A stretch of 64,000 nucleotides of DNA from Oryzias latipes (taxonomy: Eukaryota > Chordata > Actinopteri > Beloniformes > Adrianichthyidae). Every line of letters starts with the position of its first letter. Position 1 is the stretch's first letter. Where the stretch lies: assembly GCF_002234675.1 (NCBI RefSeq), contig NC_019864.2, forward strand, positions 14,835,582-14,899,581, read 5' to 3'. Under the pieces are notes generated by a model that made no database searches, was not told the DNA's origin, and saw only the letters and a program-made list of their open reading frames with translations. The translations under genes and the position numbers were made by a program. Positions 1 to 64,000 of this stretch are shown piece after piece.

Positions 1-2254
1 AAAAATGTGTCAAAACAGACATTAACACTAAGATCTTCCCTGTTAACAGAAAGACAAACTCACCTTGGATGAGTCAGTCCTTGAATTTAAAGACTTAATG
101 CCAAAATGGGCTTTAGATTTTTAAGTGGTTCACCAGTTGGAATGAAATATAACTTTATAGAAGGCTTCCTGCCCTGAGACTTTATACTGTTGAATTTCTT
201 TTTGTCCCTTTGCATGTGAGTTTTCAAAGACTTTATTTGTTTATGATTTTCTTTTTCTTTGGACGGCAGTTATAATTTTACAAATTGCATTTACTCAAAT
301 TGTTTACCACAACCATACGCTTTGTGAGTTGGTTTTGTGTGAAAACCTCTGGACCGCATCTGAAATTTTGAAGATTTTGGTTCAAAGGTATGAGATCCAC
401 TGGCCCGTTTAATACATTAACAGCAGTTGTGGTCTGTTGTTGTTTATAAATCAGCACAACTTTTGTTGTAAATGGGCTTGCAACATTTTGAACCCATGAC
501 GGTGACACGTAAAACTGTCAACAACATTTGCGTAACTATCTGAAACAGGCGCTAGCATGATAAAGCCGACATTCATGAAATATCTTTCAAGTTAACAATA
601 AACAAACAAACAAGAAGCTCATCATGGCAGACCAGACAAAGCTTAGATTTCATAACATTTATAGGTTTTTCCAATAATTTGTGAGGAGAGCTTCACCTAA
701 TTTGACTGTTATTAAACCAGCAGTATACAACTGGTCTAAACAGTTGCTCTGCTTGCATATTTTAACAAGAGATGTGACTGGAAAAGTGAGTTTAATTTAA
801 ATTTTCCATTGTTTTCTTGTCTATAAAATACCACTGGCCTCTGGTTGGGTTTGAAGATCTTGACATTTCAATACTTGTGTTTTGTCTGGCTCTCTTGCTG
901 TATTGGCACTCAGTAATGCTCAAAAACCCATGATGCAATATCTGGATTTGGTTTTGTGGCTGTCTCATAAAAGATTCTGACCAAGTGATGAGTGCCCGAG
1001 CTGTTGGTTAGCAAACTTCCTGCTCCAATGATCTTAGAAAACCCCAGTGCTTCACTGAATATTCTGTTAGAGGAAAGAAGAAGATCAAAAACCTGTATGA
1101 ACATTTTCACTTTTTTGTTACATTAAAACAGTTTTTTGGACATTAACTTTTTATGACTAGTAATCTATTTTAACTCTGTCAGTGTCTTTCAATCTTAACA
1201 CTAATGCTAATATGAGCACTGAGCCTCTTCCAGATGTGTCACATGGTTGTCGTGTGTCTCAGACTCCCAGGTAGTCTCTGACCCAAACGACAAGGTTGCC
1301 TCTGAGACAAACAGAGATGTACTTTTACTCATGATTGGGAGGAATGTTCTTGTTAAGATGAGAAAGAGGCTCTTTCACATGGCATCTAATCAGAGTCATG
1401 CTGCCTACACTTAATTTCGGAGGACACTCGTTGAACAGATGCCTTGTCCTCTCTCGAACAGCTGCAGAGAGTAGGAGTCCCACTCACCCCTGCAGAACCA
1501 TCACAGGACAATATTAGTTCACAGCCTGATTAATGCCGACATCTCCCAAAGCACCTTTAACAATGCCTTAGCTCTGTCTGCTGTGCTGCTTTCATTAGTT
1601 ATTCATGGCTTAAAGGAAAATGCATTGAAAACTTAAAAACTATGAGCTAAATACATAAAAGAATTACCTGAAACTAATGACAATCGGTCAGGACGTTAAC
1701 TAGCTGGTTCCTTAAGGAGGAATGAACAAATTACAGTTGTAACTATCTTTTAAGCAAAACATATTAATGAAATAATAAAGCCAATTGCCCTCTTAGAAGA
1801 CTAACAAACTAACAGACATATACTAGTTAAGTAATTAAGTTGGTATTAGAAGCCTAGCAACATTAAAAAAAAACACTTAAAAGGGATCAAAAGACCAGAA
1901 ATAGGACAGTGTAGGGAGAATTTAGGAGAGCAATTCATTTTGACTAAAATTCAAGTAAGTAGAAAGTAGTTAGAGTTAATGTAAACAGTTTAATATTGCT
2001 GAGCTGGTTGTTATTTGTTACAACTCGTTTGTGTCTTATTTTGTTATTTTACACCTGGTTTCACTAGTCCAAAATAAAAAGACTACTACTACTACTACTG
2101 TTAATAAATAGATTTGTCAGCTCATCAAAATGTAGTGATTATTTATTCTTCTCTCCCTCTGTATCTAAATGTCTTTAAGGGTACCTTTCAACTATAAAAT
2201 AACCAATGGTTAAAAAAAAAGTTTAAAAAATATCATTACAAAATGGTTTACAAT
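1..2254. other. AT-rich intergenic DNA, no gene seen
   Basis: I see no exon-like reading frame, RNA gene or recognisable transposon here. There is a short CTA trinucleotide run near 2085-2099. All open frames are short and AT-rich and lack splice context. Confidence 0.6.
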
Positions 2255-3163
2255 AGACATGTCCAAAGTCTGGCCCATGGGTTGAAATTTCCACCGCCCT
2301 GCAGGCTCCTGTCATAAGATCGTTAATATGCAAACACTGCACTTTCTAAAGACTGCGTCCAATTTCTTGATTGTGATGGGCTTAATTCCAAATGTAAATG
2401 TATTAATAGTGAATAAAGTTGCTGTGAAATGGCGACAACGCTTTAAAATCAGCACATCAAAAAACTAAATATTTTTCTTTCAAAATTGGAATTTATTGGA
2501 ATTTACTGTTGTAAATTGACTTGTGAACCTGTGGCAGCACTGTGGCGGGACCCTTCTATGACACTTTCTATCTGATTTTAAAATGTGGACTATAAACAAT
2601 TAAAAAGGAAAGTTGGGGACATTTCATTTGATTTTGAGAGACAGTTGAAGGAAAAAAGATTGGGGTTTAAATTTCTTGCGGCGAAAGCACGGACATATCT
2701 GACACCCCTCAGTACAGAACACGAGCAGGCCCAAATGAGGGGAACATATTTATTTGTTTCTCTGATCAAAACCATAATAGTTTGTACTTCTGAATAAGAT
2801 TACTACATTTAGAAGTTTACAGTGAGCATTTACCGGTAACAGTGAATAATATCTATCATTTCGTGTGAACCCTGATCTAATGTTGATAAAAGTTTATATT
2901 TTCCAGACAGACTTTAACTTCATTTTATTTCTGGTCTCAAATACAACATTTAAATAAATTTAGCTAAAAACGTTTTAGCTAAATTTTTTTCCTCTTCTGT
3001 GTAAAGATAAGAAAAGTATTCCAATGCAAAAAAAGTCATAAAATATTTCAATAGCATTAATGTTGTATGAAAGGGTTTAAAGAATATAAGCCTGTTGATT
3101 AACCCTCACACATTTTCACCTCACCAAATCTGGCCCTCTTTGAAAAAAATATGAACACCCTTG
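2255..3163. mobile_element. hAT-like DNA transposon relic
   Basis: The left end reads GTCCAAAGTCTGGCCC and the right end CTGGCCCTC...GAACACCCTTG. This resembles the common vertebrate hAT arrangement of a GGGGTGTCCAAA-type terminus followed by GGCCC-rich subterminal DNA, in inverted orientation at the two ends. The 0.9-kb interior has one 70-codon open frame (2585-2797, plus) that I cannot match with confidence to a transposase. Termini are degenerate and I found no clean 8-bp target duplication. It could be another DNA transposon family. Confidence 0.45.
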
Positions 3164-5605
3164 TCCTATTGTGTTTCTGTTAGTGTTTTCTTGTCTTTAT
3201 ACAAAAAGAAACAGAAAAAATTGGAGGAAACTTTACTGGCTGAAAATTCAGTTGTTACTGTTTTGATTTTCTTTGCTTTTAACTAATCATGTAATCAACT
3301 CATCGTCAGTTTTTGAAACTGTGTCGTGATTTAGTGTTCATTTTCAGTCTTGGTACATAAGCAGTATATTTGGTAAAGAGAGTATTGTTGCATAGAAATT
3401 GAATCAGTGGTTTTGATACAAAACTGATTAATCATTACAAATTTGTGTTTCTACTCTTTTGGCAGTGCGTTGCCTTAGATTTAGATTTGGCAGATCAATT
3501 CGTTTTTATTTCTGAATGTGTGCATGTGGGTGTGTAGCATGCTAAATTAAAGTAATTTTTTTTATTAAATTCCAGGGTTTCCTGGAGTGAAAACTGTAAA
3601 CAAAAAAATCTAATTTCCTATAGCTGCAAATTTTTCCCAAACACCTTCCTTATGGAACAAGTGATGGATGTAATAGAGAAAAGAAAGATGGTGCTGATCA
3701 CAGCCACGGTCAGATAAAAAGTAGAAACAATCAAAACAAGACTCAAGCGATTAACAACAGTGTTTTATAACTAAGTTCTGACTGCAGACTTCTACTGTGC
3801 AGCATTCTATTATCATAGATTTGTGGGTTTTTTTGGCAAAAAGCTGAGAACAGAGTGTCTTAAACATCATGACATCTGGCGTGTGGGTTGATCGAGCATT
3901 AAAGACACATGTTGGATAACACTACTGTCTACAGACGGATCTGCAAATGTGACTTGTGACACTTTTCTGACACTTCTACAGTCCTGCATTACAGATGAGC
4001 AATTTCCTACTAATCTTTTTTTTGACTCACTTATTAATTTAAAGGCTTTTAACCCTTCAGTCTTTTGTAGACTTCAGTTCCACTGGAGACTTGATTTACT
4101 CTGAGAATTAGTAGACTTGAGTTAATTTTTTTAATGGTTTCTTTGCTTCATGGTGAAGCTTTAGTGTTCAGTATTTCCTTTATGATCGTGCCAGTCTTTG
4201 CCAGCCGAGTTTGAGCTATTGCAGATTGACGGTAAACATCTCTGACATTAATGTGGATGCATAGATAAAATGAAATTCTAGGGAGGAGTTGTGTATAAAT
4301 TTGGAGGTATTCCACAACACTTTCATACTGTACTGCTTTTTCAAATTTCCTATATTTACCAACTAATTGTAAATTTTTGTGAAGCTTGATTTAAAAATAT
4401 GTTAAAAGTTCCTCTGAGAGACACAGTCATTGTGATGTTTTGTCTGGTTTGGACTGTTCTAAAGATAGAGGCTCACATGGCAAACACAAGACAGAGCAAA
4501 CCCAAGTTTGAAACCTGCAAACTGCATGGTTCCTAAAATTGGTGGCCAAGGAAATTAGAGGGAAGGGGTCTACGCAGAGGTGCTGGCCAGAGTCCGATCG
4601 GTCCGCGTGATTCCGACTGTAAGGTAGCTGATGGAGGGTCATGGACAAAGGAGTCACTCACAAGTGCTCTTTTGCTTTACGCCTCAAACTCACGCGCACT
4701 GCCCTTCGATTGCTTATTGAATTACATATAATCATTCAATTAAAGTCACATGGAGGAAAGGCATACATTGTCTAAACCAGGCCAATGGATGGTAGATAAC
4801 TGATGCTGTGTTGTTGCTCGTGGGAAGTTTCAAAACAAGATGTCTGAGATGTTAGCACCATGACAGGCGTCTCAGTCTTGAGTTTCAGCTTGGGAAAGCA
4901 CCACGATGGGTGTAGATCAAACACTTTGGATTTTTCCGTTGCTTCAATGCACAATCATGCTAATGTTCGCTGCACACAGGACATAATCCTCATAACACTG
5001 GAAGAGGAGTGTGCAGGGTGTTCTCTGAGATGATGTTGCTATTATTCCTATGTGAAAAGACAGGAATAATGAGACTAAACGTATACATGTACTGTATTGT
5101 AAAGAAGAATAGCTAAGGAGTAGTTTGTGAATTTTTTTGTATACTTTTAAACATGTAGAAAAATTCCTTTTTATTTTACATGTATCCAGTCCATTTGTAT
5201 TCAGATTTAGATGTATACCCACCTGTAACCTCATCTGCAAATCTGTCCGTCTGTGCTTCAGTCTGAACATCCAACTAAATAGTCACAGCAACATCTAAGA
5301 TCCAGCAAACACTCGCCAACAAGCTGCAAGACCTACTGGGATGAAAGCTTATTTGTTATAGAAGGTCATGCTTTTAAAAACGTGTCCATAGAAATCCTAG
5401 CAGGTAAAAACAACATGTATGTTACGACTAGGGCAGTGCAAGGTACTTTTAAACTACAATACATTACAGATTACTTGTGCTGTTAAAAGGTAATCCCATA
5501 TTACTGTCTCTATAATCTGCAGAACCAGATTTTGATATAATGTGACACATTTTAGGGCTGGTGATGTACTGTAATATGACCGGTAATAATACCTTATAGT
5601 TGTAA
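3164..5605. other. Intergenic DNA, no gene seen
   Basis: AT-rich sequence without recognisable exons. The longest frame (4944-5270, minus, 108 codons) has no domain-like composition and no splice-site context, so I treat it as chance. Confidence 0.55.
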
Positions 5606-5810
5606 CCCTTGTGCTGTCTTAGATGACCCCACCCTTACATTGACGTGTTCTCCCTACCATGACAAAGGCGATAAAGGTGGAGAGGATTTCATGTAATCCA
5701 TGGTCACCAGTGAGGTTCACAAATAATTGAAGAAAAAAGGTTCAGTGCACTGTCTAGTGGGTCTAGATGACCCAACTCCCAACGTTAAAGTGCCTAAGAT
5801 AGCACAAGGG
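5606..5810 (+). mobile_element. piggyBac-type MITE, copy 1
   Basis: A 205-bp element with termini CCCTTGTGCTGTCTTAG and CCTAAGATAGCACAAGGG, near-perfect inverted repeats. Internal subterminal motifs GATGACCC and GGGTCTAGATGACCC are shared with three other copies (25534-25737, 53754-53958, 59599-59793). Flanks are TGTAA and TCAA, decayed forms of the TTAA duplication intact at the other copies. CCC ends with TTAA duplication are the piggyBac signature. No coding capacity. This is probably the oldest of the four copies. Confidence 0.8.
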
Positions 5811-6293
5811 TCAAGTAAGTGGAAGCACCGACTCGGTAGACAACTGGAGGACCAACCCTTTAGCTTTAGTCAGTTTAGTTCATGGAAATTAAAATATAGC
5901 CTTGCTTACTCTGAAAAAAAGAGATGTGTGCTAAAGCAAGTGCTACAAAAATGCACATTTAAATTTTGCACCTAGAACAGACTTAACAGAAACGCTGAAA
6001 ATGAAAAGTAAAGTGTTTGAGTCTGTGAAGCATAATGGAAAATTTAACTCACTAAAATGACTAGATAAATTAGAAATTAGATTAAGTTTTTTAGAAAACT
6101 TTTTAGAAAATTAGAAGAAAAAAATGTGTTTTCCATTTTTTTGCAGATCCCTTATGGTCTTGCCACTAAGAACAACTTTTGAAAATTTGTACAATTTCTC
6201 TGTTATAATACACAACACACCAAACATGTAATGAGTATGATACTATTAAAAAATTAACAAGGTTTACAATTCTAACTTCTTACATTAAGTTTT
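5811..6293. other. Intergenic AT-rich spacer
   Basis: No feature beyond A/T runs lies between the MITE and the ATCC microsatellite. Confidence 0.55.
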
Positions 6294-6411
6294 ATCCATC
6301 CATCCATCCATCCATCCATCCATCCATCCATCCATCCATCCATCCATCCATCCATCCATCCATGCATCTATACATCCATTCATCCATCAACCTATCCATC
6401 AATCCATCTTC
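6294..6411. repeat. (ATCC)n microsatellite, 3' tail of the adjacent LINE
   Basis: About 17 uninterrupted CCAT/ATCC units (6296-6362) are followed by degenerate units to about 6411. It abuts the 3' end of a minus-strand LINE fragment. On that strand the tail reads (GGAT)n, which fits a 3' microsatellite tail of the retrotransposon rather than an independent repeat. Confidence 0.85.
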
Positions 6412-6788
6412 TTCCACTCATCCGAGAGCGGGATGCTGGGGCAGCAGTCTAAGCAAAGCTGCCCAGACTCCCCTGGCCCCGGCCACTTCCTCCAGCTCCT
6501 CTGGAGAGACTGCGAGGAGTTCCCAGTCCAGCCGAGAGACGTCATCTCTCCAGCGTGTCCTGGGTCTTCCCCGGGGCGTCCGTCCAGTGGGACATGCCCA
6601 GAACACCTCCCCAGGGAGCCGTCCAGGAGACATCTGGACCAGGTGCCCGTGGCACTTCAACTGTTTCTTCTTGGCATGAAGGAGCAGCAGCTCTACTCCA
6701 AGCTCTTTTCGGGGGATCGAGCGCCTCACCCTATCTCTAAGGGTGTGACCAGCCACTCTACGGAGGAAGCTCATTTCGGCAGTTTGTA
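6412..6788 (-). mobile_element. Non-LTR retrotransposon 3' end (segment A, interrupted)
   Basis: On the minus strand this encodes the C-terminal tail of a common teleost LINE reverse transcriptase protein. Visible words are [40 protein letters not shown] and [20 protein letters not shown], an RTE-like tail arrangement. The 3' end runs into the (GGAT)n tail at 6411. Codon-level decay and loss of the catalytic core show a dead, 5'-truncated copy. The LINE is split at 6789 by a piggyBac element and resumes at 8357. The exact clade is uncertain. Confidence 0.8.
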
Positions 6789-7282
6789 TTAACCCTTGTG
6801 TGGTGTTCATATTGTTGTTACTCAGCCAGTGTTCGTGGGTCTGGTGGACCCGTTGCATGTTGTGGTTTTTAATGCCTCACAATCAAACACTTTGATGTTA
6901 AAATACTCGACAGATGTTTACCTCATCCAATTACAATCAGTATATTTGGTTAATATTTGCCCTTTACCTTTGTTAGATCACATTCATAACTCATTATTTA
7001 AAACGTGATAAAGAAAATCAATTAAAATCAAGATATGAGTGGAAACAAATTTTCAAGTGAAGCAATGGTTTTCAAAACTACTAACTTTTATTTATTTGAA
7101 CACAGAAACTGAACCCATTCAGGTGCACAACACAAGCTGAACACAGAGTAAGCCTATTGTCAAGACAACACATCAGCCCCATGGCCTTCTAGCCACTAGG
7201 CTTTACAACACATGGTCCTGGCTGCTGACAGCCCGGTCCTGGCTGATGGCTTTGTTTTGGAACTGGCTGATGCTCAATCTAA

Positions 7283-7561
7283 ATGGTATGGCTTATACTT
7301 ATATAGCGCCTTTCTTCCTACAAGGACAAAGCGCTTTACAGTCACGGACCCATTCACCCAGTCACACACACATTCACTCACACATTCAGACACTGGTGGC
7401 AGCTCCGCTGCCAAACACAGGTGCCCGCCTACCACCAGAGGCAAGGTGGGGTTCAATGTCTTGCCCAAGGACACTTTGACTCATGGGCGTGGAAGGCGGG
7501 AATTGAACCTGCAATCTTACGATCAGGGGTCGACCACCCTACCGCTGCACCACGGCCGCCC
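7283..7561 (-). mobile_element. tRNA-derived SINE (V-SINE-like) inside piggyBac
   Basis: Reading the minus strand, a tRNA-like head begins GGGGCGGCCGTGGTGCAG and has a B box GGTTCAATTCC (7498-7508). A core word GTCCTTGGGCAAGAC follows (7458-7472, complement), then a tail with AAAGCGC...GGCGCTATATAAG. This head-core-tail layout is that of teleost core SINEs mobilised by LINE machinery. The 8-bp sequence CAATCTAA (plus strand) is repeated exactly at 7275-7282 and 7562-7569, the target duplication. The insertion lies at the end of the acidic N-terminal part of the piggyBac reading frame. Confidence 0.88.
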
Positions 7562-7565
7562 CAAT

Positions 7566-7733
7566 CTAATCATCTTCTTCAGAGTCACTGTCAGACTCTG
7601 AATTTTCCGAAATGTGATCCTCCAATTCTGAAACCTCCTCTTCTGAATCGTCTCCCTCTACATCATCCTCAAAAACGTCTCTCTCTTCTAAAATCAATTC
7701 CAGGGCCCTCTGCGCAGAAAGTCTTTTGGCCAT
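7566..7733 (-). pseudogene. piggyBac transposase N-terminal fragment
   Basis: A 55-codon frame starts with ATG at 7731-7733 and begins MAKRLSAQRALELILEE. It continues as an extremely acidic Glu/Asp/Ser stretch (for example SENSESDSDSEEDD) and stops at a TAG that lies inside the SINE target duplication. A short basic start followed by an acidic linker is typical of piggyBac transposase N-termini. Nothing of the catalytic or C-terminal cysteine-rich domain remains in the element, so it cannot encode an active enzyme. Confidence 0.7.
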
Positions 7734-8012
7734 TTTGATCAGTTGTGATAAGAAACCACACTGGCAAAGCTATATTTATAGTGTCCCGCCTCCAATTTGT
7801 AGCAGATCTTTATCTGCTATGTGAGATATTAAAGATTCCCGCAAGAAAGTCAAATGATCAAATGTGCGGGAGAACGAGAGCAAACAGAGTTGATGCTTGA
7901 ATTATTCTAACAATGTTGCAACCTTGTGCGGGAACCGCAGGTGCAGAAACAGAACTCACATTTACAGTGAATCTTTCTCTCTCTGCCACTCTCTCTCTCT
8001 CTTTCTCACTGG

Positions 8013-8057
<45 letters not shown>

Positions 8058-8072
8058 CCCACACACACACAG
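8013..8072. repeat. (CA)n microsatellite
   Basis: A CA dinucleotide run with GC-containing interruptions lies inside the piggyBac element. A CT-rich run precedes it at 7976-8008. Confidence 0.95.
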
Positions 8073-8356
8073 CAGGCCCAGACAGGTGGAGGACAGAGTG
8101 TAGGTACATAAAAACGTCAATTTCCACACTTCTATTAGCCCTGGGTCCAGTGGACCCGAACATCTTATATGTAATAGAAATGTGTTGGGGGGTATACGGT
8201 GTGTGGTCATTAAAAATGTATTCTGATATATGTTCTTCACAGAAAATGAGCCAAGGCCAGTGAGTCTGAGTTTGAAAAATTAATTAATTGTATCATTTTT
8301 CTTTTGATAAAAAATGAAAACGGGTCCCACAGACCCGAACACCACATAAGGGTTAA

Positions 8357-8465
8357 GGACCTCGTTCTTGTGGTCATGACCCGGAGCTCATGACTATAGG
8401 ATCGACCGGTAAATTGAGAGCTTTGTTTTCTGGCTCAGCTCTCTCTTCACCACAACAGACTGAAA
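8357..8465 (-). mobile_element. Non-LTR retrotransposon, segment B (continuation of 6412-6788)
   Basis: Minus-strand sequence includes words such as VVVKRELSQKTKLSIYRS, which in this LINE family precede the [10 protein letters not shown] tail seen in segment A. Removing the piggyBac element and one TTAA joins the two segments collinearly. The protein frame contains stops, so the copy is dead. Confidence 0.7.
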
Positions 8466-9125
8466 AAGCAACCGCAAATGTTTTTTGTCCTAGAAAACTC
8501 CAAAGGTTCTGTTGTAGCCATCTGAGTGCAACTAAGTTCAAGGGAGCACACAATCTTCGAGCAAAATGAAACAACCATAACACAATGTGAAAATCTGTGG
8601 TGTTCACAGTATCTGAATGTGAGGTACAAAGAGTTCAAAATGAAGGTCAGCTAAACCTTAAAACCAAAGCAGCACTCAGAAGCCACATGGCTGGATCCTG
8701 CCACTAAAATAGCAGAGGCCAATCATTTGGCTAAAGAGTTCTGTTGACTTTGTCCATGCAGTCAAAGGAAAGAGAAAGATTGCCACACTGGCAGGAAGAT
8801 GATCCTCCTTCAGTGTTCCCTTGGCCTATGTGCTGTCATTTCCCATGCTTTCTTTTCCAGGCCTCATTTAGTGTGTTTTGTTTAATTTATTTGTACCTGT
8901 CTTTGAATGTCTTACCATACCAAATATCATTGGTGCAGATGATGGATATGATACTTGTTAAGAACATTTCAGAAATTCATTACCTTGCCACAGTTATTTT
9001 CAGATCTATGGTGCAGGAGAACATGTAAAAAGTTTGTTACACAGCTAACTATGTCAGCTTCATTTCTTCTAATGAGTTTATTTTAAATCTACTTTTCTGT
9101 GTTTTGCTAAAATGCAAAGCATTTA

Positions 9126-9498
9126 AAGACCCACTCTGATCATCTTTTTATGTATTGTAAAAGTGTTCCCAGTGGTTTTATAATGATGGTAATGCTATTT
9201 CTAACCCAAATTAAAAAACTTGTGTCATTTTCTAGGACAGCGTTTCTGCAGTGCGGCAGTAGTTTTTTACAAATTAGCCTCTGACTTGTGGGCGGTACCG
9301 CTGGCGTGGAGTAACCCCACTCTCTCTAACCTCCCTGCTGCGCAGCTTAGCAGTGACCTTGTGGCCCCGCCCGGCGTATTTTCTATATAAAAAATGAGCT
9401 CTGTCTCAAATGGTACTTATTTATCTGCTCCTGATTAACAATAATCAAAAAATGCCTGAAAAACTTGTTGAAGCACTGTTTTCATTGAAGTGGGTCTT
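9126..9498. repeat. MITE-like repeat with AAGACCCACTC ends, copy 1
   Basis: The left end is AAGACCCACTCTGATCATC and the right end GAAGTGGGTCTT, an inverted pair. Related copies are at 13964-14465, 44290-44431 (right part), 46872-47154 and 48973-49216. They share the internal words GTAAAAGTGTT and CTGCTCCTGATT. No coding capacity. The superfamily is not clear to me. Confidence 0.65.
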
Positions 9499-10639
9499 CC
9501 AACTTACTTAAGATCAGCAAAAGTGACTCTTTATAGGAGAAACTACTTCAATACTTTTTGCTAACTGTTTTCTATAGATGTAATTCTTTTTTATTTGGTA
9601 AAGTAAACGTAACATATCTATTTAACGTTTTGGGAAAAATAAGAAGTTTGTTTTTAGAGTTCCTTTAGTGTACATAAGGCCACATGCAGGGTCACCTCCA
9701 GGGTTTTCTGAATCTACACAAGCTCCATGTGGAGATCTTCCATAGCTGGAGTCGCTAAGGTGTTGAGAGGCTGTTTTAAGTGAGAAGGAAATAGGGTCTG
9801 GCATGTTGACTCAGGAGAAAATCCCCCAGGACTTTTTAAAATGCCGCTATTAGAATTTAATCACTCTGCAATCCTGGTCACACAAAACTGAGAGGGATCC
9901 CTGATGAGATGGCAGAGTGCAGGCAACACATATCAACTTCACTAGTAGATGTAATAAATGCTGTGGATTGTGTTGTAAAGTAAAAGGGAGTGTGTCATCC
10001 AGTTTCATTCATTTCATTCGCTTTTTTGTTCTTTTTCAACGTTTTGGGGGGAAAAAGACAAACTTTCCAAGTTCTGTTTTATCAAACTTTTCAGGTTCTC
10101 AATAAAATCAGCTGAATTTTACGACATACTCCTAGATATTTTCTTTTTTTCTGTTAAGAGGGTTTTTTTTCAGTTTTCTGCAGAAGCAAAAGCAGAGCTG
10201 TCAGTAAATGAGTTAATTTGCATAACCCCTTTGGTGACTGTGCCTCTATTTTAAGCAGAATCTTTTCCAGACATGGCTGCTGGATCAGCCAGGAATAAGA
10301 GAAAGAAATGAGCGTGGAGAGAAGTGGACAATCAAAAGAAGGAACTGAGCTTTCATGTTAGAACACTTTGATTGTGTCTTAGATTGGTTCCAGGAGAGGC
10401 GGTCTCTGAAAAAACAAAAAAACAAAGAAGACAGACATTCTGAGCTGCATGGCCTTGCCAGGACTTCCAGTGCTAAGAGCAGCAGGCCTAGACTACAAAA
10501 AGGGCCCATGTACAGTATTTTATATTCCAAAGGGTGACAGCACTCTTATTCATTTTAGACATTCAGAAAATGTCTTTTTGAAGTGTATTTATTTTTTTAA
10601 AATGAATATGACAAGTGTAAAGCAGCAATGGATATCTAT
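9499..10639. other. Intergenic DNA, no gene seen
   Basis: No recognisable gene or repeat. Short open frames on both strands lack exon context. Confidence 0.5.
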
Positions 10640-11090
10640 TAAAAAATATTTCATACAATCAGATTTCCCCTATGTTGGTTTTGGGCTCCAACCGCTGATC
10701 GCATCATTGAACTTGTCACATGTCCAAAGCTACGTCCCCGATTGGTTTACGCTATGCGTCGTCTTCGCTAAAGTTCAGATTTGTTTAACTCCGGACGTGC
10801 TACAGCACTCAAATTGCACTGGTGCTGGATCGATGCACCCTGCTCGACACTCAAATTGCACCGCAGGACCTCTGATCGCGCCGATATTGACATAACATTG
10901 AAACTTGACGCCTCTGCTTTTTAAATCGCATTCGGTGTGAACGCAGCTTAACAGACTTATCTCTGACTCTTTTGTCTCATTTAATGCGCCTTATGGTTTG
11001 GTGAGCCTTATATATGACATAAGTTCAAAAAAAGTATTCACTAACAATGCATCTTATGATCCGGTACGCCCTAGAGTGCGGAAAATACGA
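10640..11090. repeat. Degenerate DNA-transposon-like repeat
   Basis: The segment contains TCGGTGTGAACGCAGC (near 10930) followed by AATGCGCCTTATGGTTTGGT and ends with AGAGTGCGGAAAATACGA. The words GCGCCTTATGGT and GTGCGGAAAATACG belong to a widespread vertebrate interspersed repeat. A diverged relative lies in a caprin1 intron (35035-35815). Classification is uncertain. Confidence 0.4.
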
Positions 11091-12488
11091 AATGTGTGTT
11101 TTCTAAAGCGCTCACATTCAAATTAATCAAGAAAAAAAAAGTACATTTGAAACTTGCTATCAAAAATGTTTACCTTGAAAAGGCCTGAAACAATTTGTCA
11201 TTAGATATTTCATCAAAAATTTATGGGACATAACTATTTAACTTCACAAATATACCATAAAATCTGTCTGTTTTTTAGATGAATTATTAGAAGAAAGAGT
11301 TTTCAAATCTCTAAAGCTATTAAATGAATAAATAAAGTTAAAAGGAACATAAACCCGTTCTCATATATTTGGGCAATCATGTGCTTCAATCATGTGATTA
11401 GTTCTGTTTATTTCAGTAAAAATTTTATAGCATAACCTTTTACTTGTTCTGGAATACTTTGAACCTTTCTGTGCCTATAAAAGCAGCCTGTAAACAAGTG
11501 ATGCCAAATTTTTACCACGTGAATTTTGTACGCTCTTCTCATTTTCGCTGACTACAGTCCACCATCACTGCATGTCTAACTGTAGCAGCTCTATTCGGTG
11601 ATTGGAAGCAGGCATTGCGTGGGAAGTCCAATTAGAGACAGAAATTGTGCTGAGGAAAGGCGCTGCATAGCCAATGTTTGCCGCATGGCCGCTCACCTGC
11701 ACATGTGCACTGATGTTTTAAAGTGGATGGTAGCCACCTTTTTCCATCACCTTAATTAGACTTTCCATCGCTGAATTTTTTGAAGGCAGAGTATACCGCC
11801 ACGGTCTGCTTCCTGGTAACGGTGTGGCTTTTCACTGATGCTTGATGAGAAGGAGGTATGTGTTAGATTTGTACCAGGAGGTCCCTTTTATGCTCATCTG
11901 TATAGTGTAAGTCTCAACTAATGGGGGTCATTTTGATGTGCCATACAAGAGGTCTACTACTGTCACAGAAAACAAATCTCCACAAGAAATGCAATAAGAA
12001 CACAGATGTTGAACAATGGTTAAAAAAACAGTGATAATCAGTTAGTAAAGATCCAATTAGTTGCTTAAATATAAAGAAATGCAAAAACATGTAACTATTC
12101 TTATGTAAAGAAAGTGAAAATTTGACTTCAGATAAAAGTTTTTTCAAAGTTCCCCTACAGCTGAAGTATTAACAGCAGCTCACTCTTTTGGACAAAAGAA
12201 AAAAGATTGACCTTTAACCTCAATAAGCTGTTTTACATTGAATATATGGAAATAAACTGGACTGAGTGACCCCTACCCCCTGGCGTTCCAAACAAGAGGT
12301 GTTCGCTGGTCCCAAGAAGCCAAAATCCCACAAGAGGACCTGGCTGCAGACATCAACAACCAGAATCAGAAATCCTTGACTGAAACGGGAAGTCCCCCTA
12401 CATTGCTAGAAAAAAAATTATTTTAACAGGCGGGTATAACGTTTACTTGCTTTACCCATTTTAAAAGGTTTTCTTTACAATTCTGGAA
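11091..12488. other. Intergenic DNA, no gene seen
   Basis: AT-rich DNA with only short chance reading frames. Confidence 0.5.
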
Positions 12489-12534
12489 GGGTTAGGGTTG
12501 GGGTTAGGGTTAGGGTTAGGGTTTGGGTTAGGTT
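12489..12534 (+). repeat. Interstitial telomere-like (TTAGGG)n tract
   Basis: About seven GGGTTA units with a few variants (GGGGTTA, GGGTTTG), orientation GGGTTA on the plus strand. It is short and imperfect, so it is an old interstitial tract rather than a chromosome end. Confidence 0.85.
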
Positions 12535-13963
12535 AAGTTGTGTATTTTCACTTCCGGCCGATGTTGTCAGGCACCATCTTGTTTACTGCCAAGTTCTTCC
12601 CAAATTCCATAGACTTCTGTAGCAAAAAAACAGCTGTCATTCAGTCATTATGTTTGTCAGAATAACCATTCTTGCTCTGGTGCCTTTTTTTAACATGTTC
12701 ATGCTAATTATTTTTCATAATATTTTTCAGTTTTTTCAATCATAAACTGGCCAATCAGATGCCTCAATGAAACTAGGTGGTCTCACATTAAGCATCTGAA
12801 ATGTTTGATTGACCGACTCTCCCAAGCCCATTTTCAGTAAAAGGGATGTGAACTTCCAACAAGCTCACTCCTGATTGGCGAGAGTGGTTGCTGTAGAAGC
12901 GATGACTTTGTCCAATTTGGACCGATCATTCCTTACCGATATCATCTGGCATATTTTGCTAAATTTTCTCAAGTTTTCATCCATGAAAACACAAGTCAGT
13001 GAATTTGGAATTTTAATGCTCTTAACTCCTTTGTGACTGTAGTTTTAGTTTATATTATGTGATCTCAAGATGCAGCTATACTTCTTATTGTACAATATTT
13101 CTGCTTCATCCTGGCATTCCTAGCAAACTATGCTGTTGGTTCATCTGTCTGAAGCCTGGAACACTGCAAGACATATGGGGATCATTTTAAACAGAAAGTG
13201 ACTTACAGCCAGACAAACAAATTCAAAAAATATAATAAATTCCCTCAGAGGATGATTTATGATCTTGGAAAGATGCATCTAAAGGATTTTAACTGTGACA
13301 AGCTTCAGACTGTGGGAAATCCCAGACAATCAGTGCACAGATTTTGCTTGAAGTAATGAGGCTTTGTTATGAATGGAATATTGGCCAAACTTTCCAAAAT
13401 GCTGACATGCCACAAAGGGTTTGTAGTCGAAACCAGCAAACCAACAAGACAGGTGTGGAGGACCACATGTGACCTATGTGACGTGTGTTACCTTATTAAG
13501 ACTGAAAACACAGGGATATGATGTTTAGGCAGTTCGGAGACCTATGGGGTCCTCCAAAGAGATGTCTTCTGTGTGTGAGCACTAGAAGGAAAGCCAATAG
13601 AGTGGAGTAAAAAGCATGTGTGATGGTGTTCTGGTTCTTTGTTTGTTTTTCTGTTCTTTGTTTTTGCGACTCAATCAGCTGAGAAGTGAAACAGTTGGCA
13701 CAGATCAGCTGATTGAAGAGCTGTCACTCGAACAGCTGATTGTCAGGAAAAGCAGACACAGATGAAAGGCAGAAGCTGTACTGTGTGGAGAGGCTGCCAT
13801 TGTCTAGCTTAGCAGAAGAAACCTGTAAACTTGTATACTGGTCCTTCTATTGGTTATTGCGTCCCATCTACTTAGTGAGTTAATTTGTTGCAAGCAATTT
13901 TAAAAAACTCCTGAAAGATCATACTTCAAGAGTGTGCAACACAGGAAAGCTCTGTAGGGTCTT
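12535..13963. other. Intergenic DNA, no gene seen
   Basis: No exon, RNA gene or classified repeat that I can support. Confidence 0.5.
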
Positions 13964-14465
13964 AAAGACCCACTACAATGAAAATGATGATGAAGTACAT
14001 TAATGAGAAAATTAGACTTAAAATTCAATTTCTGAGTGTCTCTTCATTCAAATTGCTTTGAATCAGGAGCAGACAGAAAAATGCCATTGGAAACCGCTTG
14101 TAGCTTTTACAGAAGCTACAGTCGGCGGGCTGCAAACTCCTTCATTCTGATGCATCTGTATTGCTGGAAAGCTCCAATATCACTCTTCATTTTTGTTAAA
14201 ACAGTAATGTTAGGTTGGGGGTGTGATGGGCTGTAACTCAGTGAGAGAGCATGTAAACAGAAGGATGATAGGAAATGGGGGTAGGCTTACTCTATGAGAA
14301 CAGTCCTCCCCACAACTTAGAGGAAAATTCCTGATTTACGCTCTGCAGAAACTATGTCATAGACATCAACAGTTTTTTAATTTTGTCTAAAAATGGCAAA
14401 GTCAAATTAAATGACCATTGGGAATGACTTTACAATAGATCAAAAGATGATCAGGGTGGGCTTTA
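13964..14465. repeat. MITE-like repeat with AAGACCCACT ends, copy 2
   Basis: The left end is AAGACCCACTACAATGAAAA and the right end AAAAGATGATCAGGGTGGGC. The right end is the reverse complement of the left end of the copy at 9126 (CCCACTCTGATCATCTTTT, one mismatch). That ties the copies into one family and shows the inverted-terminal organisation. Confidence 0.65.
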
Positions 14466-14602
14466 AGATGCTTTAAGTACTTCTACATTTGCATCCTGCA
14501 GATAATGTTGGCTTTCTTCCACCACGTGTTTCTGCTCTGCCTAACTCCAGCCATAGGCAGTGCAGTGGTGGACACTAATGCACAGATGCCTATTAGTGGG
14601 GA

Positions 14603-14690
14603 ACTCAATTCAATTCAATTTTATTTATATAGCCCAATATTTAAAACACTAGTCATCTCAATGGGCCTCATAACATTTGTAAATTCAGTA
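14603..14690 (-). repeat. Teleost LINE/SINE tail fragment
   Basis: The word TTCAATTTTATTTATATAGC followed by CCAATATTT matches the familiar 3' tail of a common teleost retroposon family, here as a short isolated fragment. Assignment is from memory of the family. Confidence 0.5.
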
Positions 14691-17454
14691 AATTAAAAAG
14701 AGCCCAAGTGCCACTGAATCCCACAATTCTTTAGTGTGAAAACATCCATAAGGAAGGAATAACTGATCCATAATAATAAAAGTTGAAAAGAATAGTGAAA
14801 AACAGTCAGAAGCACTGATTTACAACCAATCAGGGTTCAATGGATGAACTTAACATCTGTGATCGATCAGATGTTGTACAAACACTTTCATGTTTCAGTC
14901 GTGAGCTTGAGTCCCTGTTAGTCTTACAGACAGAGACCAGAGTCTGGACCTTAAGTCTTTGAGACTTAAACTTTAGAACTTATTAATAATCTTCATGTTG
15001 TATAGCCTTCTGAAATGTACTCCTATAACTGTCCGATTTAACCAATAGGGCCTATTTCCTGTTTTCTTGTAGATTTGTGGAATCACAGACACAGTAAATG
15101 CCCAATATTGAGTCCCCACTACTTGTTTTAAAGGCATAAAATTAAATTTTGTGTCTACAAAAAGACTTTATTTTAATCATCAATCAAAAGAAGAAATAAA
15201 ATATTGGAATACTTCTTTATTTGAAAAAAATTACTTCATAATTTTTTAACCTTTTTCCAAAAGAACTACAATTTTTCATTGTAGCCTTTCCATTTGGATA
15301 TAGCAGCACATTTTCTATCTACGTGCATTTTTAGGCCATTTATGTCATTTAAATTGAAACAGTAAAATTAAGGATCCTTAACTTCTGATAAAGTCAGGCT
15401 ACTGATCATAATTTCCTTTACCTCCCTGATGTATTCTCTCTGCCTCTTCAGTTGAGAGAAGGTCTCTTGGCCAAAGTCTAGAGTCACATCACATCAAGTC
15501 ACACGTTTATACACATGGTGGGCCATGATGGTAATAAAAGGGAGAAACGAATGAAAGAGGAAGTCTAAAGTGCAGTCCAATAAAAAACATGTCAAGAGTT
15601 ATGACATGAGATAGATAGATTACTGGTAGTATGGATGATATGATCTAAACTAGAGAAAATAATTAAAAAGTCAGGCGCACTTTTAGGGAACCCACTTGAC
15701 ATGGCTAGCCTGATTTAAAAAAAAAAACATAAAGTACTATATTAAATATAGCCAAAGTAGCACACCCAGATTTCAGTCCCACCTCCAAATGTGCACACTC
15801 ACAGCCTGTCCTCCATCCAGACTGCAGACGCTACTTGCTATCAGAAGATCGGAGCAGGAATGTGGCTCCTGACAGACACATCTCTCAGGAGCTCAGGGTG
15901 AATATGTTCCCAATTAGCTCCATCTGATAAGGTATGAGTGTAAGTGAAACCCAAAGCTGGCATGATCAATAGCATTTGAGTCTTTTTCTTTTCCGATGAT
16001 TTTGACATTGATAAGTTTTGCTGTGATGAATCACTTAGGTGTTGCATATGATAGTCTGACCCCATCTTCCTTTGTAGGTGTGGTCGAGCTCTCACTCTTT
16101 AGTTCCTTGAAAATAACTCATAATTTTCATATAATTAGCATATAATTAATCTCCTTTGGAAGTGGCATCCATCTGAAAACCAGTTTCACTTAACGTCATT
16201 TTTATTTTCACACATCAGTACAGACGTATTTTTTTCCCGCATTGTCATCTATTTGGGTAAAAAGTGCCCTCTGCTGGTCGCCCAACATACTGCAGCAGGT
16301 CCAGGTTACAGTGAGATGGGTGTTTCAGTGCTCCAAGCTGTTTGATAAAAACAAGCTGCATGTTTTTGTGGTTTTATCCTCTAAAAGTCTCCAAGGTTTC
16401 CATGCTGCCACAGCTGGATGCTTTTAGGTATACCCAAAGTGTGACATAGGCCCTGGAGATGAAACAGGCCTTCCTCGGTACACAAACAAAGCTCTACACT
16501 CCCGGCCTTGTGTTCAACTGGTAAAGATGACACAAGAGGCACACGGCTTTACAGAGTCCTGCTAAGGGTGCTGTGCGAATCAGTGCTCTGGAAAAGATCA
16601 TCCCACAGAGCTACAGAGAAGAGGCTTGGCCAATGGAACGTGGGCCATTTGGCCAAATGTGAGGGTCTCTGCAGCTCAGTGTGTTGTGTGTGAATGTTTT
16701 GAGATGAGATGTTCCCTTTTCTGAGCTCACATCTTATTAAACTCACTGAACTCCCAGCAGAGCAGAACATCAAGTACAACACCTTTATTCAAGCCAAATG
16801 TTCTTTTTGGGGCTCTGAAAATTCATGTTTTAATGGATCAAATCACAATTCCTGCATTGTTGGACCACCATGACGTTACTGTTTGTGCCTCAATGGATTT
16901 TTGGGACTGCAGAGCAAAATAGGTACAAATTCAGAGTGAAAAAATTACAGTTACTAGAAAAAAAGTGGCAGTTTTTCAGCAGCTTTCTACTGTGTTGGAT
17001 CACAGTGCAGTTTTCATCTAAACCCCTTCTAACCTCATTGCAATAGTGCAAAATTGGGAATTTTGTTTCTTGATGTACTCGTCAGATGTCCTGTGATTGC
17101 ACCACGCATAAAAAAGCCACTGTGGTTTTTCAGTGATTTTCAGTGATCTTATTGATAAATCCTGTATACTGCTGATCAAAGGTTTTTAAATGTATCCATA
17201 ATGTTTTCTCATATTCAAAGTGTTAAAGTACAAAGAGTGACTTACATTGGTACAAAAGTAATTTGAAAACTGCCGTAATTTTGAAAGAAGAAATGCTAAC
17301 TAAAGCTAAAGCATTGTGTACATACCCGGGTTGCATAACAAGGTCCTTATCAGGCAAAATGAAGTGGATTAACAATTCAAATTCATTGAGATTCAATCAG
17401 ATTCAATGGGAACATGGAAACCGGCCTCGAGGCCTGGATTCTGACACCCCTGTA
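14691..17454. other. Intergenic DNA downstream of lmo2, no gene seen
   Basis: No exon or classified repeat. A CATCTG E-box directly joined to GATAAGG lies at 15921-15932 and a TGATAAG at 16009-16015. This is compatible with, but far from proof of, a GATA/SCL-type regulatory element near lmo2. Confidence 0.4.
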
Positions 17455-17580
17455 CGTAAACTGTAAAGCATGGAGGAGGAAGTGTGATGGTGTGGGACTG
17501 TTTTGCTGGATTAAGGATCAGTAACTTTTTCATGGTGAGAGGCATCCTGAACTTGTCAAAACACCACAACAGATTGCAGC
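17455..17580 (+). mobile_element. Tc1-like transposase fragment
   Basis: A plus-strand frame reads TVKHGGGSVMVWDCFAG followed by a degenerate stretch ending in FFMVRGILN. The motif KHGGGSVMVW lies between the catalytic residues of Tc1/mariner transposases. Only about 40 codons are recognisable, with no termini, so this is a dead fragment. Confidence 0.7.
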
Positions 17581-19398
17581 ACTGTGTAATTAAACAAAAC
17601 TTTATCTACCTTTAGAGATGGAGAGTTGTTTTCACTCTGAGCTGTCGGCGAACACACCAAATTACTTACTCCGTTTTGATTTGCCGTTCTCTTTTCAAGA
17701 TCAACAAATTTATGTGTCTTATTCTGGTAAGATGACAAAAGTTGTTTCAGATTTTAGGTTCCGTTGTTTTTTGTACCCTTTAGGTCCAGATTCAGTTTTA
17801 CAAAAGTTAAAAAAAAACAAAAAAACATTTGAGGAACACCTCAAGAAATACCCGTATTTGAGTTTTGTTCCTAAAATACTGGAGCTGCACTTCTGCACTT
17901 TGGCATCCTTCCCCTATGAATTGGCAGGAAGAGCAGTTAAATATCACAACACAATATCTGCAGTCAGTGGAAACAAAACTTTATGCATCACAGTTAATAT
18001 GTCCCTCGCAAGGCATATAGAGCTGTGCAAAGTCTTTCAGTTAAAAATCATTTTTTTGCAATTCCTGAAATTTTAACATGCACTGCAAATAAAACCTAAC
18101 TGTTTCTCCATTAAAATTGTGGAGCATGCAGATCTGCCATCAAATCTATCTGACTGTGCAGTTGTGTCATGTTTAAGTGGACGTCAGCCAAGACTTCAAT
18201 ATAAAGCTTTTTATGAGACCACCATATCAGAGTTTTTCTTCTGTGCCGCCATTCCTCCAGGGTTGCCTCATCCCTCCCTGCGTTCTGCCTCCAAAGCAGA
18301 GGAGAAGCCTCTGCTCTGAAGTGCTCATGGAGTTCTTTCCCATCTCTGTTGTGGGAAAACATATTAGTTTGCCACCAAGTATTTATTTCAACGAGAGCAT
18401 AATCTGACTCTGGGTGGGGTACCCCCCCCCCCCTTTTTTTTGGTCCTCCCATGTCTGTAAAGAAATGACTGTCAGACTGTGCCTTCTTTTTTTTAACTTT
18501 CATTTAAATGATGAGGTAGATAATTTTTGTTTTAGCGTGGATGTTAACTAGGTGGGGGTGTTGACACTGTTATACCATGTACTGTCTCAGAAGGAAACTT
18601 TACATCAAACTGTTTTCTGTGATTAAAACTAAAAACCTACATAAGCAGCATCACCACTAAGAAAGGTTTTGGCGCCCTCTTGTGGAAACTACTGGTGCCC
18701 ATCCACATATTCCAAGCATCTAGGTTGTTCTGTTCAGTACAATCGGTTGCTGGAGAACACAGCTTTCACAGCACACTGCTTAAAATTGTATTTAACCTTA
18801 TTTTTCAAACATAGAAATCTTTAACTTGAGTCATTTCCCTTGATTTATTTTTTTATTTTTTAATTTTACCACAAATGTACTAGGAACAGACAACATTTCA
18901 TAGCCTAAAGTTAAAAAAAAAAAAACAAGCAAATCCTGAACAATGTAATAGACTGTCATACTTAACTAAAAACTGAACATTTGATGGGAAAGTCATCATC
19001 ACCATAGAAACTTTATTTATTTCGTACAAGTCTCATTTTTATGAACTTTCTTTAACTTTCTAAGAAACTTTTTGGTGAGTTACTTTAGCCTTAATGGTTT
19101 TTATCTTTTTTTAAATACATTTTATGTTTTTTACCGGTATAAGCAGGACAGAAATTCTGCTGTGCTGTCACATGGAGCTTTCTTGTGTTTAGCTTAAAAA
19201 TGCATCTTATCTCTGCTAACTTGAATAAATGTAGCCTATTGAAAGGCATGTTGGCTGTGTATATATTTTATTAACTAATTTATCCCAGTAAATGATAGAG
19301 TTTAGATGTCTTTTTACAACTTGACATCATTTGTAGCTTGAAATTTATTATAAAGTTCCATCCAAATAAATTACCGTAACTGCCGTTATTACATGGAA
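17581..19398. other. Intergenic DNA, no supported gene
   Basis: A 152-codon plus-strand frame (17618-18076) has no recognisable domain and is treated as chance. A C-homopolymer lies at 18422-18433. The lmo2 3' UTR probably ends somewhere between here and 20458, but I cannot fix its poly(A) site. Confidence 0.45.
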
Positions 19399-19803
19399 GG
19401 GGGCTGCCTGGTGGTTAGCAGCCTTGCCTCACAGCGAGAAGGCCCTGGCTCGAATCCCAGCTGGGACCTTTCTGTGTGGAGTCTGCATGGTCTCCCCGTG
19501 CATGTGTGGGCCCTCTCCAGGCACTCTGGTTTCCTCCCACAGTCCAAAAAATGCCTTATAAGTTAATTGGTTACTCTATATTAAAAGATGATGTAAGCGG
19601 GTCGTCAAAAAAAATCAGATATAGTCAGAAAATCCAATTTGGGCATCAAGACCTGCTGTGGAAATGCAGCCATTGTGAAGCCCTGCGATAGACTGGCTAC
19701 CTGTCCAGTGTGTATCCCACCTTCCCCCAACAGCAACCGGACCAGGTTCTGGTAACCCCATGACCCCGAAAGGGATTTAGTGGATTAAGAAGCTGGATGG
19801 ATG
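19399..19803 (+). mobile_element. tRNA-derived teleost SINE, copy 1
   Basis: The head is GGGGGCTGCCTGGTGGTTAG with B box GGCTCGAATCCC. The conserved word ACCTTTCTGTGTGGAGT follows, then a CTCCCCGTGCATG segment, a second block CCTGCGATAGACTGGC, and a 3' end of GACCCCGAAAGGGATT plus a (GGAT) tail. The second copy at 23555-23940 shares every block. It is non-coding and on the same strand as copy 2. Confidence 0.8.
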
Positions 19804-19873
19804 CAATAGAACTATAGTGGGGTGAGATCTGGGCTGCATGGACATTACCAACCACTAGAGGGCAGCACAGACT

Positions 19874-19912
19874 GAATCTGTGGACTGAAAACTGTTTTCA
19901 GTCCACAGATTC
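19874..19912. repeat. Perfect 18-bp hairpin with a 3-nt loop
   Basis: The arms GAATCTGTGGACTGAAAA (19874-19891) and TTTTCAGTCCACAGATTC (19895-19912) are exact reverse complements separated by CTG. It lies just downstream of the SINE and 0.5 kb beyond the lmo2 stop codon, so it could be in the lmo2 3' UTR. I see no family match. Confidence 0.8.
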
Positions 19913-20457
19913 AACTTGAATGGCAACTTTCACTTTGAGTCATTCAGACATTTACATACTAATGATATGCACAAGCAAAAAAAAAACTGCAGTGCAGCAA
20001 AAAAGCCAATAAATGATCCCACAATCAGTGTTTGGTTAAATTTACTTAAAACGATTCAACAAAATTCCTTTTAGCCATGAATGAGTTCAAAGAAAAACAT
20101 ATAGAAATTACAACCCAGTTTCTAATTAAAGTTTTGAATCCACTTGTAGATATGAAGGCCTGACAAAAACAACTTACAACCTTAAAACAAAGTTTGTTTT
20201 GTTTTTTCTACAAAGTTCAAAACTATTCTTTGCATATTTAAGAATTTTTCGTACTTAAAACGTTTTTTGCATTTGGGAATATTTTCGTATTGCTGGTGTT
20301 GTTATTTCCACAGGATGGTGCAACACTACATTGTGTTCATTGTAGTCCCGATGTGTTGGTCGATAAAACCCATACGGGCTGCAAAAAGGGATTCTGTTCA
20401 GAGCCCACGCGATATTGGTTTGTTCCATCCCATCCTGAAAAGCAGTCAGAGATTCTG

Positions 20458-22440
20458 CTACACCATATTGCTGTTGTTGAGCTTAGTCCACTCGAAGATG
20501 TCCTGCTCACAGACAATGTCCGAGTTGATGAGAAGGTAGCGATCACCCACACAGAAGTGCTTCTGGCAGGCGGCGCATTTGAAACACTCCAGATGGTAGA
20601 CCTTGTCTCGCACACGCATAGTCATCTCAAACGCCCGGATCCTCTTTTCACAGGAAGCACACAGACCGTCCTGACCAAACAGCCTGAGTGGAGCATGATC
20701 GATAAGGAAGACAATGTTACAAGAAGACATTCCAGCATCTCCATTCAACTGACTCACCAGAATAAAAGACAGTGCTCCCCTAATATCCCATTAGATCTGC
20801 ATACTTCTTATAAATTGTTCAAATAAGGGAATAAACAGATAATCATTGACATCAGACCAACCTCAGATAATCCCGTCGACATAGTTTTCTTCCCAACTTG
20901 TAGTAGAGGCGACGGCCCACCTCTCCGAGACGACAGCCGCACAGGTCGCAGCTCAGGCAGTCCTCGTGCCAGTATTGCTCGATGGCTTTCAGGAAGAACC
21001 TGTCCCCGATGTTCTGCTGACAACCTCCACATGTCAGCAGGGAGGGGGGCATTTGCAGGACTTCGTCCACCGGCTCCCTGATATAAATGAAAAGAAGATT
21101 AAAAACAACTGGATTGAACTTTCATCATCTATGAATTCCCTGAAGATCGATCATAGTCTTCATTTATTGTAATTTAATTTGATTTTCCTCTTAGCTCAAA
21201 AAAAACAAACACATTTTATCCAATTGATACAATTTTCTTTTGAAAGTAACATATTCTATAAAATGTCATTATTAGTGCCCCGATAAATTCTATCTTTATC
21301 AACTGATTTGCAAAGGTTTATGCTACTATTTATGTTTTTGTCTTGTAGCTTGGAGCTGCAAGGTTGGAGAAGGAGCATATTTCAGATTAAAATACTAAAT
21401 TAATACATTTGGAAAGTGTATACAATACAATTTGTTTTTTTGTACTGTTACAAGATTGTTTGCTCCCCTTTCTCACACTACAAACTATGGGATACTTATA
21501 GATACTTGATTGTAAACCTTGGTTTTAGACTTTCAAGATATTTTAACTGGTTGGAAATTGTTTTTATTTGTCTTTTGCTCTACACCTTTCCAAGATTTTC
21601 TTAAAATCTGTACAGTGGAAAACATTCCTATGTCTCATTAGGAACTAGTATGTAGAAATAAGGAAATTATTAATAAATTGAGTCAAAATCATTTTGCTCC
21701 AAATCTTAACAGAATAAAAACTTAATATATGACTCAAATGCACTGAAATTGTTGTGTTTTATGGTTCAGTTAGGATGTTATTTTTTAGTTTATTAAATGT
21801 AGACTGCCATTTATTGTCATTAAATTTCAAAACAAACATTTAGATTTATGTTCTAAGTAAATGTGCTAGATCGTATTCTGGTTTTGTTCACATTTTGTTC
21901 TAAAATAAGTCATTTCCATTTATTACACTCGTTTTTTTGGCACTGCAATTAAGATGAACTGCAATTAGTTTAAAAAAAATACAAACCATTTGCCTCAAAC
22001 TATGACAAAAAATACTTATTGGGCTTTAAAACAATCAGTTTTCAGTAATTCTCTCTAATAGTTAGATTTTTTAACCCATTTTTCCCCCTTTTAGAATGCT
22101 ACTGTGGAACTTCTTGTTTCAAGATTTTATTTTATTATGTTTTTTGCTATAAGATTTCTTAAGTAAAACTAACGTTCTGCATAGTTAATTGTACTGCTGT
22201 CTAGTGTGTTTTTTCCTGAAGATTAGTTTTTTTACTAAGCCTTTTGCATATTCCAGACCTTCTGTTTGTGGAATCTAACTGCAGAGGTTGCTTTCCTAAA
22301 ATAACGTGCCGTTTGGTTGCTTTCTAAATTGTGATGACAATGTCCTTGAAAGCCTTAAGGAACCCTGAGCTTCATTCTTTGGAAAAGGAAAGCACATACT
22401 CGCTGGCCTCCAGCGTCTTCCTCTCTATGGTGGATACCAT
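20458..22440 (-). CDS. lmo2: LIM domain only 2 (Lmo2), 160 aa, 3 coding exons
   Basis: Lmo2 is a LIM-only bridging factor that joins TAL1/SCL, GATA and LDB1 in blood and endothelial transcription complexes. Coding exons on the minus strand are 22440-22400, 21077-20862 and 20683-20458, with GTATGT and GTTGGT donors and CAG acceptors. Phases join exactly. The N-terminus is [20 protein letters not shown], close to known vertebrate Lmo2. LIM1 starts at [20 protein letters not shown] and LIM2 at [14 protein letters not shown], with all zinc-ligand Cys/His apparently present. The C-terminus ([12 protein letters not shown]) is a few residues longer than in mammals (158 aa). The words [20 protein letters not shown] separate it from Lmo1/Lmo3. 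It is divergent from caprin1, as in human 11p13. UTR limits and upstream non-coding exons are not determined. Confidence 0.97.
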
Positions 22441-22960
22441 TCTTCTCCAGATGCGCTGCGCCTCAGCTCCGGGGTTCGGACTCCACAGCCTCTAGTCTCT
22501 CTGCGGCGTCCCGGGAAGCTCCTGCGCAGCCGCTGCACCTGCCTCTACCGGCGCCCAGATCCCCCCTGCACGACCTGATTCAGGAAGATGACTTCAGTCG
22601 AGATGTTCGCGGAGGAATAACCAAAAAGGCCGATTGTTCTAGTCAGCAGAGCGGCGATGGAGGACGCTGTCATCATTTCCTGGGGCTGACGCGCGCGCTG
22701 GCACCTCCACGCCATCCAGGACACCGCGGATTCGCTCACAGGCCAGGGGGGGTTAGACTGGAGCTGCCTTAAACGTGCGGATGACCCCCCACCCCATTCT
22801 GTGACTGACTGCTCTTTTTCCTGTTCACGACTGCCTGACAATGGGGGGAAATCGGTCTTAAAGCGACAGAAGTTCGCGCCGGCTGCTCTGTCAGGCGTGG
22901 AGCGGAGTCGTGACCGACACTGACGTGAGGGGAAATTCTCTCCCCCTGAGGCGCTGATGG
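22441..22960 (-). promoter_or_regulatory. GC-rich lmo2 5' region (5' UTR and probable promoter)
   Basis: Directly upstream of the lmo2 start codon is about 500 bp with CpG density far above the surrounding AT-rich DNA, for example TGACGCGCGCGCTGG and GACACCGCGGATTCG. A CpG-rich island at the 5' end of a divergent gene is typical of a vertebrate promoter. No TATA box or transcription start can be fixed, and alternative upstream promoters, known for LMO2, are possible. Confidence 0.55.
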
Positions 22961-23554
22961 AGCAAAGATAACCAACGTCGTGATGTCAGCAGACAAGTGT
23001 CCTGGCCCGCAGCTCCATCATCATGTAGAGAAAGTTATTAGGACAGAACAGAGAGCTGGATCCAAAACGAAAAACAGTTCAATAGAAAGTAAATAGTGAA
23101 AAAACCCAACAAACAGTTTGAACTGTTTATTAAAATGTTTAATATATAATGTGTGAAATGGGGGGGGGGGGGGGTGACAATTCATAATATATTTTCATTC
23201 AATTTAGTATAAAATGTGGATTAAAGGTGTAATTTGCTATATAGAATCAGATGTTTACATGTGTCATATTTTATCTCAAAACCATATTTTTTCTGAACTT
23301 TATTTTTTGCTTTATCGGAATTATCCCCTATTCGGTTAATGTTGTGTTAAATAAATGTGGCATCATTACTGTACAGAATTGGAAAAACAGGAGAACAAGA
23401 TCTTGCTGCAGAGAAGCTGATCTACAGAGCCCTGGTTATGACATTAAAGAAAAAACAATTGCCAGACCATCTGAGTTACTTTACTATATTATATTTTTGA
23501 TTAAGTGAGGGTAACATAAAGATGAAAATAAATTTATCAGAACTGTAACTACCC
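22961..23554. other. lmo2-caprin1 intergenic, first part
   Basis: Includes a G-homopolymer at 23161-23174. No gene or classified repeat. Confidence 0.5.
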
Positions 23555-23940
23555 TTTTGGGGGGGAACAGTGGTTAGTGCTCTTGGTTGCAGCAAGAAGG
23601 GCCCCCAGTTCAAGTCCCGGCTGGGGGACCTGAAACAGAACACCAATGGGGGACCTTTCTGTGTGGAGTTTGCATGTTTTTCCCATGCATGCGTGGGTTT
23701 TCTCTCCGGACTCCGGCTTCCTCCCACATCATAAACATTTCATTGGTTACTCTAAATTGCCCCTAGGTGTGAGTGTGTGATTGAGGCCCTGCAACTGACT
23801 GGCGACCTGTCCAGGATTTATATTTATATTTATTTATATTTATTTATTTAATAAAGGCCAGCGCATATAAAGATGTCCCCTGCCTTTGCCCACAAGTGGC
23901 CGGGATAGGCTCCGGCAGCCCCGTGACCCCGAAAGAGACA
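23555..23940 (+). mobile_element. tRNA-derived teleost SINE, copy 2
   Basis: The head GGGGGGAACAGTGGTTAGTG and B-box-like AGTTCAAGTCCCGG are followed by GACCTTTCTGTGTGGAG and CGTGGGTTTTCTC. The second block is GACTGGCGACCTGTCC, and the 3' end GTGACCCCGAAAGAGAC. An AT-rich ATTTAT expansion at about 23816-23855 interrupts the second block. It matches the copy at 19399-19803 block for block. Confidence 0.8.
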
Positions 23941-25312
23941 CACAAAAAAAAACACCCCAGAAAAAGCTAACTTTTTATTACTACTATTAACTTGATCTCT
24001 TTCACTACAAGAGGTTGTGAAAGACTAAGAGCATTTGACAAATGTCAAAGCATTTGACATTTAGCTTTCCTAGGAACTGTTGAAAAACATATAAGCAAAC
24101 ATGTGAGTCCACAGAAAAACATCACTGCTAAACTAATTTAACAGACTAACGGAGACTAAAACATGAGGTTTCTTAAAGTTTTAAATGGATCAGTTCAATT
24201 GACTGTTGCCTCTCTGTCCCTGATGGGTGAGATAATGTATGGCACTGTCGCAAACACAGAATTAACTAAAACTTGTTGTTTCACATAATAGAATATATAA
24301 TTTGACACTTTGCCAAATTAAACATATTTCAAGGCTTGTGCATATTATTACTTGACAGTGGACAAACTAAAAACATACTTTGGGCCTTAGTTATAAAGAC
24401 AACCATGAACAGAAAATTTGCATAGACACGATTCATGCAGACATGACAACACATTTTTGCACTGATGTTTTTAGTTTTGACACCGCTAGGTTCATTGTTA
24501 ACTTGCGTTGATCTTGATAGAACAAGAATAAATCGTAATTTTCCTAATATTTTGTAATCCAATATGTCCATCAATTTTCAGAACCCGCCGAATCCCTTTT
24601 GAGGTCACGGTTGGTCCAATTGAATTTATTACACTTACAAGCCCAAAGGGCTGGGAGCTAAAGGAGTGATGGTGTGGATACACATTAAAAGTGCAGCTGT
24701 CAATGAATGAAAATACACTGTTCCATGTTTTAATGTTGTTTCCTTATTATATCATACACCAAAAGAGTTTACGATCTTTTTGTGATTAAATTGTTAAAAG
24801 TATCTGTGCATATAGCAAATAGAAATGGGGCCTTTGAAATAAAGGCAGGTGATTCAAAGGCTTCAAGAAGACAAGTCTCTGGGACTTTAGGTTTAAAAAT
24901 ATATTTAAAAATGCATAAATTATATTATAATTCATTGGTTTTCAAAGCTTAACAGATCAAACGGAAAAAAAAGCTTGTAATACAAACACAAATGTATTTT
25001 TCAAGCTTAATTCGAATGTTAATGTCTTTTGGATTTGCTATTTGCACAGCTATTTTCTGGCAATAGGTGCTGTAATAAAAGCATGACTGGTTATGTACTT
25101 AGTAGAAAATTCAAAAAAATGTTTTTCATCTTTCATTTAAATTCACTTTATAATTTAATTTGTTTTTATTTAATGTAAAATAAAAATTGAATTTATATAA
25201 CAAATTCATTTGTATTCCATAACTTTGTATAACGAACAAATGTTTTAGATTGGAAAAAGTCTATAGATACAGTCTTTTATGGTTAGTTTTTTAGTTGCAG
25301 GCCGAATTGTTA
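23941..25312. other. lmo2-caprin1 intergenic, middle part
   Basis: Mostly unclassified AT-rich DNA. At 24572-24615 a minus-strand fragment of the SINE 3' end (TGACCTCAAAAGGGATTCGG) is recognisable. Confidence 0.45.
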
Positions 25313-25531
25313 TGGTACCTACACCGGGTTCGTTGAAATACTGGGGAATTTTGTTGCCGCATTGTTTCCTTTGTATCTATAACAGAAATGTATTAATGTA
25401 AATACAAAAAGAGCACTTTTAAAAACGAGGCAGAAAAGGCAGGTGCTCAAGCACCCCTACTGCCCTAATATTGCACGTGCCTGTTCACCAGTTTATAAAT
25501 GATCATTTCTGTTGTTGGTAACCTTAAATTT
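25313..25531 (+). repeat. Unclassified repeat, uninterrupted copy (empty site)
   Basis: A roughly 220-bp unit running from ACCGGGTTCG to TGTTGGTAACCTT. A second copy at 59503-59905 is collinear and about 90% identical by eye, but carries a piggyBac MITE at the TTAA. Here that site is plain: GCACTTTTAAAAACGAGG (TTAA at 25419-25422). Family unknown. Confidence 0.8.
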
Positions 25532-25533
25532 AA

Positions 25534-25737
25534 CCCTTGTGCTATCTTAGATGACCCCACCCTGGCATTGATGTGTTCTCCCTACCATGACAAAGGTGGA
25601 TAAAGGTGGAAAGATTTCATTTAATCCATGGACACCAGTGAAGATCACAAATCATTGAAGAAAAAGGTTCAGCGCACTGTCTAGTGGGTCTAGATGACCC
25701 AACTCCCAATGTTAAAGTGCCTAGGATAGAACAAGGG
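25534..25737 (+). mobile_element. piggyBac-type MITE, copy 2
   Basis: A 204-bp element with intact TTAA on both sides (25530-25533 and 25738-25741) and termini CCCTTGTGCTATCTTAG and CCTAGGATAGAACAAGGG. It lies immediately beyond the 3' edge of the unclassified repeat at 25313-25531. Confidence 0.88.
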
Positions 25738-25741
25738 TTAA

Positions 25742-28700
25742 ATTAACAACAATATTCATCTAGTTAAAAATAAGATATCAAATTTAATGAAACATCAGTT
25801 TATATGACTATATATTTGACCAACTTCTGAAGTTATGAAAGAAGAAATATGCTGAGAAAGTGTTCCCAGAAGGCTGTTGTTCTGCGGGGTTAATGTGCTT
25901 ATATTTCAAACTGCCGTCCTCAAGCTTTCTTCCTAAAAGCGGTTCTGCTGCGGGGACTCGTCTTATCTGCTGCCAGTCCCTGAGGGGTGCCTGCAGGAGG
26001 GAAGGACACAAACAGCAGTTGGACTGGACAGAGAGATAACACAACTCTGTTCCAGCAGCCAAATGCAGCACTGCAAGATTGCAGGCAAACTGAAGATCCA
26101 GGACAAAAGCTTTTCTGGGCTAAACTCTGGATTGATACCAAACTGAGATGAAGTAAGGTGTGCTAGGTGCTGCTGTGTGCCAGCTTTGCCAAAGGCAAAG
26201 CAGCTTGACACGGATAGAAACAAAATAACAAATCCTTGATTGGAGAACAACTGTGTAAAGATTATGTGTTGTCTTTGCACAAAACAACACATTATCTTTA
26301 CATTTTTTTTCCCCTTTATTTAACCAAGTAAGCCATCAAGAATGTGTTCTTATTTACAAATACAACTTGGTTTTTTTTTACCTTCAACAAAACTGCTGAA
26401 TTATCCCAAAATGCAGATGAGTTTAATCTGTACACATAGGGGGTCTTTGAATGTTTTCATGCTGCATGGATACACTTGTCCAAAATAAACTAATCAAAAT
26501 AAAAAAAAGAAGAGAAAGTCACCGCTGGCATGACACAAGTCATCCACTGCTTCCTGTGGAGTTGACTGACAATGCCCAGAGGATGTGCATCTGGCATGCA
26601 GAGAGGATGCTTTCCTGTGGCTGCATTTGAGACTGCATTTGCTTCCTATCCCCAGCATGCATGATGGTACTCTTCAAACTAGAAAGGCTGGGTCCAGATG
26701 TTCCAAAGTGATAGGACTAACAAGTCAACCTATATCACTTAATGTCATTTAGCGGAAAACCTTTAGTATTTATGTCCCCAGACACCACGGACGTTATTAT
26801 ACATCTGGCAGAGACATTTTAAGTTTCAGTTTATTTTTTATACTTCTTGTGCAAGCTGGCTTTTTTAAAAACTTTCGTTGTTATTTTTTTTGTTCAGAGT
26901 TGCCATTTTTTTAGCTTTTATGTTGAATTTGGTTGTCAAACAGTCTGGACAACCTTTACAGAGGCTGAGTCACTCATGTCCAGCTTCCTGTTTTGTTTGT
27001 GCCAGAGAGCAGTGAAGAATTAAAGGGCCAGCCCCAAACACAGGCAGCGTCATACACAACATAACAACTTTACTTTCAACTCTGAACTTTTTAACATGTT
27101 AAAACCAAACAGAATGGGTAATTTCAACATTTTAACGTTCTTCCTGAAAGTTCTAGCTGTATTCTCTCCTCATACGGGACTCTGGACATTAGTGTTGACT
27201 CTGTGACTGCATGAGCTCTCAAACAGAAAAAGCAGAACCTACCACTTCCTGCCCAATCTGAACCGTATTTATAACCGGTTATTGTTTTAAAGCTGCTCCT
27301 TAACTGCCAAATACTGATAGGGTTCACTCCTATATAAAAGGCAACCAAATGTCCCCCTTGTAAAGGTCAGAGGTCAGATGAGGACCCACCCCGGAAAACA
27401 TGCAAGGCTGTTCGATTGTTGAAGGCTGTGGAAATGAGTCACCCGCTGAAAGGGAGCTTCATTTGCTCTTGGGATCCTCCCATAATCAGTATTATCCCTA
27501 AAAGAAAACACAGTGGAACAGTACAATCAAATAGCTATGCAGCCATGTTAACAGCTTCCTGTGTCCAGCAAAACAATAGAGCTGATTTCACTTTGTCTTA
27601 AACAGACATTTACTGTTTTCAAAACTGAAGGAAAATTAACAACACACAAGCGTGTCTTTGACAATGAAAGCTTTTTTGAACACAACAATTAGGATGTTAG
27701 GCTGTTGAATTTACATCTAAAACAAAAAGAAAAAATAGGTCTGCGTTTGCCAAAATTGGGTCGCTAAAATTATTTGAACTTTAGCTAATAGATTTTTGTC
27801 AAGTTTTTGTTTGTTTGTAGTATTCTGACGTTTTACCGCCATCTAGTGGTAGGAATCAAACACTTGTAAAAAAAAGTAGGACTTGCACTTCTGACTGCAG
27901 AAAAAAAACAACAACTTCTGACTGCAGAAATGTTTTGATAGGAAGATGACCCTCAGTCTCTGCACAAGAAAGAAGAAGGAAAATACCAAGATTCATTATA
28001 GAAATTAAACTCTCACATATGGATGTTGGTTGGCTGCAAGATATACTATAGTAGCTAATATAATATGAAAACCAGCAATTCTTCAAAAGAAGGTTTAAAC
28101 ATCAACCTCAAAAAATTTCAGTGAAAAAAAACACATAATCTACTAAATACACAAGCCAATAAATTGTTTAATTTCCTTTGCTAGATTATTGTTATTGTTA
28201 AAAAATATTAGCATCCCCTATATATTAATTATTATAGAAAAAGACAAACAGTTTTTGTTTCTTAATTTAATAACTAATAGGGAGAAAAGACTATTACTAT
28301 GAACACGTAGAGAGGCAGAGGGATCAGAGGCCATTTGGGGGACCAGTAAAAATTAAAAAATATTTTAAAGGAAAATATGTCATTTCCAGAAGCAAAAAAG
28401 ACAATTGCAAGGATATTTCACTGACTGAAAGGTGAATGTGATTATTTTTTAAACATTAACCAGTAAAGTTAGCTTTTATGTTTTAAAAACTAAGAATTTA
28501 TTAGGCATAAAACCAATGCAATGACTACACTAAGGTAGCGGGTCAGTTTGTCCAAGATTAAAGTCCTTTCTAGATGTTTAATTAATTTATGTTTGCAGAT
28601 TTCTAGCTTCAGTTTCATCACATACCTAACTCACACTCACAAATTTGTGAAACTTTTTGACTTCGACATTGCATTAAGTGTAACTGATTTGTTTCACAGT

Positions 28701-29449
28701 CAAACTTGAAACGTCTCCCTTACCCTCACAACAAATCCTTTTTGTCACACACAGGATGGTCTTTTTGCTCAACAGTATTAATCATAATTATTTGATTAAT
28801 ACTGACTCACATTTCAAAATAAAATTTTGTAGGCCTACTCTGTTTCTTCCTTAAAAAAATTGTTCTTTAAAGTAGTGTCTGTTTTAGTAAGTTTAATTGC
28901 ATGTAATATAAACAAGCTGATTTTGTGTCTGTTCTTTTGAAGTATTATTTGTATTTTTTTTAACTTTATTGTACAAAACGTAAGTACAATACAAAACACA
29001 ATTTTGCAAAATAATCTTCAGATATGCCAGGGGAGCATACATATTACATGCATTTTACATAAAAACATTCAGGTTTCTACAACATTCATACATAACAACA
29101 TAACAACAAACATACAGTTTTCTGGTTAAGGCTTTTGGAGATGTTAATGAGATAGATTTCAATTTGTTTGATTAAGACAGGGGGGGAAAATAGAAGATGA
29201 AGAAAATTTGCATTTTTTATTTGTATGTTGTTGAGAGGGTCTTTTTAAAAGGCTATTCAAAATTATGCCTGATAATAAACGTTAGCCTAAAACACGTATT
29301 TGCTTCCTATTTTATTTTTATAATTTAGGGTTAATTTTTTTGTATATTCATTTGAAAGTTTATTTCATAAATAGCTGAAATATCTAATTTTTAGAGAATT
29401 ATTTTTGTTAAAATGTTTAGGCAGAACTTAGACAGCTAAAATAGGACCA
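25742..29449. other. lmo2-caprin1 intergenic, last part
   Basis: No exon or classified repeat. Several GATA-type sites occur near 25960-26220 (CTTATCTGCTG and AGAGATAACA), about 3.5 kb upstream of lmo2. From about 28900 a T-rich low-complexity segment occurs. Confidence 0.45.
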
Positions 29450-29520
29450 TAGCCTTTATAAAGAATTTCTCCGTCTTTCGAGCCGTCTCAGTTGTCGGTG
29501 AGGCCGGCGGGGCGGATCCC
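29450..29520 (+). promoter_or_regulatory. Candidate caprin1 promoter and non-coding exon 1
   Basis: The first coding exon of caprin1 begins exactly at an acceptor (…TTCTAG then ATG), so a non-coding exon must lie upstream. The best candidate is here: TTTATAAA at 29455-29462, then CTCCGTCTTTCGAGCCGTCT, then a consensus donor GTTGTCG|GTGAGG with exon end at 29497. The following 300 bp are locally CpG-rich. This is inferred from motifs only. Confidence 0.35.
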
Positions 29521-30623
29521 ACACCAGAGTTAAAGAGAAAATAAAGCAACACAACAAAAATTACAACTTGGCCTTTTTATACAGTTCTCCATCAAGCTCC
29601 CCTGTGGATTTATATAACTGCAAGGTGGGTGAATAAAGGCTTGGGGGGCCGCGAAAAAGGGCTCCTGCTTTGCTCTAAGTTCGCACGCGTTATCAGACCT
29701 GCAGCTAGCAGTGCGCGAAAATGCTAAGTCAGTGGTGGGTGTTAACTAGTTCGGCCATGGCCCTACCTCAGAACTGCGAGAAACACCGGTTCACACCCCG
29801 GTGAACTAATAACAGAAACAATCAAACAAGAACATAAAATCATCAAATTTAAATTAATGTACGAATGAAATCCAATGTATGAGCTTAGTCACAGTTGGTG
29901 CTAAAGTTTGTCGGTTAGGTAGTCGTGCAGTAGTTTCGGGGCCTTCCGATTACCAATGATAACAGAAATAATTTATGAATAGAAAACTTGTGTCACGCTG
30001 GATGAAAATCCAGATTTTCTTGAAAATACAGTTAGATCTGTTCTTCCTGGCAGTGTTGCAGTCGGTTTTAATCAGCTAACGCATCTGTTGTTAATGTACT
30101 TGTTCACACCAATCTCTGTCACAAAACAACATCATGCGATCTTAAAAATTTGTTAGTCTGGTAGAAAATCTCTTTAAACTAGTTTAGTAGCGTGACACGT
30201 CTTTGAGCTATGCCAAGAAAAAAAAAATCCAGGATCATTGAACATTTACATTAATAAATCTTATAGATACATTGACTAAATAATAGTTGAGGATTGTTTC
30301 AGGACGCAGAGGTAAAAAGGCAAAGGTGCCCTGAAGATTCTGCAAAAGTGAAACTGATACTTAAAATGTGTTGAACTTTTTTTTTCCCTGAATGGAGGCA
30401 ATGGAAAGTTGGTGCAGAACTTTTGTGAGAAAAAAAATCCAATAGAACAGAATCCAAAGTAGTGTTTAGAAATACTTTAATCTTATTGCACTTTTTATTG
30501 CTCTTGTGCAGATTGTGGTTTGCATTGTCTATTATTTCTTTTCTGGCGTGTCTTTATGTACAAATAACACCTGACTTTATAATTGAGATTTCTTTTTTTT
30601 TTTTTTTTTTTTTTTACTTCTAG

Positions 30624-33600
30624 ATGCCCTCTGCAACAAATGCAAATACCCCAGTGCAATCTGCCAGCCCAGAGGTGGGATCCGCTCCAGGCTTAATGGG
30701 CAGTTTTGCACAGGGTGGACAGTCAGAAGTCTTGAAGCAGGTGCTGTGCATTATTGACAAAAAAGTCCGCAACATGGAGAAAAAAAAGGTGAGCCTTTTT
30801 CTTTAAATGGCTGGTGGGTACCCTCACCGGACAAAAAGTCCAATAGTTTAATAAGAGTGCCTTTGTAATATCTGAATATTCATTTAATTTATTTTTCTTT
30901 TATTTTAGAGCAAATTAGATGATTACAGTGTCAAGAAGAATAAAGGAGAAGGTCTGAACCAGGACCAGCTGGTGGGTTTGTTGAAGTCACAGATTTTCCT
31001 CAATAAAATCTTTTAAATATTTCGCACAAATTTAATTCTTGACCTTTAATCTTCATCTGTTTTAGGAGGCCCTCTCTAAATACCAGGAAGTAATGAACAA
31101 CTTGGAATTTGCCCGAGAGTTGCAGAAGACTTTTATTACTCTGGGACAAGATGTAAGGACGACAAAGATCAGAATACAAAACTCAATTTGGTCATTAAAA
31201 AATTGTTAATATTGAAATGAGCCAAACTTTTCAGTAGTTTAGTTCAGTGACAGCCGAGTGCATTCCGACACCTTCAAGTGTTGATCCCTGTCTGAACTTT
31301 ATACGCATTAATGTGATCCATACAATACTTTGTGGAAAAAGATGCATCAGGCCATTCATTTAAAATTAAAATCGTGTCCAAAATTGTTGTTTTGGGGACA
31401 AATAGTTAATAATTTATAGCAGATTTGTTGTTGTTTTTTTAAATGTGTTGGTACCAACCAATTAACATTTAAGGTTTAGTTTTTGCTTGAGATTATAAAT
31501 TAATATTGTAACTGTATTTATCAAAACTAGTTGAGCACAAAGCAGTATAACTGCAAGATTCAAGTTCATTTTTACGGCAAACTCCAATTATGGTTCGTCT
31601 ATCTTGAAGAAGTTGATGGGATTTATGGGCAGCTCTTAGATTATTGGTAACAGGGAGGTTTTTGCCTAAAATCCGATTTAAAAAGCAATCCTTCTACGTA
31701 ATTGAATTGACTGTCATTTAGCCTGACAATATGGTGAACAGGTCGTAACTGTTTGATATTTTCATTGACATATTGAAATGTCATCTGGAAAATTAATAGA
31801 AAAATGACCAAGTTTTGGTTTTAATCAAACTGCTGAGGCATCCGTTTATTGTTATGCTTCACTTGAAAAAGTCGGGCAGATGCAGCCATCTGGACCTTTA
31901 CCAATCTAACTTTAAGTGGCTTGTGTGCTTGACGGTCAGATCCAGAAGGTGGTGAAGAAGTCTGCGCGGCGGGAGCAGCTGGTGCGAGAGGAGGCGGAGC
32001 AGAGGAGACTCAAGACGGTTCTAGAAGTGCAGTTTATCTTGGACCGGCTGGGCGACAGCGCTGTGCGGCAGGACCTGAAACAGGGAGTCTGCGGCTCAAC
32101 TCTGCTGACGGACGAAGACTTGGCAGCTTTTGATGAGTTCTACAAGTTGGTGGGACCAGAACGTGATCAAAACGTGAGGTTCGTTGGATTTTGTTTTTGT
32201 TTGCTTGCTTTTTTCCCACTAAACGGTGATGAATCTGTTTTGTTGCATATCCTAACCGTTGATCTTGCCTCTTGCAGGTTGACTGACCAGTATGACGATG
32301 CATCTGTGCACCTCTGGGACCTACTGGAAGGAAAGGACAAAGCTGTCGTTGGAACAACGTGTAAGTTGGGTTTCTGTTGTGTTTAGATGACTTCTAACAT
32401 GTTTGTGTCTTTTATTAACCATTTAAAAGCTGTCCATAACAAAATAAGTATGAAACATTTCCACGCTCATTTTAGTGCCAAACAGCCATTTCAAGTGTAT
32501 GTTATGGCTGTCCATCAGAATCCATGCTCTGCATGCATTTTCTGACACCATAGTCTGACAGAAAGGAGCTGAAAATAATTAATCTCAAACTTAAAAGTGG
32601 TTTTAAGGCAAGGTTGTTGAAGGCTCCAAACAATGGCTTTCTGTCAAACTGCTGTAGCCATTAGCTGGTTTTAATATGTTAATGTAGTATGTGCTTTGTA
32701 TTCTGCTAATGTAGCATGTGTGAGGTGCTGTGATGTGAATAATCGGGGTTTGGGACATTGGCATAGTGCGTTCTCAGCGATCTGTCCTCAGGCTGCTTCG
32801 CATTGCTGCATTTTGCTCATGGCTGGGGGGGTGGCTGAGAGCTGCAGGCTAATCCTGACTCAGCAAAGTGGCGGCCTGCCAGAGGTGCTGTCACCTTTGG
32901 TTCCTTTGGCCAGATCTGTGAACCCAAACCAGGAAGCCGTTGACCCAGTTCCTCATTGTGACACCAGCTGACCTCTTTGCCTCATTCGGGGGCTCCTTTA
33001 TGAAGCCTTGGACTGGAGATCTGTTGAAGCTGGATCAAAACAAAATGACTGAGTCATGCTATGGCAAACTAGGGCTGTGGATCGGTACATAGGAGGCAAT
33101 CTGAAACGACTCAAGAGCATTCACCACGATTCTTGCAATTTAATCTAAATATGACAGAAATATATATTTGCTACTTTCAACAAAGGTTTTTCTGACAACT
33201 TCCTGGTTAACTTCTACAGTAAATGAAACAAAAACATAATTGTTTCTTTGGCTCATTAAACAACAAATCTGAAAAATGTTTTTACATCCTCAAAGTTCAG
33301 TTGACTGCAGTTCAGGTAGATGGATCAGAAAAGGACTTCATATTTTTGGGAACGGATTGCGAATATCTGAGTATTCCGATACTCATTACAGCCCAGTCGA
33401 TCTTTTTTGCTGAAAATTTGTGATTGAATGCAGTGTCCAGTTTCTTAATTTGTAACCTCTTAATGCTGAAATCAGTCTGAGTTTGGCCTCTCAAGATTTA
33501 ATTAAAATGTTCAAAATGTCTCCTCAGACAAAGCACTAAAGGAGACCTTGGACCAGGTTCTGCTGAGCGGCTATTTTGACAGAATACCATCCCACCAAAA

Positions 33601-36600
33601 TGGACTGTGTGAGGAAGAGGAGGAGGAAGAGGAGGTGTTGGAGGAAGAGCCAGTCACAAACACAACCGCAGTGACTGGAACTGAGGTTTCAGAAGCAGAA
33701 GAACAGATCGTCGTTGAAGGTCTTCTTTTTTTTTAAACTGTGCTTCGTTTAATGTTTTGAATGTGAGTCGTAGGAAAGCAATTGAGGATCAATTCAAAGA
33801 CTCTTCTGACTTTACAGAAGCTGAAGTCATTGAGGAGTTTACAGAGCCCCTCGAAGTGGAAACGGCAGAGGTAGGAGCATTTCTGTGGGGTACTGCAGGT
33901 CACCGGTCATTTGCTCCGTTATTGTTGGTGTTAAGCGTGGATGGGACAAAATCTCTGACTCCAGTTCCATAAACCTACTGTTTATTTAAGATCCTCTAAA
34001 CTAACACAACAAATACTACAAAGCTCTGTCGATTTTTGGAGCAATCCAAGCTGAGATAAACCCATCCAAAGCTTAAAATATGAAGGTCAAAATTGATTCA
34101 TTTCCTAGTATTGATTAAAACACTCAAAGATCTTTTCTGCTGCATCCTGTTGTGATTAAAGGGAAAGTAGAAATAGATCATTTTAATAAAACTAAAGATG
34201 AGCCTGAATACCCAAAGGCTGCAGCTCTGTGTCTTTGATTGATTGACTGCATCAGGTGGATCCAACCAATTAGAACAGAAAAGTCTAGAATCCAGACAAC
34301 ACCCCTCAAGGCCAAAAGCTGCCACTTTTGTTGAGGTGCCAGTTAAAAAGTTTTACTGTTTAATGTAGAATTGTGTTTATCATGTGTTAATCAAAGGCAT
34401 CTATCTGTGTGTCGTGTGACTGTGATGACTGTTTATACCTTGCGTACTCTGCAGTTTCCATCTAAAGCATCTGAGCTCCACTTTCTGTCTTTCAGTTTGT
34501 AAACAGACAGTTCATTATAGACGGGGCTTACAGTGGAAGTGAAAAGGAGCAGGGGGGTGAATGGACCAGGGAAACAGAGGTACACATCATTTCATCGTTC
34601 TATATGAAACAACTCCTTCCACAATGTTGTGTAATAGGCTTCCATGTAGGAGGAAATGGATAGACATGCCCATGGTTACACACCTTTTTGTTTTATAGAG
34701 ACATAAACACACAAAAGCAGCAGAGATGTGCTATAGTATTCTGCAAATTTAGAGCCTAAGTTGAAATATATCACTCCCAATTAAAGAAATATGGTTGATG
34801 TCAGAGGTCTGCAACTTTCAACACTTAGAGCCATCCTGGGTAAATTTCTCTCAAAAAGCCAGAAAGTCTATAGAACAATAAGAAACTCCTTTGAATTTAT
34901 ATTACGGTTACTATTTTGATAAATGTGAATGAACTATTGTTTTTAGAGAAACCATAAATAAATAAAAAACATACAATAGCCCTTTTTCTTCTAAATATGA
35001 AATGGTTTATAACAAACGACTGAGGTTTACATGACTTCCTTTCAAAATAAGGCGCACTGTGTCACATTGGATTACAGTAATCCCCCCGTATTCGCGGGGT
35101 TTAGGTCCCCCCCCCCCGCGAATAACGAAAATCTGCGAATAATTGACGCTGTTTTAAAACTCCCGGAGCCAGAGCCTCTGCAGAGTCAGAACCTTTTTCT
35201 GCCGTTTGGGTTCATTTCCAGACGCTGGAGATGATGCAGGGCGTTTGGATGGCATCTTAAACGCGTAAACAATACTTTACAGTAAAGTATAGAGTAAATC
35301 GTTTTTCAAAATTCGCGGAATGAGCGCTGTTCTGCGCCTCACGCTTGTGACGTCACGTCATCTGCGGCCACCCGCGAATGGGCGGGGGATTACTGTATCT
35401 CAATGCAGTAAATGTAGTAGTAGATATTGTGGTGTCTGCAGTGAAGAAATAAAAAAATAAACAGTTTGTACTGTTTGTAGTGCAACTTGGCAAGAAATGT
35501 TTAAACACAGAGCTAATTAAGTAACCCCCCCATTTTTCAGACAATAAGGCACACTTGTGACCTCTGGTTGTGCTTACTAACTTCAAATTGATTTACTGTG
35601 GTACATGGCGCACAAAAGTATGTGAAAGTGTTTCAGGTTAACTTTAGTGAACTATCAAACCACGCTGCTTGATGGATTATTGGAGCATTATGGGTACTGT
35701 AGTACTGTTGTGGAGTGATGTTGGCCTCAACTGTTTGTAAATGAGTTGAATAAAGTTTGACTCATCTGTTTAGTTTGATGCGCCTTGCAGTCTGAAAATT
35801 ACGTTACTCTTCAAAATTAAAAACATGAAAATTTTTCTTTAACCACAATTCCTAAAAATCCTGTTTTGTAATGAATCTACTGGTGAGTGTAAAGAACTGC
35901 TCTCTGGTTTTCTTCTCCTCTCAGGTTGTTGGTGCTTTGCAGCAGCAGCAGCCGCCCTTACAGCCTGCAGTCCCCCCCGGCTCTCTTGAAACCCACCCCA
36001 TAGACTTATCGTCTCCCGTTCCACCCAGTGACCCCATGGTCCGGAAGCAGGTCGTGCAGGACCTCATGGCACAAATGCAAGGACCTTACAACTTCATGCA
36101 GGTGAGGTGGAACTCTTGGGAAACAAAAGTTGGCTCGACTTTGCGTTCTGCTGTCCTGAACGCTTTTCCTCTCAGGACTCCATGTTGGAGTATGATGGAC
36201 AGCCCATTGACCCGGCTATTGTGTCAGCGCAGCCTATGAAGCCCGCTCAGAACATGGAAGCTCCACAGATGGTTTGTCCTCCAGGTAAGTTGTAGCTGAT
36301 TATGATTAAAAACAGCTTCTTTAGATTTCCGATAGGCTGATAGAAGTTCCACCGTTTCAGTTCATCCTGAATCCCGGCTATCACAATCAAACTCTGTTCC
36401 TGTACAACCTGAACCCACGCAAGTGAGTGGTTTTATCTGATCAGTATATTCTTTGAAATATTACTCAGATTTCCGAGTTAAAGTATTCTCTTCTCTATTC
36501 CCAGGTGCCCATCGTCTCTCCAACCCCCCCACCCATGTATCAGAGCTCACACGCCCAAGAGCCTCGACTCTCACCTGAGGTCATCGACCCCATCCAGGTA

Positions 36601-39600
36601 AACCTGACTGGAAACTGATAAAAAATAATAATCCTGAGTGAAAGTGAACAAAGAAAGTAAACATGTGTTCCTTCAACAGACTTCCATGTCGTTGTCGACA
36701 GAGCAGCCCCCCCCCTCCACGGCTCTCGCCCCTGCCTCCCAGGCGCAGGGATTCCCGGCTGTTTCCAAGCCTCCCCACAGCAGCGGCATCAATGTGAATG
36801 CGGCTCCATTCCAGTCGATGCAAACCGTAAGACTCATGGCGCTCACTTCCTGCTGCTCAGAAGAAGTCTGATCAGAAACGCAGAGGCTGACCTTTGAGGC
36901 TGCAGTTTTCTGCTCCAACACACATCTGTTGTCAAGGGGAACTTGACGGCTTGATTTGAAATTCATTTTATTTTTGCATCCACTTTAATTTATCTTTTTC
37001 TCACTAACGGAATCGCTGAAGTTAAAGTTAAGCCAAAGACTGAGATGTTAATCCTGTCATGATGAAATGATGTACACAACAGGAATGGTTGATTCTGTGG
37101 GTCTGAAGTGAAGCAGCTCTAAGGTTTCATCTTCATGGAGGCTTTTCCGTTCCTCAGGTGTTCAACCTCAATGCTCCGGTCCCACCAGCCAATGAGGCAG
37201 AAGCTCTGAACCACGCTAACCAGTACCAGAACAGTTACAACCAGGCCTTCAGCAGTCAGCCGCAGCATCCGGCAGAGCCGGCAGAGATGCCGTCAGAACA
37301 ACTTCAGTCCGGTGAGCAGACCTTCACAGACCAGAATATAAATGTCCCACCATTTAGATCAGCACTATTTGCTGTGCAGTGCTTTCTGGGTAATGAAGCT
37401 GGCTGCATTATTTCTGGAACTGGCAGTAACATTAATCAAACTTTCAATTGACTTGATTTCACTTTGACATTGAAGCTGAGCTGCTCATCCACTGCTTATC
37501 AGAAATGGGTTGTAGTGGGAGAAACGCACAAATGCAGGTCATCACTGATGTGTTTATGGTTCACTTGAACTGGGTTTGAACTCGGAATAGTTTGGGTCTA
37601 AATTATTGACAGCATTTCCCAGCAGTGACCAGTCCTGACTCCGGTTTCTGTGGGACTAAAGAAAATGTGCTGGTTTGAAGCTAAGGATCATCCTCAGCTC
37701 TTTACTGCTAATGTTTGTGTTTGTGTGGATACACAAAAAAGAGAGGCACTATTTTTAGTTACTTTTTATTGCCTTCTTTTTCTTTTTAATCACTCCAAAA
37801 TGCAAGAGTAACTTTACTCCCACTTTAGCAAATTCCTCACACTTCAATGAATGAACCAGATTTTGCTTACTTATAGTTTTGTTTTTATTTATTTACAGAT
37901 TTCTTTGTGGATTTTTCTTTTACCATTTTGTGTAAAATGTCCAAAAGAAAGCAATGGTTGCACAGAATACACTGCTGTTTGCATTAGTGTGGTGTAAACA
38001 TAACTGAATACATAAAAAGCCTGTTTTTTAATAACTTCTGTCAGTCACACACCAACACGTCTTTCAAGCTCTTAAAGAATCTACAACATCTTTAAATAGT
38101 TTTAATTTAAACATTTAGATTGGTAAATGTGACTACTGTAATGCTTATGCGATGCTGAGTTACTTGGTTATAACATCCCAACTTTTCAAGAGTTTGAATA
38201 ACCTTTAAAAATTAAAAAAATTTTATGTTTAGAATAACCACATTTGTAACTACCTGTTTTTAAAAACCACATTCTTTCTAGCGAAGGAGCTGCATTGTGT
38301 GTTCGTAGATTTAGAGAAGGCGTATGACAGGGTGCCGAGGGAGGAGCTGTGGTACTGTATGAGGTCGTCTGGAGTGGCAGAGAAGTATGTCAGAGTAGTT
38401 CAGGACATGTATGAGAGAAGTATGACGGTGGTGAGATGTGCTGTAGGTCAGACAGAGGAGTTCAAGGTGGAGGTGGGACTACACCAAGGATCAGCTTTAA
38501 GTCCTTTTTTGTTTGCTATGCTGATGGACAGGCTGACAGACGAGGTAAGACAGGAATCTCCCTGGACAATGATGTTTGCGGATGACATTGTAATTTGCAG
38601 TGAGAGTAGAGAGCAGGTGGAGGAACAGCTAGAGAGGTGGAGGTTTGCTCTGGAAAGAAGAGGTATGAAGGTCAGTCGTAGTAAGACAGAATGCATGTGT
38701 CTGAACGAGAGGGATCAAGGTAGAAGCGTTAGGTTACAGGGGGCTGAGGTGAAGAAGGTGCAGGAGTTTAAGTACTTGGGGTCAACAGTTCAGTGTGATG
38801 GGGAGTGTGGAAAAGAGGTGAAGAGGCGAGTGCAGGCAGGTTGGAGCGGTTGGAGGAAAGTGTCAGGAGTGTTGTGTGACAGAAGAGTGCCAGCAAGACT
38901 CAAAGGAAAGGTGTACAAGACAGTGGTGAGACCAGCTCTGCTCTATGGGTTAGAGACGGTAGCAGTGAGACAGAGACAAGAGGCTGAGATGGAGGTAGCG
39001 GAGATGAAGATGTTGAGGTTCTCCTTAGGAGTGACCAGGTTAGACAGGATAAGGAACGAGTACATCAGAGGGACGGCTCATGTTGCCTGTGTTAGCGACA
39101 AAGTCAGAGAAGCCAGACTGGGATGGTTTGGACATGTTCAGAGGAGGGATAGTGGATATATTGGTAGAAGGATGTTGGAGATGGAGCTGCCTGGCAGGAG
39201 GGCAAGAGGACGGCCAAAGAGGAGATACATGGATGTCTTAACAGAGGACATGAAGTTGGCTAACGTTAGGGTAGAAGATGTTCATGATAGAGTGAGGTGG
39301 AGGACGATGATTCCCTGTGGCGACCCCTGATGGGAAAAGCCGAAAGAGAAAGAAGATTCTTTCTAGCGAATGAATTAATCCACAAAGATACCTAAAAAAA
39401 TAACTGCAAGCCCTTTTTTTTTTTGTCTACCCAGAAAACTGTTTGGAGAATTGTATTTAATAATAAAAAAAAGTTTTCTTCGTTTTAATTTTGTGGGTTT
39501 ATGTTGCTAATTGTTTCCTTTTTTTGTTTTGTTCGGTGCTCATTTTTATTTAAGAACTGCAAAAGGAAATATCTTCAAACAGGTTGGGCTTTAAACTCAT

Positions 39601-40852
39601 CTGAAAAGCCGTTTCACAGAGATGATCTGCTGTGTTAATGTTCGCCTCACCACATCACCACTCTGGTTTTTTTTCTTGTTTCATTTTAATCTAATACAAT
39701 AAGCTTCCATAAACTGCAGCTGCGTTGAACTTGCACTGTAAATGACCCATTTGTGTTTTTCCTTTTTTTAGGTAATTTTATTGGAGCAATACTTTGAGAT
39801 GGTCCAAAATAATGATGGTGTGTTTGTGGTGCTGTTTTTCCCTCAGCAGTTGGTGCCTTTCATTCCCAAGATCCGTCTGCAGGTCATCAGCAGCCGGTGC
39901 AGCAGGGTCCAGGCTTTGGACGGCAGACTCAGTCCTTCTACAACAGCAGAGGCATGCCGCGAGGTGGACCACGCAACGCCAGGGGTCTGATCAACGGCTA
40001 CAGAGGCTCTTCCAATGGATTTAGGGGTGAGCTCAAATTTAATTGCTTCCGAACACGCTCTACTTCACTAGAAAAAGACTTATTTTACTCTGCTAAAAGG
40101 GTCAAGTCTCCCATTTAAAATGCAACTTTTACAAGTTCTTTAACACTAATCGTTCAACTGCCTGGTGTACAAACTTGCTAGGGCAATGATGAAAAAACAT
40201 CCCTTAATCTGGTTCAGTATGTCAGGGTCTGGAATCTTTAGTTTCCTTTAACTTCAATTCATTACAAGTCATTTTAACAGATGACAATGCCAGGAATGAT
40301 CTGGCTCCAATTGTAAATGACTGCTTTATCTAGAAAGAAGAAATCACACTACAACTGTTGGCTTAAAAAGCTGATTATCACAGACTCCAAACATGAACCA
40401 ACAGTGAGCATCTTTATGATTTAAGGAAGCAAACTTTTTCTTTTAATTACAAAAAACCTGTTCCTAAGGTACGAAGCATGATCAACAGAAGTGATCAAGT
40501 GTTGGGCTCAGAATCTGTGTAAAAGTTTTTGTTTTTTTTCTGTTGTGTTCTGCAGGTGGTTATGACGGTTATCGCCCCCCTTTTAACAACAGTCCAAACT
40601 CTGGATACGGACAGACTCAGTTCAGCACACCGCGAGATTACTCAAACGGAAATTATCAGAGGGTGTGAAAAACGTTAACTGTTTGTGGTTAAAGTTGTGT
40701 TTAGTTTTTCAAAGCGGATCCACTCTGTTTCTAAAATGTTTTTCCCCTTTTGTTGCTTTTTTTAGGACGGTTACCAACAGAACTATAAGCGAGGGACCGG
40801 CCAGGGACCCAGAGGAATGTCAAGAGGCAGCACTCAAGCTATGAGATCCTGA
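30624..40852 (+). CDS. caprin1: Caprin-1 (cell cycle associated protein 1), 692 aa, 17 coding exons
   Basis: Caprin-1 is a cytoplasmic RNA-binding protein that pairs with G3BP and FMRP in stress granules and controls mRNA transport and translation. Coding exons: 30624-30788, 30909-30971, 31066-31152, 31940-32178, 32278-32360, 33528-33719, 33818-33870, 34496-34579, 35925-36101, 36176-36284, 36361-36422, 36505-36597, 36680-36826, 37158-37311, 39850-40026, 40556-40662, 40766-40852. All phases join and total 2079 nt. Visible parts are the conserved HR1 coiled-coil region (NQDQLEALSKYQEVMNNLEF), an acidic run in exon 33528-33719, the G3BP-binding segment YNFMQDSMLEYD, and C-terminal RG-rich segments (SRGMPRGGPRNARG, GPRGMSRGS). 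The last RGG stretch is shorter than in human (709 aa). A caprin2 paralogue is unlikely given length, missing C1q domain and lmo2-nat10 neighbours. Confidence 0.97.
33070..33401. repeat. Possible hAT-like MITE in a caprin1 intron
   Basis: The left end GGGCTGTGGATCGGTACA and right end CCGATACTCATTACAGCCC form an imperfect inverted pair about 330 bp apart. The terminal GGGCTGT resembles hAT ends. No clean 8-bp duplication was found. Confidence 0.35.
35035..35815. repeat. Diverged GCGCC-type interspersed repeat, split by a MITE
   Basis: The segment starts AATAAGGCGCACTGTGTCAC. After the pogo-like MITE it continues with AATAAGGCACACTTGTGACC, GTTGTGCTTACTAACTTC and GATGCGCCTTGCAGTCTG. These blocks belong to the same broad repeat family as 10980-11090. 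It lies in the caprin1 intron 34580-35924 and has no coding function. Confidence 0.5.
35075..35395. mobile_element. pogo/Tigger-like MITE with TA duplication
   Basis: The 321-bp element has termini CAGTAATCCCCCCGTATTCG and, on the other strand, CAGTAATCCCCCGCCCATTC. It is flanked by TA at 35073-35074 and 35396-35397. CAGTA..CCCCC ends with TA target duplication are typical of pogo/Tigger elements of the Tc1/mariner superfamily. The body is CpG-rich compared with the surrounding intron and contains TGACGTCA. No transposase. Confidence 0.8.
38286..39355 (+). mobile_element. 5'-truncated RTE-type LINE in caprin1 intron
   Basis: The element lies in the 37312-39849 intron in the same orientation as caprin1. 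It encodes an uninterrupted C-terminal half of a reverse transcriptase (frame 38299-39330): VDLEKAYDRVPREELW, LHQGSALSPFLFAML, catalytic FADD in MMFADDIVICS, then the tail GLETVAV...WFGHVQRRDSGY...GRRARGRPKRRYMDV. The exact 15-bp sequence ATTCTTTCTAGCGAA flanks it on both sides (38271-38285, 39356-39370). A perfect duplication and intact frame mean a recent insertion. It is 5' truncated, lacks the endonuclease and cannot move by itself. Clade assignment (RTE rather than another) is by motif and tail layout. Confidence 0.9.
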
Positions 40853-41300
40853 GATGGCCTTCCTCAATGACTGACTGAATAATTTGCACCACACTGAAAA
40901 CTAAAATTCAAGAAATGCATCGACCCTGGCTCACTTTTGGTGTTTTTTTATCGTACATCATCAGTGGCATTTCCCCCTTTTCTTTTATAAATCAAAGGAA
41001 TGTCTTCTTTGATATTTGGGAAAAAACATGCAGACTTTAAAACACATGGCCGATTGTAGATCTGGTATTTGATTTTACAAAAGCCACGTGGTTTAGAGTC
41101 CCTGAAAACCCTGACGGATTTTATGAATGATTTTATTTCACCTGCTACTGCTGGTCCAAATGATGGGAGCTGTTCCCGTATCTCAGTTTTGTCATTTTGG
41201 TTAAAAAGTCGAATCACTTTTTTTCCAAGAACTCTCATTTCCTCGTTTGTAAATTGATGTTGCTTCAAGAGTTTCAATAAAGTTGTGTTGCATACTCTTG
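40853..41300 (+). terminator. caprin1 3' UTR and poly(A) signal
   Basis: AATAAA at 41276-41281 follows the caprin1 stop codon by 424 bp and is followed by GT-rich sequence (GTTGTGTTGC), a standard cleavage context. Confidence 0.75.
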
Positions 41301-42340
41301 CTCTTTAATCACATTTTGTTCTTCAAAGATGCAATGAACCAGGATAAATGTTTGTTTGTATTTCTTATTGTGAAGCTGAGTCTGCTGTTATGATAGTTCT
41401 GCATTTGTTTACATTTAACATTTATGTGGTTCAGGATAACTTTAATGCAGAAAGTGGCAAGTGTAGGATATCTAAGCTTTACTTGACATATCTGAGACTG
41501 ACAGGTGAACTGAAATACTGTAAAAGTTAAATAAAATTATAAATTAGGTTGGAAAATGTTGGAAAAAGTTGTTAGTTGATGAAACTATATGTCTAAGCCT
41601 TTAATACACCTTGCTGAAAAGTAATCAGTAATTTGGACAAGTTGTTCGCAGGGTGAGTTGGAATGCTATCCTTTAACATTTTAAGCATTTTCAATTTTAT
41701 TTTGTTGACAATCTTTACATAATTATTATTGCTTTTAAAAGGAGCTAAAAAGATTCTCTTAGAAACTTCCACTTTTGCAGTACACTCTGTGCCAGAAGCT
41801 TTTACAAAAGGTTAGATTTTAAGAAGAAAAGTGAATTACCAGCAAAAAAAACAACTTGCATATCTGTGATATTTAAGAACTACATTTTTACAAATTAAAT
41901 GTGTCCAATAACTTAAAAATTCCTCCAGTATCAGTATTCTACCCAATATAACCTCAAAAGCTGTGGTTCTGTCCTGTGCTCAACATTTATTTTTTATTTT
42001 GTTATAGTAGTTTACTTGAAATTTGCATTTCAACAATTTTTAAAACAAATTGTATACGAAGATATGGCATTTTTTTAAGTGAATGGTGATGTTTTCTTTA
42101 AAAATAAACTGCACTTTAGTGGGAATAAAATAGATTTTTTTTGTTCATTATCTGGAAACCTAAGAAACTTCCTCGAGGAATTTCGCAGCTTTTGCTAATT
42201 CGTGTTTAGATAATTGCTCAGATGGTTAAAACGAGCTCCCTAAAACTTCTGCAAACAGTTTGCATGTCCTAGGAAAGACTTTTTCTTTGTTATTATTGTT
42301 TCCGTCTATCACCTTTTTTGTTTCTGTTTTGTTAATTTAA
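41301..42340. other. caprin1-nat10 intergenic spacer
   Basis: About 1 kb of AT-rich DNA with no classified repeat or reading frame. Confidence 0.5.
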
Positions 42341-42354
42341 AAGAAAAAAGAGAG

Positions 42355-42413
42355 AGAGGTTGTCGCGCAGTTTTGACGTCATCCACGGGTCCTTCATGAA
42401 CTGTTGTCTCCAC
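42355..42413 (+). promoter_or_regulatory. nat10 promoter with CRE and non-coding exon 1
   Basis: A full palindromic CRE, TGACGTCA, lies at 42374-42381. Forty bases on is a strong donor CTCCAC|GTGAGTG with exon end at 42413. The ATG exon begins at an acceptor at 42642, so a 5' non-coding exon is required and this is the best candidate. CREB/ATF control is inferred from the site only. Confidence 0.5.
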
Positions 42414-42651
42414 GTGAGTGTATCAACAGCGTGTTTTTTTTATTGCTTGATTTGTTGTTGAGTTTTTCTGTAATTTTAAATTCCGACCAACAAAAGAAAC
42501 TTTAACAGAAGGTAAACGGACAATAGTTTGTTTTCTCAATCCGGTTTTGTTGTTCTCGTTTGCTGACAGATTACCTGGAATTGCTAGCTGGCCTCCTGTA
42601 TGTCTTAGTTAGTAGTCAGCGTTAATGCTTTTTCTTTGCAGCGCTGCGACA

Positions 42652-45600
42652 ATGGCGACAGTCCGCAAGAAGGTGGACAATCGGATCCGGGTCCAGATAG
42701 AGAACGGGGTCGCTTTAAAGCACAGAACCATGTTTGTGGTTGTGGGAGATCGCGGCAAAGATCAGGTCAATCATCAATTCCTCTAGTTAGCAGTCTGATT
42801 CAGCAGCTTCCTCCATATTTAGTCATCGTTTTCCTCTGATCCAGGTCGTGATCCTGCATCACATGCTGTCTAAAACTGCTGTCAGAGCTCGACCCTCGGT
42901 GCTTTGGTGCTATAAAAAAGATTTGGGCTTTAGCAGGTAAGTAGAGACTCCATCCAGACAGGTGGTTGCAGTGTCTGCAGGGGGAAAGGAGGGCAGCTGT
43001 TGATGTGTCCCAATGAATGTGAACAGCAATCGGAAGAAGCGCATGAGACAGCTGCAGAAGAAGATTAAAACTGGCACCCTGAATTTGAATCAAGATGACC
43101 CGTTTGAGCTCTTCATTGCTGCCACCAACATCCGCTACTGTTACTACAACGAGACGCACAAGATCCTGGGAAACACTTTTGGCATGTGTGTCCTGCAGGT
43201 GAGAAATCTCTATGGTTTTCGCGAATAGAGCTGGTCTTTGTTTAGGCCAATGTGAACCAAAGATTCTCTTCTTCATGGTGTTTGCTCGAAACCAAAGTCT
43301 TTGGAAAATAAAGTAGTCTTTTCACACATTTTTTTCTACTACTCAGGACTTTGAAGCTCTCACTCCCAATCTCTTGGCAAGAACAATCGAAACGGTGGAA
43401 GGAGGTGGGATCATCGTCATTCTGCTCCGAACCATGAAATCTCTCAAGCAGCTTTACACCATGACCATGGTAAGCTGTGATCTTCGTTCACCTTCGTCGT
43501 CTGGTTGGTTTTCGGATTATCTTAGTTCCTGTTTTTCTTTGTAGGACGTGCACGCCCGATACAGAACTGAGGCTCACCAAGACGTGGTGGGCAGGTTCAA
43601 CGAGAGGTTGGGTTCTTTTTTCTGTTTACCCTTTTTTGAGTTTTTTCTTAGTTGCAGAAAAAAATATTCATAGTGTCTTTTAATTTGTGTTTTTCAGATT
43701 TATACTTTCACTTTCCTCCTGTAAAAACTGTGTTGTTATTGACGACCAGCTTAACATCCTTCCAGTCTCCAGCCACATGACAAACATCAAGCCAGTTCCC
43801 CCAAAGACCCAGGTACAAATGTTGTCATGGAAACTAATATACCGTTAGTTAATTAAGAGGAGGTTGTAATAATACATGAGGAAAAACCAAATGTATATAT
43901 TTTTTGCTTGTTTTACTCCGTTTTTTCAACTTCATTTATGTTTGAAATGACTTGACGTTGAGTAAACCGCTTTGTTATTTTTTAAAAAAAGGGTTTATGC
44001 TTAATGATGCTTTAGGATTCTGCTTTTGTATTCTTTAAATTCAGGGGAATTCTGAAAAATTCCCTATAGATCTACGATTTTTGGAGTCTGCTGTTTCTCT
44101 AGAGCACTCATAAGTGATGTTCAAGAGGGAGACTTCCTTTTCTGCTCACCATGTAAACTTTGAACTTTACTTACATTAATTATTAATAACAGGAATCTAT
44201 TTGTTTACAAGTGGGGGCATCAGACTAGCAGGGAGCTTGTGCGCCGCTCATTGTGTTATATTTCACAAATGCACTCTTTGTCCAACGGCATTTTTTTTTA
44301 TCTGCTTCTGATTCACAACAATTTGTATAAAGAAATACTCAAAAATGTATAATTTTGTTTACATATATATCCTGCATCGTGAGAAAAATGCTACTAAACA
44401 ATTTCAACATTTTCTTTGGAGTGGGTCTTTAAGTTTATCTTTTGGAGTGTTTGTTTTACCAAGGTCTTTAGGTGTTGACAAGCCATCACCTTCTCTTCTC
44501 CAGGAGGACGGTTTGTCTCCTCGAGAGCAAGAGCTGAAAGATCTGAAGGAGTCTCTTCAGGACACTCAGCCTGTCGGGGTTCTAGTGGACTGCTGCAGGA
44601 CTATGGATCAGGTCAGGTCACCTCTAACAGCATGGGTGGTGATAATCTTGATGGCAGAGATCTGAACATACAGAGGGGTTTCAGTAGGAAGTTAAACTTG
44701 AATGGGATTGAGCTTAAGAAGGTTTGAATTGTAATTTTTAAGAAGCGCGTCATCCCGTAGGCAAAGGCGGTGCTGAAGTTTATCGAAGCTGTGTCCGAGA
44801 AAACCCTGAGGAGCACCGTGGCTCTGACTGCCGCTCGAGGTCGAGGGAAGTCTGCTGCGATGGGGCTGTCTGTCGCTGGAGCTGTGGCCTTTGGGTACAT
44901 GAGGTTTTTGTTTAGCCCCACGTAAAGAACTCTAGATTCACATTTAAAATTGTTTTGTACAAACATCTCTTCTTATTCAGCTACTCCAACATCTTCGTGA
45001 CTTCTCCGAGCCCAGACAACCTCCACACCATGTTTGAATTCATCTTCAAAGGTTTTGATGCTCTGCAGTATCAGGTAGGTGCTAAGATCTTCTCTCTGTC
45101 GGTGGACAGTGACTCTCACCTGATGTTCTTCTCATTTGCAGGAGCATCTGGACTATGAGATCATCCAGTCTCTGAACCCAGAGTTCAACAAAGCAGTGGT
45201 GCGGGTGAACATCTTCAAGGAGCATCGGCAGACCATTCAGGTAGATGAGAACAGAACAAGTGTCTCGTCTGAAAAGAACGGATCTCCTCACGTGTGATCT
45301 CTGTGACCAACAGTACATCCACCCCGGGGATGCGGTGAAGCTGGGTCAGGCTGAGCTGCTGGTCATTGACGAGGCTGCGGCTATCCCTCTCCCTCTGGTG
45401 AAGAAGCTGCTGGGGCCTTATCTAGTTTTCATGGCCTCCACCATCAATGGGTCTGTCAGATTTGTCAGAACAATTTTATATTAAAAACCTACAAAAGTTA
45501 TCCAACAATTACCTTCAATGTTTGTTTGAGTGCCGGAGCTTTGTGGGTCAGATCACCTGCAGGTGTGATGGGTTGTTCTTGGTCTGTGCAGGTACGAGGG

Positions 45601-48600
45601 CACAGGCCGCTCTCTGTCTCTCAAGTTACTCCAGCAACTGCGGCAGCAGAGTGCAGACAGCCAGCAGAGCCTGTCAGCAGAGAATCGGACCACCAGCACC
45701 GCCAGGCTGGCTGCAGGTAGGGCTGTCACACTTTCAGGGTCGCGTGGGTCCTACTTCAAGTCCAACACCTGACCCCGTCTTGCTGCCCTGCAGCGCGCAG
45801 CCTCCACGAGGTTTCCCTGCACGAGTCCATCCGGTACGCTCCGGCAGACCCGGTGGAGAAGTGGCTGAACGAGCTGCTCTGTCTTGACTGCCTCAACATT
45901 CCCAGACTCATTTCTGGCTGCCCACTTCCACAGACATGCGACTTGTATCCTTCATTTGTATTTCACTCAGCAAACCGTAAAAATGGATGTATTTTCTCCT
46001 TCAACATCCTCCTTGCAGATATTATGTAAACAGAGACACGCTGTTCTGCTACCACAAAGCATCTGAGGCGTTCCTGCAGAGGCTGATGGCTCTCTATGTG
46101 TCCTCGCACTACAAGGTGACATAGTTGCTCTGGTCCACACAGAAACCAAACCTTAGGTCCATTCTAAATGTTGTTCCCAGTTTTTGTGCTGACTAACGGT
46201 TCTGCGTGGCTTCAGAATTCCCCAAACGACCTTCAGATGCTGTCCGACGCTCCAGCTCATCACCTCTTCTGCCTCTTGCCGCCTGTTCCTGCCACTCAGA
46301 ACTCTCTTCCGGAAGTCCTCGCCGTGGTGCAGGTAATTCGCAAAATATAACCTTTAGGATCCCAGCCTGGCAAATGGCATAAAAAAATCTTCTTCTCAGG
46401 TTTGTCTAGAGGGGGAAATTTCAAGGCAGACCATCCTCAACAGTCTGTCCAGAGGGAAGAAGGCGTCGGGCGACCTTATTCCCTGGACGGTGTCAGAGCA
46501 GGTGTGCACACTCGGCGCTAAGATTTTCAATACCGCCTCCATGGCTGTAGTTTTTCTGCAGCTGCTGGTGTAAGATGGAAGTCAATTAATGTCCTCTTGT
46601 ATTCCCTTCAGTTTCAAGATCCAGACTTCGGCTGTCTGTCTGGAGGCAGAGTGGTGCGAATAGCTGTCAATCCAGACTATCAAGGGGTGAGAATTTCAGT
46701 TTATGAAGTCTAAAATCGCCTCATTCAAAGTGTTTTTATTTTCCGAGGAGCAGGAGGAAATTTGAACCATTTATGTCAACTGGACTTGCTTTAAAAATGA
46801 CTTAAAAAAAACAAACTGTGATCCACTTGTTTCCAGACTTTTTTGTATTAAGCCATTTGAACACATCAATTAAAAGACCACTCCTCCCTTTTGTGCACCA
46901 CTTACAGAGAAGGTGTATTAAAATAATGCAGATTTTGGTTTAACTCTAGTTGTAATATTTACTGTAAAGTTGAATCATTTTACACTGGAGAGCACCAGGA
47001 CTGACAGCCAACTTGTAATTTGTTGGCAAACTAACCTGGTTGTGGTTTTGTCTTTTAAATGTACCTCCATTTGGAAGTCAACAATGACCATCATGAGCAA
47101 AGTGCCACAAGAACATGTTAAAAAAAAACACCATTTTCATTGGAGAGGGTCTTAAACTTCTTTTGGAGCAAATCCAACTATCATTGGGATGGTTGCATTT
47201 CAATAAAGTTATTCAAAATTGATATCAGTCATCAGCTTGTGTGACTTGAAGTGTGACCCTTCTTCAGATGGGTTACGGCTCTCGAGCTCTCCAGCTGCTG
47301 CAGATGTACTATGAGGGCAAATTTCCCACCATGGAGGAAGGCACGGCCTCCACAAACACCGAAATCGTCCCCGTCAGCAGTGAGGTGAGACTGCATTTGA
47401 TGGGCACACCTTTAGGATTTAGGTCGGCTACGTCTGACTGAACCTCTGTTTGACTCTCACAGGCTGTTAGTCTCCTGGAGGAAGTGGTCACTCCTCGAAA
47501 AGAGCTGCCTCCTCTGCTGCTGAAGCTCACCGAGAGGAGAGCAGAGAGGCTGGACTACCTAGGAGTTTCATATGGCCTCACAACACAGCTGCTCAGGTGA
47601 GATGCAGATAGACAAGTAAAGCTGGAATCATCCAGCAGTATCAGATCTATTAAATGTTTTTGTCACCTTTCCAGATTCTGGAAAAAAGGGGGCTATACTC
47701 CAGTCTATTTACGGCAAACACCTGTGAGTGCTGTTACTTTAGCTAACGTGTTAGCTTCATGTTTTTGTTGCCTTTAAACCCTTTTTTTTTTTAACGTGTT
47801 TGGTTGTTTCTAGAATGACCTGACAGGAGAACACTCCTGTGTGATGCTGAAAGAGCTGAATACAGAGGAGGCCCCGGAGCAGGGCCAGTGGTTGTCTGCC
47901 TTCTGGAAAGGTGAAGCTGACCTCTTGACCTCCTAAAGCTCCTGTTTGCGTGTGGTCCTACAGCTTTCTCCTTATAATATTTTGTTTGTTGTGGTCACAG
48001 ATTTCCGCCGCCGCTTCCTGTCTCTACTCTCTTATCGGTTTAGCAGCTTCCATCCAAGCTTAGCGCTCAGCATTTTGCAAAATAAGAAGTCCAAAGAGGA
48101 GGTCACTGGTATGTTTTGGGGGTTTTGTAGCTATTCTATATTCCCACATCTGTTCTGATTGATCTCTGATTATCTACAGCTCTCAGCATCTCAGAGCTGG
48201 AATCCACTTTCACCCCCTATGATCTCAAACGTCTGGAGTTGTACTCCAGGAGCATGGTGGACTACCACCTCATCATGGACCTGATCCCAGCTCTGGCTCG
48301 CATGTTTTTCCTCAAACAGCTGGGTGATGTCTCCCTGTCTGCGGCTCAGTGTGTACGTTTCTCTCAAACTCCGTATCCCTGAAGAGTTTAGCTCCAGAAT
48401 TTATGGGATTGTTTTCCCTGTAGGCATTACTGCTTGGAATTGGACTGCAGCACAAGACTGTGGAGCAACTAGAAAAGGAAATTGAACTCCCGAGCTCGCA
48501 GCTTATGGGCCTCTTCAACCGCATCATCAGAAAGTTTGTGCATGTCAGTTACCATGAGTATTTGTTTTTATTTTCAAAGATGTATACATTTAATAGTGGA

Positions 48601-49918
48601 TCATTTAAATCATACTTTTCTCTTTTTTTATTCTGCATTTTTAGGTGTTTAACAGCATCCAAGAGAAAGCAATTGAACAACAGATGGTTGCCACCAAAAC
48701 TGTCAGCATGGAGCCAACTGTCAGAAGCCTCAGTGAAGATCTGGTATGTGATCACAGTCTTCAAATATGTCTTTTTTTTATAATATTAAAAAAATGTCAA
48801 AAGATTTTGTGTCTCAGGAGCAAAATGAAGATGGAAAATGTGTGAACACATTTTTAGATGTTTACATAAACATCGTTTGAAAAATTCTTGTTTTTTTTTG
48901 CCACAAGGATAAAAAAATGTTGATTCTAACAGAAAAGTACATTTTGTCATGTTGAGAGGCAGAACACAATTTAATGTCCCACTCTGATATTTTTATCTAT
49001 AGTAAAAGTGTTTCCAGGGGTCTTTTAATTACCGTATGATTATGCAACAACATTTTTTTCTGCTCCTAAATCACAACAATTTGAAAGAAATACTCAGAAA
49101 TGCAGTTTTAACCTCGTCTTTTTACACGCACATATACACACACACACGTCCTCCATCATGGCAAAAATGCCACAAGAACATGTCAACACCAAAACCCCCT
49201 TGGGAGTAGGTCTTTATGGGGAATCTGAAAGTAAAGATTTGCCTGCTTGTTTAGATTACATTTTCTCCTTTTATTAATGGTTTGTTTTAAGTTGGTGAGC
49301 TAAAAAAGAACATTTTTACTTATTTTTTAATGCAATTCAGTTATTTTTGGTTTTGGAGAGATTTTTATTTTAGAAAAAAAGGTTGGATTTAGAGAGCAGC
49401 ATGCTAAGGCCTTAGTGTTTACTCTTTCTCCACCGACCAGAATGAAGCTGCAAAGGAGTTTGAGGAGAAGCAAAAGGAGGCTCTGGAGAAAGTGAAAGAC
49501 CTGGACCTGGAAGAGTGAGTATAAGCTTGTTAAAGTTTTGAGTTTGAACCAGATTTTTTTCCAATCTGGTATGACTGTATTTGATTTTGTGTCTGATTTC
49601 AGATACAGAATCCGAGGGAATGATGAGGAGTGGGACCAGGTGCTGAAGAAGGCAGGGGGTACAGCTATGGTCAGCATCAAAAGGTGCAGCATCATCTCAA
49701 CACACAGTTTTAGGGTTGTTCACGGTTTGTGTTGTTTTGTTGTTGAACTGGGCTAAAAATTGTTATTTTACAGTGACAAGAAGAGAAAATGGGAAGGAGG
49801 AAACTCAACTGGAAGCAATGGAGTCCCAGAGCAAGGAAAAACCCAAAAGAAGGAAATGAAACATGGAAAGTTCAAGAAGAGCAAAATCAAACAAGGAAAA
49901 TTTGGAAAGAGAGCATAA
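42652..49918 (+). CDS. nat10: N-acetyltransferase 10 (RNA cytidine acetyltransferase), 1037 aa, 28 coding exons
   Basis: Nucleolar enzyme that makes N4-acetylcytidine in 18S rRNA and tRNA, using ATP and acetyl-CoA. Coding exons: 42652-42765, 42845-42936, 43027-43198, 43347-43469, 43545-43606, 43698-43812, 44504-44611, 44761-44894, 44981-45074, 45142-45240, 45314-45450, 45592-45716, 45794-45944, 46019-46115, 46216-46332, 46400-46501, 46612-46686, 47268-47384, 47463-47596, 47675-47723, 47814-47910, 48001-48108, 48180-48352, 48424-48543, 48645-48743, 49441-49514, 49603-49683, 49774-49918. They total 3114 nt and every phase joins. Motifs: Walker A TAARGRGKSAAMG (about residue 285), Walker B LLVIDEAAAIPL (about 390), GNAT acetyl-CoA loop NPDYQGMGYGSRAL (about 635-645), and a Lys-rich nucleolar C-terminus. 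Human is 1025 aa. It starts MATVRKKVDNRIRVQIENGV, nearly identical to mammals. Confidence 0.98.
44290..44431. repeat. MITE-like AAGACCCACTC repeat, right part, in nat10 intron
   Basis: The right end reads TTCTTTGGAGTGGGTCTTTAA and the interior CTGCTTCTGATTCACAACAA, matching the other copies. The left end is not identified. Confidence 0.5.
46872..47154. repeat. MITE-like AAGACCCACTC repeat in nat10 intron
   Basis: The left end is AAAGACCACTCCTCCC and the right end TTCATTGGAGAGGGTCTT. The interior word GCCACAAGAACATGTTAAA is shared with the copy at 48973-49216. Confidence 0.6.
48973..49216. repeat. MITE-like AAGACCCACTC repeat in nat10 intron
   Basis: The left end AATGTCCCACTCTGATAT and GTAAAAGTGTTTCC match the copy at 9126. 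The right end is TTGGGAGTAGGTCTTTA. A short CA run lies at 49137-49147. Confidence 0.6.
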
Positions 49919-50018
49919 CAGTACAAGAAAAAAAAATTTTTTTTTCCTTTTAAATGTCAGAACTAGTTAGTGTGAGTTATGGATTTGGAATCTAACAGAA
50001 CACACCACAGTGTCACAC

Positions 50019-50038
50019 AATAAATGCTTGCCTTTATT
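50019..50038. terminator. Facing poly(A) signals of nat10 and adal
   Basis: Plus-strand AATAAA at 50019-50024 lies 101 bp after the nat10 stop. Minus-strand AATAAA (TTTATT at 50033-50038) lies 131 bp after the adal stop. They are 8 bp apart and point toward each other, so cleavage 10-30 nt past each signal would give overlapping 3' ends. Confidence 0.75.
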
Positions 50039-50168
50039 TCTACTCAACATTTCTTACATATTTTTTCATATCTATTTATAAAGGATTTGAAAAATGTACC
50101 AACATTCTCTTTTGTTTTCAAACACAACCTGAGGTATATGATGACTTTTAAGGCCCAGCTATCGGAGG

Positions 50169-53084
50169 TCACTTGAATACCTGGGGATGCAGATCCTGCC
50201 ACTTCTTTTTGAGCTGCTGTTTCACAGCTTCTTCTGCAAAGATGCAGTCTATGGCCTGCTGGGAGAGCTTCCACATCTCCTTCTGGCTCAGTCCAAAGGT
50301 GGAGGCCACCAGCTGATATTCCTGAGACAAGTCTGTACAGAAGACTCCTTTATCATCCGTCTGGAAAAGGAAATCAAAAGTGGATTTAGACAATTACTGT
50401 ATTAAACAAAACTGATACCTTTTCACTGTTAAAAAAGAAAAAGTCTGGAAACAAAAACTTACACAAATGACAGTTGGATGTCCTAATTGGTACCAATATT
50501 TGAAATGATGCAGGGAGAACATTGGCACAGTTTGCCCTTTAATATTTGAGGTCAGACAGAGCTCTAAGAAACAAAGAGGCTAAGCATCAGCGTTGTATTG
50601 TGCACACTAGTTTTCCCCGTTAATCTCAGTGTTCTTACCAAGCGGAATGCCGTTTTTTACCACTTTATCAACGAGGCTTTGAGAGCCCCCCATTTCAGGA
50701 TGGAGGAAAGTTCCGTGGCCGATCCTGTCAGGGGGCAGATTCAATAGCAATTCTGACTCCTCCAGCTGGGACTGAACCTGCAACCGTATTTGATGTAACG
50801 CAGAGATTGACTGTGTTCTTTGGTTTAAGTGACACTCTGCATTAGAATGCGCACGGTCATACTTCTGAGAGGTGCAGCGACAGCTTCAGTCCACCGTTTT
50901 TGGCTCTCTCCAATGCAGGAAGAAAGTATTTTCCATGGCCCACCTTAAAAATAAAACTATTAGTATCATCATATTATGCTTGAACTTCAAATCTGACTAA
51001 ATTACTTTTATGTGAAGTCAATGCTATGATGGCTGTTTGAAAGGTAAATGCAGGCGTACGTGGATGAAACAATCTCATGAAACCTGGTTTATTTTGGGCC
51101 CAGAAGAATTTATTCTTTTTTCCCCTTTAAAATAAAAATGATCTAACTTTTAAAATAGTTATTGTCCCCAAAGTTCTATTATTAATTATTGTAACTAGAA
51201 GGTTTTAATACAAACATAAAACATTTCATAAAACCATATTACCGTTGGATCTCCACTGAGGTCGATTCCTACAACCAAACCATCGGATGACAACATAAAT
51301 TCTTCAGCTAGCTTCACAGTCTCCATGGCAACCTCCATCCCATTCCTACGATCGATTGCCACTAGAAGCCTTGCAGATAAAAGGCACTTAGCGCTGTGGA
51401 GTTTCCTGTCACTCAGCTGTTCATGAAGTAAACGTACCTGACATCGATGTCTAGCCCCTCGCTTTTGCATTGCTGAATAGCTTTGATGATGGTATCAATA
51501 TAATTCGTTTTTGTTAAACCTGGGAAGAAAGGATGTCAACTTCATGAGAACATGGAATTACTTTCTTAAAACTGGTTTCATGTTGACTTTCTCACCTGTC
51601 CTCTGTTCTTCCCTTGGTGTACTCCTGAGTTCTAAATATTTGACACCATCCTCTGCAAACTCCCTGATTACATCTTTAGAAACCTGAACGATGAAGACAT
51701 GTCTGCTCATGACACCAAAGGGAAACAGATTGAAGGTAAAAGACGTTTAACGGAGTCCATCCTCACCATTAGGATATCCTCCTCTGTATCCACCAACTTA
51801 TGAATGACTTTAAAAACCTCAAAACATCTAGAAAATGAAAGCACAGATTACTGAATGCATGCTTACTAGTTACTCTGTTGTAGGTAAATAGGCTATTAAG
51901 AAATTGGAAATTGATTAATGAAGAAAATGTAAAAATTTTAAGTTTTATGAAAACAAAGTCAAGTTACTTTTGCTGCAGTAAATTGGTACAATAATCTAAA
52001 AGATGATAAATATGACATGAAACTTTACATTTAAAATAGTTTCATTTTGGAGCAAATTTGCTTTTAAATGTGATTTTTCTTGATAAGATTTTTTTTGTAA
52101 TTTAAAAAAAAGGTTTTTATTAAAATAATGTTTTAGAAAAAAATGTTCCACATTAAAAGCAATCCACATTTCTAGGAATCTCTTTTTTAATAGATTTTTT
52201 CCCCAAACTAAATAAAAAATTTGTTCTTTGTATTTTAACGGCAACATCAAATTCTGACTTTATTCTCACAAATTTCACAAACATTAACTCTGAGATTCTC
52301 TTTTTACTTGAAAAAAAACTTTAAATGAACTATTGTTTGTTTGTAAAATAAACAATCAAATGACAGAAAATTTCATTTCTATCTAGAAACATAAGACATC
52401 GCAAAAATAATACATCAATTTCTTTCAAATGTTTATACCCCCCCCCCCCCCATTTAATTATTGTTGGTTTTACACAACTCATTAACATTACTAGCACTGT
52501 TTCATTCATGTATTTGTCTGTTTGTTTTTACATGCATCATTTATGTATATGTTTTCGAAAAGGTACAAATAAAAAGATTTTTTTAAAGCACTACTAAAAA
52601 TAATAATAATAAAATAATAATATGGTCCAACTTTTTCCTTTTAAAAGTAGGTTTTATGATACACATGTTTTGTTTATAACTTATAGGATTTATTTTACAT
52701 AGTGAGATGTGATTTTTTATTTATTTATATATATCAATGAGTGGTGAGAGAAGCGCAGACACACTCATCTAGCGTCCTGCGCTGGCCTTTCCCGATCGCC
52801 GTCATGCTGTGCTCGATGTTGAGGTGAGGTTTGCGGTTCATCAGCTTCTCCATGGTCTGGAAGCTGACAGAGCCGTTGAGGTGCGCGTGAAGCTCCTGTT
52901 GACAGAAAAGAAAAGGCTGACGTTAGCAAGTTTCCACCTTACGCGAAAGGTAACAGGTTACAGTTGAATATTAATTCAAAAATTACTTAACATTCGCCAC
53001 ACTCTTTTAAGCATTTATCCCCCCTGTGTGCCCACTACATACCACCTTGGGTAGCTCCCGATAAAAGACACATTCGTCGTCCAT
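50169..53084 (-). CDS. adal: Adenosine deaminase-like (N6-methyl-AMP deaminase, MAPDA), 347 aa, 10 exons
   Basis: Zinc hydrolase of the adenosine deaminase superfamily. The vertebrate protein deaminates N6-methyl-AMP and related modified nucleotides to IMP. Exons on the minus strand: 53084-53043, 52895-52765, 51827-51767, 51683-51596, 51519-51438, 51369-51243, 50943-50863, 50777-50639, 50563-50463, 50360-50169. They total 1044 nt with all phases consistent. Zinc and catalytic motifs are intact: LPKVELHAHLNGS (HxH, residues 17 and 19), DLSGDPT, LSLHLSE, DRIGHGTF and TDDKGVF. It starts MDDECVFYRELPKV. Human ADAL is 355 aa. KYLELRSTPREEQRTG and length place it with ADAL rather than ADA or ADA2. 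It converges on nat10. Confidence 0.96.
51828..52764. other. Long AT-rich adal intron 2
   Basis: The 0.94-kb intron contains a C-homopolymer at about 52439-52450 and no recognisable transposon or exon. Confidence 0.6.
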
Positions 53085-53541
53085 CTCAGGTTGGTTTTAA
53101 CGCAGCCTTGGATGGATTCCCTTCTATCTGTCGATGTGTTCAGTCCTTATTTTCCTGTAACACCAGCTGGTGCAACAACGAAAGGAGTCCCACGCTCCTC
53201 CACCGGAAAGGTTCCGCAAATGGGAATGTGCAGCCAAGGAAAAAGTTCAACACTGGCCGCACGTATTTCAAAAATTACGTGCGAAAACACACTTATTTTA
53301 AATAAATGTATTATTTCTCCCCATAGTAACGCTTTATTACTACTACTAATACTACTTTTAATTATTATTATTAGTCTCTATTTAGCCTCCAAAAATATTT
53401 CTGAAGCTTTTTATTTTTTTTTTTACCTTTCCGCAGATTTGCACGTTTGTATCCATATAAAATTGAAGTGCAATATTTTATGAATTATTTTCAGTCTGCT
53501 TTATCCATTGACCGTCGACCCTTTTTCTAGATTGGTAGTCA

Positions 53542-53615
53542 CCAATGAGTTATATCGCTAGAGGAGACATCACGTGATTCCTCATGGGAGGAGAGCACCG
53601 CCATCTTGGTGAGGT
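53542..53615. repeat. Left terminal inverted repeat of a THAP-type transposon
   Basis: The 28-bp block CCAATGAGTTATATCGCTAG plus AGGAGACA (53542-53569) is the exact reverse complement of 58943-58970. The block GCCATCTTGGTGAGGT (53600-53615) is repeated inverted at 58886-58901. Divergent DNA lies between the two blocks. GCCATCTTGG is also a YY1-type site. Possible short duplications AGTC lie outside each end (left near 53537-53540, right 58972-58975), but the exact termini are uncertain. Confidence 0.75.
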
Positions 53616-53649
53616 CAAGTCACTGCTGCAGTGCATGCATGTGAACACA

Positions 53650-54380
53650 ATGCCAGTTCATTGTGCCGGCATCAACTGCCGAAATAAAAGAAATTAGTCC
53701 ACGAAGGAGGAAGGCATAACATTTCACAGGTAAGTATATTTTTGTTCTTTTAACCCTTGTGCTATCTTAGATGACCCCACCCTTCCATTGACGTGTTCTC
53801 CCTACCATGACAAAGGTGGATAAAGGTGGAAAGATTTCTTGTAATCCATGGACACCAGTGAGGTTCACAAATAATTGAAAAAAAAAGGTTCAGAGTACTG
53901 TCTAGTGGGTCTAGATGACCCAACTCCCAATGTTAAAGTGCCTAGGATAGCACAAGTGTTAATGCTGCAGGGGCATCAGTAATAGTACACATGTTGACAT
54001 GCATGATGCTGCAGGGCTATTATCAACATGCTGCATGATGTACGTATAATTTGCTGTCGACATAAATGTAAACTTTATTTTGTTAAACCTATTTACAGTA
54101 TACTAGGACTAGGCTATTATAATAATATAGATTTATAAATTTCTGACTCAGTGACTGAACTTTTCTTGCAGGTTTCCAATGGATTCAGACTTAAGGAAAA
54201 AGTGGGCCTTAGCTATCAGAAGAGCTAACCCAGATGGATCACTGTGGTTACCAACTAGCAATACAGTCGGGTTGTTCAAAACATTTTGTGGAAAAAGATA
54301 TGTCTATGACAGGCCAGACTGTTTGCTTGAAACCCAGCACCATACAATCGTGTTACACAAATTGATCACTCACATGAATT
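53650..54380 (+). pseudogene. Broken THAP-domain gene, probably a transposase N-terminus
   Basis: Two exons encode a THAP zinc finger. Exon 1 (53650-53729) reads MPVHCAGINCRNKRN, then an in-frame TAG (53695-53697), then STKEEGITFHR, with donor AG|GTAAGT. Exon 2 starts at 54172 after [28 protein letters not shown]. Near 54262-54272 the THAP pattern moves to another frame, where CSKHFVEKD and [13 protein letters not shown] follow. Known THAP signatures are the C-x4-C pair, FPxDxxLRKKW, and the later C-x2-H of CSKH. One nonsense codon and one frameshift make it non-functional. Only the THAP domain is recognisable. A piggyBac MITE sits in its intron. It begins 35 bp inside the left inverted repeat, so a THAP-bearing DNA transposon (P-, Kolobok- or ISL2EU-like) is likelier than a cellular gene. 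Confidence 0.8.
53754..53958 (+). mobile_element. piggyBac-type MITE, copy 3, in the THAP intron
   Basis: The 205-bp element is flanked by TTAA (53750-53753, 53959-53962) with termini CCCTTGTGCTATCTTAG and CCTAGGATAGCACAAGTG. It inserted 24 bp after the THAP exon 1 donor. Confidence 0.88.
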
Positions 54381-54382
54381 AG

Positions 54383-54819
54383 TAGGGTAAATCTATTGTT
54401 TTTCTTTTTTTATTCTTCTTTTTTTTAAGGGTAAATCTGTTATTGACTTTTAGACTTATTGACTTATTATTGATGTATTATTATTATTATTGACTTATTA
54501 TTGATTTATTCTTATCATGTATTATTATTGAATTGCTATTGAATTTTTATTATTTTTATTTATAATTGATGTATTATTATTGACTTATTATGTATATATA
54601 TTGTTATTATTTATTATTATTGACTTCCTATTGACTTATTGTTAGGCTGTTCTAAATAATTTAAATTACAAGTCAAAGAGGTGTAAAACTTCTACATATT
54701 TAAACAAATTTTTTTTTAATTCTCTGTAATAATTCTTTTTTGTAAGAAGTCCTGCAACTATGCATTTTCCATTAAAGTTTCAGCATTAAGGCTGACTTTT
54801 TCTCTTATTTAACAACAAT
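54383..54819. repeat. TTATTG-rich low-complexity DNA
   Basis: Repeated TTATTATTGACTTATTA-like units fill 54430-54640. No gene is seen. Confidence 0.7.
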
Positions 54820-54989
<170 letters not shown>

Positions 54990-55047
54990 AAAAAAACTTG
55001 CCCCTTTCACCCTTTCGTGGGTGGTTTCTCACTCAAGCTCGGGTCCT

Positions 55048-58000
55048 CTACCAGAGGCCTGGGAACTTGAGGGTTCTGCGCAGTATCTTAGCTGTTCCTA
55101 GCACTGCGCTTTTCTGGATTGAGATGTCTGAGATCTTTCCAGGTATCTGTTGTAGCCACTCCTCCAGCTTGGGGGTTACTGCCCCGAGTGCTCCAATTAC
55201 CACAGGCACCACTGTCACCTTCATTTTCCAGGCTTTCTCCAGTTCTTCTCTGAGTCCCTGGTATTTCTCCAGTTTCTCATGTTCCTTCTTCCTGATGTTC
55301 CCATCGCTTGGCACTGCCACATCCACCACAACGGCTTTCCTCTGTTCTTTATCCACCACTACAATGTCTGGTTGGTTCGCCATTACCATCCTATCAGTCT
55401 GGATCTGGAAGTCCCACAGGATTTTTGCCCTTTCATTCTCTACCACCTTCGGGGGTGTTTCCCATTTTGACCTTGGGGTTTCCAGTCCATATTCTGCACA
55501 CATGTTCCTGTATATTATTCCAGCCACTTGATTGTGGCGCTCCATGTATGCTTTACCTGCCAGCATCTTACACCCTGCAGTTATGTGCTGGATTGTTTCA
55601 GGTGCCTCTTTGCACAGCCTACACCTTGGGTCTTGTCTGGTGTGGTAGATCTGAGCCTCTATTGCTCTGGTGCTCAGGGCTTGTTCCTGAGCTGCCAGGA
55701 TGAGTGCCTCAGTGCTGTCCTGTAGGCCAGCCCTCTCTAGCCATTGGTAGGACTTCTTGATATCAGCCACTTCAGTTATGGTCCGGTGGTACATCCCATG
55801 CAGGGGTTTGTCCTCCCATGAGGATCTGTCCTCCAGCACTGTATCCTCTGCTCTCCATTGCCTGAGACATTCACTGAGCACACTGTCAGTTGGGGCCTTG
55901 AGCTTGATGTACTCATGCATCTTGGATGTTTCATCCTGGATAGTGGCTTCTACGCTCACTAGTCCTCGGCCTCCTTCCTTACGGCTAGCATACAGTCTCA
56001 GGGTGCTGGATTTGGGGTGGAACCCTCCATGCATGGTGAGGAGCTTTCGTGTCTTAACATCCGTGGTCTGTACCTCTTCCTTTGGCCATCTTATTATTCC
56101 TGCAGGGTATCTGATAACTGGCAGTGCGTAGCTGTTTATTGCCCGGGTCTTATTTTTGCCATTGAGCTGGCTTCTCAGGACTTGCCTTACCCGTTGGAGG
56201 TATTTAGCTGTTGCAGCTTTCCTTGTTGCCTGCTCCAGGTTGCCATTTGCCTGTGGAATTCCGAGGTACTTGTAACTGTCCTCGATGTCTGCTATTGTTC
56301 CTTCTGGGAGTGAGACCCCTCCTGTGTGGACTACCTTGCCTCTCTTTGTCACCATCCGGCTGCATTTCTCGAGCCCGAATGACATCCCAATGTCAGTACT
56401 GTAGATCCTGGTGGTGTGGATCAGGGAGTCAATGTCACGCTCGCTCTTAGCATATAGCTTGATGTCATCCATGTAGAGGAGGTGACTGATGTTGGCCCCA
56501 TTTCTGAATCGGTATCCATAGCCAGTCTTGTTGATTATTTGGCTGAGGGGGTTCAGACCTATGCAGAACAGCAGTGGGGACAGAGCATCACCTTGGTATA
56601 TCCCACATTTGATGGACACTTGGACACTCCCATTGGCTTCAAGGGTGGTTTTCCACAGCTTCATTGAGTTTCCTATGAAGGCTCTTAGAGTCCTGTTTAT
56701 GTTGTACAGCTCCAAGCATTCAGTGATCCACGTGTGTGGCATTGAGTCATAGGCTTTCTTGTAATCAATCCAGGCTGTGCACAGGTTGGTGTGTCGTGAC
56801 TTGCAGTCTTGAGCGACTGTTCTGTCAACCAGGAGTTGGTGTTTCGCTCCCCTGGAGTCTCTACCAATGCCTTTCTGTGTGTTACTCATGAATTGATCCA
56901 TGTGCCTATTTATCTTGGTTGCAATGATGCCTGACATGAGCTTCCATGTTGTGGAGAGACAGGTTATTGGCCGGTAGTTGGATGGGACTGCACCCTTTGA
57001 GGGATCCTTCTGGATCAGGATCGTTCGGCCTTCTGTTAGCCATTCGGGATGAGTCCCATCTCTTAGCAGCTGGTTCATTTGTGCTGCCAGGCGCTCGTGG
57101 AGTGCTGTGAGCTTCTTTAGCCAGTAGGCATGTATCATGTCAGGGCCCGGTGCTGTCCAGTTCTTCATACCTGAGACTCTTTCTTGGATGTCTGCCACTG
57201 TGATGGTTACTGGATTCTGTTCAGGGAGGTTGCTATGTTCTTCTCTCAGAGAGACCAGCCACTGGGCATTGCTGTTATGTGCTGTCTCTTTCTCCCATAT
57301 ACTTTTCCAGTACTGTTCAGTTTCTAGCCTTGGTGGGTCTGCTCGGCTGTTTTGACCCTGCCACTGAGCGTACACTTTCGCAGGTTGAGTTGCGAACAGC
57401 CTGTTTATCCGTCTGGCTTCATTGTCTCTTGTGTACCTCTTTAGGCGGCTGCTCAAGGCTAGGAGCCTTTGTTTGGCAGTTTCCAGTGCTTCAGGTATGG
57501 GCATCTGGCTGTATCTCTTAGGTACTTGCTTTCTCATTGTATCTCTTTGAGCCTCTGTCAGCTTACTCACATCCTTCCGAGTTGCCTTGATTTTGGCCTC
57601 TAACCGTTGCTTCCATGGTGGGTATTGTTTTCTCCCATGGTTACTCTTATAGCCAAGCATCTCAAGGATCACTGCTGCTGAAGTGTAAACCAGTTCATTG
57701 GTTTCTGTGATGGTTGTGGTAGGAATTGCCCTCAATGCTTCATTCACAGTTTCCAGTAGACTTTCAGGCGGTACATCACTTAACCGTTGTAGCTGGTGTC
57801 GAGGTTGCCAAGTGTTCATTCTAGACATGATCTTGTCTTTCAGGTCAGTTGCTGCCTCGCTCAGCGTAACTGTGGTTGTTGGGGCTGTGTACCCAATCTC
57901 AGGGTGGGAGTGTAGTATAGCCTGCTCTCTGACCTGTTGTTCTGGCTCTCTCGGGGTATTGCCATTGTATTGTATTGCTTCAATCTCAAGTTGTGATAGG

Positions 58001-58293
58001 AGTTGCCGCTTGTGGATGTTCGAGCATTGGGCTACCAGTTGTTTGGCAGTTAGCCTTGATTGTGAGTTTCGAAGCATCCATTCATTCCACATTCTCTGCA
58101 TGTAACCACGCTGGTTGGGATTACTTGAGTAGTAGCATTCTAACAGAACCTTGTTCTCGCACCTAGTCCATTTCCGTCTTGTTCCAGTAGCCCACTTTCC
58201 ATCAGAGTGCTCTGGTCCCCCAGCACCTGACGCAGACCTTGTTTGGCCGGGCGACGTCTGAGCCGGCATGACATGTGGTTCATTGTCTCTCAT
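55048..58293 (-). CDS. LINE ORF: reverse transcriptase with restriction-like endonuclease, 1081 aa
   Basis: Single polyprotein for target-primed retrotransposition. I chose the ATG at 58293 ([12 protein letters not shown]). The frame is open for 13 more codons upstream but has no ATG there. Regions: an N-terminal Myb-like DNA-binding part ([19 protein letters not shown]); a reverse transcriptase core with [38 protein letters not shown] and catalytic YMDD at residues 607-610; a zinc knuckle [18 protein letters not shown] (about 891-908, C-x2-C-x8-H-x4-C); and a C-terminal restriction-like endonuclease with PD at 975-976, a later Asp at 991 (VVVDVAVP) and KxxKYxxL. No stop or frameshift was seen across 3.2 kb, so the copy is young and may be active. 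It shows Dong/R4/Rex6-like architecture. The exact family is not determined. Confidence 0.88.
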
Positions 58294-58448
58294 GTTTGTG
58301 AGGTAGGCCGTAGCGTAAAGGGTCTTGCCCAAGGACCCTCACTGGGTGATGTTAATTGCTCGCTATTGTTATGGTAATTGCCACATTTCCATTGTTATGG
58401 TAATTGCCCCCATTTACCATTGCCATTATATTGTTCATTCCGCCCCTG

Positions 58449-58502
58449 GGAATCGAACCGAGGTTTTCCTGCATGACAGTCCTGCACCTTACCAACTGAG
58501 CT
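58449..58502 (-). promoter_or_regulatory. tRNA-like head with Pol III A and B boxes at the LINE 5' end
   Basis: On the minus strand TAGCTCAGTTGG (A box consensus, 58492-58503) is followed 32 bases later by GGTTCGATTCC (B box, 58449-58459). The spacing and the segment GGACTGTCATGCAGG between them resemble a tRNA body, but the acceptor 5' half is replaced by TA repeats and the stems are imperfect. It is a tRNA-derived promoter-like sequence, not a functional tRNA gene. Whether it drives the LINE is inference. Confidence 0.75.
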
Positions 58503-58800
<298 letters not shown>

Positions 58801-58885
58801 ATAAACATAAATATATATTAATAATATAAAAGCTACTTAGATGCCACCAAAGGCTATAGAAGGCATTGTCATGTGGGTCCCGTCT

Positions 58886-58970
58886 ACCTCACCAAGATGG
58901 CGTCGATCTCCACCACCGTCGGCCTGGCTTCCAAAGCGGGCGTGTCTCCTCTAGCGATATAACTCATTGG
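58886..58970. repeat. Right terminal inverted repeat of the THAP-type transposon
   Basis: TGTCTCCTCTAGCGATATAA plus CTCATTGG (58943-58970) and ACCTCACCAAGATGGC (58886-58901) are inverted copies of the two blocks at 53542-53615. The pair brackets 5.4 kb. Confidence 0.75.
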
Positions 58971-59502
58971 GAGTCACAACTAATTTCGTTTTTGCATTAC
59001 ACACATGCTTTAGCTGTGATTGGGAATATTTTAAAATAGTTGTGAAACTGAGTGATTCAGAATTTAAAGACGGCATTTCTGATCAGAAAAATATGAAGTT
59101 AAACAGATACATTGTCTGACCTGTAGTGAGGAAGCTATAAACTCGCCATAAACACTGTTCAATTATTTTGAAAAACCCTCCGCTGTTTTATTTTGAACTT
59201 TATATTGAAATTGATACCCAAATTCTTTTCCCTGCACGATCTGGGCTGTGTCGGGTTGATTGATGGCTAAAGTAAAAAGTGACTCCTTGACTAAAATAGG
59301 GCGTTTTTTTCTGAAATATGAACTATATTTAAACTCGTTAAATCAGCGACCAATTAGAACAGAACTGTCAGATTCAAGCTGCTTCACTGAAACGTCTCTT
59401 CCGTTCTCAGTGGCACAGGAGTTTCTCTCGCAGTCCCCGGCTGTCGCTAACTCTCTGCGTCCGAGCGGAACCGCAGACAGAAGCAGCAGCTCAGAACCAC
59501 CG
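58971..59502. other. adal-csk intergenic DNA
   Basis: No gene. A moderately GC-rich stretch lies at 59390-59500. A 112-codon frame at 59260-59598 runs into a repeat and is rejected as coding. Confidence 0.45.
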
Positions 59503-59905
59503 GGTTCGATAAAACACCGGGGAATTTTGTTGCCGCATTGTTTCTTTTGTATCTATAACAGAACTGTATTAATGTTAATACAAAAAGAGCACTTTTAACC
59601 CTTTTGCTATCCTAGGCACTTTAACATTGAGAGTTGGGTCATCGAGACCCACTAGACAGTGCTCTGATCCTTTTTTCTTCAATGACTTGTGATCTTCACT
59701 GGTGTCCATGGATTACAGGAAATCTTTCCACCTTAATCATGGTGGGGAGAACACGTCAATGTAAGGGTGGGGTCATCTAAGATAACACAAGGGTTAAAAA
59801 CGAGACAAAAAAAGGCAGGTGCTCAAGCACCCCTACTGCCCTAATAGTGCACGTGCCTGTTCACCAGTTTATAAATGATCATTTCTGTTGTTGGTAACCT
59901 TTCAT
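59503..59905 (+). repeat. Unclassified repeat, copy interrupted by a piggyBac MITE
   Basis: Collinear with 25313-25531: CACCGGGGAATTTTGTTGCC, GCATTGTTTC, AATACAAAAAGAGCACTTTT, then the MITE, then AAAACGAGAC and GGCAGGTGCTCAAGCACCCC. Removing the MITE plus one TTAA restores the uninterrupted order. Confidence 0.85.
59599..59793 (-). mobile_element. piggyBac-type MITE, copy 4 (opposite orientation)
   Basis: TTAA at 59595-59598 and 59794-59797 flank termini CCCTTTTGCTATCCTAG and TAAGATAACACAAGGG. It is reversed relative to the other three copies and about 10 bp shorter, with a small internal deletion. Confidence 0.9.
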
Positions 59906-60915
59906 TTAAATGAATAAAATAGTGCCAACTGTGAACTTAGTTTTAAATGTATTTTTTGTTGTAAAATGAAATGTATTTATGAAAAAGAGTTGTCATTTAT
60001 ATCACACCTCTTTTGAATACATAAGACCATAAACTACAACTTCATTAGGTACTTTTCACATAAATACATTTGTTAAAACTTAATTTATTAAAACAAGTTT
60101 TATTTTTTAAAATAGTTCGAAAAATATTTTCCCTTCAAAACATTTTAAATTGACTTTTTTATGTGGAAGTGGCTTCAATTGTACATTTATAAACATTTAA
60201 AGTCGAAATGGCATTAAAAATAACATTTCACATTAAATACTTTTTCAGATCCAACATTTAAAAAAAAATGAATGCAGAAAAACCTAACAGAAAGCTGGTG
60301 TTATGTGAGCTCCTATGTTTTGGCCTGCAGACTGTGGAGCAAACATGTTTGATGTTATTCAACGCATACATGATCTAAGCATAATTGCACTTAATTTAGT
60401 TTTTGGAATAAAATAGCTCAAGATTTATGCAACAATGTGTACCTGAGAACAGCGAAATACAATGCAGGGACTGATTGTAAAAGGATGTTCCTCTTCAGCA
60501 AAGTGAAAAGAACTATTGTCTTTAGAAACTGGATGAATCCATTTGAAAAATTCAAAGCATTTTCTCTTAACTAGTCTAAACTAAAAAAAAATGTCATCAA
60601 TATTACAATAGATATTATTTATAATGAATGTATTCATATAATTAAATCTGTCAAACAGCAGAGCTGGGATCCAATGACCAACACAATATTATCACAGATA
60701 ATCAGTCATTCTTGATAACCAAGTTCAAGAAATCTTACCCTTTGAATCCAACCCAGTCTGAGCAGACTGACATGACTGGACATCATTTAGAAGAGCATGT
60801 TTCATAACATAAAGTTACCGTGGTTGAAAATATAAAATTCTATCCTTAAAACGTTCTCTTTTTTTTTATTATTTTCGGTCCAAGTGATGAAAAATAGAAA
60901 AACTCAGAGGGAAAT
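59906..60915. other. Region holding the csk 3' UTR and AT-rich intergenic DNA
   Basis: No reading frame. The csk 3' UTR extends leftward from 60915 for an unknown distance, and several minus-strand poly(A)-like signals occur in AT-rich DNA. Confidence 0.45.
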
Positions 60916-63238
<2,323 letters not shown>

Positions 63239-63634
63239 CTAACAACAAGGAAATATACAGGCACACAAATTAAAATCACAAAAAAGTCCAAATTAAAAAT
63301 GTTACAATAAAATCCAATGTGCGATGTTAGGCATCTAAAGTCCTTGTCATTTTAACAATAAATTGATTCATATCATAATTTGTGGACGCCAATACAATTC
63401 ATTAACTACTATCCGATTCACTGACCTAAAACTGATCCAGGACATCTTTAGCTAAAATTTAATCAAAAAGTTCAAAGTGTTTTCACACATTGGATTGTAA
63501 TGATAGCATCTTTCGCTGCCATCACATGCGTACCTCAATCCAAACAGCATTTTCCACTATCGATATAATTGATTAATTTCATTTTGCAACAATTTTTCAA
63601 ATGCTATAGGTCAATTGAATCGGTTAGTTCAAAA
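63239..63634. other. csk upstream intron, no further exon seen
   Basis: AT-rich intronic DNA. No SH2 exon is recognisable before the MITE. Confidence 0.5.
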
Positions 63635-63828
63635 GGGGCCCAAGTCCAAGAGTTTTGTTTTTCCAGGAAATGATTTTAATTGCATAGTTTAAAGGGAGGC
63701 AACACCAAATGATTAACACTTTCCCCAGATTTAGCACCAGTTCATCGCTTACAAATGCTATAATATGAAGCACCTCACTTTTATAATTTCAGAGGACTAG
63801 CAAAGTAAAATCTCTGGACTTGGGCCCT
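63635..63828. mobile_element. MITE-like element with GGGCCCAAGTCCA ends
   Basis: GGGCCCAAGTCCA (63636-63648) and TGGACTTGGGCCC (63815-63827) are exact 13-bp inverted repeats, extended by matching AAGAGTTTTG and AAAATCTC sides. A third end-like copy, GGCCCAAGTCCAGGAATTTT, starts at 63909 and runs to the window edge. Confidence 0.65.
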
Positions 63829-63908
63829 TCTTGAAATAAACAGGGGTGCTGCCATATTGGATGACTAGTGATGTCATCTATGGGATAAAGCTAAACCCAT
63901 GCAAGACA

Positions 63909-64000
63909 GGCCCAAGTCCAGGAATTTTGCACTTAATGCATTTTAAATGCCAAGCATAGTAAATACATTACAACAGACTAGGGACATTTTTGCATAAAAT
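63909..64000. mobile_element. Second GGCCCAAGTCCA MITE end, truncated by the window
   Basis: GGCCCAAGTCCAGGAATTTT matches the left end of the element at 63635 with one or two changes. Its partner end would lie beyond 64000. Confidence 0.5.

Follow-up and report, generated by a model that had tools for sequence, protein, structure and literature searches.

The window (the whole 64,000-nucleotide stretch of Oryzias latipes DNA analysed here) contains a copy of the LINE Rex6 that, judged by its sequence, resembles a single Pol III transcription unit over its whole length, which is the new point of this work. It has an A box and a B box at tRNA spacing at its 5' end, a predicted RNA start just before the A box, a body free of runs of four T (T4) and a run of more than four T at its 3' end. 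A promoter and a terminator at opposite ends of a cleared sequence are most simply read as a 3.5-kb Pol III unit, and we consider it probable that Rex6 adopted a SINE-type head and is transcribed by Pol III from end to end. The copy spans 58503-54989 on the minus strand, and copies from the same genome align over positions 1 to 3515 of this stretch. A preliminary description of the window had noted an intact R4/Dong-type LINE with a SINE-like, tRNA-derived head; the identity with Rex6, the location in (TA)n and the Pol III features that run across the whole LINE (absence of internal T4, 3' T-run) go beyond it. The features are as follows, with the basis of each assignment in brackets.

54989-58503, minus strand: Rex6 LINE copy, without the first ~9 nt of the family (same-genome copies, Rex6 primers)
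58504-58815, no strand: (TA)n-rich 5' flank, target (direct reading)
54848-54988, no strand: (TA)n 3' flank, target (direct reading)
58492-58503, minus strand: A box TAGCTCAGTTGG (A+B pattern; variable in older subfamilies)
58449-58459, minus strand: B box GGTTCGATTCC (identical in 26 of 26 aligned rows)
58322-58336, minus strand: SINE-core word GTCCTTGGGCAAGAC in the 5' UTR (15-mer shared with the SINE, there at 7458-7472)
55048-58293, minus strand: ORF of 1081 aa encoding a reverse transcriptase and a restriction-like endonuclease (Pfam RVT_1, E 3.6e-27)
55570-55623, minus strand: CCHC motif of the ORF, C906, C909, H918 and C923 (all invariant with the distant relative L001)
55321-55371, minus strand: endonuclease PD...D residues P990, D991 and D1006 (all invariant with L001)
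55534-55555, minus strand: primer Rex6-Medf1, exact match (primer letters from PMC3728117)
55042-55063, plus strand: primer Rex6-Medr2, exact match (primer letters from PMC3728117)
54989-54996, minus strand: T8, candidate Pol III terminator at the 3' end (the only run of at least four T on the sense strand)
7283-7561, minus strand: SINE, a separate element with the same core word at 7458-7472 (limits as in the preliminary description)

The window LINE was identified as Rex6 because both published primers match it without mismatches and in convergent orientation (55555-55534 and 55042-55063). It agrees with Rex6 as published, an R4-family teleost LINE, in these primers and in its single ORF with a reverse transcriptase and a restriction-like endonuclease; Rex6 is placed in the R4 family in the accessible text of PMC7599744 and PMC3728117. 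The ORF is open from the ATG at 58293 to 55048, encodes 1081 aa and is followed by a short 3' UTR and the T8 run. Its endonuclease motif is of the PD...D type, and the best relatives of its product among solved structures are R2 proteins. The genome searched comprises 734,051,031 bp in 25 contigs. Outside it, no relatives of the element were found in the viral contigs and phages searched, and plasmids gave a single weak match (22.5% identity). L001, a 3992-bp contig filed under Streptomyces narbonensis, codes for at least 1131 aa of an R4-like LINE protein with 34% identity to Rex6; the contig is probably a eukaryotic contamination. With this protein as the query, no second R4-like family was seen among the 41 places scored, of which four 5' ends were read (L069-L072). 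In one of these copies, L069 (1-381), the LINE passes near element position 68 into an antisense sequence that has its own box-like words, and template switching with a SINE may have left this trace. Elsewhere in the window are another LINE reverse transcriptase, in a frame of 365 aa (38233-39330, Pfam RVT_1), a dispersed repeat of ~215 bp with copies 86-93% alike (5600-5814, 25529-25741, 53749-53962 and 59595-59811) and an imperfect palindrome of 343 bp that is 74% self-complementary (61178-61520).

The A box (58503-58492) and the B box (58459-58449) lie 32 nt apart on the minus strand, at the tRNA spacing previously claimed. A permissive A+B pattern matched only once on the two strands of the window, at 58503 (minus strand), against 3 matches in 200 Markov-1 shuffles, that is, 0.015 expected per window. 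The 15-mer said to be shared with a SINE core was recovered as well (GTCTTGCCCAAGGAC, at 58322-58336 and at 7458-7472). A related core word that excludes the form of the LINE itself, GTCCTTGGGCAAGACNCTTNACCC, has 981 exact matches across the genome, its reversed control none; from these counts we take the 981 places to be SINEs. Comparison of the head with the Rfam tRNA family and with ARAGORN gave no match, nor was a cloverleaf fold seen, so the head may be tRNA-derived as judged from the two boxes and their spacing. Box A, box B and core follow one another in the same order as in the SINE of the window, which fits the proposed capture of a SINE head and core as the LINE 5' UTR, with the direction of transfer unproven. 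No HDV-like ribozyme was found at the 5' end among Rfam matches to E values of 5-10, a search that a divergent ribozyme could escape.

Other copies carry the head at the same joint. Among the best 40 of 1,574 candidate places retrieved with a 231-bp head query, the 39 other than the window were analysed. GCTGGG immediately precedes the A-box region in 27 of these 39 (counted by eye), and 19 of the 27 have GCGGCTGGG or CCGGCTGGG as their leader, GCGGCTGGG being the form of most young copies; the remaining 12 of the 39 start later or are altered. The window copy is without the ~9-nt leader GCGGCTGGG, and its A box adjoins (TA)n. The B box is identical in all 26 aligned rows (25 of the 39 copies and the window). 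The A box equals TAGCTCAGTTGG in the window and 12 further rows and is altered in the other 13 of the 26; older subfamilies have an altered A box.

A query for the ORF start, without the head, yielded the best 40 of 609 candidates and one partial second match; 15 were the window or places already analysed, and 20 of the remaining 25 were analysed. The head is complete in four of these 20 copies (L050, L051, L052 and L064), has a small deletion in one (L062) and is inverted in one (L057). Three copies start inside the head and keep the B box (L056, L059 and L063), and the other 11 begin beyond the B box. The 450-bp flanks of these 11 headless copies and of L057 are mutually unlike and thus show no second 5' UTR in common. 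A 28-mer from the head of an older subfamily has 62 exact matches in the genome and none for its reversed control. We read 12 of the 62, all new places of our choosing, and all 12 continue into the LINE (partly judged by eye); several have small deletions and three an altered or missing A-box end. A free SINE with the Rex6 head was not found among these 12. The head is thus a property of the family, as the leader and A-box region of 27 out of 39 copies and the 12 further heads indicate, and aligning the 5' ends of other copies, as had been suggested, showed it retained at the same joint and gave the headless copies (11 out of 20) no common alternative. Two rearranged copies were seen along the way: L059 has the head and 5' UTR region twice, at about 198-415 and from 480 onward, and in L055 a unit of ~32 bp is tandemly expanded inside the ORF (about 3372-3627).

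Twin priming produces 5' inversions, in which an inverted piece of the element adjoins the head. Counting the leader as -8 to 0, inversion joints lie at -8 in L017 and L023, at -7 in L057 and at -6 in L031 and L052, with no (TA)n in between; further-in joints occur in L029 (-3), L035 and L042. The five joints at the leader place the 5' end of the RNA about 9 nt before the A box, a start point read from genomic insertions. In genes of the tRNA type, the RNA starts at a like distance before the A box. Joints such as those of L017, L023, L031, L052 and L057, which lie at the RNA 5' end, can help to locate transcription starts in genome sequence.

This fixed 5' end bears on the strongest alternative, in which Pol II transcribes Rex6 from flanking (TA)n acting as TATA boxes, and the head is a relic serving RNA structure, packaging or translation, or gives rise to short Pol III RNAs only. 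(TA)n does lie just upstream of many Rex6 copies, LINE promoters are described as Pol II promoters and their replacement as frequent (PMC2881922, in the part available). However, the 5' end keeps a fixed distance from the boxes even at inversion joints without (TA)n, and Pol II transcription leaves both the absence of T4 and the 3' T-run unexplained. We regard it as rather unlikely.

According to the accessible text of PMC8466645, T4 and TVTTT are the shortest moderately effective Pol III terminators. None of 21 full-length copies (20 fetched and the window) has an internal run of at least four T, although 11 of the 20 have broken ORFs. Runs of at least three T number 1-4 per full-length copy, against 13-15 expected, and TVTTT is absent from 19 of the 21 and occurs once in each of the other two, where 2.4 are expected. 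T4 does not occur in 97 aligned sense segments from 59 loci (171,105 bp), against 116 expected from base composition, segment counts that are not independent because Rex6 copies are related. In the same 171,105 bp of aligned sense strand, C4 was counted 482 times against 459 expected and G4 356 times against 510. A4 is depleted too, with 578 against 1,441 expected in the sense-strand element bodies of L010-L068, and Pol III termination does not explain this depletion of A-runs. In the window, the T4-free stretch of the element measures 3,831 nt, and the next longest on either strand 1,036 nt. Judged on this single copy, the absence of T4 was unconvincing (P = 0.09 in one element alone; 0.77 when the element's own codons were shuffled, since TTT codons are already absent), and the tests on runs of three T, on codon context and on many copies decided the matter.

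The 3' end differs from the body. A 29-mer from the tail of young copies has 44 exact matches in the genome, with TTTT next in 40 of them and absent in four. Among 26 listed tails, at least six T follow immediately in 19, up to 19 T, and a TA stretch comes next in 21 (by eye). The U-tails of Pol III transcripts are shorter than tail runs of up to 19 T.

The avoidance of T-runs extends to synonymous positions. The window ORF has one run of at least three T, against 12.8 expected for independent bases and 8.4-8.5 under a protein-preserving null in which T or C was drawn regardless of neighbours; at most one of 2,000 simulations was as low. At synonymous T/C third positions, T was used in 135 out of 313 cases away from a T and in 28 out of 135 next to one (P = 6e-6), and all nine Phe codons are TTC. 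Besides TTT and T4, TT is also avoided in the Rex6 ORF. Three control LINEs gave a different picture, with 19 runs of at least three T against 13.9 expected in an R2 of the same genome (L073, a 569-aa frame with 51% identity to the R2 query), 24 against 20.8 in a second LINE family of the same genome that is 21% identical to Rex6 (L074) and 27 against 21.1 in the distant relative L001. A neighbouring T had no effect in R2 or L001 and a weak one in L074 (0.46 versus 0.36, P = 0.02).

These counts also weigh on a second alternative, namely that T-runs are avoided for another reason, for example because U-rich stretches act as RNA decay or splicing signals, because the reverse transcriptase misreads them or because homopolymers are avoided in general, the boxes being incidental. 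Such a cause would accommodate the depletion of A-runs (A4, 578 versus 1,441) and the avoidance of TT beyond T4. However, C-runs are at expectation (482 versus 459), the three control LINEs have normal numbers of T-runs and the single long T-run of the element sits at its 3' end; we consider this account improbable, more so than transcription by Pol II. That the boxes arose by chance, or came with a separate SINE insertion in the window copy, might be entertained given the abundance of SINE-type cores in the genome (981 exact words), but it has a negligible probability and was rejected on the same joint in dozens of copies, the 0.015 A+B matches expected per window and the 12 out of 12 additional heads attached to the LINE.

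Several observations count against transcription by Pol III as well: the depletion of A-runs and, to some extent, of G4, the avoidance of TT, the long tails and the four of 44 tails without TTTT. To these are added the altered A box of older subfamilies, a head with neither a tRNA match nor a tRNA fold, and the weak context effect in L074. Moreover, Pol III is described as weakly processive, and LINEs as Pol II elements (PMC10886601, in the text available).

We propose that transcription by Pol III would operate in Rex6 as follows. A SINE-type head with A and B boxes and a SINE-type core would make up the 5' UTR, having replaced the ribozyme end of the R4/Dong type, perhaps via template switching. 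TFIIIC and TFIIIB would assemble at the boxes, and Pol III would initiate about 9 nt before the A box, pass through 3.5 kb, including the ORF, without meeting a terminator and stop in the 3' T-run. The resulting RNA would presumably be uncapped and translated in a cap-independent manner. It would then be copied into (TA)n microsatellites, where the TA flank may aid TFIIIB upstream of the new copy. The boxes and their occurrence throughout the family, the constant 5' end, the missing T4, the codon-level avoidance of T beside T, the terminal T-run and the contrast with the three control LINEs are observed in the sequence; we infer the use of Pol III, a full-length Pol III RNA, cap-free translation and template switching as the way in which the head was captured.

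The 5' UTR holds many upstream ATGs: there are 7-10 in the 23 of 26 rows that could be counted (up to 12 nt of flank included), and the window 5' UTR has seven against 3.5 in shuffles (P = 0.047). This abundance fits initiation without scanning. The Pol I-transcribed elements R1 and R2 may use an IRES, as suggested in the accessible part of PMC2881922.

Rex6 shares features with several known systems. R4 and Dong belong to the same broad clade according to the literature, and Dong inserts in TAA repeats (PMC3774820, as far as its text is available), as Rex6 does in TA repeats. The same source assigns R4 and Dong an HDV-like ribozyme at the 5' end, whereas Rex6 has boxes in its place and no such ribozyme by Rfam. 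Fish tRNA-type SINEs resemble Rex6 in box A, box B, the shared core and a terminator T-run at or near the end; SINEs measure 100-700 bp (accessible text of PMC10886601), whereas Rex6 is 3.5 kb long and codes for 1081 aa. TRIMp3 elements (Cassandra, Helenus and Ajax) are likewise retrotransposons with a small-RNA-gene promoter, plausibly SINE-derived, but they are of the LTR type, non-autonomous and no longer than about 1.3 kb (PMC10886601, in part), unlike the LINE Rex6. It is argued in that paper that autonomous LTR elements exceed the weak processivity of Pol III and that the autonomous partners of TRIMp3 must use Pol II. The accessible portions of PMC6274825, PMC7599744 and PMC3728117 make no mention of a Pol III-type head or terminator on Rex6. 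A search of literature titles and abstract openings found neither a Pol III-driven autonomous LINE nor the Rex6 head; it did not extend to the original Rex6 paper, to Repbase or to the bulk of subscription journals, and priority is therefore uncertain.

We lean towards the view, with more reserve than for Pol III transcription itself, that Rex6 would be an autonomous animal LINE organized as a 3.5-kb protein-coding Pol III gene, with terminators excluded even at synonymous positions and translation independent of a cap, and that a captured SINE promoter may have taken the place of the R4/Dong 5' ribozyme in teleost Rex6 elements in general. The transcription of LINEs is poorly understood, as the available text of PMC3774820 puts it. 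A LINE with a Pol III-type promoter, a 3' T-run and a T4-free body would cross the boundary between LINEs and SINEs. If true, Rex6 would provide a natural long Pol III RNA that is translated, although Pol III is mostly associated with short RNAs, and its promoter would have been gained from a class of elements that ordinarily parasitize LINEs. Rex6 is in wide use in teleost cytogenetics, and this reading of it is testable in laboratory fish.
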